A DNA stretch of 64,000 nt, taken from contig NZ_CP108131.1 in NCBI RefSeq assembly GCF_036203305.1, forward strand, positions 6,138,001 through 6,202,000, written 5' to 3'. The position numbers were made by a program, and so were the translations under genes. Shown here piece by piece: positions 1 to 64,000 of this stretch. The notes beneath the pieces were generated by a model. That model was given only the letters and a program-made list of their open reading frames with translations. It did not search any database and was not told the origin of the DNA. This DNA is from Streptomyces sp. NBC_00190. Its GTDB lineage: Bacteria > Actinomycetota > Actinomycetes > Streptomycetales > Streptomycetaceae. The first letter of the stretch is position 1. Every line of letters starts with the position of its first letter.

Positions 1-518
1 ACGAGGGCGGCCTGCTCAACGGCTTCCTCACCCAGCTCGGCCTGATCGACGCGGAGCACCCCGTCGAATGGCTCAACGAGCCCGACCTCGTCCTCTGGTG
101 CCTGCTGTTCGTCGTCGTCTGGCACGGAGTCGGCTTCTACCTCGTCCTCTTCTCCGCGGCCATGCAGTCCGTCCCCAAGGACATCTACGAGGCGGCGCTG
201 CTCGACGGCGCCGGGCGCGCCCAGACCTTCTTCCGGGTCACCCTGCCGCTGCTGTGGGATTCTGTGCAGACCTCCGCGGTCTATCTGGGCATCGCCGCGA
301 TGGACATGTTCGTCCTGGTGTCGACCATGACCTCGCAACAGTTCGGCGGCGGACCCGACCACCACAGCGAGGTCATGTCGACGGTGCTGATGCGCAACTT
401 CCTGTACTTCGGCAAGAGCGGCTACGCCTGCGCCATGGGCGTGGTCATGCTCGCCCTGACCATGATCCTCTCCATCATCACGCTGCGCGCCACCCGCCGC
501 GAGCGCATCGAGTTCTGA
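1..518 (+). CDS. ngcF: carbohydrate ABC transporter permease NgcF-like (5' end missing)
   Basis: This is the C-terminal part of an inner-membrane permease of the MalF/UgpA type; the frame runs in from before the window, with codons starting at position 3. The EAA loop that docks on the ATPase is visible (EAALLDGAG, then LPLLWDS), flanked by hydrophobic helices. A MalG-type partner starts 13 nt downstream, so the two form the usual permease pair. The following rok7B7-xylFGH block is the neighbourhood I recall for the N-acetylglucosamine/chitobiose transporter ngcEFG of S. coelicolor. The family is certain; the substrate rests on that remembered order. Confidence 0.8.
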   Translation, partial: EGGLLNGFLTQLGLIDAEHPVEWLNEPDLVLWCLLFVVVWHGVGFYLVLFSAAMQSVPKDIYEAALLDGAGRAQTFFRVTLPLLWDSVQTSAVYLGIAAMDMFVLVSTMTSQQFGGGPDHHSEVMSTVLMRNFLYFGKSGYACAMGVVMLALTMILSIITLRATRRERIEF

Positions 519-531
519 GCGGAGTCCCACG

Positions 532-1467
532 ATGGCTGCACAGTCCACAGTGATCAAGGCTCCGGGCGAAGCTGCCGCGGAGCGGTCGGGCAAGACAGGC
601 CGGACGGGGGATCGGGACGGGCGGCGCTCCGAGGGCATGGTCCTCAACGTCTTCTCGCACGGCTTCCTCGTCCTCTGGGCGATAATGATCGTGCTGCCCC
701 TGATCTGGCTCGCGCTCGGCTCCTTCAAGACGGACGCGCAGATCGGCGGCTCGGCCCTGAGCTGGCCCTCGAACTGGCACTTCGACGCCTTCGGCCGGGC
801 CTGGGAGAAGGGCATCGGCGGCTACTTCGCCAACACCCTCATCGTGCTGGTGTTCTCGGTCCCGCTGACCATGCTGCTCGGCTCGATGGCCGCGTACGTA
901 CTCGCCCGCTACCCCTTCACGGGCAACCGGGTCATCTACTACTTCTTCGTCAGCGGGGCGATGTTCCCGGTGTTCCTGGCGCTCGTACCGCTCTTCTTCA
1001 TGGTCAAGCGCTTCGACATGCTGAACACCTACCAGGGCCTGATCCTGGTGTACGTCGCCTACTCGATGCCGTTCACCGTCTTCTTCATGCACTCCTTCTT
1101 CCGGACGCTGCCCACGGCGATACACGAGGCGGCGGTCATCGACGGGGCCTCCGACACCCGGATCTTCTTCCAGGTGATGCTGCCCATGGCCAAGCCCGGC
1201 CTGATCAGCGTGGGGATCTTCAACGTCCTGGGCCAGTGGAACCAGTACATCCTGCCCGCCGTGCTGATGCAGCCGCAGACGAGCGGCGAGCCCGAGCGCT
1301 ACATGCTCACGCAGGGGCTCATCCAGCTCCAGTACCAGATGGGCTACGAGACGGACCTGCCGGTGCTGTTCGCCGGCGCCACCATCGCCATCATCCCCAT
1401 GCTGGCGGTCTACCTCTCCTTCCAGCGCCAGATCCAGGCCGGCCTGACCTCCGCCACCCTCAAGTAG
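532..1467 (+). CDS. ngcG: carbohydrate ABC transporter permease NgcG-like
   Basis: A 311-aa MalG-family permease, the second membrane subunit of a CUT1 sugar importer. A basic N-terminal stretch of about 40 residues precedes six predicted membrane helices. The EAA motif (EAAVIDGASD, then MLPMAKPGL) lies about two thirds along. A GGAGT ribosome site sits 9-10 nt before the ATG, and the gene follows ngcF by 13 nt, so they are co-transcribed. No ATPase gene follows; Streptomyces CUT1 systems usually share the remote MsiK ATPase. N-acetylglucosamine or chitobiose as substrate is inferred from gene order. No clear terminator was found after the stop. Confidence 0.82.
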   Translation: MAAQSTVIKAPGEAAAERSGKTGRTGDRDGRRSEGMVLNVFSHGFLVLWAIMIVLPLIWLALGSFKTDAQIGGSALSWPSNWHFDAFGRAWEKGIGGYFANTLIVLVFSVPLTMLLGSMAAYVLARYPFTGNRVIYYFFVSGAMFPVFLALVPLFFMVKRFDMLNTYQGLILVYVAYSMPFTVFFMHSFFRTLPTAIHEAAVIDGASDTRIFFQVMLPMAKPGLISVGIFNVLGQWNQYILPAVLMQPQTSGEPERYMLTQGLIQLQYQMGYETDLPVLFAGATIAIIPMLAVYLSFQRQIQAGLTSATLK

Positions 1468-1936
1468 CCCCGGCGTTAGGAGCCGTCGGCTGCCGGAACC
1501 CGGGTGACCGACGTTCTGGAGGATCCAGGGCTGCCGGTCGGTGCCGCCGACGCTCCACGCCGGCCAGAAGCACCCCGGGATGGGGGCGCGGACCCCATGG
1601 GGCCAGGCGTCCCGGCCGGGCGCCTACGACCAGGTGCCGGAGCCCGTGCACTGCCGCGACGGGCCGCTGGGGTGGTCGTCGGGGCGGGTGCGTGCCGACG
1701 TCCAAGGCCGTGCCCCGGCCGTCACAGGTGAAGGTCGGTGTCCCGCCCGGCGGTCGGCCTGGCCGCCGGGCAGGGTCGCCGGACCGATCGCCGGCGGTTC
1801 GTACGTGGGCAGCAGGCCGGTGGTGAACCCGAGGGCGCCGAGGTGAAGACCCAGGCACAGCGCGGTGAAGCAGGAAGCCACCCGGACGGCCAGTCAGCCG
1901 TGGCGGGAATCCCGGGCCGTGCCGCGGGGAATCGCG
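1468..1936. other. 469-nt gap between ngcG and the mgtA remnant
   Basis: Open frames exist on both strands, but none gives a recognisable protein or a ribosome site with a good start. The stretch sits beside a gene that has suffered a large deletion, so it may be degenerate coding DNA. I see no tRNA, riboswitch or clear terminator here. Confidence 0.5.
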
Positions 1937-2964
1937 TCAAAGCCAGGTGTTGAACTTGCGGATGTACCAGGTCTTCACGACCTGCGTGAGCGTGCAGTAC
2001 GCGAGGAGCACGCCGATCAGCCACGGGAAGTAGCTCGCCGGCAGGGCCACGAAGCCCAGCGAGGCGGCCAGCGGGGAGAACGGCAGGTACAGCCCGGTCA
2101 GCACCGCGAGGACGGTCATCACCATCACCGGCCAGGAGGCGCGGGACTGGATGAAGGGGATCTTCCGGGTACGGATCATGTGGACGATCAGGGTCTGCGA
2201 GAGCAGGCCCTCGATGAACCAGCCGGACTGGAAGAGGGACTGGCTCGCCTCGCTGTCGGCGGCGAAGACGTTCCACATGATCAGGAACATCGAGATGTCG
2301 AAGACGGAGCTGACGGGGCCGATCGTCACCATGAAGCGGAAGATGCCCTTGGCGTCCCAGTTGCGCGGCTTGCGCAGGTACTCCTCGTCCATCCGGTCCC
2401 ACGGCGTGGCCAGCTGGGAGATGTCGTAGACCAGGTTCTGCACGAGCAGCATGATCGCCAGCATCGGCTGGAAGGGAATGAAGGCGCTCGCCACCAGCAC
2501 CGAGAAGACATTGCCGAAGTTCGACGACGCCGTCATCTTGATGTACTTGATCGTGTTGCCGAAGGTGGTCCGGCCCTGGATCACGCCCTGCTCCAGGACG
2601 GTGAGGTCCTTCTCCAGCAGGATGATGTCCGCCGACTCCTTGGTGATGTCCACGGCGGTGTCGACCGAGATGCCGACGTCGGCGTCGCGCAGCGCGGCCG
2701 CGTCGTTGATGCCGTCCCCGAGGAACCCGACGGTGTGGCCTTCGGCCTGCAGGGCCCGTACGATCCGGGCCTTCTGGACCGGGTTGACCTTGGCGAAGAC
2801 GGTCGTACGGGCGGCCAGCGCGCGCAGCGCCGTGTCGTCGAAGGCGTCGATGTCGGCGCCGAGACGATCCGGGTACGGGACTCCAGCTCGGCGGCGGCCC
2901 GCTCGCGGCGGGACCGGCCCGGCGGCGCGAGCTTCGCGGGGGTACGAGGGGTGAGCATGGTCAT
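1937..2964 (-). pseudogene. mgtA: mgtA-type Mg2+ P-type ATPase, internally deleted remnant
   Basis: Two pieces of a P-type IIIB magnesium ATPase are joined out of frame. The native start (ATG at 2964, with GGGAGG about 8 nt upstream) gives about 31 residues reading MTMLTPRTPAKL to AAAELESRT. Near 2870 the homology jumps to another frame and to the C-terminal third of the protein: IDAFDDTALRAL, the hinge motif GDGIND, then the conserved SSNFGNVFSVL and QLATPWDRMDEEYLRKP segments to the normal end. The actuator domain, the DKTGT phosphorylation site, the nucleotide-binding domain and the first membrane helices are missing. A full-length enzyme is about 900 residues, so roughly 550 are lost. The remnant cannot be a working pump, though its membrane part is well preserved, which suggests recent loss. 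Confidence 0.85.
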
Positions 2965-3541
2965 GACGAATACCTCCCTCCACGGTGTCCGGGCAGCGCG
3001 AAGCCGGGCGGTCACGTGGAGTGATCATTGGACGGCGCGGGGTGCCGCGGACGGGCCACGGGATGCGCCGGGGGCATGGATGACGTATGCCTGACAGAAG
3101 GGTCAGGACATGCGGAAGGAAAGGGAAACGCGGAAGCGCACGGACACAGCAGGTGACCGCAGCCGTGCGTGCTCAGGGAAAGGCCGACCGGTCAGCGGGT
3201 CAGCCGACGAGAGCGAGAGCGCGGCAAGGACTTCGATCGGGACTCATCCCGAACACCTCCTCGCATCGCACTGTCATTGCAGGCGCGGTCCGGCCGGAAA
3301 GGCCGCAGAGGACCGGCGCCTCAGCGACCGTAGCACGATCCGGGCGACCGTTCTCTCCCCCTTATGGCCAGTAGTTGCCGGTTCGTGCCGTGTCAGCCTC
3401 TTGACGTGTCGAGGGACAAAGGCTCGACTTAAGGTTCACAAGTTGGAGAGACGCCGGGGTCTCGGAGCGAGAGCTTCTGCGACGTTTCCCCGGCCGGGGG
3501 GCGACGGCTGGCCGTCGCTTATGGGCAGGAGTGGATGAGTC
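2965..3541. other. 577-nt gap upstream of rok7B7 and of the mgtA remnant
   Basis: No gene is supported. The minus-strand side should hold the old mgtA promoter and leader. A small hairpin (CCTGAC / GTCAGG, 3090-3107) is the only structure there, and I see no M-box core. The plus-strand side should hold the rok7B7 promoter: TTGACG at about 3402-3407, followed by a TTAAGGTTCAC element at 3429-3439 that recurs upstream of xylF. Confidence 0.5.
3429..3439 (+). promoter_or_regulatory. TTAAGG-TTCAC element upstream of rok7B7
   Basis: The sequence TTAAGGTTCAC lies about 100 nt before the rok7B7 start. A near copy with one extra A lies before xylF. A shared site upstream of both the regulator and the transporter would fit Rok7B7 autoregulation, but two copies are weak support. 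Confidence 0.25.
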
Positions 3542-4756
3542 GTGCAGACGCCCGGATCGCAGTCTTCGCTACATCGCGCGAATCTCGAACGGGTCGTGCG
3601 GGCGGTGCGGCTCGCGGGTTCGCTGACCCAGGCGGAGATCGCCCGCGCCACCGGACTGTCGGCGGCCACGGTCTCCAACATCGTCCGCGAGCTCAAGGAC
3701 GGCGGGACCGTCGAGGTCACCGACACCTCGGCGGGCGGCCGGCGGGCCCGCAGCGTGTCGCTCAGCGGCGATGCGGGCATCGTGATCGGTGTGGACTTCG
3801 GCCATACCCACCTGCGGGTGGCGGTCGGGAACCTGGCCCACCAGGTGCTGGCGGAGGAGGCTGAGCCGCTCGACGTGGACGCCTCCTGGGTGGAGGGCTT
3901 CGACCGGGCGGAAGCGCTGGTCGGACGGTTGATCGCGGGCATCGGGGTGAGCCTGGACAAGGCCATCGGCGTCGGCCTCGGCGTCCCCGGCCCGATCGAC
4001 GTGGAGTCCGGGACCCTGGGGTCGACCGCGATCCTCCCGGGCTGGGCCGGCATCAACCCCCGCCAGGAACTCTCGCAGCGCCTCGGCGTACCCGTGTACG
4101 TGGACAACGACGCGAACCTCGGGGCCCTCGGTGAACTCGTCTGGGGGAGCGGGCGGGGAGTAAAGGACCTCGCCTACATCAAGGTCGCCAGCGGCGTCGG
4201 CGCGGGACTGGTGATCAACGGCCAGATCTACCGCGGCCCCGGCGGCACGGCCGGCGAGATCGGGCACATCACCCTGGACGAATCGGGTCCGGTGTGCCGC
4301 TGCGGTAACCGCGGCTGCCTGGAGACCTTCGCCGCGGCCCGGTACGTGCTCCCGCTGCTCCAGGGCAGCCACGGACCGGAGTTGACGATGGAGCGGGTGG
4401 TCGAACTGGCCCGCGACGGGGACCCGGGCTGCCGCCGCGTCATCACTGACGTGGGCCGCCACGTCGGCAGCGGCGTGGCCAGTCTGTGCAACCTCCTGAA
4501 CCCGAGCCGGGTGGTCCTGGGCGGCTCGCTCGCGGAGGCGGGCGAACTCGTCCTGGCGCCCATCCGCGAATCGGTCGGGAGGTACGCGATCCCGAGCGCG
4601 GCCCGCCAGTTGTCGGTGCTGACCGGGTCCCTGGGCGGGCGGGCCGAGGTGCTCGGCGCACTAGCTCTTGTGCTCAGTGAAATGGGCGATTCGACACTTT
4701 TGTCGGATCATGGAAGTGGAGTGCGCGCTTCAGCCGCCATGTCTTCAGTTAGATAA
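3542..4756 (+). CDS. rok7B7: ROK-family transcriptional regulator (Rok7B7)
   Basis: A 404-aa ROK protein. Residues 10-65 form a winged helix-turn-helix (SLTQAEIARATGLSAATVSN), and the rest is the sugar-kinase fold. The kinase-like part shows a phosphate loop (GVDFGHTHLR), the sugar-site VYVDNDAN, GTAGEIGH and the ROK zinc cluster CRCGNRGCLE. The start is GTG at 3542 after a GGAG-type site. It stands just upstream of and in line with xylFGH. In S. coelicolor the ROK gene in this position is rok7B7, reported to control xylose uptake, carbon catabolite repression and antibiotic production. The orthology is recalled from gene order; the family call is secure. Confidence 0.88.
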   Translation: MQTPGSQSSLHRANLERVVRAVRLAGSLTQAEIARATGLSAATVSNIVRELKDGGTVEVTDTSAGGRRARSVSLSGDAGIVIGVDFGHTHLRVAVGNLAHQVLAEEAEPLDVDASWVEGFDRAEALVGRLIAGIGVSLDKAIGVGLGVPGPIDVESGTLGSTAILPGWAGINPRQELSQRLGVPVYVDNDANLGALGELVWGSGRGVKDLAYIKVASGVGAGLVINGQIYRGPGGTAGEIGHITLDESGPVCRCGNRGCLETFAAARYVLPLLQGSHGPELTMERVVELARDGDPGCRRVITDVGRHVGSGVASLCNLLNPSRVVLGGSLAEAGELVLAPIRESVGRYAIPSAARQLSVLTGSLGGRAEVLGALALVLSEMGDSTLLSDHGSGVRASAAMSSVR

Positions 4757-4779
4757 CGGATGGCACCGTTGTCATCTCG

Positions 4780-4791
4780 TTAAGGATTCAC
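4780..4791 (+). promoter_or_regulatory. TTAAGGATTCAC element upstream of xylF
   Basis: A second copy of the element seen before rok7B7, here 84 nt before the xylF start and just ahead of a TTGACG (4795-4800) that could be a -35 box. A small hairpin (AACGG / CCGTT, 4755-4770) overlaps the rok7B7 stop. Promoter assignment is tentative because no good -10 box is seen. Confidence 0.28.
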
Positions 4792-4874
4792 TCCTTGACG
4801 GCAAACTTGCGGCCGGGGTTGACTCACATCCACCTCGGCCGCAGTGCTGCGGCCTCGTCAGGGAGGTTCAAGTA

Positions 4875-5981
4875 ATGAACACGCGTATGCGCAGAACCGC
4901 AGTAGCCGTTGCCGCCGGCGCCATGGCCGTTTCCCTCGCCGCCTGTGGCAGCGCCAAGGAGGCCGGCGACAAGACCAAGGAGTCCGGCGCCGCCAAGGGC
5001 GACGCGATCAAGGTCGGCCTGCTCCTGCCGGAGAACCAGACTGCGCGCTACGAGAAGTTCGACAAGCCGCTCATCGAGAAGAAGGTCGCCGAGCTCACCG
5101 GCGGCAAGGGCGAGGTCGTCTACGCGAACGCCAAGCAGGACGCCACCACGCAGAACTCGCAGGTCGACACGATGATCACCAACAAGGTGGACGTCCTGAT
5201 CGTCGACGCGGTGGACTCCAAGGCCATTGCCGGCTCGGTCAAGAAGGCGAAGGAGGCCGGCATCCCGGTCGTCGCCTACGACCGTCTCGCCGAGGGCCCG
5301 ATCGACGCCTACACCTCCTTCGACAACGAAGAGGTCGGCAAGGTTCAGGGCAAGGCGCTGCTGGAGGCGCTGGGCGACAAGGCCAAGGACGGCCAGATCG
5401 TCATGATGAACGGCTCGGTCACCGACCCGAACGCCAAGCTCTTCAAGTCCGGTGCGCACTCCGTCCTCGACGGCAAGGTGAACGTCGGCAAGGAGTACGA
5501 CACGGTCGAGTGGAAGCCGGAGAACGCCAACACCAACATGGCGGCCGCGCTCTCCGCGCTCGGCAAGGACAAGGTCGTCGGCGTCTACTCCGCCAACGAC
5601 GGCATGGCGGGCGGCATCATCACGGCCCTCAAGGGTGCCGGCGTCTCCCCCCTGCCGCCGGTCACCGGCCAGGACGCCGAACTCGCCGGTGTCCAGCGCA
5701 TCGTCGCGGGCGAGCAGTTCATGAGCGTTTACAAGCCGTACGCCCCCGAGGCCGAGGCCGCCGCGAAGATGGCCGTCGCCCTCGCCAAGGGCGAGAAGGC
5801 CGGCGGCACCTCCACGGTCGACAGCCCGACCGCCAAGGGTGTCGCCTCCGTGCTGATCCCGGTCGTCTCGCTCACCAAGGGCAACATCAAGGACACCGTC
5901 GTCAAGGACGGCGTCTACACGGTCGCCGAGATCTGCACCGACAAGTACGCGGCGGCCTGCGCCTCCCTCGGCCTGAAGTAG
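4875..5981 (+). CDS. xylF: xylose-type sugar ABC transporter substrate-binding lipoprotein
   Basis: A 368-aa periplasmic-binding-protein-like lipoprotein. The start at 4875 is chosen because GGGAGG lies 9 nt upstream and it opens on a lipoprotein signal: MNTRMRR, a hydrophobic core, then lipobox LAAC with Cys24 as the lipid anchor. The mature part has the type-I sugar-binding fold (KVGLLLPENQTARYEKFD, VVAYDRLAEGPIDAYTSFDN, VVGVYSANDGMAGG), resembling D-xylose-binding XylF. It heads an operon with the ATPase and permease and follows a ROK repressor gene, the usual layout for pentose uptake. Ribose or another sugar remains possible. Confidence 0.85.
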   Translation: MNTRMRRTAVAVAAGAMAVSLAACGSAKEAGDKTKESGAAKGDAIKVGLLLPENQTARYEKFDKPLIEKKVAELTGGKGEVVYANAKQDATTQNSQVDTMITNKVDVLIVDAVDSKAIAGSVKKAKEAGIPVVAYDRLAEGPIDAYTSFDNEEVGKVQGKALLEALGDKAKDGQIVMMNGSVTDPNAKLFKSGAHSVLDGKVNVGKEYDTVEWKPENANTNMAAALSALGKDKVVGVYSANDGMAGGIITALKGAGVSPLPPVTGQDAELAGVQRIVAGEQFMSVYKPYAPEAEAAAKMAVALAKGEKAGGTSTVDSPTAKGVASVLIPVVSLTKGNIKDTVVKDGVYTVAEICTDKYAAACASLGLK

Positions 5982-6146
5982 CGGCCCCCGCCGCCTCCTC
6001 GCGAGGCGGCCCCCGTGCCTGACCGGCGCCCCGCCCCCATTCCCCGCCACTGGCGGGGCGCCGGGCAGAAACGTTCCCCCATTCGCCCCGCTCCTGCTCT
6101 TTTGCACGACATCCCCGCCGGTCAGGCGGCGAAGGAGATGGTTCAT

Positions 6147-6922
6147 GTGTCCGCTGCGCCCGTGCTGGCGTTGCGAGGGGTCTCGAAGCGGTTCGGCGCC
6201 GTTCAGGCCCTGACCGACGTAGAACTCGAGATCCACTCCGGTGAAGTGGTCGCCCTGGTCGGCGACAACGGTGCCGGAAAGTCCACGCTGGTCAAGACGA
6301 TCGCCGGCGTGCACCCCATCGATGACGGCGTCATCGAGTGGGAGGGCCGTCCGGTCTCCATCGGCAAGCCCCATGACGCCCAGAACCTGGGCATCGCGAC
6401 GGTCTACCAGGACCTGGCGCTGTGCGACAACATCGATGTCGTCGGCAACCTCTTCCTCGGCCGCGAGCTCAAGCGCCACGGCGTCCTCGACGAGGTGGAG
6501 ATGGAGCGGCGCGCCCGCGAGCTCCTGACCACCCTGTCCATCCGGATCCCCAGCGTCCGTATCCCCATCGCCTCGCTCTCGGGCGGTCAGCGCCAGACCG
6601 TGGCGATCGCCCGCTCCATGCTGGGCGAGCCCCAGCTCGTCATCCTCGACGAGCCCACCGCCGCCCTCGGCGTCGAGCAGACCGCACAGGTGCTCGACCT
6701 GGTGGAGCGGCTGCGCGAGCGCGGCCACGCCGTCATCCTCATCAGCCACAACATGGCCGATGTGAAGGCCGTCGCCGACAAGGTGGCGGTCCTGCGGCTA
6801 GGCCGCAACAACGGTGTCTTCAACGTCGCCGACACCTCGCAGGAAGAGATCATCTCCGCCATCACCGGTGCCACGGACAACGCCGTGACCCGCCGGGCGG
6901 CCCGCACCTCGGAGGCCGGCAA

Positions 6923-6926
<4 letters not shown>
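6147..6926 (+). CDS. xylG: sugar ABC transporter ATP-binding protein XylG-like
   Basis: A single-domain ATPase of 259 aa, half the size of the duplicated RbsA/XylG of E. coli. Visible motifs are Walker A GDNGAGKST (residues 39-47), Q-loop VYQDLALCDN, signature LSGGQRQ, Walker B LVILDEPTAALG and switch His in LISHN. GTG at 6147 is preferred over ATG at 6138 because AAGGAG (6132-6137) sits 9 nt before the GTG but directly abuts the ATG. The stop overlaps the permease start (GTGA, 6923-6926). It energises XylFH uptake. Confidence 0.87.
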
Positions 6927-8242
<1,316 letters not shown>

Positions 8243-8260
8243 GCGGTAAGACCCGTCACA

Positions 8261-8293
8261 ATGCCCGGCGCCACTTCGTGTGGTGCCGGGCAT
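8261..8293 (+). terminator. terminator after xylH
   Basis: ATGCCCGGCGCCAC pairs with GTGGTGCCGGGCAT around a TTCGT loop: a stem of 14 pairs with one G-U. There is no long U-tract, which is normal for Streptomyces. Confidence 0.8.
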
Positions 8294-8469
8294 CCGTGCG
8301 TACATATGTGCGTACGCCTGTGCGGGTATACGCCTGTTTGTGATGTGTGACCACGCGATGGTGTGTTCATGTATGACAAAGGTGTGACTCACGGGGGCGG
8401 CCCGATGACCGCACCCGCGAGCGGAACATTAGACTCGTCGGACCAGCAAGCAACTGCAAGGAGGCTCGG

Positions 8470-10386
8470 GTGCTGCTGCCCCGCATCAAGGGACCGCGCG
8501 ATCTGGACCTGCTCAGCCAGGAGGAGCTCAACCAGCTCGCCGCCGAGATCAGGTCCTTCCTCGTCGACGCCGTCTCCAAGACCGGCGGGCACCTCGGCCC
8601 CAACCTCGGGGTGGTCGAACTGACGATCGCCCTGCACCGGGTCTTCGACTCGCCCAAGGACAAGGTCCTCTTCGACACCGGCCACCAGGCCTACGTCCAC
8701 AAGCTGCTCACCGGCCGTCAGGACTTCGGCAACCTGCGCTCCAAGGGCGGCCTCTCCGGCTACCCCTCGCGCGCCGAGTCCGACCACGACGTGATCGAGA
8801 ACTCGCACGCCTCCACCGTGCTCGGCTGGGCCGACGGCATCGCCAAGGCCAACGAGGTGCTAGGCCGCGAGGACCACCACGTCGCCGCCGTCATCGGCGA
8901 CGGCGCGCTGACCGGCGGCATGGCCTGGGAGGCGCTGAACAACATCGCCGCCGCCAAGGACCGCCCCCTGGTCATCGTCGTCAACGACAACGAGCGCTCG
9001 TACGGCCCCACCATCGGCGGCCTCGCGAACCACCTGGCGACCCTGCGCACCACGGACGGCTACGAGCGCTTCCTGGCCCGCGGCAAGGACCTCCTGGAGC
9101 GCACCCCCGTCGTGGGCAAGCCGCTCTACGAGACCCTGCACGGCGCCAAGAAGGGCCTCAAGGACTTCATCGCCCCGCAGGGCATGTTCGAGGACCTGGG
9201 CCTGAAGTACATCGGCCCCATCGACGGCCACGACATCGAGGCCCTGGAGTCCGCCCTGCAGCGCGCCAAGCGCTTCAGCGGTCCGGTCATCGTGCACTGC
9301 CTCACCCAGAAGGGCCGGGGCTACGAGCCGGCCGTCCAGGACGAGGCGGACCGCTTCCACGCGGTCGGCGTGATCCACCCGGACACCGGCCTGCCGGTCA
9401 GCACCGACGCCGCCAGCTGGACCTCCGTCTTCGCCGACGAGATGGTCAAGCTCGGCAAGGAGCGGGGGGACATCGTCGCCATCACCGCGGCCATGCTCCA
9501 GCCGGTCGGCCTGAAGAAGTTCGCGGACGCCTACCCCGACCGGATCTTCGACGTCGGCATCGCCGAGCAGCACGGCGCCACTTCGGCGGCGGGCCTGGCG
9601 ACCGGCGGCGCCCACCCGGTCTTCGCGGTGTACGCCACCTTCCTCAACCGCGCCTTCGACCAGGTCCTGATGGACGTCGCCCTGCACAAGTGCGGGGTCA
9701 CCTTCGTCCTGGACCGCGCCGGTGTCACCGGCACCGACGGCGCCTCCCACAACGGCATGTGGGACATGTCGATCATGCAGGTCGTACCCGGTCTGCGGCT
9801 CGCCGCCCCGCGCGACGCCGAGCAGCTGCGCGCCCAGCTGCGCGAGGCCGTCCTGGTCAAGGACGCGCCGACCGTCGTGCGCTACTCCAAGGGCGTCGTC
9901 GGCCCGGCCGTCCCGGCCGTCGGCCGGATCGGCGGCATGGACGTGCTGCGCACCCCGGCTCCCGAAGTCACCAGGCCGGACGTACTCCTGGTCTCCGTCG
10001 GCGCGCTGGCCCCGATGTGCCTGGAGATCGCGAACCTGCTCGACAAGCAGGGCATCACCACCACCGTCGTGGACCCCCGCTGGGTCAAGCCCGTGGACGA
10101 GGCCCTGGCCCCGCTCGCCGACCGCCACCGCGTGGTCGTCACCGTCGAGGACAACGGCCGTACCGGCGGCGTGGGCTCCGCCGTCTCGCAGGCGCTCCGG
10201 GACGCGGGGGTCGACGTACCGCTGCGCGACTTCGGCATCCCGCAGCGCTTCCTGGACCACGCCTCCCGCAAGGAGGTCATGGCCGAGATCGGGCTGACCG
10301 CTCCGGACATCGCCCGGCAGGTCACCGGCCTCGTGGCCAAGCTGGACGGGCGCTTCGACAGCGAGCCGGCCGCCGCCGTCGACTAG
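8470..10386 (+). CDS. dxs: 1-deoxy-D-xylulose-5-phosphate synthase
   Basis: A 638-aa thiamine-diphosphate enzyme that condenses pyruvate and glyceraldehyde 3-phosphate to 1-deoxyxylulose 5-phosphate, the first step of the MEP isoprenoid pathway, in the cytosol. It has the N-terminal [16 protein letters not shown], the ThDP motif [16 protein letters not shown], the transketolase pyrimidine part ([22 protein letters not shown]) and the C-terminal swivel domain ending in [16 protein letters not shown] at 8470 follows AAGGAGG by 7 nt. A TAGACT box at 8430 may be its -10. Terminators bracket it, so it is probably monocistronic. Confidence 0.96.
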
Positions 10387-10426
10387 GCCGGACAGCGCAG
10401 GCCGGATCGCCGCGCGGTTGCACGCC

Positions 10427-10471
10427 ACGGGCCGGGAGATCACCCTTGAAGGGGTGGGCCTCCCGGCCCGT
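10427..10471 (+). terminator. terminator after dxs
   Basis: ACGGGCCGGGAG pairs perfectly with CTCCCGGCCCGT (12 bp), with a second partly paired arm (CACCC / GGGGTG) inside the loop. It lies 40 nt after the dxs stop and ends 33 nt before the next start. Confidence 0.8.
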
Positions 10472-10504
10472 TCGCGTGCGTCATCACCTGTCGGAGGTGC
10501 GTCG

Positions 10505-12001
10505 GTGAGTAAGGATCTGAACAGCCCCTTCCGCACCAAGACGGTGGAGCAGTCCATCCGCGACACGGAGGAGCCGGAACACGCACTCCGCAAGTCGCTC
10601 TCCGCCTGGGACCTGACGGTCTTCGGCGTGGGCGTCATCATCGGCACCGGCATCTTCGTCCTCACGGGCATCGCGGCCCGGAACAACGCCGGACCCGCCA
10701 CCTCCCTCTCCTTCGTGGCAGCGGGCATCGTCTGCGCCCTCGCAGCGCTCTGCTACGCCGAGTTCGCGTCCACCGTGCCGGTGGCCGGTTCGGCGTACAC
10801 CTTCTCGTACGCCTCGATCGGTGAGCTGCCCGCCTGGATCATCGGGTGGGACCTGGTGCTCGAGTTCGCGCTCGGCACCGCCGTCGTGGCGGTGGGCTGG
10901 TCCGGGTACGTGCGCCACCTCATGTCGACGAACCTCGGCTGGGACATGCCCGCCGCGCTGTCGGGGCCCGACGCGGGAGGATCCTTCGACCTGCTCGCCT
11001 TCCTGCTGGTCCTGGTGCTGACCGCGATCCTGGTCATCGGGACGAAGCTCTCGGCCCGGATCACCGCGGTCGTCGTCGCCATCAAGGTCACCGTGGTCCT
11101 GCTGGTCATCATCGCGGGCCTGTTCTTCATCAAGGGCGACAACTACTCGCCGTTCATCCCCCCGGCGCAGCCCCAGGAAGCGGGCGGCGGCCTGCACGCA
11201 CCACTGGTCCAGCTGATGTTCGGCTACGCGCCCACCAACTTCGGTGTCATGGGCATCTTCACCGCGGCCTCCCTCATCTTCTTCGCCTTCATCGGCTTCG
11301 ACGTCGTGGCCACCGCGGCCGAGGAGACCAAGAATCCCCAGCGGGACATGCCGCGCGGCATCCTCGGCTCGCTGCTGGTCTGCACGGTGCTCTACGTCGC
11401 CGTGACGCTGGTGGTCACCGGCATGCAGAAGTACACGGAGATGTCGCCCACCGCCCCGCTCGCCGAAGCCTTCAAGTCGGTGAACCAGCCGTTCTTCTCC
11501 GGCGCCATCAGCCTCGGGGCGGCCGTCGGCCTGATCACCGTGTGCATGATCCTGCTGCTCGGCCAGACCCGCGTGTTCTTCGCGATGAGCCGTGACGGAC
11601 TGCTGCCGCGCGTCTTCTCCGTCACCCACCCCAAGTACCGCACGCCGTACCGGGCGACCCTCCTGCTCGGCGGGATCATCGCCATCGTCGCGGGTTTCAC
11701 CAGCCTGGAGAAGCTCGCGGAACTGGTGAACATCGGCACCCTGTTCGCCTTCGTGGTGGTCGCCCTCGGCGTGATCGTCCTGCGCCGGACCCGCCCCGAC
11801 CTGCACCGGGCCTTCCGCACCCCGTGGGTGCCGGTCGTCCCGATCGTGTCGATCGCGGCCTCGCTCTGGCTGATGCTCAACCTGCCGGCCGAGACCTGGA
11901 TCCGGTTCGGCATCTGGATGGTCGTCGGCTTCATCGTCTACTTCCTGTACGGCCGCAGCCACAGCCGGCTCGGCAAGCTCGGCCAGGACGCGAAGTTCTA
12001 G
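10505..12001 (+). CDS. APC-family amino acid permease
   Basis: A 498-aa amino acid/polyamine/organocation transporter of the cationic amino acid (CAT) type. About 45 polar residues precede 12-13 membrane helices. The first helix carries the signature FGVGVIIGTGIFVLTG, and the middle has FFAFIGFDVVATAAEETKNP with the conserved glutamates. GTG at 10505 is chosen because GGAGGT lies 6 nt upstream; the frame is open further upstream, but through the dxs terminator. The substrate cannot be read from sequence. It ends at a terminator shared with the convergent LCP gene. Confidence 0.88.
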   Translation: MSKDLNSPFRTKTVEQSIRDTEEPEHALRKSLSAWDLTVFGVGVIIGTGIFVLTGIAARNNAGPATSLSFVAAGIVCALAALCYAEFASTVPVAGSAYTFSYASIGELPAWIIGWDLVLEFALGTAVVAVGWSGYVRHLMSTNLGWDMPAALSGPDAGGSFDLLAFLLVLVLTAILVIGTKLSARITAVVVAIKVTVVLLVIIAGLFFIKGDNYSPFIPPAQPQEAGGGLHAPLVQLMFGYAPTNFGVMGIFTAASLIFFAFIGFDVVATAAEETKNPQRDMPRGILGSLLVCTVLYVAVTLVVTGMQKYTEMSPTAPLAEAFKSVNQPFFSGAISLGAAVGLITVCMILLLGQTRVFFAMSRDGLLPRVFSVTHPKYRTPYRATLLLGGIIAIVAGFTSLEKLAELVNIGTLFAFVVVALGVIVLRRTRPDLHRAFRTPWVPVVPIVSIAASLWLMLNLPAETWIRFGIWMVVGFIVYFLYGRSHSRLGKLGQDAKF

Positions 12002-12023
12002 ACGCGCAGCAGGGCACGGAACG

Positions 12024-12064
12024 GCGAAGCCGGCCGTACGCGTCACCCGTACGGCCGGCTTCGC
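12024..12064. terminator. bidirectional terminator between the APC permease and LCP genes
   Basis: CGAAGCCGGCCGTACG pairs perfectly with CGTACGGCCGGCTTCG around a 7-nt loop. It lies between two convergent stops, so it can serve both strands. Confidence 0.85.
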
Positions 12065-12078
12065 CGGTGCCGGCTCCG

Positions 12079-13119
12079 TCAGCCCTTGGCGGGGGAGTCC
12101 TTCGCGGAGGCCGGGACCTTCTGGTCCGTGCGGAGGGCTTCCCACAACTGGGTGGCCTGCGGCTCGGCCACGACCACCCGGTTCGGGTCCACCTTGTCGT
12201 AGGCGACCGGCAGCATGATGGTCTCCATCGTGTCCGGGTCGACGCCCTTCATGCTCTTGGCGAAGTCGGAGAGCGCGGTGAGGGAGGCGAGGTCCGAGTC
12301 GGTGGTCAGCGACTTGGTGCCGGCGTCGGCGAGCTTGTAGAGCCGCGCCGGGTTGCCGAGCGCGTCCTGCTTCTTGACCTCGGTCAGCATCGCCATCATG
12401 AACTGCTGCTGCAGGCCTATGCGTCCGAGGTCGCTGCCGTCCCCGTAGCCGTAGCGGGTACGGACGAACTTGAGCGAGTCCGTGCCGTTCAGCCGGTGCG
12501 TGCCCGCGTCCAGCTTCAGCCCGCCCTTGGCCCCGCTCATCGGCTTGTCCAGGGTGACGGTGACCCCTCCGAGCGCGTCCACCAGGCCCTTGAAGCCGGC
12601 GAAGTCGACCTCGACGAAGTGGTCCACGCGGACGCCGGACATCTGCTCCACGGTGTTGACCACACAGGCCGGACCGGCCAGCGAGTAGACCGAGTTGAAC
12701 ATGACCCGCTTCGCGGACGGCACGGTCTTGCCGTCCCCGTCCTTGCATTCGGGCCGGGTGATCAGGGTGTCGCGGGGGATGCTCACCGCGGTGGCCTTGG
12801 CCCGGCCCTCGGGTATGTGCACCAGCATCGCGGTGTCCGAGCGGGCGCCGCTGACATCGCCGTGGTCGAGGTCGGCGTTGGCTCCGGCACGCGAATCGGA
12901 GCCGAGCACCAGGATGTTCTGGGCGTTCGCGGCCCCCTTCGGCGGCCGGTTGTCGCCGATGGCCTGGTCCAGGTCGACGCTGTCGATGTTGCCGTTGAGG
13001 TGGCTGTACATCCACCAGCCGGCTCCGGCGGCGCCCAGGATCAGCACGGCGACCAGCAACAGGGTGATCCGCAGAACGCGGCGTCGGCGGCGCCTGGGGC
13101 GCGCGTGCGTGTCCGTCAT
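12079..13119 (-). CDS. LytR-CpsA-Psr family cell-wall glycopolymer ligase
   Basis: A 346-aa LCP protein. A very basic N-terminus (residues 7-14 nearly all Arg) precedes a single membrane helix (about residues 17-40), leaving the catalytic domain outside. The LCP domain has QNILVLGSDSR, RSDTAMLVHI, ISIPRDT-like VSIPRDTLI, GLVDALGGVTV and FVRTRYGYGDGSDLGRIGLQQQF, including the arginines that bind the polyprenyl pyrophosphate substrate. These enzymes attach teichoic-acid-like or other glycopolymers to peptidoglycan. It is a lone gene, convergent with the APC permease. Confidence 0.92.
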   Translation of the reverse strand: MTDTHARPRRRRRRVLRITLLLVAVLILGAAGAGWWMYSHLNGNIDSVDLDQAIGDNRPPKGAANAQNILVLGSDSRAGANADLDHGDVSGARSDTAMLVHIPEGRAKATAVSIPRDTLITRPECKDGDGKTVPSAKRVMFNSVYSLAGPACVVNTVEQMSGVRVDHFVEVDFAGFKGLVDALGGVTVTLDKPMSGAKGGLKLDAGTHRLNGTDSLKFVRTRYGYGDGSDLGRIGLQQQFMMAMLTEVKKQDALGNPARLYKLADAGTKSLTTDSDLASLTALSDFAKSMKGVDPDTMETIMLPVAYDKVDPNRVVVAEPQATQLWEALRTDQKVPASAKDSPAKG

Positions 13120-13155
13120 GGGGGTGAATCTTAGACAGATATTCGAACGGCCGAA

Positions 13156-13179
13156 GCCCGCCCCCGGGAAGGGGCGGGC
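13156..13179 (-). terminator. terminator after fadB
   Basis: GCCCGCCCC pairs with GGGGCGGGC around a 6-nt loop, 32 nt beyond the fadB stop. Confidence 0.75.
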
Positions 13180-13210
13180 CAGGCCGTCAGATACCCGTCT
13201 GCGAGCCGGA

Positions 13211-15349
13211 CTAGGCCGGGATGCTCGCCAGACCGGGAGCGAGGAACTTCTTGCCGTTCACGCGCTCCGAGACGCCTTCACGGTCCAGGTACGGCGTGAC
13301 GCCACCCAGGTGGAAGGGCCAGCCCGCACCGGTGATGAGGCAGAGGTCGATGTCCTGGGCCTCGGCCACGACACCCTCCTCCAGCATCAGGCCGATCTCC
13401 TGCGCCACCGCGTCCAGGACGCGGTCGCGGACCTGCTCCTCCGTCAGGACGACATCGCCCTGCACCAGGAGGGCGGCGACCTCGGGGTCCAGCTCCGGCT
13501 TGAAGCCGTTCTCGGCGGAGTAGACGTAGAAGCCGCGCTTGCCGGCCTTGACCACGGCCGCCAGGTTCGGGGAGACGGTGAAGCGCTCCGGGAAGGCGCG
13601 GTTCAGGGTCTCGGAGACGTGCAGACCGATGGCCGGGCCGACGAGCTCCAGCAGCACCAGCGGGGACATCGGCAGGCCGAGCGGCTCGATGGCCTTCTCC
13701 GCCGTGACCACCGGGGTGCCCTCGTCGATGACGTTCTGGATCTCGCCCATGAAGCGGGTCAGGATGCGGTTCACGACGAACGCCGGGGCGTCCTTGGTGA
13801 GGACCGCGGTCTTCTTCAGCTTCTTGGCGACACCGAAGGCCGTGGCCAGCGAGGCGTCGTCGGTCTGCTCACCGCGGACGATCTCCAGCAGCGGGAGGAT
13901 CGCGACCGGGTTGAAGAAGTGGAAGCCGACCACGCGCTCCGGGTGCTGGAGCTTCGAGGCCATCTCGGAGACCGACAGCGAGGAGGTGTTGGTGGCGAGG
14001 ATCGCGTGCGCCGGGGCGACCGCCTCGACCTCCGCGAACACCTTCTGCTTGACGGACATCTCCTCGAACACGGCCTCGATGATGAAGTCCGCGTCCGCGA
14101 AGCCCTCGGCCTTGTCCAGGACACCCGTCACCAGGGCGGTCAGGCGGTTGGCCTTGTCCTGGTTGATGCGGCCCTTGCCGAGCAGCTTCTGGATCTCGGC
14201 GTGGACGTAGCCCACACCCTTGTCCACGCGCTCCTGGTCGATGTCGGTGAGGACCACCGGCACCTCCAGGCGGCGCAGGAAGAGCAGCGCCAGCTGCGAG
14301 GCCATCAGGCCCGCGCCGACGACGCCGACCTTGGTGACCGGACGGGCCAGGGACTTGTCCGGGGCACCGGCCGGGCGCTTGGCGCGCTTCTGGACCAGGT
14401 TGAAGGCGTAGATGCCCGAGCGCAGCTCGCCGCCCATGATGAGGTCGGCCAGGGCCGTGTCCTCGGCGTCGAAGCCGGCCTGGAGGTCGCCCGACTTGGC
14501 CGCGGCGATGATGTCCAGCGCGCGGTAGGCGGCCGGAGCGGCGCCGTGCACCTTGGAGTCCGCGATGAAGCGGCCCTTGGCGACGGCCGCGTCCCAGGCC
14601 TCGCCGCGGTCGATCTCGGCGCGGACGACCTCGGTGGTGCCGTTCAGGACGTTCGCGGTCCACAGGAGCGACTGCTCCAGGAAGTCCGCACCCTCGAACA
14701 GCGCGTCCGCGATGCCCAGGTCGAAGACCTGCTTGCCGCGCAGCTGCTTGTTCTGGTTGAGCGAGTTCTCGATGATCACCGAGACCGCGCGCTCGGCGCC
14801 GATCAGGTTCGGCAGGATGGCGCAGCCGCCCCAGCCGGGAACCAGGCCGAGGAAGACCTCGGGCAGCGAGAAGGCCGGGATCGCCTTCGAGACGGTGCGG
14901 TAGGAGCAGTGCAGACCGACCTCGACGCCGCCGCCCATGGCCGCGCCGTTGTAGTACGCGAAGGTCGGGACCGCCAGCGCGGAAAGGCGCTTGAAGACGT
15001 CGTGGCCGCCCTTGCCGATGGCGAGCGCCTCGTCGTGCTTCTTCAGCAGCTCGACGCCCTTGAGGTCGGCGCCGACCGCGAAGATGAACGGCTTGCCGGT
15101 GATGCCGGCGCCGACGATGGAGCCCGCGAGGGCCTCCTGCTCGACCTGGTCGATCGCCGCGTTCAGGTTGGCGAGGGACTGCGGGCCGAAGGTGGTCGGC
15201 TTGGTGTGATCGAAGCCGTTGTCCAGCGTGATGAGCGCGAAGCGCCCGGCGCCGAACGGCAGGTCCAGGTGGCGGACGTGCGCGGACGTGACGACCTCGT
15301 CCGGGAACAGCTCGGCCGCGCCCTTCAGGAGCTCAGCGGTGGTGCTCAC
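13211..15349 (-). CDS. fadB: 3-hydroxyacyl-CoA dehydrogenase / enoyl-CoA hydratase fusion
   Basis: A 712-aa beta-oxidation multienzyme. Residues 1-300 are the crotonase part (FALITLDNGFDHTKP, FAVGADLKGVE, YNGAAMGGGVEVGLHCSYR), which hydrates trans-2-enoyl-CoA. From about residue 340 comes the NAD-binding dehydrogenase (VGVVGAGLMASQLALL, VGFHFFNPVAILPLLEIV, FVVNRILTRF), which oxidises the 3-hydroxyacyl-CoA. The usual oxyanion-hole Gly-Gly of the hydratase is present. GTG at 15349 follows a GGGAGA site and overlaps the thiolase stop by 4 nt, so translation is coupled. With FadA it carries out the last three steps of each cycle. Confidence 0.93.
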   Translation of the reverse strand: MSTTAELLKGAAELFPDEVVTSAHVRHLDLPFGAGRFALITLDNGFDHTKPTTFGPQSLANLNAAIDQVEQEALAGSIVGAGITGKPFIFAVGADLKGVELLKKHDEALAIGKGGHDVFKRLSALAVPTFAYYNGAAMGGGVEVGLHCSYRTVSKAIPAFSLPEVFLGLVPGWGGCAILPNLIGAERAVSVIIENSLNQNKQLRGKQVFDLGIADALFEGADFLEQSLLWTANVLNGTTEVVRAEIDRGEAWDAAVAKGRFIADSKVHGAAPAAYRALDIIAAAKSGDLQAGFDAEDTALADLIMGGELRSGIYAFNLVQKRAKRPAGAPDKSLARPVTKVGVVGAGLMASQLALLFLRRLEVPVVLTDIDQERVDKGVGYVHAEIQKLLGKGRINQDKANRLTALVTGVLDKAEGFADADFIIEAVFEEMSVKQKVFAEVEAVAPAHAILATNTSSLSVSEMASKLQHPERVVGFHFFNPVAILPLLEIVRGEQTDDASLATAFGVAKKLKKTAVLTKDAPAFVVNRILTRFMGEIQNVIDEGTPVVTAEKAIEPLGLPMSPLVLLELVGPAIGLHVSETLNRAFPERFTVSPNLAAVVKAGKRGFYVYSAENGFKPELDPEVAALLVQGDVVLTEEQVRDRVLDAVAQEIGLMLEEGVVAEAQDIDLCLITGAGWPFHLGGVTPYLDREGVSERVNGKKFLAPGLASIPA

Positions 15350-16572
15350 TTGGAGTCTCCCTCGGCGTTGAAGTTCGGGTTCTCCCAGATGACCGTGGCG
15401 CCCATGCCGAAGCCGACGCACATGGTGGTCAGGCCGTAGCGGACGTGCGGCTGCTCCTCGAACTGACGGGCCAGCTGCGTCATCAGGCGCACGCCCGAGG
15501 AGGCGAGCGGGTGACCGAAGGCGATGGCGCCGCCGTACTGGTTCACGCGGGCGTCGTCATCGGCGATGCCGTAGTGCTCCAGGAACGCGAGGACCTGGAC
15601 CGCGAAGGCCTCGTTGACCTCGAAGAGACCGATGTCGTCGATCGTCAGGCCGGCCTGGGCCAGGGCCTTCTCGGTGGCCGGGATCGGGCCGTAGCCCATG
15701 ACCTCGGGCTCGACGCCCGCGAAGGAGTACGAGACCAGGCGCATCTTGACCGGGAGGTTGTTCTCCCGGGCGAAGTCCTCGGACGCGATGATCGCGGCGG
15801 TGGCACCGTCGTTGAGACCGGCGGCGTTGCCCGCGGTGACCCGGCCGTGGGTACGGAACGGGGTCTTCAGGCCGGCCAGGTTCTCCAGCGTGGTGCCCGG
15901 GCGCATCGGCTCGTCGGAGGTGACCAGGCCCCAGCCCGTCTCACCCGCTGCCTCGTTGGTGTTGCGCACCGAGATCGGGACCAGGTCCTGCTGGATCTTG
16001 CCGTCGGCGTACGCCTTGGCGGCCTTCTCCTGCGAGCGCACGGCGTACTCGTCGGCGCGGAGCTTGGTGATCGTCGGGTACCGGTCGTGCAGGTTCTCGG
16101 CGGTCATGCCCATGAACAGGGCGGACTCGTCGACCAGCTTCTCGGAGACGAAGCGCGGGTTCGGGTCCACGCCCTCGCCCATGGGGTGGCGGCCCATGTG
16201 CTCGACACCGCCGGCGAGGGCGACGTCGTACGCACCGAAGGCCACACCGCCCGCGACGGCGGTCACGGCGGTCAGCGCGCCGGCGCACATGCGGTCGATG
16301 GAGTAGCCCGGGACGGACTGCGGGAGGCCCGCGAGGATGCCGGCCGTACGGCCCAGCGTCAGGCCCTGGTCGCCGATCTGCGTGGTCGCGGCGATGGCGA
16401 CCTCGTCGATCTTCGCGGGGTCCAGGTCCGGGTTGCGGCGCAGCAGCTCCCGGATCGCCTTCACGACGAGGTCGTCGGCGCGGGTCCCGTTGTAGATGCC
16501 CTTCGGGCCCGCCTTGCCGAACGGGGTGCGGACGCCGTCGACGAAGACGACGTCCCTGACGGTACGAGGCAC
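15346..16572 (-). CDS. fadA: acetyl-CoA C-acyltransferase (thiolase)
   Basis: A 408-aa thiolase that cleaves 3-ketoacyl-CoA with CoA. The nucleophile lies in DRMCAGALTAV, and the two acid/base signatures are GGAIAFGHPLASSG and TTMCVGFGMG. The N-terminal signature VFVDGVRTPFGKAG is intact. GTG at 16572 is chosen because GGAGGAG sits 8 nt upstream. It is the first gene of the fadA-fadB operon. The region just upstream has an imperfect palindrome that could bind a fatty-acid regulator. Confidence 0.94.
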   Translation of the reverse strand: MPRTVRDVVFVDGVRTPFGKAGPKGIYNGTRADDLVVKAIRELLRRNPDLDPAKIDEVAIAATTQIGDQGLTLGRTAGILAGLPQSVPGYSIDRMCAGALTAVTAVAGGVAFGAYDVALAGGVEHMGRHPMGEGVDPNPRFVSEKLVDESALFMGMTAENLHDRYPTITKLRADEYAVRSQEKAAKAYADGKIQQDLVPISVRNTNEAAGETGWGLVTSDEPMRPGTTLENLAGLKTPFRTHGRVTAGNAAGLNDGATAAIIASEDFARENNLPVKMRLVSYSFAGVEPEVMGYGPIPATEKALAQAGLTIDDIGLFEVNEAFAVQVLAFLEHYGIADDDARVNQYGGAIAFGHPLASSGVRLMTQLARQFEEQPHVRYGLTTMCVGFGMGATVIWENPNFNAEGDSK

Positions 16573-16654
16573 GTTGGCTCTCCTCCAGGTGCGGGTGTGC
16601 ACTGCTGCGCGGGGGCATGCTCGGCTTACGTCACTGAGCGCCCGCTCACCCGGC

Positions 16655-16670
16655 CATGCTACTTGTCGGT
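16655..16670 (-). promoter_or_regulatory. imperfect palindrome upstream of fadA
   Basis: On the minus strand GTTAC and GTAGC form inverted arms (4 of 5 positions) around CGACAA, about 85 nt before the fadA start. The place is right for an operator of a TetR-type fatty-acid regulator. The arms are short, so this is tentative. Confidence 0.25.
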
Positions 16671-16709
16671 AACCGGAGTGGACACCCCCTCCCGAAGGAG
16701 CGGCGAACG

Positions 16710-17045
16710 TCACACCGGCTCCGCGTCGCTCCAATGTCCGGGCAGGGTGCCGGCCCCGCCCGCCGCCAGCAGCAGCGCCAGCATCCGCGCGTGGTTGTGC
16801 TCCTCGGCCTCGAAGAGCCGTACCGCCTCCGCGTACACCGGGTCCCCGGCCCGGTCCGCCTTGCCGATCAGGGCCAGTCCGTCCCCGTCCTCGCCGACCT
16901 GGAACCGCTGCAGGCTCCGGACGAGCGCCGGATCGAGCGCGGCCCCCCGGCCCCAGTCCGGGTCCCCGACCGCGGCGCGGCGCTCCCGCTCGGCCTCGAA
17001 GTCGCGTACCCATGCCCCGTACCCCTCGTACCCATTATTGAGCAT
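16710..17045 (-). pseudogene. ferritin-like domain protein, C-terminally truncated
   Basis: A 111-residue frame that starts like Streptomyces ferritin-like proteins (MLNNGYEGYGAWVRDF, then EEHNHARMLALLL with the metal-ligand Glu and His) and stops right after GHWSDAEPV. As I recall, the family has a second helix pair of about 100 residues with further ligands after this point, so half of the four-helix bundle is missing. ATG at 17045 is preferred; a TTG six bases upstream is also in frame. Two operator-like palindromes overlap and precede the start. It may be a decayed gene or a genuine short form. Confidence 0.6.
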
Positions 17046-17078
17046 GTTCAAAAGTTAACGGGGTTTGAGCGTGTTCAA
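17038..17078. promoter_or_regulatory. tandem TTGAGC-GTTCAA palindromes at the ferritin-like gene start
   Basis: Two 14-bp near-palindromes, TTGAGCATGTTCAA (17038-17051) and TTGAGCGTGTTCAA (17065-17078), have centres 27 bp apart, and each is followed by AAG. The first covers the start codon. The size and symmetry are typical of TetR- or GntR-type operators, so a repressor bound here would block both transcription and initiation. Confidence 0.55.
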
Positions 17079-17129
17079 AAGCGATGTCGCAGGGCTGTTG
17101 CGGAACCGGGACGCCCTCCGGGGATGCGC

Positions 17130-17163
17130 AGAGCCCCCGGCCGAAGGAACGGCCGGGGGCTCT
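17130..17163 (-). terminator. terminator after the RNase D-like gene
   Basis: AGAGCCCCCGGCC pairs with GGCCGGGGGCTCT (13 bp) around an 8-nt loop, 19 nt past the stop. Confidence 0.85.
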
Positions 17164-17181
17164 CTGTGATGTGGCGCCGCG

Positions 17182-18465
17182 TCAGGCGCGCGCGGCGAGG
17201 GCGGTGACCAGCGCCGCCGTCACCTGCTCGATCTGCCACGGGCGGGCGCCGTAGCCCGCGAGGGCCTGCGCCACCGCTTCCGCCTCCAGCCGGTGCGGCG
17301 GCTCCCAGCACAGCCGGCGGACCGTGTCCGGGGTGATCAGGTTCTCCTGGGGCAGGTTCAGCCCCTCGGCCAGTGCGGAGACGGCCGCGCGGGCCGCCGA
17401 CAGCCGTACGGCGGCGGCCGGGTCCTTGTCGACCCAGGAGCGCGGCGGGGGCGGACCGGCCGGGGTCGCCCCGGGCTGCGGCAGCTCGTTCTCGGGCAGC
17501 GCCTTCGCCCGGTCCACGGCGGCCATCCACTGCTCCAGCTGGCGCCGGCCCATCCGCTGCCCGTAGCCGGGCAGGGCGGACAGGGCCTGTACGTTCGCCG
17601 GGAGGGCGAGGGCGGCCTCGACGATCGCGGCGTCGCCCAGCACCTTGCCGGGCGACACGTCGCGCCGCTGCGCGATCCGGTCCCGCGACTCCCACAGCTC
17701 CCGCACGACCGCCATCTGCCGGCGGCGGCGCACCTTGTGCATACCGGACGTACGGCGCCACGGGTCCTTGCGCGGCGGCGCGGGCGGGGCGGCGGCGATG
17801 GCGTCGAACTCCTGGTGGGCCCATTCCAGCTTGCCCTGCCGGTCCAGCTCCTCCTCCAGCGCGTCCCGCAGGTCCACCAGCAGCTCCACGTCGAGCGCGG
17901 CGTAGCGCAGCCACGGCTCCGGAAGCGGGCGGGTCGACCAGTCGACGGCGGAGTGGCCCTTCTCCAGCGCGTAGCCGAGCACGCTCTCGACCATCGCGCC
18001 CAGTCCGACCCGCGGGAACCCGGCGAGGCGGCCGGCCAGTTCGGTGTCGAACAGGGAGGTGGGCACCATGCCTATTTCGCGCAGGCACGGCAGGTCCTGG
18101 GTGGCGGCGTGCAGGATCCACTCGGTGCCGGTCAGGGCCTCGCCGAGTGAGGAGAGGTCGGGGCAGCCCACCGGGTCGATGAGCGCGGACCCCGCGCCCT
18201 CGCGGCGCAGCTGTACCAGGTAGGCGCGCTGGCCGTAGCGGTATCCGGAGGCGCGCTCGGCGTCGACGGCCACGGGGCCGGTGCCCGCGGCGAAGGCCGC
18301 GACCACTTCGGCGAGGGCGTCGGCGTCGGCGACCACCGGAGGGATCCCCTCACGGGGTTCCAGCAGTGGAATCGGCGGCCCATCGGACGAACTGACGACT
18401 TCGTCCGGGGGGCCGCCCCCGGTGGTGGTGCGCAGGTCTGCTGCGGTCTCTTGGGCGTCGGTCAC
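17182..18465 (-). CDS. rnd: RNase D-like 3'-5' exonuclease with HRDC domain
   Basis: A 427-aa DEDD-superfamily ribonuclease. The catalytic acidic residues are visible in VAVDAERASGYRYGQ (ExoI), ILHAATQDLPCL (ExoII) and LRYAALDVELLVDL (ExoIII). The helical HRDC region follows (from about residue 230, PWRRTSGMHKVRRRRQ), and a second HRDC-like region lies near the C-terminus. The family trims 3' ends of tRNA and other stable RNA in the cytosol. It begins at GTG and lies alone on this strand upstream of a strong terminator. Confidence 0.88.
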   Translation of the reverse strand: MTDAQETAADLRTTTGGGPPDEVVSSSDGPPIPLLEPREGIPPVVADADALAEVVAAFAAGTGPVAVDAERASGYRYGQRAYLVQLRREGAGSALIDPVGCPDLSSLGEALTGTEWILHAATQDLPCLREIGMVPTSLFDTELAGRLAGFPRVGLGAMVESVLGYALEKGHSAVDWSTRPLPEPWLRYAALDVELLVDLRDALEEELDRQGKLEWAHQEFDAIAAAPPAPPRKDPWRRTSGMHKVRRRRQMAVVRELWESRDRIAQRRDVSPGKVLGDAAIVEAALALPANVQALSALPGYGQRMGRRQLEQWMAAVDRAKALPENELPQPGATPAGPPPPRSWVDKDPAAAVRLSAARAAVSALAEGLNLPQENLITPDTVRRLCWEPPHRLEAEAVAQALAGYGARPWQIEQVTAALVTALAARA

Positions 18466-18590
18466 CGGTCAAGGGTATCCGTGGATGTGACGCGCCCGTC
18501 GCCGGAACGTTCCGTCGACGGGCGCGGGGTGGCAGGGCGGAGGTTCGTCCGGGGTTCACGGGGGATTCGCCCGGGAACCTCGGGGCGGGG

Positions 18591-19253
18591 TCAGTGGATG
18601 ATCCCGGTCCGCAGAGCGACGGCGACCATCCCGGCCCGGTCGCCGGTGCCCAGCTTGCGGGCGATCCGGGCGAGGTGGGACTTGACGGTCAGGGCGGACA
18701 GGCCCATCGAGACACCGATGGCCTTGTTGGACTGCCCCTCCGCGACGAGGCGCAGGACCTCGACCTCGCGGCCGGAGAGCTCTCGGTAGCCGCCCGGGTG
18801 GCTCGGGGCACCCGGGGGGCGGCGGTGCATACGGGCGGCGGCGGCGCCGATGGGTGCGGCGCCGGGCCGGCTGGGGAGCCCGATGTTGGTCCGGGTGCCG
18901 GTGACGACGTAGCCCTTCACCCCGCCCGCGAGGGCGTTGCGTACGGCGCCGATGTCGTCGGCGGCGGACAGGGCCAGGCCGTTCGGCCAGCCCGCGGCGC
19001 GGGTCTCGGAGAGCAGGGTGAGACCGGAGCCGTCGGGCAGGTGGACGTCGGCCACGCAGATGTCGCGCGGGCTGCCGACTCGGGGACGGGCCTCCGCGAT
19101 GGACGAAGCCTCGATCACGTCACGTACTCCGAGGGCCCACAGATGGCGGGTCACGGTGGAACGCACGCGCGGGTCGGCCACGACGACCATGGCCGTCGGC
19201 TTGTTCGGGCGGTAGGCGACCAGGCTTGCGGGCTGCTCGAGAAGAACGGACAC
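18591..19253 (-). CDS. orphan LuxR-family response regulator
   Basis: A 220-aa two-domain regulator. The receiver domain (residues 20-130) keeps a phospho-acceptor-like Asp69 (VADVHLPDGSG), but the acidic pocket shows only one Asp (VVADPRV) where two are usual, so phosphorylation may be weak or absent. Residues 155-220 are a LuxR/NarL helix-turn-helix (LSGREVEVLRLVAEGQSNKAIG, then LTVKSHLARIARKLGTGDR). No histidine kinase gene adjoins. It starts with GTG. The target genes are unknown. Confidence 0.88.
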   Translation of the reverse strand: MSVLLEQPASLVAYRPNKPTAMVVVADPRVRSTVTRHLWALGVRDVIEASSIAEARPRVGSPRDICVADVHLPDGSGLTLLSETRAAGWPNGLALSAADDIGAVRNALAGGVKGYVVTGTRTNIGLPSRPGAAPIGAAAARMHRRPPGAPSHPGGYRELSGREVEVLRLVAEGQSNKAIGVSMGLSALTVKSHLARIARKLGTGDRAGMVAVALRTGIIH

Positions 19254-19538
19254 CTAGGCCTCCTGGGGGAGTGGCGGGACGGCCGGCTCGGGGAAGGAAG
19301 CCGGTGCGAACCGTGCGGATGGTCACTGACTCCTTCGGCACGTCACCCACCCGGCTTTAGGGAATGATCACGATTTGGTGAGTAACAATTCGGGCAATTC
19401 GGACGCACGATCGATCATAGGGTGATCAGAACCCCGCAATGGACGCCCCGTTCCGACACTCCGTTACGGAGTTCGCTCGGGCGTTCCCCGCCGTGGGCGC
19501 TCTTTCGGGTCGGCTCGCGCGCCCGTGCGGTCCCGGTC
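19254..19538. other. 285-nt intergenic region upstream of the response regulator
   Basis: This probably holds the response-regulator promoter. It is locally AT-richer (about 19360-19430) and has several GATC-centred palindromes (GATCGATC, TGATCA). No clear -35/-10 pair, small gene or terminator could be assigned. Confidence 0.4.
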
Positions 19539-20195
19539 CTACGGGTGGTGCGGACCGCGGCGCTGTGGCAGGGACACCACGCCCGTGACGCTGTCCGTCG
19601 GCCCGACCGGCGGCAGCCCGGCGATCTGGCACAGCAGCTCGCACCAGGCGGACAGGTGCGCGGAGGTGTCCGGCACCCCGCCCACGCCCTCGCGCGGCGT
19701 CCAGGAGGCTCTGATCTCGATCTGCGTCGCCGGCCGCCGCTCCGCGAGCCCGCCGAAGTAGTGCGAGCCCGCCATGGTCACGGTCCCGCTCGCCTCCCCG
19801 TACGCCAGCCCGCGCGCGTCCAGCGCCCCCGTCAGCCAGGACCAGCACACCTCCGGGAGGAGGGGGTCCGTGGCCATCTCGGGCTCCAGTTCCGCCCGTA
19901 CCAGCGTCACGAGCCGAAACGTTCCGTGCCAGGCGTCGTGCCCGGCCGGATCGTGGAGCAGGATGAGGCGGCCGTCGGCCAGATCGTCCTCGCCGTCCAC
20001 CACCGCCGCTTCCAGCGCGTAGGCGTACGGGGCCAGTCTCTGCGGCGGCTTCGTGGGGTCGATCTCGATCCCCGGGCGCAGTCTCGCCTTCTTCAAGCCG
20101 TCGACCGCCCGCCGGAACGGGAGCGGGACCGAGCTCTCCTTCGCGCTGTCCATACCGTCAGCGCCATCTGAAAATCGTCCCTGAGCCGCAGCCAT
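19539..20195 (-). CDS. DUF3000 domain-containing protein
   Basis: A 218-aa cytosolic protein of an actinobacteria-restricted family of unknown function. The conserved core runs from [22 protein letters not shown] to the end, with [43 protein letters not shown] and [17 protein letters not shown] at 20195 is taken as the start; ATG at 20153 is an alternative giving 204 aa, and neither has a strong ribosome site. It is divergent from hemE, with only 91 nt between the starts. No function is assigned. Confidence 0.8.
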
Positions 20196-20286
20196 GCGGG
20201 GAAGACTAGGCGGAACGAGCGCCCGTGCGGCGCAGGGACACCCGCGCCGAGCCGGGCAACTCTTCATACGTGCGAAGATTTGGGTC

Positions 20287-21351
20287 GTGAGTGCCAACGA
20301 ACGCCCCAAGGGCCAGCCGAGTCAGACGTACGATTCCGCCTTCCTGAAGGCGTGCCGGCGGGAGCCGGTGCCGCACACCCCGGTGTGGTTCATGCGGCAG
20401 GCCGGGCGCTCGCTCCCCGAGTACCGCAAGGTGCGCGAGGGGACCCAGATGCTGGAGTCGTGCATGCGGCCCGACCTGGTCACCGAGATCACGCTGCAGC
20501 CGGTGCGCCGCCACAAGGTGGACGCGGCGATCTTCTTCTCCGACATCGTGGTCCCGCTGAAGGCCATCGGCGTCGATCTGGACATCAAGCCGGGCATCGG
20601 CCCGGTCGTGGCCCAGCCGATCCGCCGCCGCGAGGACCTCGCACAGCTGCGCGACCTCACCCCTGAAGACGTCTCGTACGTCACCGAGGCGATCGGCATG
20701 CTCACCGGTGAACTGGGCTCCACGCCGTTGATCGGTTTCGCGGGTGCGCCTTTCACCCTTGCGAGCTACCTGGTCGAGGGCGGTCCCTCGAAGAACCACG
20801 AGCACACCAAGGCCCTGATGTACGGGGACCCGGAGCTGTGGGCGGACCTGCTGGACCGCCTCGCGGAGATCACCTCCGCCTTCCTGAAGGTCCAGATCGA
20901 GGCCGGCGCCTCCGCGGTGCAGCTCTTCGACTCCTGGGTCGGCGCGCTGGCCCCGGCGGACTACCGCCGCTCGGTGATGCCGGCGTCGGCGAAGGTCCTG
21001 GAGTCCGTCGCCTCCTACGGGGTCCCGCGCATCCACTTCGGCGTGGGCACGGGCGAGCTGCTCGGCCTCATGGGCGAGGCCGGCGCGGACGTCATGGGCG
21101 TCGACTACCGGGTCCCGCTCGACGAGGCCGTCCGCCGGGTCGGCCCGGGCAAGGCGCTCCAGGGGAACCTGGACCCGGCCGTGCTCTTCTCCACCCCGGA
21201 GGCCGTCGAGGCCAAGACGGACGAGGTCCTCGCCGCCGCGGCCGGCCTGGAGGGCCACGTCTTCAACCTGGGCCACGGCGTCCTCCCGACGACGGACCCG
21301 GACGCCCTGACCCGCCTGGTGGACTACGTCCACACCAAGACGGCCCGCTGA
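20287..21351 (+). CDS. hemE: uroporphyrinogen III decarboxylase
   Basis: A 354-aa cytosolic enzyme that removes four carboxyl groups from uroporphyrinogen III to give coproporphyrinogen III. The signatures are [20 protein letters not shown] (active-site Arg pair), [31 protein letters not shown] and [14 protein letters not shown]. The start is GTG at 20287. In this window it feeds HemY and HemQ, encoded 4-6 kb downstream on the same strand, for the coproporphyrin-dependent route to haem. Confidence 0.96.
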
Positions 21352-21399
21352 GCGGAAACCGCACCCGAGCAAGATCGAAACGTCGGTACTGTGCCGTGC

Positions 21400-22608
21400 A
21401 TGACATGGCGCAGGCCGACGTTTCGCATATCCGACGGACAGACCATCGCCGGGGCCTGGTGCCTCGTCTGGCGCAGGCACGAGTTGCTGGACGAGCACTA
21501 CCCCGAGCACCTCTTCGTCTACGCGGACGGAAGGATCACCCTCGGGCAGTACGCGGCGACGGACCTGGCCGGGCTGGCGGAGCAGTTGGCCTCGGGGAAG
21601 ACCGCACTGGACCGGCCGGACGCGCGCGAGTGGCCCGCCGAGCCGTCGAAGTGGGAGTCCCGCTCGCCCGAGCCGCGGACGGACGAGAGCTTCCTCCTGG
21701 AGGTCGCCGACGAGATCGCCCGGCTCGCGGGCCGTCCGTCGGCCGGCGACCGGCTCTGGGAGGCCATCCGGTGCTACCAGCGGGAGACGACGGAGGCCAA
21801 CCGGTCCCTGCTCCGGGCGGCGTACCTCGCCGTCCCCGCTCACCTGCGGGTCTACGTCCTGGGCGACATGGACCGCCAGGACCGGCCGCTGCGGATCCTG
21901 GTGACCGACCTCGGCCAGTCCGTGGACGGGGACGGTCCGGTGGTGACGGAGGCGATGCACCGCGACGCGCGCGCCTACTTCACGGACCGGGACCGGGACG
22001 TCGCGCTGGCCGAGGAGCAGCAGGCCGTCCGGTACGCGGACGACCCGGCCGGCGCCCCGCAGCCCCCGGTCGTCCTCTACGAGACCACCTACCCGAGGGG
22101 CTGGCCGGACGAGCTCGGCGACTTCGCGCTGCGCAACGACTACGACGCCCCCTTCACGTACGAGGGGGAGACCTACCCCACCGTGGCCCACGGGTACTGG
22201 GCCCGCTCCGCCGCCGGCCGGGACGGCCACGACCGCGTCCGCGCCGCCGTCACCGCGCGCGAGGCGCAGGAGACGGGCGGACGGGCGGCGCGGCGCGAGG
22301 ACTGGTCCGGCGCACGGCTCGCCGTCATGGCCGGGCTGCTGCGGGCCAAGTTCGACCAGCACCCCCGCCTCGCCCAGGTCCTGCTGGCCACGGGGGAGGC
22401 GCCGATCGTCTACACCGGGATCTCCGAGGCACCGTTCTGGCGTGACGAGGGCCCCCGCGGCGGACGGAACTGGACGGGCCGCCTCTTGGAACTGGTCCGC
22501 TCCGAACTCCGGGCGGAGCGCTACACGCCCGCGGCGCGGACCGCGGAGACGGCCTTGCGGGCCGCCACCAGGACGGGGTCCCAGACCGGGGAGAACGGCG
22601 GGGCGTAG
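21400..22608 (+). CDS. NADAR-domain protein lacking the usual motif glutamate
   Basis: A 402-aa protein whose C-terminal part (about residues 225-390) matches the NADAR/YbiA fold: ALRNDYDAPFTYEGETYPT, then ARLAVMAGLLRAKFDQHPRL, LLATGEAPIVY and the end GGRNWTGRLLELVRSEL. NADAR proteins are N-glycosidases acting on ADP-ribose-type or riboflavin-pathway substrates. The family's V-E-H motif reads TVAHGYWARS here, with Ala in place of Glu, so activity is doubtful. The first 200 residues (GAWCLVWRRHELLDEHYPEHLFVYADGRI) form a separate domain I do not recognise. ATG at 21400 is the likely start; GTG at 21391 is an alternative. The last 88 nt overlap the convergent oxidoreductase gene. Confidence 0.75.
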   Translation: MTWRRPTFRISDGQTIAGAWCLVWRRHELLDEHYPEHLFVYADGRITLGQYAATDLAGLAEQLASGKTALDRPDAREWPAEPSKWESRSPEPRTDESFLLEVADEIARLAGRPSAGDRLWEAIRCYQRETTEANRSLLRAAYLAVPAHLRVYVLGDMDRQDRPLRILVTDLGQSVDGDGPVVTEAMHRDARAYFTDRDRDVALAEEQQAVRYADDPAGAPQPPVVLYETTYPRGWPDELGDFALRNDYDAPFTYEGETYPTVAHGYWARSAAGRDGHDRVRAAVTAREAQETGGRAARREDWSGARLAVMAGLLRAKFDQHPRLAQVLLATGEAPIVYTGISEAPFWRDEGPRGGRNWTGRLLELVRSELRAERYTPAARTAETALRAATRTGSQTGENGGA

Positions 22609-23903
22609 CCCAGGTCCAGGGTGACCATCCGGTCCACCGTCATGCCCGCCGTGAGGGCGACCGCCGCGATGTCCACCCGCTTCGCCGAGCCCGCGCCGCC
22701 GACGATCTGGACGCCGAGGAGGCGGCCCGTGCGCCGTTCCGCCAGCATCTTCACCGTCATCTCGACCGCACCCGGGTAGTAGCCCGCGGTGTTGGTGGAG
22801 GTGATCGTGGCCGTCACGAAGCGCAGGCCCGCCTCCAGCGCGTCCTTCTCGCGCAGCCCCGTACGGGCGATCTCCAGGTCGCAGACCTTGCTGACCGCCG
22901 TGCCGACCACCCCGGGGAAGGTCGCGTACCCGCCGCCCACGCCCGAGCCGATGACCTGGCCGTGCTTGTTGGCGTGCGTGCCCAGCGGGATGTGCCGGGT
23001 GCGGCCCGCGACCAGGTCCAGGACCTCCACGCAGTCACCGCCCGACCAGATGTTCTCGTGGCCGCGGACCCGCATGGAGAGGTCGGTGAGGATGCCGCCC
23101 GACGGGCCGAGCGGGAGGCCGGCGGCGCGCGCGAGGGCCGTGCGCGGCTCCACGCCGATGCCGAGCACGACCACGTCCGCCGGGTACTCGTCCCCCGTCG
23201 CCGTGGCCACCGCGCGGACCCGGCCCTCCTCGTCGGTGAGGACCTTCGTGACCTCGGCGCGGGAGACCGTACGGATGCCCATGCCGTTCATCGCGCTGTG
23301 CACCAGGCCGCCCATGTCCGGGTCCAGCGTGGCCATCGGCTGCTCGCCGCGGTGCAGGACGGTGACCTCGTACCCCCGCCCGACCAGGGCCTCCGCCATC
23401 TCCACGCCGATGTAGCCCGCGCCGACGACGACCGCCCGGCGGCCCTCCGTGCGCTGCAGCGTGTCCATCAGCCGTCGGCCGTCGTCCAGGGTCTGGATGC
23501 CGTGGACCCCGTGCGCGCCGATGCCCGGGATCCGGGGACGGACCGGGCGGGCGCCCGTCGCGAGGACGAGTTTGTCGTAGCCCGTCCAGGATTCGGATCC
23601 GCCGTCCAGATCGCGGGCGCGGACCCGGCCGCCCGCGAGGTCCAGCTCCACCACCTCGGTCCGGGTGCGCACGTCGATGTCGCGCGCCCGGTGTTCCTCG
23701 GGGGTACGGGCGATCAGGTCGTCCCGCTCGCCGACCAGGCCGCCGATCCAGTACGGGATCCCGCACGCCGAGTACGAGGTGAAGTGCCCGCGCTCGAAGG
23801 CGACGATCTCCAGCTCCGCCGGGCCCTTGAGCCGCCTGGCCTGTGACGCGGCGGACATGCCCGCCGCGTCACCTCCGACCACCACGAGTCGTTCCGTCGC
23901 CAT
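22521..23903 (-). CDS. FAD-dependent pyridine nucleotide-disulfide oxidoreductase (CoA-disulfide reductase type)
   Basis: A 460-aa flavoprotein with two Rossmann folds: FAD binding at the N-terminus (LVVVGGDAAGMSAASQARR) and NAD(P)H binding in the middle (AVVVGAGYIGVEMAEALVGRG), followed by the FAD motif ENIWSGGDCVEV and a dimerisation domain (TSTNTAGYYPGAVEMTVKM). A single Cys in SYSACGIPYWIGGL sits where CoA-disulfide reductases and NADH oxidases have their redox Cys. It may reduce CoA-disulfide, NADH-linked peroxide or persulfides; sequence alone does not decide. ATG at 23903 follows a GAGGA site. Its 3' end overlaps the NADAR gene. Confidence 0.8.
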   Translation of the reverse strand: MATERLVVVGGDAAGMSAASQARRLKGPAELEIVAFERGHFTSYSACGIPYWIGGLVGERDDLIARTPEEHRARDIDVRTRTEVVELDLAGGRVRARDLDGGSESWTGYDKLVLATGARPVRPRIPGIGAHGVHGIQTLDDGRRLMDTLQRTEGRRAVVVGAGYIGVEMAEALVGRGYEVTVLHRGEQPMATLDPDMGGLVHSAMNGMGIRTVSRAEVTKVLTDEEGRVRAVATATGDEYPADVVVLGIGVEPRTALARAAGLPLGPSGGILTDLSMRVRGHENIWSGGDCVEVLDLVAGRTRHIPLGTHANKHGQVIGSGVGGGYATFPGVVGTAVSKVCDLEIARTGLREKDALEAGLRFVTATITSTNTAGYYPGAVEMTVKMLAERRTGRLLGVQIVGGAGSAKRVDIAAVALTAGMTVDRMVTLDLGYAPPFSPVWDPVLVAARKAVSAVRAAGV

Positions 23904-23965
23904 CGCCCGCACCGTCCTCAGCCGCCGCCGTCGTCTACGGGGACACGCTACGGGCGCGGGTGCGC

Positions 23966-24970
23966 TCAGTCCTCCCCTTCGGCCCCGTTCCGGTCCGCCG
24001 CGGACGGCGCCGCCGGGACGGACTGGCGGGGCACCCGGGCCGGGGCGGGCCCCGCCGTCGTCTTCGGCTTCGCCGGGCGCAGCTTGCGGTACACCCGGAA
24101 CCCGAGCGCCAGCAGGCCCGCCGCCAGTGCGAACGGCAGCACGGCGGCCGCGGCGAGCACCAGGTACCGCACGAGCGTGGAGAACACCTTCCAGCCGCCG
24201 CTGAGGGCGTCGCCGAGGCCGGGATCCTCCTTCTTCGCCTTCTCCGCCTGCGGCGGGGCCGGCTCCGAGACCTCCAGGGTGATCGTCCCCATCGAGGTCT
24301 GGTCCTTCAGGGCCGTCTGCTGCGCGAGCAGCGACTCCAGATCGGACTGGCGCCGGCTGAGCTCGCTCTCCAGCATCACCACCTCGCTCAGCGCCGAGGC
24401 CCTGCCCATCATCTCCCGCACCCGGGCCACGCTGGCCTGCTGGGACGCGACGCGGCTGCCGATGTCGGCGACCTTCTCGGTGACGTCCTGCGCGTCGACC
24501 TTGCGGTGCAGGAGCTTGCCGCTGCCTTCCATCGCGCTGAGCACCGCGTCGTAGCGCTCGCCCGGCACCCGGAGGGTCAGCGTGGAGGTCATCCGGCCGT
24601 CCGCGCCGCGTCGGGTCGACTCGTTGCCGACGTAGCCGCCCGCGCCGTCGGCCGCCGAACGGGCTGCCGCGAGGGTCTTCTGGGCGTCCGCCGTCTCGAT
24701 GCCGAGGGTCGCCGTACGGATGACGTTGGGGCGGACCGCGGGCTGCTGCTGCCCGTTCTTGCCGGCCGCTTCGGGCGCCGACGCGGGGGGAGCCGCCGCC
24801 GCTCCCTGCGCGCCCTCCTGGGCCTTGCCGCCCTGGGCGGGAGCGACCGCCGCCTTGTCGCCGGCGCCGTCCCGGCTCCCGTCGGCGCCGCAGCCCGTGA
24901 GCGCGAGGGCTCCGGCCAGGGACAGGGCGGCCAGGGCCGTCGCGGAGCGCTGTCTGTGCGGAGTGCGCAT
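23966..24970 (-). CDS. DUF4349 domain lipoprotein
   Basis: A 334-aa exported lipoprotein. The signal ends at a lipobox (ALALTGC, Cys about residue 27), followed by an Ala/Gln/Gly-rich linker. The DUF4349 domain starts near VIRTATLGIETAD and contains LRVPGERYDAVLSAME and a predicted coiled coil (about residues 190-235, SRRQSDLESLLAQQTALKDQ). A C-terminal membrane helix pair (VLAAAAVLPFALAAGLLALG) and a short basic tail follow. The function is unknown; the architecture suggests an envelope protein anchored by both ends. It is divergent from hemY. Confidence 0.8.
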   Translation of the reverse strand: MRTPHRQRSATALAALSLAGALALTGCGADGSRDGAGDKAAVAPAQGGKAQEGAQGAAAAPPASAPEAAGKNGQQQPAVRPNVIRTATLGIETADAQKTLAAARSAADGAGGYVGNESTRRGADGRMTSTLTLRVPGERYDAVLSAMEGSGKLLHRKVDAQDVTEKVADIGSRVASQQASVARVREMMGRASALSEVVMLESELSRRQSDLESLLAQQTALKDQTSMGTITLEVSEPAPPQAEKAKKEDPGLGDALSGGWKVFSTLVRYLVLAAAAVLPFALAAGLLALGFRVYRKLRPAKPKTTAGPAPARVPRQSVPAAPSAADRNGAEGED

Positions 24971-25109
24971 GGTGTCAAACCCCCGAGGTTCGGCTGGTGT
25001 TGCCGTTTCGACGTAAAGGGTCCCGTCGCGGGTTTCACCTCCGCGGTCCCGGGCCGGTCCCGATGCGGTCACGGTCCGGCGTCGGTGATGGGTCTGAGAC
25101 GATGTGTCC

Positions 25110-26588
25110 ATGCACGAAGCGGACATGCGTACGGATCGACCCGGCCGGACCCGGCACGTCGTGGTCATCGGCGGCGGCATCGCGGGTCTCGCGGCGGCCC
25201 ACCGGCTGCTCGCCGACGGCGTGCGGGTCACGCTGCTGGAAGCCGGACCGCGGCTCGGCGGCAAGCTGTACGCCGGTGAGCTCGCCGGCGCCCCCGTCGA
25301 CCTCGGCGCCGAATCCGTGCTCGCCCGCCGCCCCGAAGCCGTGGCCCTCGCCCGGGCCGTGGGACTGGGCGACGCCCTGCAGCCGCCCGCCACCGCCACC
25401 GCCCACCTGTGGACCCGCGGCGCGCTGCGGCCCATGCCGCGCGGGCACGTCATGGGCGTCCCGGGCGACCTGGCGCCGCTCGCCGCGTCCGGGGTGCTCT
25501 CCGCGGAGGGCCTGGCCCGGGCCGAGGCCGAACGCACGCTGCCGCCCGCCGAGATCGGCGAGGACGTCGCCGTCGGCGAGTACGTCGCCGCCCGCCTGGG
25601 CCGCGAGGTCGTCGACCGGCTGGTGGAACCCCTGCTCGGCGGGGTCTACGCGGGCAACGCCTACCGCATCTCCATGCGGGCGGCGGTGCCCCAGCTCTTC
25701 GAGGCCGCCCGGACGCACGCGCTGCTGGGCGACGGCGTACGGGAACTGCAGCACCGGGCGCAGGCACAGCCCCAGTCGGCCGGTCCGGTCTTCGCCGGCA
25801 TCGACGGCGGTATCGGACGGCTCCCGCTCGCCGTGGCCGAGGCCTGCCGGTCCGCCGGAGCCCGGATCGCCACCGGTACCCCCGTGAGCGAGGTCCTCCG
25901 TACGGCTGAAGGCTGGCGGGTCGTCGCGGGCTCCGAGGCCATCGAGGCCGACGGCGTGATCGTGGCCACCCCCGCCGGCCCCGCCGCCCGGCTGCTGGAC
26001 GGGCTCGCACCGGCCGCCGCGGCCGAGCTGCGCGGGGTCGAGTACGCCTCCATGGCCCTGGTCACCATGGCTTTCCGGCGCTCCGACCTGCCGGCCTCCG
26101 TCACCGGGGGCGACGCGAGCGGGTTCCTCGTACCGCCCGTCGACGGCCGGACCATCAAGGCCTCCACCTTCTCCAGCAACAAGTGGGCCTGGGCCGGGGC
26201 CGATCCCGAGCTCTTCCTGCTGCGCACCTCCGTGGGCCGGTACGCCGACGAGGCGGATCTGAAGCGGGAGGACGGGGAGCTGGTCGAGGTCTCGCTCGTC
26301 GACCTGGGCGAAGCCGTGGGCCTCGCGGCCCGGCCGGTGGCCTCCACGGTCACCCGCTGGGACGGCGGGCTGCCCCAGTACCCGGTCGGCCACCTCGGCC
26401 GGGTGGCCAGGATCCGCACCGCCGTCGCGGCCCTGCCCGGCCTCGCGGTGTGCGGCGCGCTCTACGACGGGGTGGGCATCCCGGCGTGCATCGCCAGCGC
26501 GGAGAAAGCCGCGGATGCGGTGATCGTCTCACTGGGGGCGGGTTCGGTACCCCTGGCACAGACCACTGATCTGCACACGGGACAATAG
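25110..26588 (+). CDS. hemY: HemY/CgoX coproporphyrinogen (protoporphyrinogen-type) oxidase
   Basis: A 492-aa FAD enzyme. The FAD Rossmann motif is [19 protein letters not shown], followed by [18 protein letters not shown] and the C-terminal FAD contact [19 protein letters not shown] [15 protein letters not shown]. In actinobacteria, members of this oxygen-dependent family oxidise coproporphyrinogen III to coproporphyrin III. That fits hemQ starting 4 nt after its stop and hemE upstream. ATG at 25110 was chosen from three close in-frame starts (25104 GTG, 25125 ATG). Confidence 0.92.
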
Positions 26589-26592
26589 GCAC

Positions 26593-27306
26593 ATGACTGC
26601 TCCAGAGAAGATTCCCAACGCGGGGAAGAAGGCGAAGGACCTCAACGAGGTCATCCGCTACACCCTGTGGTCCGTCTTCAAGCTGAAGGACGTACTCCCG
26701 GAGGACCGCTCCGGTTTCGCCGACGAGGTCCAGGAGCTGTTCGACCAGCTGGCCGCCAAGGACATCACCGTCCGCGGCACCTATGACGTCTCCGGCCTGC
26801 GCGCCGACGCGGACATCATGATCTGGTGGCACGCGGAGACCGCGGACGAGCTGCAGACCGCGTACAACCTGTTCCGCCGCACCAAGCTGGGCCGCGCGCT
26901 GGAGCCGGTCTGGTCGAACATGGCCCTGCACCGCCCGGCCGAGTTCAACAAGTCGCACATCCCGGCCTTCCTGGCCGACGAGGTCGCCCGCGACTACGTC
27001 AGCGTGTACCCCTTCGTGCGCAGCTACGACTGGTACCTGCTGCCCGACGAGGACCGTCGCCGCATGCTCGCCGACCACGGCAAGATGGCCCGGGGCTACC
27101 CGGACGTGCGCGCCAACACCGTCGCCTCGTTCTCCCTGGGCGACTACGAGTGGCTGCTGGCCTTCGAGGCCGACGAGCTCTACCGCATCGTCGACCTCAT
27201 GCGTCACCTGCGTGCCTCCGAGGCCCGCATGCACGTCCGTGAAGAGGTGCCCTTCTACACCGGACGCCGCAAGTCCGTCGCCGATCTGGTGGCCGGGCTC
27301 GCCTGA
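26593..27306 (+). CDS. hemQ: coproheme decarboxylase HemQ (ChdC)
   Basis: A 237-aa member of the chlorite-dismutase-like family, which decarboxylates coproheme III with peroxide to give haem b, the last step of the coproporphyrin pathway. Actinobacterial features are [49 protein letters not shown] (with the reactive Tyr in this segment), DHGKMARGY near the proximal ligand region, and [12 protein letters not shown] at the end. It starts 4 nt after the hemY stop, so the two are one operon. The ferrochelatase gene is not in the window. Confidence 0.95.
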
Positions 27307-27327
27307 TACCTCCCCTGGGGGGAAGGG

Positions 27328-27353
27328 CCGGAGGAACTGACTCATTCCTCCGG
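27328..27353. terminator. terminator between hemQ and the convergent peptidase gene
   Basis: CCGGAGGAA pairs perfectly with TTCCTCCGG around an 8-nt loop. Both flanking genes converge on it, so it can act for either strand. Confidence 0.75.
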
Positions 27354-27408
27354 CGGATCGGGAGGCCCTGCCCCCGAAACGACGCAGCCGGAGATCCCGC
27401 CCGGAAGT

Positions 27409-29025
27409 TCAGACGACTGGCGGCAGCGGTGCCCTGTGGGCGCTCGCTGCCCGGTCGTCCAGCGACACCGGTGCGGGCTCCGGATGCGGCGGACACGTGA
27501 CACGCCGTCCCGCGATGTCACCTGTCAGCAGATACCGCTCCACGTGACGGTCCACGCAGTCATTGCGTCCGCCGACCACTCCGTGGGTGCCGGATCCTTT
27601 CTCCGTGACCAGCGCGGCCTCGGCGCCGAGCCGCCGCTGGAGCTCCAGCGCGCCTGGGTACGGGGTCGCCCCGTCCCGCTCCGCCGCGACGATCAGCGTG
27701 CGCGGCAGCCGGGCCGGCCGCGCCCCGACGTCCACCGGCCGCCGCCGCGCGCGCACCGGCCAGTCGGCGCACGGCAGGTTCAGGAAGGCGTTGGCCCAGG
27801 TCTCGAAGGGAGCCGTACGGGCCAGTCCGGTGTTGTCGCGGTCCCAGGTCTCCCAGTCCGCGGGCCAAGGGGCGTCGTTGCACAGCACCGCCGTGTAGAC
27901 GGCCGTCGCGTTCTCGGCCTCGGCCGCGGCCGCCGGGTCGGGAGCCGCCTGCCGTACGAGCTCCGCCGGATCGCCGCGCAGGAACGACGCCAGGGCCGCC
28001 GCGCGGTCCGGCCACACGTCGTCGTAGTAGGCGGCCTTGAGGTAGGCGGCCTGGAGCTCGCCGGTGCCGACGCGGCCGCCGGCGGGGGTGCGGGCCACCG
28101 CGTCCCGGACGCGCTCGTAGCTCGCCCGCACGGCCTCCGGGGTGGAGCCGAGGCCGTACGTGGCGTGGTGGCGGGCCGCCCAGGCCCGGAAGTCGTACCA
28201 GCGGCGCTCGAATCCGGGTGCCTGGTCGAGGTTGTTGCGGTACCAGACGCGGCGCGGGTCGGGATCGACCGCCGAGTCGAAGACCATGCGGCGGACGTGG
28301 CCCGGGTACAGGGTGGCGTACACCGCGCCGAGGTAGGTCCCGTACGAGGCGCCCATGAAGGTCAGCTTCTCCTCGCCGAGCGCGGCGCGCAGTACGTGCA
28401 GATCGCGGGCGTTGTCCGGCGTCGTGTAGTACGGCAGGGCGGCGCCGGCCCGCCGCGCGCAGCCGCGCCCGTACGCCCGGGCTTCGGCGGCGCGCCGCTC
28501 CTTGTACGCGGGGGAGGGACGGGCCGGGACCTGGGTGGGGCCCCCGGTGCGAGCGGCGGGGTCCTGGCAGGACAGCGGGGCGGAGCGGGCGACGCCGCGC
28601 GGGGCGTAGCCGACGAGGTCGTAGGCGGCGGCGATCCGCTCCCACCCGGGGAGTCCGGCGACGAGCGGGAAGTACATGCCGGAGGCGCCGGGTCCGCCGG
28701 GGTTGTGGACGAGCGCGCCCTGGCGGGCGGCGCCGCGGGCACCGCTCGCCGGGACCCGGCTGACGGTCAGGGAGATCTGCGGGCCGTCGGGGCGGGCGTA
28801 GTCGAGCGGTACGCGCAGGGTCGCGCAGCGCACGGGCGCGGACAGCCCCTCGGCCGCGGGGCAGGCCCCGAAGCGGAGGCCGGAGGCGGCGGCGCGTCGG
28901 GCGGCGAGGCCGGCGCCGGCCGACTCGGCGGCGGGGCGGGGCTCGGCGGCGGCGGGGGTGGCGCCGCACACGGTGAGGGAGAGGACCGCCGCTGCGGCTC
29001 CGTGGCGTACCAGTGCCGTCCACAT
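27409..29025 (-). CDS. secreted alpha/beta-hydrolase peptidase (TAP family)
   Basis: A 538-aa protein with a Sec signal peptide (about residues 1-27, ending ATPAAAE). The alpha/beta-hydrolase core has the oxyanion loop LVHNPGGPGASG, nucleophile elbow FMGASYGTYLG (Ser), Asp in VAAERDGATPYPG and His in GSGTHGVVGGRNDCVD, the layout of Streptomyces tripeptidyl aminopeptidases (TAP C-terminal domain). It probably removes short peptides from protein N-termini outside the cell. A 10-bp perfect palindrome lies just upstream of its start. It is on the same strand as the DUF692/TIGR04222 pair, but 147 nt separate them. Confidence 0.88.
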   Translation of the reverse strand: MWTALVRHGAAAAVLSLTVCGATPAAAEPRPAAESAGAGLAARRAAASGLRFGACPAAEGLSAPVRCATLRVPLDYARPDGPQISLTVSRVPASGARGAARQGALVHNPGGPGASGMYFPLVAGLPGWERIAAAYDLVGYAPRGVARSAPLSCQDPAARTGGPTQVPARPSPAYKERRAAEARAYGRGCARRAGAALPYYTTPDNARDLHVLRAALGEEKLTFMGASYGTYLGAVYATLYPGHVRRMVFDSAVDPDPRRVWYRNNLDQAPGFERRWYDFRAWAARHHATYGLGSTPEAVRASYERVRDAVARTPAGGRVGTGELQAAYLKAAYYDDVWPDRAAALASFLRGDPAELVRQAAPDPAAAAEAENATAVYTAVLCNDAPWPADWETWDRDNTGLARTAPFETWANAFLNLPCADWPVRARRRPVDVGARPARLPRTLIVAAERDGATPYPGALELQRRLGAEAALVTEKGSGTHGVVGGRNDCVDRHVERYLLTGDIAGRRVTCPPHPEPAPVSLDDRAASAHRAPLPPVV

Positions 29026-29037
29026 GGCGACCCCTTC

Positions 29038-29062
29038 ATCTCATCGGTCCGTCCGATGAGAT
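29038..29062. promoter_or_regulatory. perfect 10-bp inverted repeat upstream of the secreted peptidase
   Basis: ATCTCATCGG and CCGATGAGAT surround TCCGT, 12 nt before the peptidase start. It could be an operator or a leader hairpin that hides the ribosome site. It could also terminate transcripts coming from the TIGR04222 gene, whose stop is 110 nt away. Confidence 0.5.
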
Positions 29063-29172
29063 TCCAGGGCCACCTCCCTGTACAGCCGGCGCCGGGTGTG
29101 TCGGGATCCGTACCCCCCTTGCCACGCGATCCGCCCCCGGTTGCCGTAGCGCTCCTCCAAGCCGTACCGGGA

Positions 29173-30228
29173 TCAGGAGCTGCTGGAACAGCTGGAGCCG
29201 GACGAACTGCTGCAACTCGAACTGCTGCCGCCGCCACAGCTGGAACTGCTGCCCGAGCAACTGGAGCTGCTGCTTCCGGAGCAGCTGGAGCCGCTTCCCC
29301 CGCAGCTGCTGCCGGACGACCCGCAGCCCGATCCCGAGCCACAGCTCGAACCGCCCCCTCCGCTCCCGCCGCCGTCGCTCGCGGCGCACCAGACCACCGG
29401 CAGGACGTCGGCGGAGGACGTGTGCGAGGAGCCCGGGTCCGAGTGGTGCGGACGGGATCGCGACTGGGCCGCGGCCAGCCGGGTGCCGCGCGCGGCGGGC
29501 ACCAGCTGCCCGCGCAGGTACGGGTCCCGCAGGCCCCGCAGGCCGGACAACGCGGTCTGCGCCTGCGGGGTCCGGTCGTTCACGTAGCGCGCGCGGATGT
29601 CGCGCAGCGCCCGCTGCCCGGCCGGGGTGATCCGCGCTCTGGCCCGCGCCGCGCAGATCCCGCCCGCCACGATTCCGAGCAGCAGGACGGGCAGCACCTT
29701 GACGATGAACGGCACCTGCGTGCCGGGGTCGACGGCGAACCCGACGAAGGTGAGCGGCAGCGACACCGGCACGAGGAATCCGCACACCACGGCCTGGGTC
29801 AGGCCCCAGCGCCGCCATGTCCGCCCCCATCCGGGCGGCGAGAGCAGCCCGCGGGCGGCCAGCGCGTCCCCGGTCTCCTGGACGGCCGGGTCGAGCATGG
29901 CGGCGTAGCGCAGCTGGTAGAGCCATCCCGAGGGCGCGCCGCGGTGAGCCTGCAGGACCGCGCGCTCGGCGGGGTCGCCCGCCCGCGCCCCGGGGCTCAC
30001 GTGGACGATCCCGGGGCCGCCCATGATCAGCCGGCCGTCCCCGAGCATCGAGACGAGGGCGGTGTCCACGACGTTGCCGGGGCCGCCCGTCATGAACGCG
30101 GCCTCGGACAGGTCGTGGAGGACCGGCGCCGGTCCGGCCGGACGCGGCCGGGCCCGGCGCAGGCCGAGGAAGAGCAGGCCGCTGGAGGCGGCGACGGCGA
30201 TCCAGAGGGCGAGGGCGAGGAGGTTCAC
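29173..30228 (-). CDS. TIGR04222-type membrane protein with Ser/Gly/Cys repeat tail (candidate RiPP precursor)
   Basis: A 351-aa protein in two parts. Residues 1-275 resemble TIGR04222 proteins: one membrane helix at 3-21, a cytosolic part with [17 protein letters not shown] and [19 protein letters not shown], and two helices at about 141-163 and 174-195. Residues 282-351 are almost only Ser, Gly and Cys, with Cys at 281, 296, 302, 309, 316, 324, 331, 339 and 347, spaced 6-8 apart. It starts at a GTG overlapping the stop of the DUF692 gene by 4 nt, with GGGAGG before it. DUF692 enzymes modify Cys residues of ribosomal peptides, so the tail is the obvious substrate. That it is modified is inference; the fold and the repeats are plain. 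Confidence 0.82.
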
Positions 30229-31577
30229 GCGGCCCTCCCCACGAGGGCCCGGGCCCAGCGCGCCACCCGCCGGGGCGGCCGCGCCCCGGCCCGGTCGCGC
30301 CACCACGCCGTGAGCCGGCGCCGGGCGGCCGGGTCGGCCGGCAGGTCCTGGATCAGCAGGTGCTCGGCGAAGTCCAGCGCGTCCCGGCGGTATCCGCCGG
30401 TCATGGGACGGCCCTTGGCATAGGCGAGGAAGGCAGTGCGGTACGGCTCGTCACCGCCCAGGATCGAGGGCAGCTCCGGAGCCAGCCTGGCCACCACGTC
30501 GGCCCGCTTGGCGGCCAGTGCCCGGGCCTGCACCCGGATCCGCTGCCGGTCGAACCCCTCGGGCACGGGCGTTCCGGCCACCAGCGCCGACAGCAGCGCG
30601 GCCTGCCCGAGCCCTACGCGGGTACGCGCGGCCCCGTCGTCCCCGGCGGGGCGGGGATCCGGTGCGGCAACGGGCCGGTCGGGTGCTGCGGGTGCATCGG
30701 GTGCGGCGGGTGCGGCAGAGCCGACGGGGACGCCGGGGGCGGCGGGTGCCGTGGCCGCCGGGCCCGCCGTCAGTACCGCGCGGATCGCCGCCAGCTCGCC
30801 CGCCAGCTCCGGCTCCGGCGGGAAGTCGTCGTCCCGCTCCAGGAGGACGCCCGGCGGGTCCACCCGGGAGCGGAGCTCGGCGAGCACGTCGAGGACCAAC
30901 GGCGGCACCGGGTGGGCGTGCGTGTCGTGCCAGACACCGCCCCGTTCGACCCCGCCCGCCACGTGTACGTACGCCAGCGCCTCCAGCGGGATCGCGTCCA
31001 GCACGGCGGCCGGGTCCTCGCCCCGGTTGACCCGGTTGGTGTGCAGGTTGGCCACGTCGATGAGCAGCCGCACACCGGTCCGCTCGACCAGCTCCGTCAG
31101 GAACTGCCCCTCCGTCAGCTCCTCGCCCGGCCACGAGATCAGCGCGGCGATGTTCTCCAGCGCGAGCGGCACGGGCAGCGCGTCCTGCGCGATGCGTACG
31201 TTCTCGCACAGCACGTCCAGCGCGTCGCGCGTGCGCGGCACCGGCAGCAGGTGCCCGGCCTCCAGCGCGGGCGAGGAGGTGCGGACGAAGGCGATGTGCT
31301 CGGTGACGAGCGGCGCCCCCAGCGCCACCGCCCGTTCCCCGAGCGCCGTCAGCTTCGCCGGGTCGGGGCGATCGGCGCCGCCGAGGCCCAGCGAGACCCC
31401 GTGCGGCACGACGCGGGTGCCCCGCTCGCGCAGCCTCAGCAGAGCCTCGGGCAGGTGGCCCGGGCAGATGTTCTCGGCCACCACCTCGACCCAGTCCAGG
31501 CCGGGCAGCCGCTCGACGGCGTCCGCGATCTCCGGCCGCCAGCCGATGCCCACCCCCAGGTGTGCCATGGGCTTCAT
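30225..31577 (-). CDS. DUF692 multinuclear non-heme iron oxidase (MNIO) with C-terminal helical domain
   Basis: A 450-aa protein. Residues 5-270 are the DUF692 TIM barrel with the expected metal-site segments: E36 in [10 protein letters not shown]59 in [10 protein letters not shown]93/H94 in VTEHIAF, E141 in ALENIA, D174/N177 in [12 protein letters not shown]205 in YVHVAGG, D218/H220 in HDTHAHPVP and E248 in [10 protein letters not shown] Pro/Ala linker (about 273-313) joins a helical domain (318-410, [33 protein letters not shown]) that recalls the DUF2063-type partner proteins encoded beside other MNIO genes. Characterised relatives (MbnB, TglH and others) use iron and oxygen to modify peptide Cys. 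A 4-nt overlap couples it to the Cys-tail protein. ATG at 31577 follows GGGAGGGG. An ECF-type promoter lies 85 nt upstream. Confidence 0.9.
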
Positions 31578-31661
31578 GTCTTTCGCCCCCCTCCCGGCGC
31601 ATCTCATCGCGCCGTGTGCCGAAGTGATGGCCCCGGCGGAGTCGAGCCAACCGCGAAGAGG

Positions 31662-31688
31662 GACGTTCAGAGCAACATTTGAGGTTCC
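31662..31688 (-). promoter_or_regulatory. ECF sigma-type promoter for the DUF692 operon
   Basis: Reading the minus strand, GGAACC (31688-31683), a 17-nt spacer and CGTC (31665-31662) match the general ECF consensus (GGAAC, N16-17, CGTC). It lies between the PTH2-like gene and DUF692 and predicts a leader of about 80 nt. It would make the operon stress-inducible. Confidence 0.55.
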
Positions 31689-31725
31689 GCCGGACCGGAG
31701 AAAGTCCGTCCGACCGGGAAGTCCG

Positions 31726-32478
31726 TCAGAGCCGGGCCCGCAGGGCCGGGTGGTCGGAGACCACCGTCGCGCTGCCGGGAGCGATCTCGGTGAAACCGGC
31801 ATCGCGGACGACCGGCAGCCCGCCGGTGCTCAGCTCCGCCCACCGCTCGCGCGGCGCCGTCCGTACGGCCAGTGCGAAACCGGACTCCTGCCAGGCGGCC
31901 CGCTCCGCGTCCGTCAGCTCCCACCACGCCAGTTGCGCGGCGTGCCCGGCCTGGGCCATCGCCTTGCCCGCCGACATGTCGAGATCGGGGTTGAGCCACA
32001 GCACGGGCAGGTCCGGCCCGGTGGCCGCGGTGACCGGCTCCGGGTCGTCCAGGTCGGTGCCCGACACCTGGAGCTTGGCGAGCTCCTTGGGCCAGCCGTC
32101 CAGGGGCACCGGCGGGAAGACCCGTACCTCCGAGGTGTCACCGTGCACCGTGACGCCGGGCAGGGTCTGCGCCTTGCGCCACTCCGCCCCGCGCGCCCGG
32201 CGGACCACCTTGCGGATCCGCGCGTCCTGCCAGTCGCGGACGGCCTCGGCCCACTCGCCCTCGCCCCGCGACCGCTCGTCGGTCAGCAGGACCAGCACCG
32301 CGCGGGCCGCCGTCTGAAGCGCGTCCGTCCGGGCGGGCGGCTCGGCCTTCTCGATCCGCACCACCAGCGGCAGGACGAACTGCGGGGCCTCGTCGCGCAG
32401 GACGTGCTCCTGCCGGAAGGGGCTGTCCGCCCCGACCGCGGGTACGCCGGTGGTGTCGTCGGTGTGCTGGCTGCTCAT
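31726..32478 (-). CDS. PTH2-like peptidyl-tRNA hydrolase family protein
   Basis: A 250-aa cytosolic protein. The C-terminal 120 residues resemble the PTH2 fold: [24 protein letters not shown] carries the Lys, Gln and His expected at the start of PTH2 helix 1, and [16 protein letters not shown] and [17 protein letters not shown] follow. The first 125 residues are an extra region ([24 protein letters not shown]). Bacterial PTH2-like proteins are little studied, so release of peptidyl-tRNA is only possible. It lies upstream of the MNIO gene on the same strand, but an intervening promoter suggests separate control. Confidence 0.7.
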
Positions 32479-32549
32479 CCCGCCAAGGATGCCAGGCTCC
32501 GCCTTCAGGATGATGCCCCGGGTGGGCGCTCCGGGTGAGGATCGGGGCC

Positions 32550-33224
32550 ATGAAGAGTGATCTTTTCGCGTCCGAGAACCTCGTCCAGGCAGCCGTCGCC
32601 CCCGGGATGACCCTGCAGAACGCCAAGTCCGTGAAGTACGCCGTCAACGGCGAGATGCTGGCCCGCCAGGGCTCGATGGTGGCCTTCCGCGGGAACCTCC
32701 AGTTCGAGCGCAAGGGTCAGGGCATAGGCGGCATGCTCAAGCGCGCCGTCACGGGCGAGGGCCTGGCGCTGATGTCCGTACGCGGCCAGGGCGAGGCCTG
32801 GTTCGCCCACGAGGCGGGCAACTGCTTCATCATCGACTTCGAGCCGGGCGACGCGCTGACCATCAACGGCCGCAACGTGCTCTGCTTCGACCCGACCCTG
32901 TCCTACGAGATCAAGATGGTGAAGGGCGCCGGCATGACCGGCGGCGGACTCTTCAACAGCGTCTTCACCGGCACCGGCAAGCTCGCCGTGGTCTGCGACG
33001 GCAACCCGATCATCATCCCGGTGACCCCGCAGGCCCCCGTGTACGTGGACACGGACGCGGTGGTCGGCTGGAGCGCCAAGCTGGAGACCGGCCTGCACCG
33101 CTCCCAGTCGGTCGGCTCGATGATCCGCGGCGGCTCCGGCGAGGCCGTCCAGCTGAAGCTGAGCGGCGAGGGCTTCGTCATCGTCCGGCCCAGCGAGGTG
33201 ACCGAAGTGGCGGCGGGACACTGA
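32550..33224 (+). CDS. AIM24 family protein
   Basis: A 224-aa protein of the AIM24/TRAP-like beta-barrel family (KYAVNGEMLARQGSMVAFRGNLQFERKG is the start of the fold; FIIDFEPGDALTINGRNVLCFDP lies in the middle). The function is unknown; no membrane helix is seen. ATG at 32550 is chosen because GAGG lies 9 nt upstream; GTG at 32535 is in frame. A broken ABC transporter ATPase gene follows directly, so the three genes may once have been one operon. Confidence 0.85.
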   Translation: MKSDLFASENLVQAAVAPGMTLQNAKSVKYAVNGEMLARQGSMVAFRGNLQFERKGQGIGGMLKRAVTGEGLALMSVRGQGEAWFAHEAGNCFIIDFEPGDALTINGRNVLCFDPTLSYEIKMVKGAGMTGGGLFNSVFTGTGKLAVVCDGNPIIIPVTPQAPVYVDTDAVVGWSAKLETGLHRSQSVGSMIRGGSGEAVQLKLSGEGFVIVRPSEVTEVAAGH

Positions 33225-33235
33225 AGCTGACCGCC

Positions 33236-34059
33236 GTGGGCCGCCGCTACGGACTGCGGCGGCCCTGGGTGCTGCGCGGGGTCGCACTGGACCTGCCGCC
33301 CGGCGCCCTGGTGCGCATCGAAGGCCGCAACGGCGGCGGCAAGTCCACCTGGCTGCGACTCGTGGCCGGGATCGACACCCCGACCGAGGGGCGGATCACC
33401 GGGCGCCCGCCCCGCACGGCGTACGTGCCCGAGCGCTTCCCGGCGGCGCTGCCGCTGACCGCGACGGCCTACCTGATTCACATGGGCCGCGTGCACGGGC
33501 TCGCGCGCGGCGGCGGACCGGGCTGCCGAGTGGCTGGAGCGGTTCGGGGCCGCCGCGTACGCGCACACTCCCCTGGCCGAACTCTCCAAGGGGAGCAGTC
33601 AGAAGGTGGCCGTCGCCCAGGCCCTGCTCGCCGAACCCGGGCTGCTCGTCCTCGACGTGGGGGTACCTCCCAGCGGTAGCTGGGGGAGCGTGGACCGGGC
33701 TCGACGCGCCGGCCCGCGCCGAGCTGGACCGGGCCGTCGCCGAGCGGACCGCCGCCGGAGGCACCGTGGTCTTCGTCGACCACGACCCCGCGCGGCTCGC
33801 CGGGGCGGCCGATGCGCACCACCGGATCGAGGGGGTCGCGCTGGTCCCCGTACGGGAACCCGTCCATGCGGGGCCGTACGTACGGATCGAGGCCGTCGGA
33901 CCGCCCGGCGCCGAACAGCCCCCCGGCCTGGCCGCCGAGCCCGCGCCCGGCGGCGGCGTGCGGCTGACCGTGCCCGCCGCCCGGTCCGACGCGGTGCTGC
34001 GCGAACTGCTCACCGCCCGCCCGTCCTGGCACATCCGCGATGTCCGGGAGTCGGCGTGA
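33236..34059 (+). pseudogene. ABC transporter ATP-binding protein, twice frameshifted
   Basis: All ATPase motifs are there but in three frames. Frame one gives LRGVALDLPPGALVRIEG and Walker A EGRNGGGKST. Near 33500-33515 an extra base in a CG-rich run shifts to the frame carrying AAEWLERFGAAAYAHTPLAELSKGSSQKVAVAQALLAEPGLLVLD (quoted here only as location 33520-33656; signature LSKGSSQ and Walker B LLVLD). Then 34 nt of palindromic repeat (33657-33690) replace about 6 nt and shift the frame again to WTGLDAPARAELDRA and the switch VFVDHDP. Upstream, CTG at 33221 (LKLTAVGRRYG) may be a mutated ATG start. Its C-terminal part and the permease gene downstream remain intact. Confidence 0.8.
33657..33690. 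repeat. double-hairpin palindromic repeat, copy A (inside the ABC ATPase)
   Basis: The unit contains GGGGGTACCTCCC followed by CCCAGC-GGTA-GCTGGG, two adjacent hairpins. It interrupts a Walker B region and shifts the reading frame. It shares the core TCCCCCAGC-N3-GCTGGG, on the minus strand, with copies B and C. Confidence 0.7.
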
Positions 34060-34697
34060 CCGGTCTGCTGCGCTACCAGGGCGCCCTACTGCTGCGCTCG
34101 CAGCGCTGGCTCGCGCCCGTGCTGCTGTACGCCGCCTTCGTGGCCGTCGGGGTGCGCCCGGGCGACCCGGTGCTCGACTCGCTGGGGTACGCGGCCGCGG
34201 CGCTGGTCCCGGTGGCCGCCTGGCTGGTGCGGGTCTGCGTGACCAACGAACCCGACGCCGCCCGTGACTGCGCCGCCGCCGCTGCCGGTCCGCTGCGGGT
34301 GCACGCGGCGGCCCTGCTCACCGCGCTGGGCGGTGCGCTGTTCGCAGGGGCGGCGGCCACCGCTGCGGTGCTGCTGATCGGCCGGAGGGAGCCCGGGGCG
34401 GGCCCGGCCGCGGCCGCCCTGGCCGGGGCCGCGGGCGTACTGGTGTGCGCCCTGACCGGGGTGGCCGTGGGCGCGCTGTGCAGCCGGCCGCTGCTGAGGG
34501 CTCCCGGTTACGCGGTCCCGGCGGCCGGCCTCGGCTGCCTGCTGGCCGTGGTCACCGCGGGCTCCCCGGCCCGCGTGGCGGTGACGGGGCTGGTCACGGG
34601 CTCGGCGCAGCCGGCGGCGGGCGCCCTGGCCGGGGCGCTGGCGCTGGCCTGCGCGGCGGGCGCCCTGGCCTGCCGGGCCGCCGCGCGGCGGGGCTGA
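34056..34697 (+). CDS. ABC transporter permease-like membrane protein
   Basis: A 213-aa hydrophobic protein with about six membrane helices rich in Ala, Gly and Leu (APVLLYAAFVAVGV, AALLTALGGALFAGAA, GYAVPAAGLGCLLAVVTAG). It is probably the membrane subunit for the ATPase just upstream: its GTG start overlaps the ATPase stop by 4 nt (GTGA). Because that ATPase gene is broken, the exporter is probably inactive unless another ATPase substitutes. The substrate is unknown. Confidence 0.65.
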   Translation: MTGLLRYQGALLLRSQRWLAPVLLYAAFVAVGVRPGDPVLDSLGYAAAALVPVAAWLVRVCVTNEPDAARDCAAAAAGPLRVHAAALLTALGGALFAGAAATAAVLLIGRREPGAGPAAAALAGAAGVLVCALTGVAVGALCSRPLLRAPGYAVPAAGLGCLLAVVTAGSPARVAVTGLVTGSAQPAAGALAGALALACAAGALACRAAARRG

Positions 34698-34711
34698 GTA
34701 CGCTCGTGGGC

Positions 34712-34903
34712 ATGGACCAGCCCGAACAGGACGCGTCGTACTGCCCCGCCCCGGCGGCCCCGGTCGCCGCCGTGGCGGGGCCGCCGTACGCCGACTGCCT
34801 GGAGTGCGGCCGGCCCACCGAGTACGGGGTCGCGACCCCGGGCGTGGTGCTCTGCCCCGTGTGCGAATGGCAGGAAGCGCAGCGCACGGCCTGCTCCGGC
34901 TGA
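34712..34903 (+). CDS. small zinc-ribbon-like protein
   Basis: A 63-aa protein with two Cys pairs, CLECG and CPVC, spaced about 22 residues apart as in a zinc ribbon, between a Pro/Ala-rich N-terminus and a short tail with one more Cys. The start ATG at 34712 has no strong ribosome site. It starts 14 nt after the permease gene. The function is unknown. Confidence 0.55.
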   Translation: MDQPEQDASYCPAPAAPVAAVAGPPYADCLECGRPTEYGVATPGVVLCPVCEWQEAQRTACSG

Positions 34904-34912
34904 ATCCGGCGG

Positions 34913-35818
34913 CTACTTCCCGATCAGCTCGGAGACCTTCACGAAGCGGTAGCCGCGCTTGCGCAGCTCCGGGACGACCTTCCGGACGGCCTCCTCGGTG
35001 ACCGGCGCCGCGCTGCGCGTGCAGTGCATGACCACCACCGAGCCGGGCTTCACGCCCGCGAGCACCTGCTCGGCCACCGCGGCCGGGTCCTTCGCGAAGG
35101 CGTCCCCGCTGACCACGTCCCACTGGACGGCCGTCACCTTGGCCGTGGACAGGGACCGCAGCGCCTGGTCGTCGTAGCATCCACCGGGGAAGCGGAAGTA
35201 GGGGACGGTGTTGACCGCCCCCGCCTTGTGGAAGGCGGCGAAGGCCCGGTCCACGTCGGCGCGGGCGGCGGCGCCGTCGAGCGCGGGCAGCCCGTAGCAG
35301 GGGGACTTGAAGGCGTAGTGGCTGTACGAGTGGTTCGCGATCTCGAAGTTCGCGTCCGTGCCGATGGACTTCGCCTGGTCCGGGTACTCCTCGGCCCAGC
35401 GGCCCGTCATGAAGATCGTCGACGGCACCTTCAGGGTGCGCAGCGTCGTGATCAGCTGGGGGTTGTCGAAGTGCTCCCCGTCCGCGGCGCGCGGCCCCTG
35501 ATCGGCGGTCATGTCGGCGTCGAAGGTCAGCGCCACGGTCTTGTCGCCGCTCTGCTTAGCCCGTTCGAACACCGGGGTCAGGCCGCCCGGGCCGGGTGCC
35601 AGGGTCGGGGCCTTGCCGGGTGCGCCGGGCTGCGGGGCGGCGGACGAGGACGGAGCGGAACCGGCCGCGGGCGGCGTGGCGGAGCCGGGTGAGGTCGCCG
35701 CGGGGGTGCCCAGACGGGCGGCACGGCCGGCGTCCGGGGTGTCGGCGCCGCCCCCGCAACCCGCGAGGGCGGCACTGAGGACGGCTACGGCCGCCACTTT
35801 GCGCACAGAATTGGTCAC
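34913..35818 (-). CDS. polysaccharide deacetylase lipoprotein
   Basis: A 301-aa exported lipoprotein: signal MTNSVRKVAAVAVL, lipobox ALAGC (Cys about residue 21), a Ser/Pro/Ala linker to about residue 85, then a NodB domain. Motif 1 reads TFDADM (TFDDG in classical members), motif 2 is HSYSH and motif 3 RFPGGCYD. The metal-binding Asp/His/His set is therefore plausible. It should remove acetyl groups from an envelope or extracellular polysaccharide. A TATATT sits about 10 nt before the GTG start, so the transcript may be almost leaderless. Confidence 0.88.
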   Translation of the reverse strand: MTNSVRKVAAVAVLSAALAGCGGGADTPDAGRAARLGTPAATSPGSATPPAAGSAPSSSAAPQPGAPGKAPTLAPGPGGLTPVFERAKQSGDKTVALTFDADMTADQGPRAADGEHFDNPQLITTLRTLKVPSTIFMTGRWAEEYPDQAKSIGTDANFEIANHSYSHYAFKSPCYGLPALDGAAARADVDRAFAAFHKAGAVNTVPYFRFPGGCYDDQALRSLSTAKVTAVQWDVVSGDAFAKDPAAVAEQVLAGVKPGSVVVMHCTRSAAPVTEEAVRKVVPELRKRGYRFVKVSELIGK

Positions 35819-35917
35819 ACAGGCAAAATATATGACTATCTGGAAAGTGGTCGTGCACGGCGCTCCTCTACGGCGAAGTCACCCTTCGGAGCATCGGATG
35901 CCTCAGCGGTCGCCAGG

Positions 35918-37273
35918 TCACTGCCACGGGCCGGTCACCGCGAACGTGGTCCCCGGGGCGTAGGCGTTGACGTACATCGTCCGCCCGTCGGGGGAGAAGG
36001 TGACCCCGGCGAACTCCCCCCACTCCGGGGCGCCCGGCCGCCCGATGTCCTCGGCGTTGCGGGCCACCGGATAGACCTCGCCGCCGACCGTCACGCCGAA
36101 AACGTACTGCGCCCCGCCGCCGTCCTCACACACCATCAGCCCGCCGTCCGGGGCCAGGCAGATGTTGTCGGGGGAGTCCCCGGGCAGCTGGACGTCGGTG
36201 GCCGGACCGAAGAGCACGTCCAGCCGGAGCCGGGCGCGCAGCGGGTCGTAGAACCACACCTGCCCGTGGTGGTCGGCGCCCGCGCCCTCGCGGGTACGGG
36301 CGTAGCTGGAGACGAAGTGGACGCCGGGCCGCTGCGCGGCGGCGCCCCAATAGCAGCCCTCCAGCTTCTGCGCGTGGGTGATCCCGCCCGGCCCGAAGTC
36401 CTGGAACCGGATCGCGGTCCCGGCCGCCGAGGGGTCCGGTACGGGGACCCACTCCACCGGGAACTCGGCCCCGGGCTCGTCCACCACCGCCAGGTCCGTC
36501 AGCCCCGGCACGCGCAGCGCCTCCAGGGCGCCGCCGGCCCGCAGCGAGCCGGTTCCGCCGAGGGGGCGGGCGGGCAGGAAGCGGTAGAACAGCCCGAACG
36601 GCTCGACGAAGGCGTCCTCGGTCTCGTACACGACCCCGCGGTACGGGTCCACGGCGACGGCTTCGTGCGCGAAGCGGCCCATCGCGGTGAGCGGGACCGG
36701 TCCGCTGCGGCGGGGGTCCGCGGGGTCCACCTCGAAGACGTAGCCGTGGTCCTTGGCGTAGCCCGAGGTGCCCGCGCGGTCCTCGGTCTCCTCGCAGCTC
36801 AGCCAGGTGTTCCAAGGGGTCCGGCCGCCCGCGCAGTTGACCGCCGTACCCGCGAGGGCGACCCGCTCGCCGGTCACCGCACCCGCCGGGTCGAGCTCCA
36901 GGACGGTGCAGCCGCCGAGGGCGTGCGGGTCGTAGGTGAGCCCGTCGACGGCGGGGACGCGCAAGGCGGCCGTGGTGCGGTTCTCGTGGTTGCGGACCAG
37001 CCGCACGCCGCCGCCGTCGGCGCCGAAGGCGGCCATGCCGTCGCAGTTGGCGGGGACGGCGCCCTCGCCGGAGCGCAGCCGGTCGCCCGCGCGGGAGAGC
37101 ACCCGGTAGGTGAACCCCGCGGGCAGGTCGAGCAGCCCGCGCGGATCGGGCAGGAGGGGCCCGTACCCCCGGGTCGGCCGGGCGGCGCCGGCCCGTCCGG
37201 TGAAGAGGGCGCCGAGCGCCCCGCTGAAGGCGATCCCGCCCGCGGCGAGCAGGCTGCGTCGGGTCACGGACAT
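35918..37273 (-). CDS. PhoX-like (DUF839) phosphatase, Tat-exported
   Basis: A 451-aa protein with a twin-arginine signal (SVTRRSLLAAGGIAFSG) and the PhoX/DUF839 beta-propeller. Family segments are VRNHENRTT, GGCTVLELDP, NCAGGRTPWNTWLSCEET, RFAHEAVAVDPYRGVVYETED and DNICLAPDGGLMVCEDG, with the acidic metal-binding residues of the Ca/Fe site. It is likely a secreted alkaline phosphatase-like enzyme for phosphate scavenging. ATG at 37273 follows GGGGAG by 7 nt. A palindromic repeat unit lies 31 nt upstream of the start. Confidence 0.88.
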   Translation of the reverse strand: MSVTRRSLLAAGGIAFSGALGALFTGRAGAARPTRGYGPLLPDPRGLLDLPAGFTYRVLSRAGDRLRSGEGAVPANCDGMAAFGADGGGVRLVRNHENRTTAALRVPAVDGLTYDPHALGGCTVLELDPAGAVTGERVALAGTAVNCAGGRTPWNTWLSCEETEDRAGTSGYAKDHGYVFEVDPADPRRSGPVPLTAMGRFAHEAVAVDPYRGVVYETEDAFVEPFGLFYRFLPARPLGGTGSLRAGGALEALRVPGLTDLAVVDEPGAEFPVEWVPVPDPSAAGTAIRFQDFGPGGITHAQKLEGCYWGAAAQRPGVHFVSSYARTREGAGADHHGQVWFYDPLRARLRLDVLFGPATDVQLPGDSPDNICLAPDGGLMVCEDGGGAQYVFGVTVGGEVYPVARNAEDIGRPGAPEWGEFAGVTFSPDGRTMYVNAYAPGTTFAVTGPWQ

Positions 37274-37303
37274 GGGCAACTCCCCGTGGCAGAACTGGAG
37301 ATG

Positions 37304-37338
37304 TCCCCCAGCTGCTGCTGGGGGTGGGTGCCCCCTTG
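37304..37338. repeat. double-hairpin palindromic repeat, copy B (intergenic)
   Basis: CCCCCAGC-TGCT-GCTGGGGG is followed by GGGGGT-GGGT-GCCCCC: the same two-hairpin layout as copies A and C. It lies between the OsmC and PhoX-like genes, where it could also act as a terminator for OsmC or sit in the PhoX leader. Confidence 0.65.
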
Positions 37339-37397
37339 GCCCGTGGTACCACGCGGCACGCTCCGGCGGGGGTGTGCCCCGCCGGAGCCGTGGCGGA

Positions 37398-37826
37398 TCA
37401 GACGAGCTTGGCGCTCAGGGTGATCGTCGTGCCCGTCAGGGCCTGGCTGACCGGGCAGTTCTTCTTCGCGTCCTCGGCGGCGGCGACGAAGGCGTCGCTG
37501 TCCAGGCCCGGGACCTCGCCCTCGGTGGTGAGGTGGATGCCGGTGATGCCCTTGCCGGGTACGAAGGTGACCGCGGCCGAGGTGGTCAGCTTGGCCGGCG
37601 GGTTGCCGGCCTTGGCCAGTACGTTCGAGAAGGCCATGTTGAAGCAGCTGGAGTGCGCGGCGGCGATGAGCTCCTCCGGGCTGGTCCGCCCGTTCGCCGC
37701 CTCGTCGGTGCGCGCGGGCCAGGAGACGGGGTAGTTGCCGAGGCCGGACGAGTCGAGGGTGACGACGCCCTTGCCCTGGAGCAGGTCGCCTTCCCAGACG
37801 GCGTGTGCGTTGCGTGTGGCGGCCAT
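37398..37826 (-). CDS. OsmC-family peroxiredoxin
   Basis: A 142-aa protein of the OsmC subfamily, which reduces organic hydroperoxides with two Cys. The peroxidatic Cys is in AAHSSCFNMAFS (about residue 61) and the resolving Cys in AKKNCPVSQAL (about residue 125). The N-terminal strand region is typical (ATRNAHAVWEGDLLQGKG). Length matches the family. It lies 64 nt downstream of the PhoX repeat region and upstream of zapE on the same strand, with a hairpin between zapE and itself. Confidence 0.93.
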   Translation of the reverse strand: MAATRNAHAVWEGDLLQGKGVVTLDSSGLGNYPVSWPARTDEAANGRTSPEELIAAAHSSCFNMAFSNVLAKAGNPPAKLTTSAAVTFVPGKGITGIHLTTEGEVPGLDSDAFVAAAEDAKKNCPVSQALTGTTITLSAKLV

Positions 37827-37855
37827 GGTGGATCCCTTCGCAGAAGTGGAAACGA

Positions 37856-37879
37856 CCGGACACCCGCCAGGGTGCCCGG
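37856..37879 (-). terminator. terminator after the zapE-like gene
   Basis: On the minus strand CCGGGCACC pairs with GGTGTCCGG (9 pairs, one G-U), directly after the zapE stop and 30 nt before the OsmC start. Confidence 0.6.
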
Positions 37880-37890
37880 CGTGCCCAAAC

Positions 37891-39000
37891 CTACTGCGAG
37901 ACCAGGGGCTTCGCGTCGCGTGCCAGCGCGGTGAGCCGCGAGATGGCGCGGAAGTACTTCTTGCGGTACCCGCCGTTCAGCATCTCGTCACTGAAGAGCC
38001 GGTCGAAGGGGACCCCGGAGGCCAGGACGGGGACCTCGCGGTCGTACAGGCGGTCGGCCAGTACCACCAGCCGCAGGGCCGTCGACTGGTCCGGCACCGG
38101 GCCGACGTCGGTCAGGCAGACCGCGGATATCCCGTCGGTCAGCGCGCCGTAGCGGCTCGGGTGGACCCGGGCCAGGTGGTCGAGCAGGCCGGGGAAGTCG
38201 TCCAGGCTCGCGCCCTCGGTCGCGTACGCGGCCTTGGTGACCTGCTCGTCGGAGAAGGGGGCCGGGGCCTCCGGCAGGCCGCGGTGGCGGTAGTCCTGGC
38301 CGTCGATCCGCAGCGGCCGGAAGTGCGCCGACAGCCCCTGGATCTCGCGCAGGAAGTCGGCGGCGGCGAAGCGGCCCTCGCCGAGCTTGCCGGGCAGCGT
38401 GTTGGAGGTGGCGGCCAGCGCCACACCCTGCTCGACCAGGCGGCTGAGCAGCGAGGACACCAGGACGGTGTCGCCCGGGTCGTCCAGTTCGAACTCGTCG
38501 ATGCACAGCAGCCGGTGCCCGCCCAGGGTCTGCACCGTCTGCTGGAAGCCGAGGGCGCCGACCAGGTTGGTCAGCTCCACGAAGGTGCCGAAGGCCTTGA
38601 GCGCGGGCTCGGCCGCGGTGGCGTGCCACAGGGAGGCGAGCAGGTGGGTCTTGCCGACGCCGTAGCCGCCGTCGAGGTAGACCCCGCGCGGGGCGGTGGG
38701 GGGCGTGTTCTTCGCGGTCCTGGCGAACCAGCGGCGCTTGCCCGCGCCGGTGGCGTGTGCGCCGCCGAGGCCCGCCGCGAAACCGCTGAGCACCGTGACG
38801 GCCTCGGTCTGGCTCGGCTGGGACGGGTCCGGGTTGTACGTGTCGAAGCGCACCGAGTCGAAACGCGGCGGCGGCACCATCTCGGCCACCAGTCGTTCGG
38901 CGGGCACCCGCGGCTCGCGGGCGCACAGGGCCTGGGGTCCCACATCGGCTATCGGGGGACGACCGGACGGGGCACCGGAGGTGGAGAGTGATGTTGACAC
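37891..39000 (-). CDS. zapE: ZapE/AFG1-family P-loop ATPase
   Basis: A 369-aa AAA-like ATPase. Walker A is GGYGVGKTHL, Walker B LLCIDEFELDD, and a sensor-like ATSNTLP follows. The family-specific FVELTNLVGALGF and YRHRGLPEA are also present, and the C-terminal RLYDREVPVLASG and GGYRKKYFRAISRL complete it. In E. coli ZapE acts at the division ring; mitochondrial AFG1/LACE1 helps respiratory complexes. GTG at 39000 is the start. A TAGAGT box (39014-39009) ends about 8 nt before it with no ribosome site, so the mRNA may be leaderless. It is divergent from the reductase gene. Confidence 0.9.
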   Translation of the reverse strand: MSTSLSTSGAPSGRPPIADVGPQALCAREPRVPAERLVAEMVPPPRFDSVRFDTYNPDPSQPSQTEAVTVLSGFAAGLGGAHATGAGKRRWFARTAKNTPPTAPRGVYLDGGYGVGKTHLLASLWHATAAEPALKAFGTFVELTNLVGALGFQQTVQTLGGHRLLCIDEFELDDPGDTVLVSSLLSRLVEQGVALAATSNTLPGKLGEGRFAAADFLREIQGLSAHFRPLRIDGQDYRHRGLPEAPAPFSDEQVTKAAYATEGASLDDFPGLLDHLARVHPSRYGALTDGISAVCLTDVGPVPDQSTALRLVVLADRLYDREVPVLASGVPFDRLFSDEMLNGGYRKKYFRAISRLTALARDAKPLVSQ

Positions 39001-39036
39001 AGCACTTAACTCTACGGGGCGTGGCACACTGCACCG

Positions 39037-39819
39037 ATGCGACGCCTGTTCCCTGTGACCGATCAGACACCAGCCCCGTCCCAGGCCCCGGCCGACCGGG
39101 AGTGGTCGCTGGACGAGCTCGCGGATGCGTACGCGTACCCCGCTCTGGGCGAGGGTGCCCACTGGCTGCGGGCGAACATGGTCTCCACCCTGGACGGCGC
39201 GGCCCAGCACGACGGCCGTTCGCAGCCCATCTCCGGCGAGACCGACATGCGGATCTTCGGCACCCTGCGGGCGCTGGCCGATGTGGTGGTCGTCGGCGCG
39301 GAAACGGTTCGCCAGGAGGGCTACCGCCCGGCCCGCGCGCGGGAGGCCTTCGCCGCCCGGCGCGCGGCCGCCGGACAGGGCCCCGCCCCCGCCATCGCGG
39401 TGGTCACCGCGAGCCTGGACCTCGACTTCACGCTCCCCCTGTTCACCTCCCCGCTCGTGCCGACCCTGGTCGTCACGGGGGCCGCCGCGCCCGCGGACCG
39501 GGTGGCCGCGGCCCGCGCGGCCGGCGCCGAGGTCGTGGTGGCGGGCGACGGGGCGGGCGTGGACCCGGCCCGCGCGGTACGGGAGCTCGCCGGGCGGGGG
39601 CTGCGCCGCCAGCTCACCGAGGGCGGGCCACGGCTGCTGGGCCAGTTCGTGGCCGCCGACGCGCTGGACGAGCTGTGCCTGACGATCTCGCCGATGCTCA
39701 CCGCCGGGGACGCCCAGCGGATCTCCGGAGGCCCCTCCGTCACGGTTCCGCACCGGCTCGCGCCCGCGTGTGTACTGGAAGAGGCCGGGTTCCTCTTCAC
39801 GAGCTACCGTCGGATCTGA
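39037..39819 (+). CDS. RibD C-terminal-type pyrimidine reductase family protein
   Basis: A 260-aa protein with the dihydrofolate-reductase-like fold of the RibD reductase domain: WLRANMVSTLDGAAQ, GETDMRIFGTLRALADVVVVGAETVRQEGY, LTEGGPRLLGQFVAADALDELCL and TISPMLTAGDAQRISGG. The NADPH-binding and substrate loops look intact. It lacks the deaminase domain of RibD, so it could reduce a riboflavin precursor or another pyrimidine. Its ATG lies 36 nt from the divergent zapE start, so the promoters overlap. Confidence 0.83.
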   Translation: MRRLFPVTDQTPAPSQAPADREWSLDELADAYAYPALGEGAHWLRANMVSTLDGAAQHDGRSQPISGETDMRIFGTLRALADVVVVGAETVRQEGYRPARAREAFAARRAAAGQGPAPAIAVVTASLDLDFTLPLFTSPLVPTLVVTGAAAPADRVAAARAAGAEVVVAGDGAGVDPARAVRELAGRGLRRQLTEGGPRLLGQFVAADALDELCLTISPMLTAGDAQRISGGPSVTVPHRLAPACVLEEAGFLFTSYRRI

Positions 39820-39954
39820 CAAGGGGCGGAATTTGTCGTTCCGCTTAGCTTTCGCTGGGCACATATACCTGCGCAGGCCCCGTGCGACAGCGGGGCAGGA
39901 TGGTTTCCGCAGGGGCCGGCCAGCCGGCCTCGGCCCATGAAGGAGAGGGCGTCC

Positions 39955-40422
39955 GTGTTCACGAGCGTATTGATGATCGAGCAGCCGCTGACCTCGGTGG
40001 ACGTGGACTTCGTCACCACCCTGCACGGAGACGACCAGGTCTCCTTCGTCGTCCTCATGCAACCCCGGGGAGACCAGGACCGACTGCTGCGCGCCATCGA
40101 CGACGTAGCGCTCGGCGAGCTCCCCGAGGCCATCCGCGAGGGCGACGAGCCCGAGGGCGATGCCGCCCGCGGCCCCGCGGCGCACGCCCTCGCGCACTCC
40201 CTGAACGCCCTGCGCCAGAAGGGCGCGGGCGCCACGGGGCAGCTCATCGGGGACCACCCGCTCGACAAACTGAAGACCGTCGTGGAGGAGACCGGGGCCG
40301 ACGAGGTGATCGTCCTGACCGCCCCGCACTTCGTGGAGGAGTTCTTCCACCGGGACTGGGCCTCCCGGGCCCGCCACATGGTCGGCGTTCCGGTGCTCAA
40401 GCTCTTCGCCCACAACGAATAG
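39955..40422 (+). CDS. conserved USP-like small protein (often misnamed indole-3-glycerol phosphate synthase)
   Basis: A 155-aa protein. GTG at 39955 is the start because AAGGAGAG (39940-39947) sits 8 nt before it; the in-frame ATG at 39937 is itself part of that ribosome site. The N-terminal half is VLMIEQPLTSVDVDFVTTLHGDDQVSFVVLM, and the C-terminal half (TGQLIGDHPLDKLKTVVEETGADEVIVLT) resembles universal-stress/Rossmann-like folds. Homologues in databases often carry an indole-3-glycerol phosphate synthase label, as I recall, but no TIM barrel is present at this length. The function is unknown. It lies 57 nt upstream of murC. Confidence 0.7.
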   Translation: MFTSVLMIEQPLTSVDVDFVTTLHGDDQVSFVVLMQPRGDQDRLLRAIDDVALGELPEAIREGDEPEGDAARGPAAHALAHSLNALRQKGAGATGQLIGDHPLDKLKTVVEETGADEVIVLTAPHFVEEFFHRDWASRARHMVGVPVLKLFAHNE

Positions 40423-40479
40423 GCTGGGCGGGCACAGCCCACGCGCACACGTACAGCACTCGATCCTGGAGCGACCTGA

Positions 40480-41877
40480 ATGAAGCCCGGCCTGCCGACC
40501 GCCATGGAACGGCCCCACTTCATCGGCATCGGCGGCGCCGGCATGTCCGGCATCGCGAAGATCCTGGCCCAGCGCGGCGCGCAGGTGGCCGGCAGCGACA
40601 GCCGGGGGGACTCCGACACCGCCCACGCGCTGCGGGCGCACGGCGCCACGGTCCACGGCGGCCACGCCCCCGGCAACCTCGCCGACGACTCCACCTGCGT
40701 GGTCGTCTCCAGCGCCATCCGCGCCGACAACCCCGAGCTGGCGCGCGCCGCCGAGCTCGGCATCCCCGTGGTGCACCGCTCCGACGCGCTGGCCGCGCTG
40801 ATGGACGGGCTGCGCCCGATCGCCGTCGCCGGTACGCACGGCAAGACCACCACCACCTCGATGCTGGCGGTGTCCCTCTCGGCGCTGGGTCTGGACCCCT
40901 CGTACGCCATCGGCGGCGACCTGGACGCCCCCGGCTCCAACGCCCACCACGGCGAGGGCGACATCTTCGTCGCCGAGGCGGACGAGAGCGACCGCACCTT
41001 CCACAAGTACAGCCCGCAGGTCGCGATCATCCTCAACGCGGAGCTTGACCACCACGCGAACTACGCGTCGATCGAGGAGATCTACGAGTCCTTCGAGACC
41101 TTCGTCTCCAAGGTCGTGCCCGGCGGCACGCTCGTCGTCGCCCACGGCCAGGAGGGCGCGGCCGAGATCGCCCGCCGGGTCGCCGGCCGGGAGGGCCTGA
41201 GCGTCGTCACGTACGGCGAGGAGCCCGAGGCCGACGTCCGGATCACGAAGATCACCCCGCGCGGGCTGACCAGCGAGGTCACGGTCGTCCTCGACGGCCG
41301 GATGCTCACCTTCACCGTCTCCGTGCCCGGCCGCCACTACGCGCACAACGCCGTCGCGGCGCTGGCCGCCGGCGTGGCCCTCGGCATCCCGGCGCACAAC
41401 CTCGCCTCCGCCCTCGGCAAGTACACCGGGGTCAAGCGCCGCCTCCAGCTCAAGGGCGAGGCGGCCGGCGTCCAGGTGATCGACTCCTACGCGCACCACC
41501 CCACGGAGATGACCGCCGACCTGGAGGCCATCCGCGGCGCCGCCGGGGACTCCCGCATCCTGGTCGTCTTCCAGCCCCACCTCTTCTCCCGCACCCAGGA
41601 GCTGGGCAAGGAGATGGGCCAGGCCCTGGCCCTGGCCGACGCCTCGGTGGTCCTCGACATCTACCCGGCCCGCGAGGACCCGATCCCCGGCATCACCAGC
41701 GAGCTGATCATCGCCGCCGCCCGGGCCGCGGGCGCCGACGTCACCGCCGAGCACTCCAAGGAGGCCGTCGCCGACGTCATCGCGGGAATGGCCAAGCCCG
41801 GTGATCTCGTTCTCACCATGGGCGCGGGCGACGTCACGGATCTGGGGCCTCAGATCCTCGCCCGCCTGTCGAACTGA
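40480..41877 (+). CDS. murC: UDP-N-acetylmuramate--L-alanine ligase
   Basis: A 465-aa Mur ligase that adds L-Ala to UDP-MurNAc with ATP in peptidoglycan precursor synthesis. The nucleotide-sugar Rossmann domain is HFIGIGGAGMSGIA, the ATP loop AVAGTHGKTTTTSML, the acidic and metal segment AEADESDRTFHKY, the HHANYAS segment and the C-terminal ligase domain VQVIDSYAHHPTEM. In many bacteria murC lies in the dcw cluster; here it stands with msrB, as in other Streptomyces. msrB starts 15 nt after its stop. Confidence 0.96.
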   Translation: MKPGLPTAMERPHFIGIGGAGMSGIAKILAQRGAQVAGSDSRGDSDTAHALRAHGATVHGGHAPGNLADDSTCVVVSSAIRADNPELARAAELGIPVVHRSDALAALMDGLRPIAVAGTHGKTTTTSMLAVSLSALGLDPSYAIGGDLDAPGSNAHHGEGDIFVAEADESDRTFHKYSPQVAIILNAELDHHANYASIEEIYESFETFVSKVVPGGTLVVAHGQEGAAEIARRVAGREGLSVVTYGEEPEADVRITKITPRGLTSEVTVVLDGRMLTFTVSVPGRHYAHNAVAALAAGVALGIPAHNLASALGKYTGVKRRLQLKGEAAGVQVIDSYAHHPTEMTADLEAIRGAAGDSRILVVFQPHLFSRTQELGKEMGQALALADASVVLDIYPAREDPIPGITSELIIAAARAAGADVTAEHSKEAVADVIAGMAKPGDLVLTMGAGDVTDLGPQILARLSN

Positions 41878-41892
41878 GGGAGCGGGAACGTC

Positions 41893-42300
41893 ATGGCGTA
41901 CGAGGTCGAGAAGACGGACGAGCAGTGGCAGGCGGAGCTGACCCCGTCCGAGTACCAGGTGCTGCGCCTCGCGGGCACCGAGCCGGCCTTCCGCGGTGAG
42001 TACACGTCCACCAAGACGGAAGGCGTCTACTCCTGTCGCGGCTGCGGGGCGGAGCTGTTCCGCTCCACGGAGAAGTTCGAGTCGCACTGCGGCTGGCCGT
42101 CCTTCTTCGACCCGAAGGACACCGAGGCCGTCGAGCTGATCGCCGACACCTCGCACGGCATGGTCCGCACCGAGGTCCGCTGCGCGGCGTGCGGCTCCCA
42201 CCTCGGCCACGTCTTCGAGGGCGAGGGCTACCCGACGCCGACGGACCAGCGGTACTGCATCAACTCCATCTCCCTGCGGCTCACCCCGGACGAGGCCTGA
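41893..42300 (+). CDS. msrB: peptide-methionine (R)-S-oxide reductase
   Basis: A 135-aa enzyme that repairs methionine-R-sulfoxide in proteins. The catalytic Cys is in the C-terminal RYCINSISL. Two CxxC pairs (CRGCG and CAACG) form the structural zinc site. HCGWPSF carries the conserved substrate-site Trp, and HLGHVF follows the second pair. AGGGAGCGGG precedes the ATG. It is co-transcribed with murC and closed by a long hairpin. Confidence 0.96.
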   Translation: MAYEVEKTDEQWQAELTPSEYQVLRLAGTEPAFRGEYTSTKTEGVYSCRGCGAELFRSTEKFESHCGWPSFFDPKDTEAVELIADTSHGMVRTEVRCAACGSHLGHVFEGEGYPTPTDQRYCINSISLRLTPDEA

Positions 42301-42313
42301 CACCTTCGGTCCG

Positions 42314-42367
42314 CTCGCCCTGCTCCGCGTGACACCGCCGGCGGTCACCGCGCCGGAGCAGGGCGAG
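42314..42367 (+). terminator. terminator after msrB
   Basis: CTCGCCCTGCTCCG pairs perfectly with CGGAGCAGGGCGAG (14 bp). The loop between them contains a second palindrome (ACCGCCGGCGGT), giving a tall, strong structure. Confidence 0.85.
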
Positions 42368-42445
42368 GCGGTGCCGCGCGGCCCGGGCTCCGGGGCCCTG
42401 CCGGGCGCGGCCCGTGATCTCGGGGACATCGCGGTTGGATTGCGA

Positions 42446-42466
42446 TCCGGTCTCCGGTCTCCGGTC
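42446..42466 (+). repeat. three tandem TCCGGTC heptamers
   Basis: Three exact 7-bp copies in a row, about 70 nt upstream of a candidate -10 box for the conservon. They could be regulator half-sites spaced by less than one helical turn, or a simple slippage repeat. Confidence 0.5.
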
Positions 42467-42684
42467 TGCGCGGTTCTGCCGCAGATACGACGATTTTGCC
42501 GCGGAAGACATCTATCCGCTTCTTCGGTGTGGCTGGTTATGATCGGCACCCTCACATCCCGCCACAGCCGCACCGGTTGTGCCCGTCCCCACCCCAGGCC
42601 GGCGCAAGTCTCGGATGCTGGGCTGCCACCGCTGCCACCGCTGCCCCCGATGTCCGCAGCTCGTCCCCCCGCCCCCGAGGACCG

Positions 42685-45030
42685 ATGTCTCCCATAGAAC
42701 CCGAAGGCGCACGAGGGCAGTCGACGTCTCGTCGGCGGCGTACCGTACGCCTGCGTACTCTGCTCATCCTGCTGGCGGTGATCCCCACCGTGGCGATGGG
42801 CACCCAAGTGGCCGTGACCGCTCAACGCTTGCTGGCCCAGTCGGAGCGCCTGCGGGCCGATGTCGCGGCCGCCGAGCGGTTGGGCGTACCGCTGTACACG
42901 CTCATGGTCGACCTGCAGGCCGAGCGGACGGTGACCGCCGCGCGGTGGGCGGGCGCCGCCGGCGCCGAGGAGGAGCTGCGGGACCGGCGGGAGGCGACGG
43001 ACCGGGCTGCGGCCGAGTTCCGTCGGCTGGCGGCCGATTCGGCCGCGGCCTTCGGGGGAGTGAACCATCGGCTCGACGGCCTGGCCGCAAACCGCCAGCG
43101 TGCGGATGCCGGCAGCGGCGGAGCCGACGGCATGCTCGCCTACTACACCGGGGCGATCGGCGCGATCATCCAGGTGTACCAGCAGGAGTTCAGCCACGCC
43201 GAAGACGCTGAACTCGCGCAGGAGAGCCGGCCCGTGGTGCCCATGCTCTCGGCCACCGAGATGGTGGCGCGCGAGGATTCGATCCTGGCCCTGGCCGGGC
43301 CGTCCAGGGAGCTGAACTCCGCCTCCTTCGACCAGTTCATCAGCGCCATGGGGTCCCAGCGGTACCTCAACGAGACATGGATCGCGCCGTATCTGTCCGA
43401 GCGTGACCGGCGGTTCTACGAGCGGATCCTCGCCTCCTCGGACTGGCAGACGAAGATCCGTATCGAGAACGCGATCGTCTCCGACCACAAGGACATCGAA
43501 TACGGCATCAAGCTGCCCGCCGAGGTCGGCGACTGGCGGTCCGCGCACGAGAACTTCTCGGTGCAGATGGCCACGCTCAACGTCGACCGTGCGCGGCAGG
43601 TGCTCACGCGCGGCGAGGCCAAGGCCGAAGAGCTACAGACCGAGGTCGCCTGGCTGATCGGCGGAAGCGGCGGCGGACTGCTGGCCGTCGTGCTCGTGGT
43701 CGTGCTCACCACGCGGTCGGTGCTCCGCCGCCTGCACGTCCTGCACGAGCGCACGGTGACCGTCGCCGAGGAAACCCTGCCCGACGTCGTCGCCCGGCTC
43801 CAGCGCGGGGAGACCGTCGACGCCGCGGCGCTGCCGGCGGTGCGCGGCGACCGGGACGAGGTCGGACGCGTCAGCGACGCGTTCGCCCGGGCCGTCGCCG
43901 TATCCGTCGACGGACACCGGCAGCTCGCGGCCGAGCGTCACGGCTTCGGTCTGTTCGCCGCGGGCATCGCCTCGCGCACCGGAAACCTGGTCAGCCGCCA
44001 GCTGAGCCTCACCGAGGACCTCCAGGACACCTTCGGCCACGACGAAGCACTGCTCGCACAGTTGATGCGGGCCGACCAGCTGACGGTGGGCATGCGGCGG
44101 CAGATCGAGAACCTCCTCATCCTGGCGGGCGGCGAGGTCCCCGACCCGCACACCGCGCCCATGCGCGTCGCCGACCTGCTGCGCGAAGCCGCCGCTGAGG
44201 TCGAGGACTTCCGCCGCATCGAGCGGCAGGCCCTGGACGAGACCAGCGTGGAACCGCGCGTGATCAGCCAGATCAGCCACCTGCTCGCGGAACTGCTGGA
44301 CAACGCCACCCGGTTCTCCCCGCCGCGGTCGAAGGTGGTCATCCGCGCCGAACTGGTGGCGGACGGGCTGTCGGTCGAGATCGAGGACCGTGGGCCGCGG
44401 GTGACTCCCGAGAGGTACGAGGAGATGAACGGCCGCCTGCACCAGGCCCCGCCGTACTCCGTCCTGGCGCAGAACGCGCACCGGCTGGGGCTCTTCGTGG
44501 TCGGCCACCTCGCCGACCAGCTCCGGGCGACGGTCACCCTCCGCCGCTCGGTGTTCGGAGGGACCTCCGCCGTGGTGATCCTTCCCGGGGAGCTGCTGGT
44601 GGCGACCGAGGGGGAAGCGCCGCGCGAACCCGCGAGGCCGGCCCCGGCCCCTGCCCCGGCCCCGGCCCCGGCCCAGGCGGCGCCCGCAGCCGCTCCCTCC
44701 GCCCCCGCACCGCTCGGTCCCGAGGAACGCAAGCCCGAGCTGGTCCTGCACACGGGCGCCGGGCTGCCGAGCCGCGGTACGAAGGTGCCCGGGGCCGTGG
44801 CCGCAGCCGCGGCCGCGCCCGCACCGGCGCCGGCGGCCGGCCCCACGCGGCCGGCCCTCCCCGAGCGCGTCCCGCAGGCCCACATCGCCGAGCAGCTGCG
44901 CGCCCCTCGCGCACCGGAAACAGCCGTCCCGCAGGACACGGCGACACCCGAAGAGGTGGCCGACGCCTGGGCGGACTACGAACAGGGGACCCAGACAGTG
45001 GAAGAAGAGCTCCGACGGGATCAGCCATGA
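42685..45030 (+). CDS. cvnA: conservon sensor kinase-like protein CvnA
   Basis: A 781-aa membrane sensor. An Arg-rich start precedes helix 1 (about 25-45) and an extracellular nitrate/nitrite-sensor-like (NIT) domain of about 280 residues (LMVDLQAERTVTAARWAG). Helix 2 (WLIGGSGGGLLAVVLVVVL), a HAMP-like region and an ATPase domain (HLLAELLDNATRFSPP, IEDRGPRVTPERYEEMN, GLFVVGHLADQL) follow. The last 150 residues are Pro/Ala-rich. The phospho-accepting His seen in true kinases is not obvious. ATG at 42685 follows GAGG closely. It overlaps cvnB by ATGA. In conservons CvnA-D form a membrane complex likened to eukaryotic G-protein signalling. Confidence 0.88.
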   Translation: MSPIEPEGARGQSTSRRRRTVRLRTLLILLAVIPTVAMGTQVAVTAQRLLAQSERLRADVAAAERLGVPLYTLMVDLQAERTVTAARWAGAAGAEEELRDRREATDRAAAEFRRLAADSAAAFGGVNHRLDGLAANRQRADAGSGGADGMLAYYTGAIGAIIQVYQQEFSHAEDAELAQESRPVVPMLSATEMVAREDSILALAGPSRELNSASFDQFISAMGSQRYLNETWIAPYLSERDRRFYERILASSDWQTKIRIENAIVSDHKDIEYGIKLPAEVGDWRSAHENFSVQMATLNVDRARQVLTRGEAKAEELQTEVAWLIGGSGGGLLAVVLVVVLTTRSVLRRLHVLHERTVTVAEETLPDVVARLQRGETVDAAALPAVRGDRDEVGRVSDAFARAVAVSVDGHRQLAAERHGFGLFAAGIASRTGNLVSRQLSLTEDLQDTFGHDEALLAQLMRADQLTVGMRRQIENLLILAGGEVPDPHTAPMRVADLLREAAAEVEDFRRIERQALDETSVEPRVISQISHLLAELLDNATRFSPPRSKVVIRAELVADGLSVEIEDRGPRVTPERYEEMNGRLHQAPPYSVLAQNAHRLGLFVVGHLADQLRATVTLRRSVFGGTSAVVILPGELLVATEGEAPREPARPAPAPAPAPAPAQAAPAAAPSAPAPLGPEERKPELVLHTGAGLPSRGTKVPGAVAAAAAAPAPAPAAGPTRPALPERVPQAHIAEQLRAPRAPETAVPQDTATPEEVADAWADYEQGTQTVEEELRRDQP

Positions 45031-45440
45031 CCACAAACACTGCGACATCCAACGACGCGATCTACAGCGTCCTGGACAACAACCTGAGCAGGATCGCCGG
45101 CATCCAGGGAGCCGTGCTCCTGTCCAACGACGGCATCAGGCTGAGCGCCTACCTGCTGGACCAGCCCCAGGCCGAGCGCATGGCGGCCGCGGCCTCCGGC
45201 ATCGCGGCCACGATGAAGGCGATATCCCGGGAGGTCGACGGCGGCCGCGTCATCCGCCAGCTGGTGGAGATGGACGACCGGTACCTCTGCATAGTCGGGT
45301 GCGGGGAGGGCAGCACCCTCATCGTGGTGACCTCCCGCAAGGCGCGGCTCGGGGAGCTGGGCGGCGAGGCCGTACGGACCGCCCAGGCGCTCGGCGAGTG
45401 GCTGGGCACCCCCGAGCGCGCCCCTCTCCCGACCTCGTAA
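45027..45440 (+). CDS. cvnB: conservon roadblock/LC7 protein CvnB
   Basis: A 137-aa roadblock/LC7 domain protein: LDNNLSRIAGIQGAVLLSNDGIRLSAY, AAAASGIAATMKAISREVDGG, VEMDDRYLCIVGCGEGSTLIV. It is thought to act as a regulator, with GAP- or GEF-like roles, of the CvnD GTPase at the membrane. Its ATG overlaps the cvnA stop (ATGA), and its TAA overlaps the cvnC start by one base, so all four proteins are made in step. Confidence 0.93.
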   Translation: MTTNTATSNDAIYSVLDNNLSRIAGIQGAVLLSNDGIRLSAYLLDQPQAERMAAAASGIAATMKAISREVDGGRVIRQLVEMDDRYLCIVGCGEGSTLIVVTSRKARLGELGGEAVRTAQALGEWLGTPERAPLPTS

Positions 45441-45808
45441 TGGCGGAAGACGAGCCACGGCCCGCAAGACGCCGCCGGACGCGGCTGTACGCCCTGACCG
45501 ACGGCCGTACAGCCGCACCGCACACCGTCCTCACCATGGACACCACGATCACGGCGGCGGTCGCCGAGGACGCCCGAGGCGGCCTGCCCACCGAGTGGCA
45601 GGCCGTCCTGGCCATGTGCGCGGAGCCCGGCGGCCTGGCGGTCGCCGAGATCGCGGCGCGGATGCACATCCGTCTCACCCCGATGACGCTGCTCCTCGGC
45701 GAACTGGCCGACCGCGGGCTGATCCACCACCGGCCGCCCCTGGAGGGCGCCGAGACCACCAACGTCCACCTGCTCATGAGAATCAGGGACAACCTTGCCC
45801 GGATATGA
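45440..45808 (+). CDS. cvnC: conservon DUF742 protein CvnC
   Basis: A 122-aa DUF742 protein. A basic N-terminus (ARRRRTRLYALTDGRT) is followed by a winged-helix-like segment (WQAVLAMCAEPGGLAVAEIAARMHI, LTPMTLLLGELADRGLIHHRPP) and the conserved end HLLMRIRDNLARI. Its exact role in the complex is not known. It is joined to cvnB by a TAATG junction, and its last 14 nt overlap cvnD. Confidence 0.92.
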   Translation: MAEDEPRPARRRRTRLYALTDGRTAAPHTVLTMDTTITAAVAEDARGGLPTEWQAVLAMCAEPGGLAVAEIAARMHIRLTPMTLLLGELADRGLIHHRPPLEGAETTNVHLLMRIRDNLARI

Positions 45809-46388
45809 CACCCCCGCCACTCAGGAATCGGCTCCGGTCAAGATCCTCATCGCCGGTGGGTTCGGGGTCGGGAAGACGACCCTGGTGGAGACGATCTCCG
45901 AGATCGAGCCGCTGCGTACGGAGGAGCGGCTGACGGCCGCGGGTGTCGGCGTCGACGACCTCGACGGAATCGAGTCCAAGGCGGTCACCACCGTGGCGAT
46001 GGACTTCGGCCGGATCACCCTCACCGACGCCGGAGTCGTCCTCTACCTGTTCGGTACGCCGGGCCAGGAACGCTTCTGGTTCATGTGGGACGACCTGCTG
46101 AACGGGGCGCTCGGGGCGATCGTGCTGGTCGACACGCGACGCCTCGACCGGAGCTTCCCGGCCGTCGACTTCTTCGAGAGCCGCGGACTGCCCTTCGTGG
46201 TCGGCGCGAACTGCTTCCACGGCGAACAGGCGTACACCGCAGAGGAGATCGGAGCGGCCCTGCACCTGCGCGACCCGAACACGCCCGTCCTCATGCTCGA
46301 TGCCCGCTCCCGCCAGGACGTCCGCGCCTGCCTGCTCTCGCTCCTCGACCAGCTCATCGCCAACGCGGAGGCCGTGGCGACCGTCTGA
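45795..46388 (+). CDS. cvnD: conservon small GTPase CvnD
   Basis: A 197-aa P-loop GTPase. G1 is ILIAGGFGVGKTTLVE, G3 is FGTPGQERFWFMW, and later segments (VVGANCF, MLDARS) stand for the guanine-specificity loops, which are non-canonical, as in other CvnD proteins. The first in-frame start is TTG at 45795, overlapping cvnC by 14 nt; the conserved fold begins about 15 residues in, so a start near here is required. It is the presumed switch of the conservon complex. Confidence 0.9.
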   Translation: MPGYDTPATQESAPVKILIAGGFGVGKTTLVETISEIEPLRTEERLTAAGVGVDDLDGIESKAVTTVAMDFGRITLTDAGVVLYLFGTPGQERFWFMWDDLLNGALGAIVLVDTRRLDRSFPAVDFFESRGLPFVVGANCFHGEQAYTAEEIGAALHLRDPNTPVLMLDARSRQDVRACLLSLLDQLIANAEAVATV

Positions 46389-46422
46389 AGCGGTCGAACC
46401 GGCTGAACGACGGGGCCCGCGG

Positions 46423-47475
46423 TCACCCGGCCCGGTGCGGGGGAACCACCAGGTCGGACGTGATCGCGCGCACCGACGGGGCGCCCGCCAGGGCCATGGA
46501 CTCGGCGAGGCCGGCCCGGTAGGACTCGAAGAGCGAGCGGACCCCCTCGGACCCGCCGGTCGCCAGGGCCCAGAGCACGGGCCGCCCCACCAGGACGGCC
46601 CGCGCGCCGAGGGCCAGCGCCGTCAGTACGTCCGTACCGGTGTGGATCCCGCCGTCGACCAGGACCGGGACGCGGTCGCCGACCGCACGGACCACCTCGG
46701 GCAGGGCCGCGGCCGTGGACACGGAGCGGTCCAGCTGGCGGCCGCCGTGGTTGGACACGATCACGCCCGCCGCTCCCGCGTCCACGCAGGCCGCGGCGTC
46801 GTCCGGCCGCAGAACGCCCTTGACCAGCACGGGGAGACCGGACTCCCGGGCGAGCCGGGCGATCGTCTCCGGGCCGATCGAGGGGTCCTGTTCCCATGAA
46901 CTGCTGCGCGTGTCCAGGCCCACGTCGCGGCTGAGCCGGTCCTGCGCGGACAGCGGCAGCGGCCGCCGGACCCGGGGTTTGGCGGCCACGTACGGGGCGT
47001 CGACGGTCAGCACCAGGGCCCGGGCGCCCGCCGCCGCGGCCCGCTCGACCTGGCTCCGGGTCAGCTTCCCGTCGCGCAGGGCGTACACCTGGAACCACCA
47101 CGGTCCGGCAGCGGCCGCCACGTCCTCCACCTCGCGCGTGGCCCTGGACGAGAGGACCAGCAGCGAGCCGGCCCCGGCCACGCCCCGGGCGGTCGCCACC
47201 TCGCCCTCCGGGTCCGCCATCGAATGGAAGGCGGTCGGGGCGGCGATCACGGGCGAGGCCAGCTCCGTGCCGAGTATCGCGACCGACGTGTCCAGCTCGG
47301 AGACATCGCGCAGTATGCGCGGCTTCAGCCGGTATTCCTGCCAGGCGCGATGGGCCTCGCCGAGGCTGATCTCCTCGCCGGAACCCGCCGCATAGAAGTC
47401 GTAGGCGGCGCGGTCCAGACGATCGCGTGCCGCTTCCTCAAGCTCCGGAACGCTGAGAGTTGTCCGGTTGATCAC
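46423..47475 (-). CDS. FMN-dependent alpha-hydroxyacid oxidase/dehydrogenase
   Basis: A 350-aa TIM-barrel flavoenzyme that oxidises 2-hydroxy acids to 2-oxo acids. The active-site signature is VSNHGGRQLDRS (catalytic His and Arg). Others are YDFYAAGSGEEIS, PVIAAPTAFHSMADPEGE, FQVYALRDG, LVLTVDAPY and VLVDGGIHTGTDVL. It resembles lactate- and hydroxymandelate-oxidase types; the substrate cannot be chosen from sequence. It starts with GTG. It faces the conservon tail-to-tail and lies 100 nt downstream of the five-gene operon on the same strand, so it may or may not belong to it. Confidence 0.88.
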   Translation of the reverse strand: MINRTTLSVPELEEAARDRLDRAAYDFYAAGSGEEISLGEAHRAWQEYRLKPRILRDVSELDTSVAILGTELASPVIAAPTAFHSMADPEGEVATARGVAGAGSLLVLSSRATREVEDVAAAAGPWWFQVYALRDGKLTRSQVERAAAAGARALVLTVDAPYVAAKPRVRRPLPLSAQDRLSRDVGLDTRSSSWEQDPSIGPETIARLARESGLPVLVKGVLRPDDAAACVDAGAAGVIVSNHGGRQLDRSVSTAAALPEVVRAVGDRVPVLVDGGIHTGTDVLTALALGARAVLVGRPVLWALATGGSEGVRSLFESYRAGLAESMALAGAPSVRAITSDLVVPPHRAG

Positions 47476-47575
47476 GTCGTGAATCTCCCTGTCCCTCGGG
47501 TCGGTCAGGGAGATCCTGCCGGAAGTCCTCCCGGCGAACCGCCGTCCGCAGTGACCTCGGCCGAATCCCGGCGGC

Positions 47576-48478
47576 TCACCTGCGCACCGAGCGGAGGTGG
47601 TCCTCCAGGGTCCGGCCCGGGGTCCAGCCGCGGGACCGGGCCCTGCCCGTGTCCAGGACCACCGAGTGGGCGAGCTGGTCCACCGCGTAGCGGCTCAGCG
47701 CCGGTTCGGCGCCGAGGCCCGTGCTCGCCAGGGCCTCCGCGAGCCGGGCCGCCGTACGGGCCACCCCGAGCGGCAGGTGCCGGATCCGGGCCCGTACGCC
47801 GTGGGCCCGCAGGACCTCCCGTACGGCCTCGTCGCGGCCGTACGGCTCGGCGTCCGCCACGTTGTAGGCGCCCGGAGGCCACAGCGCCGCCGCCAGAGCG
47901 GCGTCGGCGAGGTTCTCCACCGCCGTCAGGCTCAGCCGGACGTCCGGCCCCGGCAGCAACAGGGTCCCCGCCCGGACCCGGGACAGCAGCCGGGGCAGCA
48001 ACTGCGTGTCCCCGGGCCCGTAGACGGCCCGCGGCCGCAGCACCACCGCCCCCGCGGCCAGCGCCAGGGCCTCGCCCGCCGCCTTGGTCCTCCCGTACGC
48101 GTTGAGCTGCCCGCCGCGCGGATGGTCCTCGGCGACCAGGCTCCGGTCGTGGCGCGGGTCGTAGACGCTGGCACTGCTCATCCACACCACCGGCCGCCCG
48201 CCCGCCGCCGCGAGCAGCCGCTCCGTACCGTCCACGTTGACCGCGCGCATCGACGCCTCGGCCCGCGAGCCGGGCGCCGGATCTCCCACGGCCGCCGCGC
48301 AGTGCACCACGACCTCCACGCCCGAGAGATCCGGTGCGCCCGACGCGGCGTCCCAGAAGCGGTGCTCGCCCACCGGGCCCGGTCTGCGGCCCAGGCACAC
48401 CACCTGCTCCCCGCCCGCCGCGGCCGCGCGGGCGACGTGCCCGCCGCAGAAGCCGCTGGCGCCCGTGACGGCGATCAC
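47576..48478 (-). CDS. extended SDR: NAD(P)-dependent epimerase/dehydrogenase (OleD-like?)
   Basis: A 300-aa extended short-chain dehydrogenase. The cofactor loop is IAVTGASGFCGGHVARA, the active site has WMSSASVYD and YGRTKAAGE (Tyr and Lys of YxxxK), and the Rossmann core is followed by a substrate domain. It is last in the operon, and its GTG overlaps the P450 stop by 4 nt. In Ole-type hydrocarbon or beta-lactone pathways a similar SDR (OleD) reduces the beta-keto acid made by a thiolase-fold OleA; that role fits the neighbours but is inference. A sugar epimerase linked to the glycosyltransferase is the alternative. Confidence 0.78.
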   Translation of the reverse strand: MIAVTGASGFCGGHVARAAAAGGEQVVCLGRRPGPVGEHRFWDAASGAPDLSGVEVVVHCAAAVGDPAPGSRAEASMRAVNVDGTERLLAAAGGRPVVWMSSASVYDPRHDRSLVAEDHPRGGQLNAYGRTKAAGEALALAAGAVVLRPRAVYGPGDTQLLPRLLSRVRAGTLLLPGPDVRLSLTAVENLADAALAAALWPPGAYNVADAEPYGRDEAVREVLRAHGVRARIRHLPLGVARTAARLAEALASTGLGAEPALSRYAVDQLAHSVVLDTGRARSRGWTPGRTLEDHLRSVRR

Positions 48479-49563
48479 GACGCCGCCCGTACGGTCAGGG
48501 AACGCCAGCCGGGCAGGGCGGCCCGCCGGTCCACCCGGGCCCGGGCCACCACCGGGCGGTACGGGGCCAGCGCCCCGAGGACGTCGGCCAGCTGGACCTG
48601 GGCAAGCCGGGCCCCGGGACAGGCGTGCGATCCGGCCCCGAACACCAGCCGGGCGCTGCCCGGACCGGCCGGCCGCACGGCGTCCGGGTCGCGCCGGTGC
48701 GCCTGGGCGGCGTGCCGGGCCACCAGCAGCAGCCGGTCGCCGCCGCGCACCGGGCAGCCCCCGACCGTCCCGTCCGTCGCGGCCACCCGGGGCAGCAGCG
48801 GCGAGGCCGCGGTGACCCGCAGCAGCTCCTCGGCCAGCACCGGCCGCAGCGCCTCGTCGGCGGCCTGGTCCCACAGGTCCGCGTCGGCGCACCACGCCAC
48901 GGCCCGGGGCAGCGCCGCGACCGTGGTGTTGACGGCGGCGACCGCCACCATCGCGGACAGGGCCCCGTCACCCGCACCGAGCAGCCGTCGCAGCCGCTCC
49001 GCGCAGCGGGCGGCCTCCGCCTCGGCGCCCGGGCGGCGCGGGCCGGGCAGGTGACTGCGTACGGAGGCGGCCGCGGCCTCGCCGGCCGCTTCCGCCAGCT
49101 CCCGCGGATCGGCGGCGGAGCCCAGCAGGGCGCACACCACCGACCCGGCCAGCTCCCGCGCCAGCCCGACGAGGTCCACCTCGGCGCCGCGAGCCAGCGG
49201 CGCGAGGCGGCGTAGGAGCAACGGCCGCCACATCGACCGCAGGTCCTCCACCCCCTCCGCCCCGAGCCCGCCCGCGAGAGCGCGCCGCTCGGCCCGGTGC
49301 TCCCCGCCCTCCTGGTCGAAGAGCACGCCCTCACCGCCCCGCAGCGCGGAGCGCGCGGCACCGCCCGTCGTCCCCGCCGCCGTACGGTCGAGCGGGAGCC
49401 GGGTCAGCGCCTGGCGGTAGGCGTCCGCGTCGTGCACCAGCAGGGTCCGCCCGAGCCGGCGCACGGCCCGCCCGCGCGTGGCGGCGAGCAGGGCGAACAG
49501 CAGCGGATGCGCGCCCAGATAGACCCGCCGGTCGCGCCTGCGGGCCCGCGCCTGCCCCCTCAT
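48475..49563 (-). CDS. cytochrome P450
   Basis: A 362-aa soluble P450, slightly short for the family (about 400). The heme loop is FGAGSHACPGARLA with the Cys ligand. The K-helix ExxR is in AEELLRVTAASPLLPR. The I-helix reads AVAAVNTTVAALP, keeping a Thr but not the usual AGxET, so oxygen activation may differ. It is the fourth gene of the operon; the ATG overlaps the ligase stop by 4 nt. It probably hydroxylates or otherwise oxidises the lipid-like product. Confidence 0.88.
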   Translation of the reverse strand: MRGQARARRRDRRVYLGAHPLLFALLAATRGRAVRRLGRTLLVHDADAYRQALTRLPLDRTAAGTTGGAARSALRGGEGVLFDQEGGEHRAERRALAGGLGAEGVEDLRSMWRPLLLRRLAPLARGAEVDLVGLARELAGSVVCALLGSAADPRELAEAAGEAAAASVRSHLPGPRRPGAEAEAARCAERLRRLLGAGDGALSAMVAVAAVNTTVAALPRAVAWCADADLWDQAADEALRPVLAEELLRVTAASPLLPRVAATDGTVGGCPVRGGDRLLLVARHAAQAHRRDPDAVRPAGPGSARLVFGAGSHACPGARLAQVQLADVLGALAPYRPVVARARVDRRAALPGWRSLTVRAAS

Positions 49564-51035
49564 GCCGACCCGCCCAAGTGTCGGGCCGCCAGGGCCGCCG
49601 TCGCCGCCCGGTCCGGTTTGCGCGAGCGCCCCGACAGCGGGATCCGGGCGAACACCAGCGCGTCGGGACGGGCGGTGCCCATCCGCCGCAGCGGGCCCGA
49701 CAGCGCGGCGCGCAGCGCGGGTTCACGTACCCCGCGTTCCGGCTGCACGACGGCGACGAGCCGCTCGTCCCCCTCGCCCGCCGGGATCCCGACGAGCAGG
49801 GCCAGCTCCACCCCCGGTACGTGGAGGGCGGGTTCGTACAGCCCCGGGTAGATGTTCTCCGCCCGGCGCAGGACCATGTCCTTGGCCCTGCCTGCGAGGA
49901 CGATCCGGCCCGCGCCGTCCAGCCGTGCCCGGTCGCCCGTACGCACCCACGCGTCGGGCTCCTCGCCCAGGTAGCGGTGGCGGGCCGCGGCCCCGGACAG
50001 GAGCAGCTGCCCGTCCGCGTCGGGCTTGGCGGTGACTCCGGGCAGCGGGGCGCCGACCAGGTCGCCCGGGCCGTCGAAGGCGGACTTCTCCCGGGCTTCG
50101 ACCGCGGCGGCCGGGAACAGCTCGGTGAGCGCGTACACCCCCCAGGCCTGCGCCGCGCCCGCCTCCCGCACCCGTTCCAGCAGCCCGGCCCCGGCCGGGG
50201 CCGAGCCCGTCCAGACCCGGCCGTGGAAGCGGGCGCCCGCGCCCAGCGCGTCGCGCAGCACGGGCGGGGTCAGATAGGTGTCCTGGGGCCGCAGCCGGTG
50301 AAGTTGGCGGGCCAGTACCCGGGGGTCGCGGGCCGGGAGGGCGACGGGGGCGCCGCGCGTGAGGGAGGGGACCAGGACGAAGAAGGTGCCGCCGAGGACG
50401 GGCCGGTCCGGGGCGGCGTCGAACAGGGTGTGGACCGTGGCCATCCCGGCGGCCAGGCTCGACCGGGTGTGGACCACGGCGCGCGGCCGGGACGTGGTCC
50501 CGGAGGTGAACACGATCACCGCGTCGCCGTCGTGGTCCCGGTGGACGGGCACGCCCGTACGGGGCGCCGCCAGGTCCAGCGCGGGCGCGCAACCCGGCAG
50601 CCGGGGCCCGACGGTGGCGACCGGACCCAGCTCGGCGAGGTCAGGCAGCGCGAGCCGCGCGCGGCGGGCCAGCGGCCGGGCCCAGCCCGACACTGCCTGC
50701 GCGGCGGCGTCGGCCAGTACCAGCGAGGGCCGGGCCAGGGCGAGCCGGGCGCGCAGCACGTCGGGCCCCGCGCCGGGGTCGAGCACGGCCCCGGCGAGGC
50801 CCAGCCGCCACAGGGCGAGCAGCACGGCCAGGGCCCGCGGCCCGGGCCGGACGGCGACGCCCACGGTGTCCCCGGCGCGCAGTCCGCGCGCGTGCAGGGC
50901 GGCGGCGAACGCGTCGGACAGCTCGGCGAGTTCGCCGCGGGTGGCCCGGACCCGGGAGGTACCCGTACGGGTGGGGGAGAGTACGGCCGGCCGCTCGGGG
51001 CGGCTGCGCAGCGCGTGGTCGAGACGGTCGAGCAT
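49560..51035 (-). CDS. adenylate-forming acid-CoA ligase family protein (OleC-like?)
   Basis: A 491-aa ANL-superfamily enzyme. The ATP loop is VIVFTSGTTSRPRAVVHT (Lys of the usual PK replaced by Arg), followed by GVYALTELFP, WVRTGDRARLD and the hinge region AKDMVLRRAENIYPGLYE; the C-terminal catalytic Lys is in SGRSRKPDRAA. It activates a carboxylic acid as acyl-AMP, for CoA transfer or, in OleC relatives, beta-lactone closure. The ATG overlaps the glycosyltransferase stop by one base (TGATG). Which chemistry applies cannot be told from motifs alone. Confidence 0.83.
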   Translation of the reverse strand: MLDRLDHALRSRPERPAVLSPTRTGTSRVRATRGELAELSDAFAAALHARGLRAGDTVGVAVRPGPRALAVLLALWRLGLAGAVLDPGAGPDVLRARLALARPSLVLADAAAQAVSGWARPLARRARLALPDLAELGPVATVGPRLPGCAPALDLAAPRTGVPVHRDHDGDAVIVFTSGTTSRPRAVVHTRSSLAAGMATVHTLFDAAPDRPVLGGTFFVLVPSLTRGAPVALPARDPRVLARQLHRLRPQDTYLTPPVLRDALGAGARFHGRVWTGSAPAGAGLLERVREAGAAQAWGVYALTELFPAAAVEAREKSAFDGPGDLVGAPLPGVTAKPDADGQLLLSGAAARHRYLGEEPDAWVRTGDRARLDGAGRIVLAGRAKDMVLRRAENIYPGLYEPALHVPGVELALLVGIPAGEGDERLVAVVQPERGVREPALRAALSGPLRRMGTARPDALVFARIPLSGRSRKPDRAATAALAARHLGGSA

Positions 51036-51778
51036 CAGCGGGGATCCGTTCCGTGGCTGCCGCTTCCCTGGTCGAGGTACCAGCGGGCCGTGCCCGCGAT
51101 CCCGTAGGCACGCAGGCGCCGCGTGGAGTTCTCCACGACCATCTGCCGGCAGTGGACGATGCGGTCGGTGTGGCGGCGTACGGCGTTGAGGAAGAGCCGG
51201 TCGGTCGGCGAGGGGCGCCGGGGCATGCCGCCGACCGCCAGGTACAGCTCGGCGGTGATGGCCATGTTGTTCCCGGCGTGCATGCGGTACGGGGCCCGGA
51301 AGCCGTTGCGGCGCGCGTGCCCGGGCCGCAGCCGCCCGAACAGCGCGGCGAGCGCCACGAGCAGGCCGAAACCGGCCCGGCCCAGCGGGCCGTGCTCGTC
51401 GCGCCGGGCGGTGATCCGCCCGCACACCAGCCCGGGGCTCCGGGTGAGGGCGGCCCGCGCGGCGCGCGTCCAGCCGGGGCGGGGCAGGCAGTCGGCGTCC
51501 GTGCGGGCGAGCAGGGCCGCGCCGCGGCCGATCGCGTACCGGAAGCCGGTGTCCACGGCGGAGCCGACCCCCCTCTGCGGCTCCTCGATCACCTCCACCG
51601 GGAACGGCGCGCCCGCCGCGAACTCCCGGGCGATGGCGCCCGTCCGGTCCGCCGAGGCGTTGTCGACGACCAGCAGGGTGAAGTCCCGGTCCCGCTGCGC
51701 GGCCAGGGCCCGCAGGGTCTGCGCGAGGCGGGCCTCCTCCTCGTGCGCGGGCACGACCACCCACATCGGGCTGCTCAC
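51035..51778 (-). CDS. family 2 glycosyltransferase
   Basis: A 247-aa GT-A glycosyltransferase. The N-terminal motif is VVVPAHEEEARLAQTLRAL, then LLVVDNASADRTGAIAREF, the metal motif ARTDADCLPRPGW and NNMAITAELYLAVGGMPR. There is no membrane helix apart from a hydrophobic stretch near GLLVALAALFG. GTG at 51778 overlaps the KAS III stop by 4 nt. It may glycosylate the operon product; its acceptor is unknown. Confidence 0.85.
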   Translation of the reverse strand: MSSPMWVVVPAHEEEARLAQTLRALAAQRDRDFTLLVVDNASADRTGAIAREFAAGAPFPVEVIEEPQRGVGSAVDTGFRYAIGRGAALLARTDADCLPRPGWTRAARAALTRSPGLVCGRITARRDEHGPLGRAGFGLLVALAALFGRLRPGHARRNGFRAPYRMHAGNNMAITAELYLAVGGMPRRPSPTDRLFLNAVRRHTDRIVHCRQMVVENSTRRLRAYGIAGTARWYLDQGSGSHGTDPR

Positions 51779-52797
51779 GACTTCTCCCAGACCATCGTCA
51801 TGATGCTGATCCCGCCGCCGAGGCCCACGAACAACACCCGGTCCCCGGGGTCGAGTTCCGTGAAGACCCGGTCCAGCTGGATCCCGATGCTCGCGCTCGC
51901 GATGTTGCCGAGCTCGGGCACCGTCACCACCAGCTTCCCGGTCGGCACGCCGGTCAGCTCCGCGAACCGCTCCAGATACGGCACCGTCACCTGGTGCACC
52001 AGCACCTTGGCGAAGCCGTCCCAGTCCATCCCCGTCCGGTGCAGCGTCCGGTCGATGACGGCGGTGCCCACCTTCTCGAAGACGCCGCGCAGTTCGTGCC
52101 CGTCGCCGCGGAAGTAGGTGTGCTCGTCCCCGCGCGGGTGCCGCGAGCCGCCGCCCGGGATGCCCCCCACCTCCCAGTGCTCCGAGTGGGTCTCGGTGTC
52201 CACGTCGAGGATCCCGCCCCGCGCCACGGCCTCCACGACCACCGCCGCCCCCGCGTCGCCGAAGGTGTAGCCGGCGAAGCCGCTGCGGAACTCGGCGAAG
52301 TCGGCGGGGTCCTTGCGCACCGCCCGGCTCGGGGTCTCCCCGGTGACCACCAGGGCCCGCCGGGCCCGCCCGGAGAGGACCATCGACCGGGCGAGGTCGA
52401 TCCCGTTCACGAAGCTGTTGCAGGCGTTGGTGACGTCCACGGCATGGGCCCGCGAGCCCAGCTCCGCCTGCACGATGTGCGCGGTGGCGGGCTCCACCAT
52501 GTCGCGGGAGGCGGAGGCGAAGACCAGCAGGTCGATGTCGAGGGGGCACAGGCCGGCGGTGTCCAGGGCCCGGCGGGCAGCTCCCACGGCGAGCGTGGAG
52601 GCGTACACCCCCTCACCGGCGACGCGGCGGGAGAGGATCCCGGTGGCCTGCGTCAGCAGAGTCGGCGGCAGGGTGAGGCCGCTGCGGCGGGCCACCTCCC
52701 GCTGGAGGGAGTCCGAGGACAGGACGTCCTCGGGCAGCAGGCTGCCGACGGCGGTTATCCCGGCGCGCGGCCCTTGGTCACTTGGCTGAAAGGACAT
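51775..52797 (-). CDS. 3-oxoacyl-ACP synthase III-family (KAS III / OleA-like) enzyme
   Basis: A 340-aa thiolase-fold condensing enzyme. The nucleophile is in DVTNACNSFVNG, the His in LVHQVTVPYLERF and the Asn in GNIASASIGIQLD, so the Cys-His-Asn triad of KAS III is complete. Other matches are ASRDMVEPATAHIVQ and FGDAGAAVVVEAV. It probably makes a beta-keto acyl product, by initiation or head-to-head condensation. It is the first gene of the operon; ATG at 52797 was chosen over GTG at 52803. It is divergent from the phospholipase gene across 298 nt. Confidence 0.87.
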   Translation of the reverse strand: MSFQPSDQGPRAGITAVGSLLPEDVLSSDSLQREVARRSGLTLPPTLLTQATGILSRRVAGEGVYASTLAVGAARRALDTAGLCPLDIDLLVFASASRDMVEPATAHIVQAELGSRAHAVDVTNACNSFVNGIDLARSMVLSGRARRALVVTGETPSRAVRKDPADFAEFRSGFAGYTFGDAGAAVVVEAVARGGILDVDTETHSEHWEVGGIPGGGSRHPRGDEHTYFRGDGHELRGVFEKVGTAVIDRTLHRTGMDWDGFAKVLVHQVTVPYLERFAELTGVPTGKLVVTVPELGNIASASIGIQLDRVFTELDPGDRVLFVGLGGGISIMTMVWEKS

Positions 52798-52889
52798 GCC
52801 CACACGATGACAAGCCGCCTTCTCCCGGGCCTGAGTACGGATGCTCAGATCGGCGCACAGGCCGGAATGAGTACCCCGGCCGGCGTTCT

Positions 52890-52917
52890 GCCCCCGAAGT
52901 GCAGTGACTCCGGGGGC
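52890..52917. promoter_or_regulatory. stem-loop in the divergent KAS III - phospholipase region
   Basis: GCCCCCGAAGT and ACTCCGGGGGC form an 11-position stem with one mismatch around GCAGTG. Both neighbours start away from it, so a terminator is not expected. It may be an operator or a leader structure. The rest of the 298-nt region (52798-53095) shows no gene. Confidence 0.5.
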
Positions 52918-53095
52918 TGTTGCGCTGCGAACGGTTCCCCTACCGTCTTCGCCAGACGCGCGGGCCGCCGGCGGTGACCCTTCCGTTCTCCGGCTGTACG
53001 GCCGGGCGTCGGACAGGGATCTCCGTCCGGTACCCCCGGGCCGCTGTCCTTGGGGCGCCCCTCGACACCCCCTTACCCGCAGAGGTCGTCACGCC

Positions 53096-55156
53096 ATGGC
53101 AGAACTCAATCGCCGCAGGTTCCTGCAGATCGCAGGCGGCACCGCCGCCGCCGCGATGCTGAACGAGAGCATCGCGCGGGCCGCGGCCATCCCGGCCCAG
53201 GGAAGCACCGGCACGATCCAGGACATCGAGCACATCGTCGTCCTCATGCAGGAGAACCGGTCCTTCGACCAGTACTTCGGCGCGATGAAGGGCGTACGGG
53301 GCTTCGGCGACCCGCGGCCGGTCCTCCAGGACAACGGAAAGCCCGTTTTCTACCAGTCCAACGGGACAAAGGACATCCTCCCCTTCAACCCGCAGGTGGG
53401 CGACCTGGGGATGCAGTTCGTCGAGGGCCTCAACCACGACTGGGCCGGCGGCCACCAGGCCTACAACAACGGCAAGTACGACAAGTGGGTGCCGGCCAAG
53501 ACGGCCACCACCATGTCGTACATGACCCGGAACGACATCCCGTTCCACTACGCCCTCGCCGACGCCTTCACCGTGTGCGACGCCTACCACTGCTCCTTCA
53601 TCGGTGCCACCGACCCGAACCGCTACTACATGTGGTCCGGCTGCACGGGCAACGACGGAGTGGGCGGCGGGCCGGTCCTCGGCAACCAGGAGGCCGGGTA
53701 CGGCTGGAAGACGTACCCCGAGCGCCTGGAGTCGGCCGGGGTCTCGTGGAAGATCTACCAGGACATCGGCGACGGCCTGAACGCGGCCGGCTCGTGGGGC
53801 TGGATCAGCGACGCCTTCCGCGGCAACTACGGCGACAACTCGCTGCTGTACTTCAACAACTACCGCAACGCCGCGCCCGGCAGCGCCCTGTACGAGAAGG
53901 CCCGCACGGGCACCAACGTCAAGGCGGGCGACGGTTACTTCGACCGGCTGCGCGCCGACGTGACGAACGGCACTCTGCCGCAGGTCTCCTGGATCGCCGC
54001 CCCCGAGGCCTTCAGCGAGCACCCGAACTGGCCGGTGAACTTCGGCGCCTGGTACATCTCGCAGGTCCTGGACGCGCTGACCGCGAACCCGGCGGTGTGG
54101 GCGAAGACCGCCCTGTTCATCACCTACGACGAGAACGACGGCTTCTTCGACCACGTCGTCCCGCCGTACCCGCCCGCCTCCTCGGCCTGGGGCCTGTCCA
54201 CGGCGGACGTGTCCAAGGACCTGTACTCCGGGGGCGGCGGCTACGCGGCCGGCCCGTACGGCCTGGGCCCGCGCGTCCCGATGATCGTGGTCTCCCCGTG
54301 GAGCAAGGGCGGCTACGTCTGCTCCGAGACCTTCGACCACACCTCGGTGATCCGCTTCATGGAGAAGCGCTTCGGCGTGCAGGAGCCCAACATCTCGCCG
54401 TGGCGCCGCGCCGTCTGCGGAGACCTGACCTCGGCCTTCGACTTCAGCCAGGCGGACGCGACCCCCGCCGCCCTGCCCTCCACGGCGGGCTACATCCCGC
54501 CGGACCACAACGCCCACCCGTCCTACCACCCGGTGCCGCCGGCCACGGGCACCCTGCCCAAGCAGGAGGCCGGCTCCAAGCCGACCCGCGCCCTGGGCTA
54601 CAGCCCGTACGTGGATGGCAAGGCCACCGTCTCCACGGGCAAGTTCACCCTGACCTTCGCCAGCGGTTCCGCCCTCGGCGCCCACTTCCACAGCACCTCG
54701 GGCAACCGTACGGACGGCCCCTGGCCCTACACGGTCGAGGCGGGCAAGACCCTCTCGGACACCTGGAGCACCAGCAGCTCCACCGGCAACCAGATCAACC
54801 TCACGGTGTGGGGCCCGAACGGCTTCCTGCGCACCTGGAAGGGCCCGGCGAAGAAGGCCGGTCCCGAGGTCACGGCCCGCCACGTGGACGCCGCCGGCAA
54901 CCTGGCCCTCACCCTGACGAACCCCGGCTCGGCCGCGGTCAACCTCACGGTGACGAACGCCTACGGCGGCGGGGCCCAGACCTTCAGGGTCACGCCCGGT
55001 GCCACGGTCTCCCACACGGTGGACCTGCGCACGGCGGGCCGCTGGTACGACGTCACGGTCGTCTCCGACGCGGACGCCACCTTCCTGCGGCGGTTCGCCG
55101 GCCACGTGGAGACGGGCGCCCCGGGCATCTCCGACCCGGCGATCAAGACCGTCTGA
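53096..55156 (+). CDS. Tat-exported phosphocholine-type phospholipase C
   Basis: A 686-aa secreted enzyme. The twin-arginine signal is NRRRFLQIAGGTAAAAMLNES, cleaved after about residue 35. The phosphoesterase domain has HIVVLMQENRSFDQYFG (with the nucleophile region), GLNHDWAGGHQAYNNGKYD, FTVCDAYHCSFIGATDPNR and ITYDENDGFFDHVVPP. Two Ig-like C-terminal domains (from about residues 500 and 600) complete the Pseudomonas/Mycobacterium PlcC-type architecture. ATG at 53096 follows AGAGGT. It hydrolyses phospholipids such as phosphatidylcholine outside the cell, giving carbon and phosphate. Confidence 0.92.
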   Translation: MAELNRRRFLQIAGGTAAAAMLNESIARAAAIPAQGSTGTIQDIEHIVVLMQENRSFDQYFGAMKGVRGFGDPRPVLQDNGKPVFYQSNGTKDILPFNPQVGDLGMQFVEGLNHDWAGGHQAYNNGKYDKWVPAKTATTMSYMTRNDIPFHYALADAFTVCDAYHCSFIGATDPNRYYMWSGCTGNDGVGGGPVLGNQEAGYGWKTYPERLESAGVSWKIYQDIGDGLNAAGSWGWISDAFRGNYGDNSLLYFNNYRNAAPGSALYEKARTGTNVKAGDGYFDRLRADVTNGTLPQVSWIAAPEAFSEHPNWPVNFGAWYISQVLDALTANPAVWAKTALFITYDENDGFFDHVVPPYPPASSAWGLSTADVSKDLYSGGGGYAAGPYGLGPRVPMIVVSPWSKGGYVCSETFDHTSVIRFMEKRFGVQEPNISPWRRAVCGDLTSAFDFSQADATPAALPSTAGYIPPDHNAHPSYHPVPPATGTLPKQEAGSKPTRALGYSPYVDGKATVSTGKFTLTFASGSALGAHFHSTSGNRTDGPWPYTVEAGKTLSDTWSTSSSTGNQINLTVWGPNGFLRTWKGPAKKAGPEVTARHVDAAGNLALTLTNPGSAAVNLTVTNAYGGGAQTFRVTPGATVSHTVDLRTAGRWYDVTVVSDADATFLRRFAGHVETGAPGISDPAIKTV

Positions 55157-55814
55157 CCCGGTCCTCCGGTGCGCGCAGCAGCCGCCGTTCCAGGACCGGC
55201 AGGTCCTGGGGGCGGTGGCTGCGGGCGTGCCGGAGCAGCAGGTCGCGGGAGGTGTCCCCGACCCGGCGCCGCTTGGGGTGGCGGGTGGTGAACTCCTCGC
55301 TCACGAAGAACCGCACGGCCCCCTCCAGCCCGGCCCGGTCCGTCTCCCGCACCGCCCACGCCAGTTCGTCCGTGGCCGCACCGGCCAGCAGCCGCTGCGG
55401 ACCCCGCTCGGCGAGCAGCCAGGCCGCGTCCCGGGGCTCCTTCCTCACGGCGCCCATCCAGCTGAACACCACGCCCAGTGGCACTCCCCGTGGCAGGTCC
55501 GGTTCCTCCTCGCCCGCGGCGAGGGCTTCTGCGTACGCCCGCAGCCCCGCGGGCGCCGCGGCCGCCCAGCGGGCCCGGTGCCGGGCAGGGATGCCGTCGG
55601 GGGACAGCGGGTCGAGCAGCCGGATCCACTCGGGGGTGACGACCACCCTTCCCGAGTCCTCCCAGCACATGCACTCGAACTCGTCGGCGCCTTCCTCGCG
55701 GTGGGGCGGCTGCAGGGCTCGGACCTCGGCGGCCTCCGCCGGGTCGCCGATCTCGTACGACCGGGGATGGTGCGGGTGTACGGCGCCGTCGACCCGGGGA
55801 AACGAACCACCCAT
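55143..55814 (-). CDS. hypothetical protein
   Basis: A 223-aa cytosolic protein I do not recognise. It is mixed acidic/basic, with an early CMCWEDSGRVVVTPEWIRLLDPL and a basic C-terminus (TTRHPKRRRVGDTSRDLLLRH). ATG at 55814 gives the most compact start; the frame is open further upstream. The last 14 nt overlap the convergent phospholipase gene. The codon pattern is typical of the region, which supports it as real. Confidence 0.6.
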   Translation of the reverse strand: MGGSFPRVDGAVHPHHPRSYEIGDPAEAAEVRALQPPHREEGADEFECMCWEDSGRVVVTPEWIRLLDPLSPDGIPARHRARWAAAAPAGLRAYAEALAAGEEEPDLPRGVPLGVVFSWMGAVRKEPRDAAWLLAERGPQRLLAGAATDELAWAVRETDRAGLEGAVRFFVSEEFTTRHPKRRRVGDTSRDLLLRHARSHRPQDLPVLERRLLRAPEDRVRRS

Positions 55815-55880
55815 GATCAGCGGCTCTGTGCGCGATGTCGGTTCCACCGGGTGATGGTAGGCCGGGCGGACATGCAAAAG

Positions 55881-55918
55881 CCCGTGGGGGTACGAGGAAA
55901 ACCTCGTACCCCCACGGG
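55881..55918 (-). terminator. terminator after tRNA-His
   Basis: A 17-bp perfect stem (CCCGTGGGGGTACGAGG and its complement) with a 4-nt AAAA/TTTT loop, followed on the minus strand by CTTTTGC. It begins 9 nt after the tRNA 3' end. Confidence 0.9.
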
Positions 55919-55926
55919 ACCGAAAG

Positions 55927-56000
55927 GGTGAGTGACGGGACTTGAACCCGCGGCCACCTGGACCACAACCAGGTGCTCTACCAACTGAGCTACACCCACC
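55927..56000 (-). tRNA. tRNA-His (anticodon GTG)
   Basis: The minus strand folds as a full cloverleaf: acceptor GTGGGTG with CACTCAC, D arm (GCTC-AGTTGGTA-GAGC), anticodon arm CCTGG-TTGTGGT-CCAGG with anticodon GTG, and T arm GCGGG-TTCAAGT-CCCGT. A G precedes position 1 and C is at the discriminator, the G-1:C73 pair typical of tRNA-His. CCA is not encoded. Confidence 0.97.
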
Positions 56001-56073
56001 ACGAAGGGCGGCGGACCGCCCGTTCGATGTGCAAGCACAGCATAGCCGATCAGACGGGTGGTCCCGCGACGCG

Positions 56074-56856
56074 TTATCCGGCGGACCGGCTGCCCGCGAG
56101 GGTCGCGGCCAGCCGGCCGGAGACGCTGTCCGTGCGGCGGGCGGCGTGCGCGACGGCGGCCGCGGCGAAGGCCCGGATGATCGGGTGCGGCCGCGTCCCG
56201 TCCCCGTGCAGCTCCGGCTGGAAGAGCGTGGCGAGGAAGAAGGGGTGGCCGGGCAGCTCGGCGATGCGCACCTGCCCGTCCTCGTCGTGGCCCGAGAGCC
56301 GCAGCCCGTGCGCGGCGAGCGCCGGCAGGTGCCGGGGCGAGGGTCCGTAGTTGCAGTGGTAGCGCTCCATCGACCGCTCCGCGCCCAGCGCGGCCTCGGC
56401 GAGCGAGCCCGGCTCGGTCCGTACGAGGCCCTCGTGCCCGACGAGCGAGCAGGCCAGCGGCGTGATCACCGGGTCGGCGGCCCCGGGGTCGTTCTCGGCG
56501 TGCGCCGCGTCGCCCTGCCCGCAGACCGTACGGGCGTACTCCAGCAGGGCGTGCTGGAAGCCGCCGCAGGTCCCGAGGAAGGGGATGCCCTCCTCCCGGG
56601 CCACCCGGATCGCGGCCAGCACCCCGGCCTCGCTGGCGTACGGGCTGCCGGGCAGCACCCACACCGCGTCGAAGCGGGCCGGCGTCCCGACGGCGGCCTC
56701 GGCCCCGGCGTCGCCGGTGGGGATCCAGTAGGCGTCGAGGACCAGTCCGTCCCGGGAGGCGAGGGCGTCGAGGAGGACCGGGATGCGGGTGTGGGACTTC
56801 ACGTGCGGGGAGCGGTCGCCGACGAGGGCGATCCGGGCGATCGGTGCGGTGGTCAT
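56074..56856 (-). CDS. CTP synthase C-terminal-like amidotransferase-fold protein
   Basis: A 260-aa class-I glutamine-amidotransferase fold like the C-terminal domain of CTP synthase (PyrG): ALVGDRSPHVKSHTRI, VWVLPGSPYASEAG, the nucleophile-elbow Cys in PFLGTCGGFQHALLEY and the CNYGPSP region. At the catalytic His-Glu pair it reads LFQPELHGDG, with Gln for His, so glutamine hydrolysis is doubtful. It matches what I know as the CTP synthase C-terminal region-related (seleno)protein family. Two close starts exist (56856, 56865). It is divergent from the LysR gene, which may control it. Confidence 0.8.
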   Translation of the reverse strand: MTTAPIARIALVGDRSPHVKSHTRIPVLLDALASRDGLVLDAYWIPTGDAGAEAAVGTPARFDAVWVLPGSPYASEAGVLAAIRVAREEGIPFLGTCGGFQHALLEYARTVCGQGDAAHAENDPGAADPVITPLACSLVGHEGLVRTEPGSLAEAALGAERSMERYHCNYGPSPRHLPALAAHGLRLSGHDEDGQVRIAELPGHPFFLATLFQPELHGDGTRPHPIIRAFAAAAVAHAARRTDSVSGRLAATLAGSRSAG

Positions 56857-56943
56857 GCCGTTCATGGTGATCCCGGACCCCACTTCAGCGCCAACGATTG
56901 TTCCTGCTGGATCGATAAGCAGTTCTGATGACACCCTGATCAC

Positions 56944-57789
56944 ATGGACCCGCACCTGCTCCGCACCTTCGTCGCCGTGGCCCGGCTCTCCTCCTTCTCC
57001 GCCGCCGCCCGCGAGCTCGGCTACACCCAGTCCGCCGTGTCCCAGCACATCGCCGCACTGGAGGGGGACCTGCGGACCGAGCTGTTCACGCGCCGGCCCG
57101 TGGCACCCACCCCGGCCGGGGCGCGCCTGCTGGAGCACGCCGGACCGCTGCTCCTGCGGCTCGACGCCGCGCGGGCCGACGTCCTGCGGCTGGCCGCCGC
57201 TCCGCCCGGGCGGATCACCCTCGCCGCGTCCCCGCTCGCCGTCGGCCCCCGGCTGCTCGCGGCCCTGCCCGCCACCGGGGTCACCCTGCGGGTGCTGCCC
57301 CCGGTCGAGGTGCCCGCCGCCGTCGCCACCGGGGGCTGCGACCTCGGGCTCGTGGACGGCCCGGCCGCGCCCAGCGATCCGCTGCGGCTGCCCGACGTGG
57401 CCCCGCTCACCGTGACGGGCGTCGGCGAGGAGGAACTGGCCGTCCTGCTGCCCGACGGGCACCCCTTCGCCGGGCGGGCCGGCGTCCGGCTCGACGATCT
57501 CGCCGACGCGCGCTGGCTCGATGCCCCCGGTGTCGGCCTGCCGCTGACCGCCGCCCGCACCGGCGCCCGCTACGACGGCACCGACGTGCTCGCCCTGTGC
57601 GCCCTCGCGGCCGCCGGGCACGGCCTCGTGCTGCTGCCGCGCCGCGTCGCCGAAGCGGCCGCGGCGGGGGTCGCCGTACCGCTGTCCGCGCCCCGCCTGG
57701 TGCACCGTACGGAACTGCTCTCGCCCGGCGCCCCGACCGGCGCGGCCGCTGCCCTCGCCGTGCGGCTCACGGCAGGATCACCCGTATGA
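56944..57789 (+). CDS. LysR-family transcriptional regulator
   Basis: A 281-aa LysR protein. The N-terminal helix-turn-helix is LLRTFVAVARLSSFSAAARELG followed by YTQSAVSQHIAALEGDL. The effector domain (about 90-270) is somewhat short. It is divergent from the amidotransferase-like gene, 87 nt apart, the usual arrangement with a LysR target. It overlaps the downstream peptidase gene by ATGA, so the peptidase is co-expressed. The effector is unknown. Confidence 0.92.
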   Translation: MDPHLLRTFVAVARLSSFSAAARELGYTQSAVSQHIAALEGDLRTELFTRRPVAPTPAGARLLEHAGPLLLRLDAARADVLRLAAAPPGRITLAASPLAVGPRLLAALPATGVTLRVLPPVEVPAAVATGGCDLGLVDGPAAPSDPLRLPDVAPLTVTGVGEEELAVLLPDGHPFAGRAGVRLDDLADARWLDAPGVGLPLTAARTGARYDGTDVLALCALAAAGHGLVLLPRRVAEAAAAGVAVPLSAPRLVHRTELLSPGAPTGAAAALAVRLTAGSPV

Positions 57790-58928
57790 CCCATGACACG
57801 GACAACGCCGCGGGCCCCGCCCCCTTCACCGCCGCCGACTACGCCGCCCGGATGGCCGCGGCCGCCGAGACCGCCGCCGACGCGGGCCTCGCCGGACTGC
57901 TGATCGCCCCCGGGCCCGATCTCACGCACCTCACCGGCTACCGCCCCACCGCCGAGACCGAGCGGCTCACCCTGCTCGTGCTGGCCGCCGGGCAGGAGCC
58001 GGTGCTCGTCGTGCCCGCCCTGGAGGCCCCGGACGCGGCCAAGGCACCCGGCGCCGCCGCGCTGTCCCTGCGGGACTGGACCGACGGGAAGAACCCGTAC
58101 GCGGTGACCGCCCCGCTGCTGGACGCGGCCGGGCGCTTCGGGGTGAGCGACAACACCTGGTCCCTGCATCTCCTGGGACTGCAGCGGGAGTTGCCCACCA
58201 CCTCCTACGTCCCGCTCACCGACTCCCTGCCCATGCTGCGCGCCGTGAAGGACGCGCGGGAGCTGGAGGCCCTCGCCGCGGCGGGGGCGGCCGCCGACGC
58301 CGCCTACGCGCAGATCCTCCATCTCCCCTTCACCGGACGGCGGGAGACCGATGTCGCCGCCGAACTGGCCTCCCTGCTACGCGTGCACGGCCACTCCCAG
58401 GTCGACTTCACGGTCGTCGGCTCCGGACCCAACGGGGCCAACCCGCACCACGAGGCGGGCGAACGGGTCATCCAGCACGGCGACATGGTGGTCCTCGACT
58501 TCGGCGGGCTGCACCACGGCTACGGCTCGGACATCTCCCGTACCGTGCACGTGGGCGAGCCGAGTGCCGAGGAGCAGCGCGTCCACGACATCGTCCGCGA
58601 GGCCCAGCAGGCGGGCGTGGCGGCGGTCCGGCCGGGCGTCTCCTGTCAGGAGGTCGACCGCGCGGCCCGCGCGGTGATCACCGAGTTCGGCTACGGCGAC
58701 CGGTTCATCCACCGCACCGGCCACGGCATCGGCGTCACCACCCACGAGCCGCCGTACATGGTCGAGGGCGAGGAGCAGCCCCTCGTGCCCGGCATGTGCT
58801 TCTCCGTGGAGCCGGGCATCTACCTGCCCGGCCGGTTCGGGGTGCGCATCGAGGACATCGTGACCGTCACCGAGGACGGCGCGCGGCGCTTCAACCACGC
58901 GCCGCGCGAGCTGGCCGTCGTCGAATAG
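57786..58928 (+). CDS. M24 family Xaa-Pro aminopeptidase
   Basis: A 380-aa metallopeptidase. The N-terminal creatinase-like domain is followed by the pita-bread catalytic domain. The metal ligands are visible: Asp in VVLDFGGLHHGYGSDISRT (two Asp), His in HRTGHGIGVTTHEPP, Glu in FSVEPGIYLPG and Glu in RIEDIVTV. It removes N-terminal residues before proline in the cytosol. The ATG overlaps the LysR stop. It ends 6 nt before the convergent treZ stop. Confidence 0.93.
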   Translation: MTHDTDNAAGPAPFTAADYAARMAAAAETAADAGLAGLLIAPGPDLTHLTGYRPTAETERLTLLVLAAGQEPVLVVPALEAPDAAKAPGAAALSLRDWTDGKNPYAVTAPLLDAAGRFGVSDNTWSLHLLGLQRELPTTSYVPLTDSLPMLRAVKDARELEALAAAGAAADAAYAQILHLPFTGRRETDVAAELASLLRVHGHSQVDFTVVGSGPNGANPHHEAGERVIQHGDMVVLDFGGLHHGYGSDISRTVHVGEPSAEEQRVHDIVREAQQAGVAAVRPGVSCQEVDRAARAVITEFGYGDRFIHRTGHGIGVTTHEPPYMVEGEEQPLVPGMCFSVEPGIYLPGRFGVRIEDIVTVTEDGARRFNHAPRELAVVE

Positions 58929-58934
58929 CGGTCC

Positions 58935-60683
58935 TCACGGGCCGAGCACGACCGCCGACTCGCCCGGCAGGTGGATCCGCCCGTCCGGGCCCGGGTGTTC
59001 GAGGGGCTCCCAGGCGGCCAGCACCCGCACCCCGTTGCGGCCGAGCGCGATCGTGGCCGGCTCCGGGGAGAGGTTCACGGCCACCCGTACGTCGCCCCGC
59101 CGGAAGGTGAGCCAGCGGCGCTCCTCGTCGTAGGCGACCCGGACCGCCGCGAGGTCCGGGTCGCGCAGGTCCGGGTGGGCGCGGCGCAGCGTCACGAGGG
59201 TGCGGTACCAGTCCAGCAGGCGGGCGTGGCCGGCCTGCTCGGGCTCCGCCCAGTCCAGGCAGGAGCGGTCCCGGGTGGCCGGGTCCTGCGGGTCGGGGAC
59301 TTCTTCGGCCTTCCAGCCGTGCGCCGCGAACTCACGGCGCCGGCCGCTCCGTACCGCCTCGGCCAGCTCCGGGTCGGGGTGGTCCGTGAAGTACTGCCAC
59401 GGGGTGCCCGCGCCCCACTCCTCGCCCATGAACAGCATCGGTACGAACGGCCCGGTCAGTGCCAGCGTCGCGGCGCACGCCAGCAGCCCGGGGGAGAGCG
59501 AGGCGGCGAGCCGGTCACCGAGCGCCCGGTTGCCGATCTGGTCGTGGGTCTGGGTGTAGCCGAGGAAGCGGTGGGCCGGGGTTCGGCGCCGGTCCACGGG
59601 CCGCCCGTGGGTTCGGCCGCGGAAGGAGGACCAGGTCCCGTCGTGGAAGAAGGCCCGGGTCAGGGTCTTGGCGAGGGCCGCCAGCGGGGTTTGGGCGAAG
59701 TCGGCGTAGTAGGCCTGGGACTCGCCGGTCAGCGCGCAGTGCAGGGCGTGGTGGAAGTCGTCGTTCCACTGGGCGTGCAGGCCCAGGCCCCCGTCGGCGC
59801 GCGGGGTGGTGGTGCGCGGGTCGCAGCGGTCGGACTCGGCGATCAGGAACAGCGGCCGGCCGGTCTCGGCCGCCAGCTCGTCCACGGCCGCGGCCAGCTC
59901 CTCCAGGAAGGTCAGGGCCCGCCCGTCGGCCAGCGCGTGTACGGCGTCCAGCCGCAGCCCGTCGATCCCGTAGTCGCGCAGCCAGGCCAGCGAGCTGCCC
60001 AGGAGGTAGGCGCGCACCTCGTCCGAGCCGGGCGCGTCCAGGTTCACCGCCGCGCCCCACGGGGTGTGGTGGGTGTCGGTGAAGTACGGGCCGTAGGAGG
60101 GCAGGTGGTTGCCGGAGGGGCCGAGGTGGTTGTGGACCACGTCGAGGACCACCCCCAGCCCGGCGGCGTGCGCGGCCGCCGTGAAGCGGGCCAGCCCGGC
60201 CGGGCCTCCGTACGGCTCGTGCACCGCCCAGGGGGCGACCCCGTCGTACCCCCATCCGTGCCTGCCGGGGAACGGGCAGACGGGCATCAGCTCCACGTGC
60301 GTGACGCCGAGGGCGGTGAGGTGCCCGAGGCGGGCGGCGGCGGCGTCGAAGGTCCCCTCGGGGGTGAAGGTGCCGATGTGCAGCTCGTACAGGACGGCGT
60401 CCTGGAGCGGGGTGCGCACCGGCCCGGCCCCCGGCGCGGGGAGGGCCTCGAAGTCGACCACCGCCGACAGGCCACCCGGCCCGTCCGGGAGCCGCCGGCC
60501 GCGCGGGTCCGGGCGGGGGGCGCGGTCGCCGTCCAGCAGGAACCCGTACCGGCTTCCGTCGGAGGCCGGGGCCTGGGCGGTCCACCAGCCGTCCCGCTCC
60601 GGATCGCGCGCCATGTCGTACGTCACGTCGTCGAGTCGCATGGCGACGTGACCTGTCAGCGGTGCCCACACCTCGAACTGCAC
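58935..60683 (-). CDS. treZ: malto-oligosyltrehalose trehalohydrolase
   Basis: A 582-aa GH13 enzyme that releases trehalose from maltooligosyl-trehalose, the second step of the TreY-TreZ route. An N-terminal CBM48-like domain (FEVWAPLTGHVAMRL) precedes the barrel. The catalytic Asp is in GIDGLRLDAVHAL, the Glu in LFLIAESDR and the stabilising Asp in YTQTHDQIGNR. VVLDVVHNHLGP is conserved region I. GTG at 60683 is the start. TreY is not in this window. Trehalose is a stress and spore reserve in Streptomyces. Confidence 0.93.
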   Translation of the reverse strand: MQFEVWAPLTGHVAMRLDDVTYDMARDPERDGWWTAQAPASDGSRYGFLLDGDRAPRPDPRGRRLPDGPGGLSAVVDFEALPAPGAGPVRTPLQDAVLYELHIGTFTPEGTFDAAAARLGHLTALGVTHVELMPVCPFPGRHGWGYDGVAPWAVHEPYGGPAGLARFTAAAHAAGLGVVLDVVHNHLGPSGNHLPSYGPYFTDTHHTPWGAAVNLDAPGSDEVRAYLLGSSLAWLRDYGIDGLRLDAVHALADGRALTFLEELAAAVDELAAETGRPLFLIAESDRCDPRTTTPRADGGLGLHAQWNDDFHHALHCALTGESQAYYADFAQTPLAALAKTLTRAFFHDGTWSSFRGRTHGRPVDRRRTPAHRFLGYTQTHDQIGNRALGDRLAASLSPGLLACAATLALTGPFVPMLFMGEEWGAGTPWQYFTDHPDPELAEAVRSGRRREFAAHGWKAEEVPDPQDPATRDRSCLDWAEPEQAGHARLLDWYRTLVTLRRAHPDLRDPDLAAVRVAYDEERRWLTFRRGDVRVAVNLSPEPATIALGRNGVRVLAAWEPLEHPGPDGRIHLPGESAVVLGP

Positions 60684-60793
60684 GGACGTTCCCCTCGTCT
60701 CCGGCGGTGTCCAGCATGCGTATCCTGCCCATCATTCCGGGCGTGGCGGGGGAGTTCTGGACACTCCGGCCCCGACGGGCCGACAATCACCCT

Positions 60794-61357
60794 GTGACGT
60801 CGAGTTTTGAGTTCCCACCCTTCCCCGCGCCGCGGCTGTCCGATGCCGAGCGCGACCGGGCGCTGGGCCAGCTGAGAGAGGGCGCTGCCCTCGGCAAGCT
60901 GTCCCATGACACCTTCATGCGCCGGATGGAACTCGCCCTGGTCGCCCGCCGCTCCGAGGACCTGGCCGTCCTGACCGCAGACCTCCAGACACGCGAGGAA
61001 GCGACAAGTCCGTGGACCCGTCGGCTGTTCGGCTGGGTGGGGCGGGTCTCCGCCGTCTCGGTCGGCGTCCGGCGTGCCTGGGCCGCCGAGAAGCTGCCCA
61101 AACTGCTGCTGCCGCACCCGAGTGCGGCGGCCCTGCGGATCGGCCGCGACCCCGGCAACGGGCTGCGGCTCAGCCACGAGACCGTCTCGCGCGCGCACGC
61201 GGAGCTCAGCCTGCAGGGCGGGATGTGGGTGCTCAAGGACCTCGGCTCCACCAACGGCACCACGGTCAACGGGCGTCGCGTGACGGGCTCCGCGGTGGTC
61301 CGCGACGGCGACCAGGTGAGCTTCGGGAAGATGACCTTCCGGCTGTCGTCGAGCTGA
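60794..61357 (+). CDS. DUF1707 and FHA domain protein
   Basis: A 187-aa protein. Residues 13-60 are a DUF1707 (SHOCT-like) motif, RLSDAERDRALGQLREG then GKLSHDTFMRRMELAL. Residues 105-187 are an FHA domain: LRIGRDPGNGLRLSHETVSRAHAEL and LGSTNGTTVNGRRV carry the phosphothreonine-binding Arg, Ser and Asn. It probably binds a Ser/Thr-kinase-phosphorylated partner. GTG at 60794 starts it; it is divergent from treZ, 110 nt apart. Confidence 0.88.
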   Translation: MTSSFEFPPFPAPRLSDAERDRALGQLREGAALGKLSHDTFMRRMELALVARRSEDLAVLTADLQTREEATSPWTRRLFGWVGRVSAVSVGVRRAWAAEKLPKLLLPHPSAAALRIGRDPGNGLRLSHETVSRAHAELSLQGGMWVLKDLGSTNGTTVNGRRVTGSAVVRDGDQVSFGKMTFRLSSS

Positions 61358-61406
61358 GGCCGAGGGCGGCCCCCGCCGTGCCGCGCCGTGGCCCAGGATG
61401 GCGGGC

Positions 61407-61907
61407 ATGGAACACAGCGCCGAACACACGCCCGTCGTACGCCGCGCACGCGTCGGGGACCTGCCCCGCCTGGTCGAACTCATCCACGAGCACGTCGCGT
61501 ACGAGAAGTCGGCCCCGCGGCCGCCGGACCTCGCCGAGCGGCTCGGGCCGCAGCTGTTCGCCGAAGGGTCCTCGGAGGCACCCCCAGCGGTGGCCGGGGG
61601 AAAGTGGGTGCTGCTCGCCGAGACCCCGGACGGCGCGGTCGCCGGATACGCCGCCTGCTCGGCCGAGTTCGCCTTCTGGGACGCCCGGCACTACCTCCAC
61701 ATGGACTGCCTCTACCTGGCCGAGGAGGCCCGCGGCCACGGGCTCGGCGCCGCCCTGATGGACGGCGTGCGCGGCCTCGCCCGCGAGCTCGGCCTCGACC
61801 AGGTCCAGTGGCAGACCCCCGACTGGAACGAGGGCGCGATCCGGTTCTACGACCGGCTCGGCGCCACCGGCCTGCCCAAGCGCCGGTACGGACTTGACGT
61901 GGACTAG
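61407..61907 (+). CDS. GNAT family N-acetyltransferase with repeat-derived insert
   Basis: A 166-aa GNAT enzyme resembling diamine/polyamine-type acetyltransferases: VVRRARVGDLPRLVELIHEHVAYE, HMDCLYLAEEARGHGLGAALM (acetyl-CoA loop), then WQTPDWNEGAIRFYDRLGA. Residues about 56-66 (SSEAPPAVAGG) are coded by a palindromic repeat unit that seems inserted in frame between the first helices and the beta strand. ATG at 61407 has AGGA 8 nt upstream; ATG at 61398 is in frame too. The substrate is unknown. Confidence 0.87.
   Translation: MEHSAEHTPVVRRARVGDLPRLVELIHEHVAYEKSAPRPPDLAERLGPQLFAEGSSEAPPAVAGGKWVLLAETPDGAVAGYAACSAEFAFWDARHYLHMDCLYLAEEARGHGLGAALMDGVRGLARELGLDQVQWQTPDWNEGAIRFYDRLGATGLPKRRYGLDVD
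61573..61603. repeat. double-hairpin palindromic repeat, copy C (inside the GNAT gene)
   Basis: GGAGGCACCCCC followed by CCCCCAGC-GGTG-GCCGGGGG. Its reverse complement aligns with copy A over most of its length. Here it keeps the reading frame. Confidence 0.6.
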
Positions 61908-61910
61908 GCC

Positions 61911-61940
61911 GTCCCAGGTCGTCCTAGGTCGCCCTAGGTG
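61911..61940. repeat. three tandem decamers around CCTAGG
   Basis: GTCCCAGGTC, GTCCTAGGTC and GCCCTAGGTG lie head to tail between two convergent genes; the last copy supplies the stop codon of the M14 peptidase. They may be a slippage repeat that set the gene end, or a weak terminator. Confidence 0.55.
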
Positions 61941-63232
61941 GCCCGCTCGGTCGCCGTGAGGCGTTCGTACGTGGCCAGGACGGTCCGGGACTGGTGTTCC
62001 ACCTGGGTGGCCACCGGGACCCAGCGGGCCTGGAAGCGGGCCGCGAAGTCCTCGCACCACCCCGTGACCAGCCGGTCCAGCCCGGGCGCTGCCGGGTGGC
62101 CCTGCGTGCGCAGCACCCGCAGCAGCATCGCGGCGGCGCGCAGCGACATGCGCCGCCCGAAGGCGTCGATGCTGGCGATGTACGCCGCCGTGGCCTCCGT
62201 GGGAGCCGCGGGGCCGGTCCACTCCGCGGTGATCCGGGGGATCAGCGCGAGCGTCCAGTCGACCGCGCGCAGCAGGGCCGCCGCGGCCGGGTCCGCGTAC
62301 GGCGGCGGCCCGGGCGGGATCCCGTCACGGACACGGGCGACGAGCGCGGAGTCGCCGTCGAGCCGCGCCGCCAGCATCCGCAGGGCGCGGCGCGGGTCGG
62401 GGTGCGGGGCCGGGTCGTCCACCAGGTCGGAGGCCCACATGGGGACTTCGACGATCGCGGTGGTGCCGGCGTACCGGTGGGGGTGGTACCAGGTGCTGAG
62501 CCGGGTGTCCTCGGGGTGGAAGGCTCCGGCTGCCCCGCCCCCCGGCTGCGGTATCACGAAGATCCCGGGCCCGGGGGAGGGCCAGCCCGCGGCGTCCGAG
62601 GCCCCGTTCTCCACCGGGATGCGCAGCTCGGCGGCCGATTTGCCGAAGGGTTCGGCGAGGCCGGGTACGTCCCGGGTGAGCTGGACCCAGGAGCCGCCGA
62701 GGTCGGTGGCGTGCAGGGAGGCCTGGAGGACGGGCCGGAGTTCGTCGATGAGGCCGGTCAGGGCCAGGGTCTCGGGCGGCAGCCGGTCCGGGGCCAGTAA
62801 AGACGGCGCCCACTCGGGCTGTTCGGGTCCGGGGGGCCGGTAGAAGTGCCGGTGGTAGTCGAGGAGCGAGTACGGGCGGGGCGTGCGGTGCAGGTCCGCG
62901 CCGTCCGGGTCGGCGCAGAGCAGGAAGTGCCAGCCGCAGCCCGCCCGCGGGGCCGGCTCGCGCAGGAGGCGGCGGGCGAGGGAGAGGACGGTGGCGCCGC
63001 CGACGGGCTCGTTGGCGTGGGCCCCGGCGACGACCAGGACGTTCTGCCCGGGCCCGGCAGGGCCGACCGCGTCGACGGAGAGCAGCCAGAGGGGCTGCCC
63101 GGCCCGCGAGGTGCCGACCTGACGGATCCGCACCTCGCGGGGGTGTTCGTCCGCGAGTGCGCGGGCGGCCAGCGCGAGTTCGCGCGGTGTGGGATAGCAC
63201 ATGTCACGGAGGATGGTCACAAGGGATGCCAT
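61934..63232 (-). CDS. M14 family zinc carboxypeptidase
   Basis: A 432-aa metallopeptidase-like protein. The zinc site starts with VVAGAHANEPVGG (HxxE). The later His is probably in LQASLHATDLGG, and the catalytic Glu in TTAIVEVPMWASD. There is no signal peptide, so it is probably cytosolic. ATG at 63232 is taken; ATG at 63202 (MCYPTPREL) is possible. The substrate is unknown; the family trims peptides, including cell-wall ones. Confidence 0.85.
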   Translation of the reverse strand: MASLVTILRDMCYPTPRELALAARALADEHPREVRIRQVGTSRAGQPLWLLSVDAVGPAGPGQNVLVVAGAHANEPVGGATVLSLARRLLREPAPRAGCGWHFLLCADPDGADLHRTPRPYSLLDYHRHFYRPPGPEQPEWAPSLLAPDRLPPETLALTGLIDELRPVLQASLHATDLGGSWVQLTRDVPGLAEPFGKSAAELRIPVENGASDAAGWPSPGPGIFVIPQPGGGAAGAFHPEDTRLSTWYHPHRYAGTTAIVEVPMWASDLVDDPAPHPDPRRALRMLAARLDGDSALVARVRDGIPPGPPPYADPAAAALLRAVDWTLALIPRITAEWTGPAAPTEATAAYIASIDAFGRRMSLRAAAMLLRVLRTQGHPAAPGLDRLVTGWCEDFAARFQARWVPVATQVEHQSRTVLATYERLTATERAT

Positions 63233-63339
63233 GCCCGCCGGGCCCGCCGCCTACTGCTCCGCGGCTCCCGTACTTCCGTCCGGGAGGGCCCCGGGCGGGG
63301 CGTGAAGCGTGCGGAACCGCTGGACGGTCCGGCCCGGGG

Positions 63340-64000
63340 TCACTGCTGGTGCAGGCCGCGGCCCGACAGGGTCAGGAAGGCCTCGCCCACCGCCTCCGAC
63401 AGCGTCGGGTGGGCGTGGACGTGCCGGGCCACATCGCCCGGCTCGGCGTCCCAGCCCACGATCAGCTGGCTCTCCGCGATCATCTCCGAGACGTGCGGCC
63501 CCACCAGGTGCACCCCGAGCACCCGTCCGCCCCGCTCCGCGACCACCTTCACGGTGCCGCCCTGCCCGTGCACCATCCCCTTGGCGACCGCCGTCAGCGG
63601 CATCGAGTTCACCACCACGTCGTAGGCCGAGGCCCGGGCCTGCTCCTCCGTCAGGCCGACGGCCGCGGTCTGCGGCGCCGAGTACGTCACCCGCGGCACC
63701 GCCGCGTAGTCCACCGGAACGGTCGCGACTCCCGCCAGGGTCTCCGCCACCAGCAGCCCCTCCGCGAAGGAGGCGTGCGCCAGGCCCAGCGACGGCGGCG
63801 GCAGCAGGTCGCCCACCACGTGGATCCCCGAAACGGCCGTCTCCAGCCGGGACCAGTCGGCCGGCTCCACGAAACCCCGCCCGTCGGTGGCCAGCCCGGC
63901 CGCCGCGAGGTCCAGCCCGTCGGTGACCGGGACCCGGCCGACGGCCACGAGCAGCCGCTCGGCCGTCAGCTCCCGCTGCTCCCCGCGCGCGGTGCGCACG
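63340..64000 (-). CDS. dihydrolipoamide dehydrogenase (C-terminal part; 5' end beyond window)
   Basis: The last 220 residues of a class-I pyridine nucleotide-disulfide oxidoreductase. LLVAVGRVPVTDGLDL and VSGIHVVGDLLPPPSLGLAHASFAEG close the NAD/FAD domains. The dimer interface holds the active-site base in HVHAHPTLSEAVGEA (His and Glu), diagnostic of lipoamide dehydrogenase. It is the E3 subunit of 2-oxoacid dehydrogenase complexes. The redox-Cys N-terminal part lies outside the window. Confidence 0.88.
   Translation of the reverse strand, partial: VRTARGEQRELTAERLLVAVGRVPVTDGLDLAAAGLATDGRGFVEPADWSRLETAVSGIHVVGDLLPPPSLGLAHASFAEGLLVAETLAGVATVPVDYAAVPRVTYSAPQTAAVGLTEEQARASAYDVVVNSMPLTAVAKGMVHGQGGTVKVVAERGGRVLGVHLVGPHVSEMIAESQLIVGWDAEPGDVARHVHAHPTLSEAVGEAFLTLSGRGLHQQ

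Follow-up and report, generated by a model that had tools for sequence, protein, structure and literature searches.

We found that Streptomyces sp. NBC_00190 encodes a DUF692 (MNIO) enzyme next to a membrane protein that ends in a Ser/Gly/Cys tail, and we propose that the enzyme, together with a partner domain fused to it, oxidises the cysteines of this membrane-tethered, probably cytosolic tail. We put the probability of this reading, a protein-modifying system, at roughly 0.6. New peptide chemistry is rapidly emerging from MNIO enzymes, and an in-place modification of a tethered protein tail would take it beyond secreted or excised peptides. The locus, which lies in the window (the whole 64,000-nucleotide stretch analysed), is real, has already been published as a candidate, and is better founded by the present analysis. 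The preliminary description called the system undescribed; this has to be given up, as the arrangement appears in Antoine et al. 2025 (PMC12452194), in Table 2 and the section 'TIGR04222 proteins'. Our additions are a fused likely partner, tails that accompany the MNIO in sampled relatives, and many species that keep the enzyme without the tail.

Those parts of PMC12452194 single out some TIGR04222 proteins as candidate substrates of an MNIO and define a cluster type, 'Adjamnio-II - MNIO - TIGR04222', that includes a peptidyl-tRNA hydrolase. They also report that one third of TIGR04222 genomes lack an MNIO, that more than a quarter of TIGR04222 proteins lack the C-proximal Cys, and that, by topology and an AlphaFold reading, the tail lies outside the membrane, in the periplasm. 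Whether and how TIGR04222 proteins are modified is left open there because partner genes seemed to be missing. In the literature found, TIGR04222 is otherwise mentioned once, in a Pseudonocardia bacteriocin cluster. The window has the same gene order (PTH-like, MNIO, TIGR04222) and the same domains as the clusters described in those sections, where the Cys tail is proposed as substrate, as here; the PTH-like protein is 233-256 aa in those clusters and of matching size in the window (Table 1).

Table 1. Features of the locus in window coordinates; start codons in the gene calls are approximate.
Feature	Positions	Strand	Details
TAP-like alpha/beta hydrolase, syntenic, downstream of the cluster	27409..29025	minus	
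TIGR04222 membrane protein with Ser/Gly/Cys tail, putative MNIO substrate	29173..30228	minus	351 aa, GTG start
WCA motif and Ser/Gly/Cys tail	29176..29391	minus	residues 280-351, 9 Cys, predicted disordered
Predicted transmembrane hairpin TM2-TM3	29638..29823	minus	residues 136-166 and 174-197
Predicted TM1	30151..30225	minus	residues 2-26; K/R absent before, RRARPRP at and after its end
DUF692/MNIO enzyme with fused partner domain	30225..31577	minus	450 aa, ATG at 31577
Fused partner domain, weakly DUF2063-like	30228..30629	minus	last 134 residues of the MNIO
MNIO catalytic TIM-barrel domain	30771..31556	minus	residues 8-269
Conserved element upstream of the MNIO	31666..31686	minus	21 nt, AACCTCAAATgttgCTCTGAA
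Peptidyl-tRNA hydrolase-like protein ('adjamnio-II' of PMC12452194), upstream gene of the cluster	31726..32478	minus	250 aa

The MNIO and TIGR04222 genes share four nucleotides, GTGA, at 30225-30228, read directly from the sequence and as first described. The locus departs from the usual RiPP plan of a short precursor with leader, cleavage and export: the candidate substrate is a membrane protein of 351 aa, neither a dedicated maturation protease nor an exporter was recognised in the conserved block, and the absence of a leader-core split, exporter and short precursor noted at the outset is borne out. We propose that the barrel and its C-terminally fused partner would make an oxidative change on the tail cysteines of the overlapping downstream gene's product. 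The modified tail would remain on its membrane anchor with neither cleavage nor export, and would most likely act at this tether as a buffer for metal, copper first, or for redox. Both the tail and the globular domain would face the cytosol, on the same side as the enzyme, as a charge bias suggests, and a large Streptomyces clade would have lost the tail protein and kept the enzyme for at least one further substrate.

Some related loci carry additional genes. A DUF4142 protein adjoins the MNIO in L073 (5386-6153), the only locus where Pfam confirms it; look-alikes lie near the MNIO in L062, L064, L065, L075, L080 and others, often upstream of it in tail-bearing loci and downstream in tailless ones. 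In L085 (6747-8577; G260), several TIGR04222-type pieces stand in series ahead of the MNIO, and at least two of their frames end in Gly/Ser/Cys tails.

The enzyme belongs to Pfam family PF05114 (DUF692; 260 bits against a cut-off of 25). Its AlphaFold model (mean pLDDT 81) comprises a barrel, a linker of low confidence (276-308) and a helical domain (311-449), and the barrel matches the MbnB/TglH-type TIM barrel by fold. Segments bearing H59, H94, E141, N142, D174, N177, H205, H217, D218, H220 and E247 are invariant in 47 aligned MNIOs, which upholds the earlier reading of complete metal-ligand segments, and the metal-ligand positions are also invariant in 72 sampled MNIOs except for one H179Y. 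We take these residues, with the help of the fold match, to be the iron ligands of MbnB and TglH. The best NCBIfam match is the bufferin maturase BufB (NF050167), at 178 bits far below the equivalog cut-off of 310, and we rejected this assignment.

How could the enzyme work in clusters that seemed to lack a partner? Many TIGR04222/MNIO clusters in PMC12452194 appear without partner genes, whereas the window MNIO has a fused partner-like domain, which the preliminary description missed. By phmmer, its last 134 residues match a separate small gene directly after the MNIO in three loci of other genera. Using a profile made from the domain together with these matches, we found it downstream of the MNIO in all 89 Streptomyces MNIO loci (81 fused, 8 separate), not all of which have TIGR04222. 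Outside Streptomyces, it follows the MNIO in 32 of 34 loci linked to TIGR04222 (9 fused, 23 separate), the exceptions being L267 and a contig-end fragment, L287. The domain is thus fused in 90 and separate in 31 of the 123 pooled loci; it is fused in 80 of 80 named Streptomyces loci, and it was missing from three MNIO loci without TIGR04222. The fused and separate states require two changes on the MNIO tree (79 Streptomyces rows).

The relationship of this domain to known partners is distant. PF09836 (DUF2063) is matched by 5 of 33 members (best E 1.3e-4), and the window's own domain matches neither PF09836 nor any other family in the Pfam copy searched. The profile hits one of seven DUF2063 proteins beside bufferin-type MNIOs (E 2.4e-5; a small set) and misses six; a profile-profile comparison with eight DUF2063 proteins is weak (probability 40%). 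The region is modelled as a confident helical domain that looks too short for a full RRE. DUF2063 proteins are absent among the 50 fold matches listed, which cover the barrel only, and solved structures gave nothing relevant to the profile (best E 0.13). All 120 relatives listed carry the precomputed Pfam family PF26136, presumably the SCO6045-like C-terminal domain. We infer that the fused domain acts as the MNIO partner. The fusion passages of the main text of PMC12452194 contain none on a partner fused to an MNIO, and a search on fused MNIOs and PF26136 returned, among the matches listed, another system only. A fused partner would make the Streptomyces MNIO a single-polypeptide system that can be expressed directly.

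The window protein is a clear TIGR04222 member (147.6 bits, cut-off 43). Its tail was described as almost only Ser, Gly and Cys with a Cys every 6-8 residues, and both statements stand: these residues make up 67 of the final 70 (38 Ser, 21 Gly, 8 Cys, with 2 Ala and 1 Asp), and the Cys spacings starting at the WCA motif are 15, 6, 7, 7, 8, 7, 8 and 8. Chance rarely yields so regular a spacing: when 9 Cys were placed at random in 72 residues 200,000 times, neighbouring Cys all lay at least 6 apart in 0.02% of the trials, and the spacing variance was as low as observed in 2%. Among the best 120 of 680 homologues, 113 tails have 7-10 Cys, spacings peak at 6-9 with only 5 of 876 under 6, and most tails sit behind a WCA-type motif. 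The tail is a likely MNIO substrate, in line with what was first suggested. That its chemistry is thiooxazole- or oxazolone/thioamide-like is a prediction to which we would give even odds, and copper as the main role of the candidate modified tail is more tentative still.

The other MNIO systems handle different substrates. Bufferins (BufA/BufB/BufC) resemble the locus in pairing an MNIO with a DUF2063-type partner on a Cys-rich substrate, but theirs is a peptide with a signal peptide, whereas the candidate substrate here is a multi-pass membrane protein and the partner is fused and short. MbnBC (methanobactin) and TglHI (3-thiaglutamate), unlike the window locus, act with separate partners on short precursor peptides, and their substrates differ.

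On which side of the membrane does the tail lie? In the model of the TIGR04222 protein, residues 1-258 are predicted with confidence and the tail with low confidence. TM2 opens with RTWRRWG, the TM2-TM3 loop has no K/R, and ARARAR follows TM3. Across the 52 of 120 relatives in which three segments were called, K/R counts show a bias of 7-14 toward the domain and C-terminus being inside; 67 Streptomyces proteins with four segments and one with two, by a crude segment rule, stood outside this count. We therefore place the tail and the globular domain on the inner, cytosolic side of the membrane, a topology that is rather probable on charge pattern. This conflicts with the periplasmic placement in the topology discussion of PMC12452194, and other genera may differ in topology since several non-Streptomyces members have a fourth hydrophobic segment ahead of the tail, which would put the tail outside in those proteins, as that paper proposes.

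The outside placement would make the tail a bufferin-like envelope copper chelator, modified before or during membrane insertion. The topology and AlphaFold reading in PMC12452194 and the fourth segment speak for it. However, the matching stretch in the window protein and its close relatives contains 2-4 Arg/Lys (117 of 120) and is a confident short helix in the window protein's model, and the positive-inside bias is strong; we regard an external tail as unlikely here. The globular domain weakly resembles GOLPH3/GPP34, a likeness that Foldseek with the TIGR04222 model did not confirm (no match at E 0.001); a search of solved-structure sequences with the TIGR04222 profile gave best matches on the low-complexity tail.

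How far do tail and enzyme occur together? TIGR04222 scored over its cut-off in 26, PF05114 in 30 and both in 25 of 396 Actinomycetota genomes; in 324 genomes of the class the counts were 89 and 80. We read the TIGR04222 proteins of 79 genomes: G441, G494, G329 and 76 of the 93 class genomes with a TIGR04222 match at E 1e-8, the other 17 being Streptomyces already read. Second TIGR04222 hits in two genomes (G791 C463, G771 C85) and a contig-end protein (G013) were left out. A Gly/Ser/Cys tail is present in 44 of 49 genomes with an MNIO (43 of 48 without the miscounted G564), in 1 of 28 without one, and in neither of the two, set apart by hand, that hold a bufferin-type MNIO only (G691 and G745). 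The association has a Fisher p of 1e-14, uncorrected for descent. The five MNIO genomes without a tail are four Streptomyces and G654, where the MNIO adjoins a tail without Cys; in the lone genome with a tail and no MNIO (G590), the contig ends inside an MNIO fragment. A stricter count of 94 proteins, with G691, G745 and G564 set to no MNIO and G564 also to no tail, gave 47 with MNIO and tail, 13 with MNIO only, 33 with neither and 1 with tail only.

The co-occurrence holds when genomes in which the two genes are unlinked are included. An independent-pairs test found four pairs on well-supported branches (mean 1.7 agreeing, 0.0 opposing), and with only four independent pairs the tree-based test has no power. 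The genome counts support a family-wide pairing of DUF692 with the TIGR04222 tail. The preliminary description would have been refuted by independent occurrence of the two genes, and in the sampled genomes its expectation holds in one direction: the contig-end case of G590 aside, Cys tails were not seen without an MNIO, but MNIOs are common without tails. One pair of close relatives differs at both genes: G564 (L273 and L325) has a tailless TIGR04222 protein and, far from it, a truncated MNIO, while in G642 (L271) the tail protein and MNIO are whole and adjacent.

Many Streptomyces loci have an MNIO and no tail. PF05114 is present in 141 and TIGR04222 over cut-off in 129 of 150 Streptomyces genomes. 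We took loci from 60 of the 141 (G396-G459, leaving out genomes without a typical hit): 34 have the tail protein (one, L221, with 3 Cys, assigned by hand), 23 only a tailless paralogue and 3 neither, so that in 26 of 60 the MNIO stands without a tail protein; L210, among these 26, lies at a contig end. The tail also occurs in 6 of 19 MNIO-bearing Streptomyces of the phylum sample. On the MNIO tree of 79 Streptomyces rows, tail presence changes twice and one 38-row clade lacks it, a pattern suggesting that the tail protein was lost mainly once and the MNIO retained. Median dN/dS values for the barrel are 0.137 (39 tailless genomes) and 0.205 (33 genomes with a tail); for the partner domain they are 0.287 and 0.310, in the same order.

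A hidden tail gene beside the MNIO does not account for these loci. A six-frame scan (3 or more Cys with Ser/Gly on either side, within 40 residues of which at least 26 are Ser/Gly) found a tail in 0 of 40 tailless and 40 of 40 tail-bearing loci. The 40 tailless loci include two halves of one genome (L077 and L078), and the scan covered the MNIO loci; elsewhere in tailless genomes, TIGR04222 proteins only were covered. An earlier three-frame scan (MNIO strand, 20 loci) was a poor test whose filter missed known tails, such as that of L063.

Tail-bearing and tailless loci share the element upstream of the MNIO. It occurs in 152 of 158 Streptomyces loci (103 of 109 with a tail, 49 of 49 without), and all six loci without it have a separate partner gene. 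The genome of the window strain has one exact copy and two sites with 3 mismatches. The element holds two half sites, CTCAAAT and CTCTGAA, 11 nt apart, and is perhaps a response-regulator site. An ATG-TTG-CTC-TGA mini-ORF was rejected, as the ATG is lost in variants such as CAAC and CAAG, and an Rfam search of 31400-31900 found nothing.

These data bear on whether the tail is modified at all. It might stay unmodified, a low-complexity brush of Cys binding metal or forming disulfides alone, with the MNIO acting elsewhere and adjacent through shared history or regulation. The MNIO keeps its ligands, and is under at least equal constraint, where the tail is absent; the upstream element persists in every tailless locus tested; and a tailless TIGR04222 paralogue and PTH2 recur as neighbours of the locus. 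However, Cys tails accompany the MNIO across genera even when unlinked, and in G564 the MNIO is truncated and the TIGR04222 protein tailless, where its close relative G642 has both intact. We consider this alternative distinctly unlikely, and modification of the tail remains our preferred reading.

Since the tail was lost and the enzyme retained under constraint, the MNIO is probably kept for something else too, and on these sequence patterns it probably has at least one further substrate. One could go further and suppose a housekeeping modification, with no natural-product cluster. In one half of Streptomyces, an MNIO with a built-in partner would decorate a cytosolic Cys brush that never leaves its membrane anchor; in the other half this enzyme, constrained as strongly or more so and preceded by the shared, dedicated upstream element, would serve a second substrate. 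Taken as a whole, we find this reading speculative and somewhat improbable. Tail-bearing and tailless species are natural material for finding the second substrate.

A small, conserved, Cys-rich zinc-ribbon-like peptide (59-81 aa; window 34712-34903, plus strand; ending in CEWQEAQRTACSG) is encoded nearby. That this Cys6 peptide is the other substrate in tailless species, and perhaps everywhere, is very unlikely: although it occurs in 104 of 150 Streptomyces genomes and 0 of 9 of those without PF05114, shares the strand of the MNIO in 21 of 23 tailless against 0 of 22 tail-bearing genomes in which both genes lie on one contig, and is encoded directly ahead of PTH2 in some tailless loci, it was not found in 37 of 141 MNIO genomes, its CxxC/CxxC pattern resembles an ordinary zinc site, the strand difference may be one inherited rearrangement, and the remaining genes of tailless loci are still possible substrates. 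According to PMC13174530, a C-terminal EWQE motif is likewise cleaved off StdA, the precursor in another Streptomyces MNIO cluster; that the peptide and StdA have it in common is possibly a coincidence.

A functional hint comes from S. coelicolor. The neighbourhood in the window matches SCO6039-SCO6042 as listed in the relevant part of PMC5069765. From this match and the family name, SCO6045 is probably the MNIO orthologue. According to the table in PMC4991794 that lists genes deregulated in an hbpS-senS-senR mutant, SCO6045 is 3.0-fold up in the wild type under oxidative stress. This induction, the only functional hint, is as suggestive of redox or sulfur stress as of copper.

The genome of NBC_00190 encodes a second, diverged MNIO (L097 2016-8981; C1, about 501,000-508,000). 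It is closest to ApyH, far below the ApyH cut-off, and its neighbours are a radical SAM protein with a weak B12-binding match, a JmjC protein and an HExxH hydroxylase. By its gene content, this locus is likely a separate RiPP cluster.
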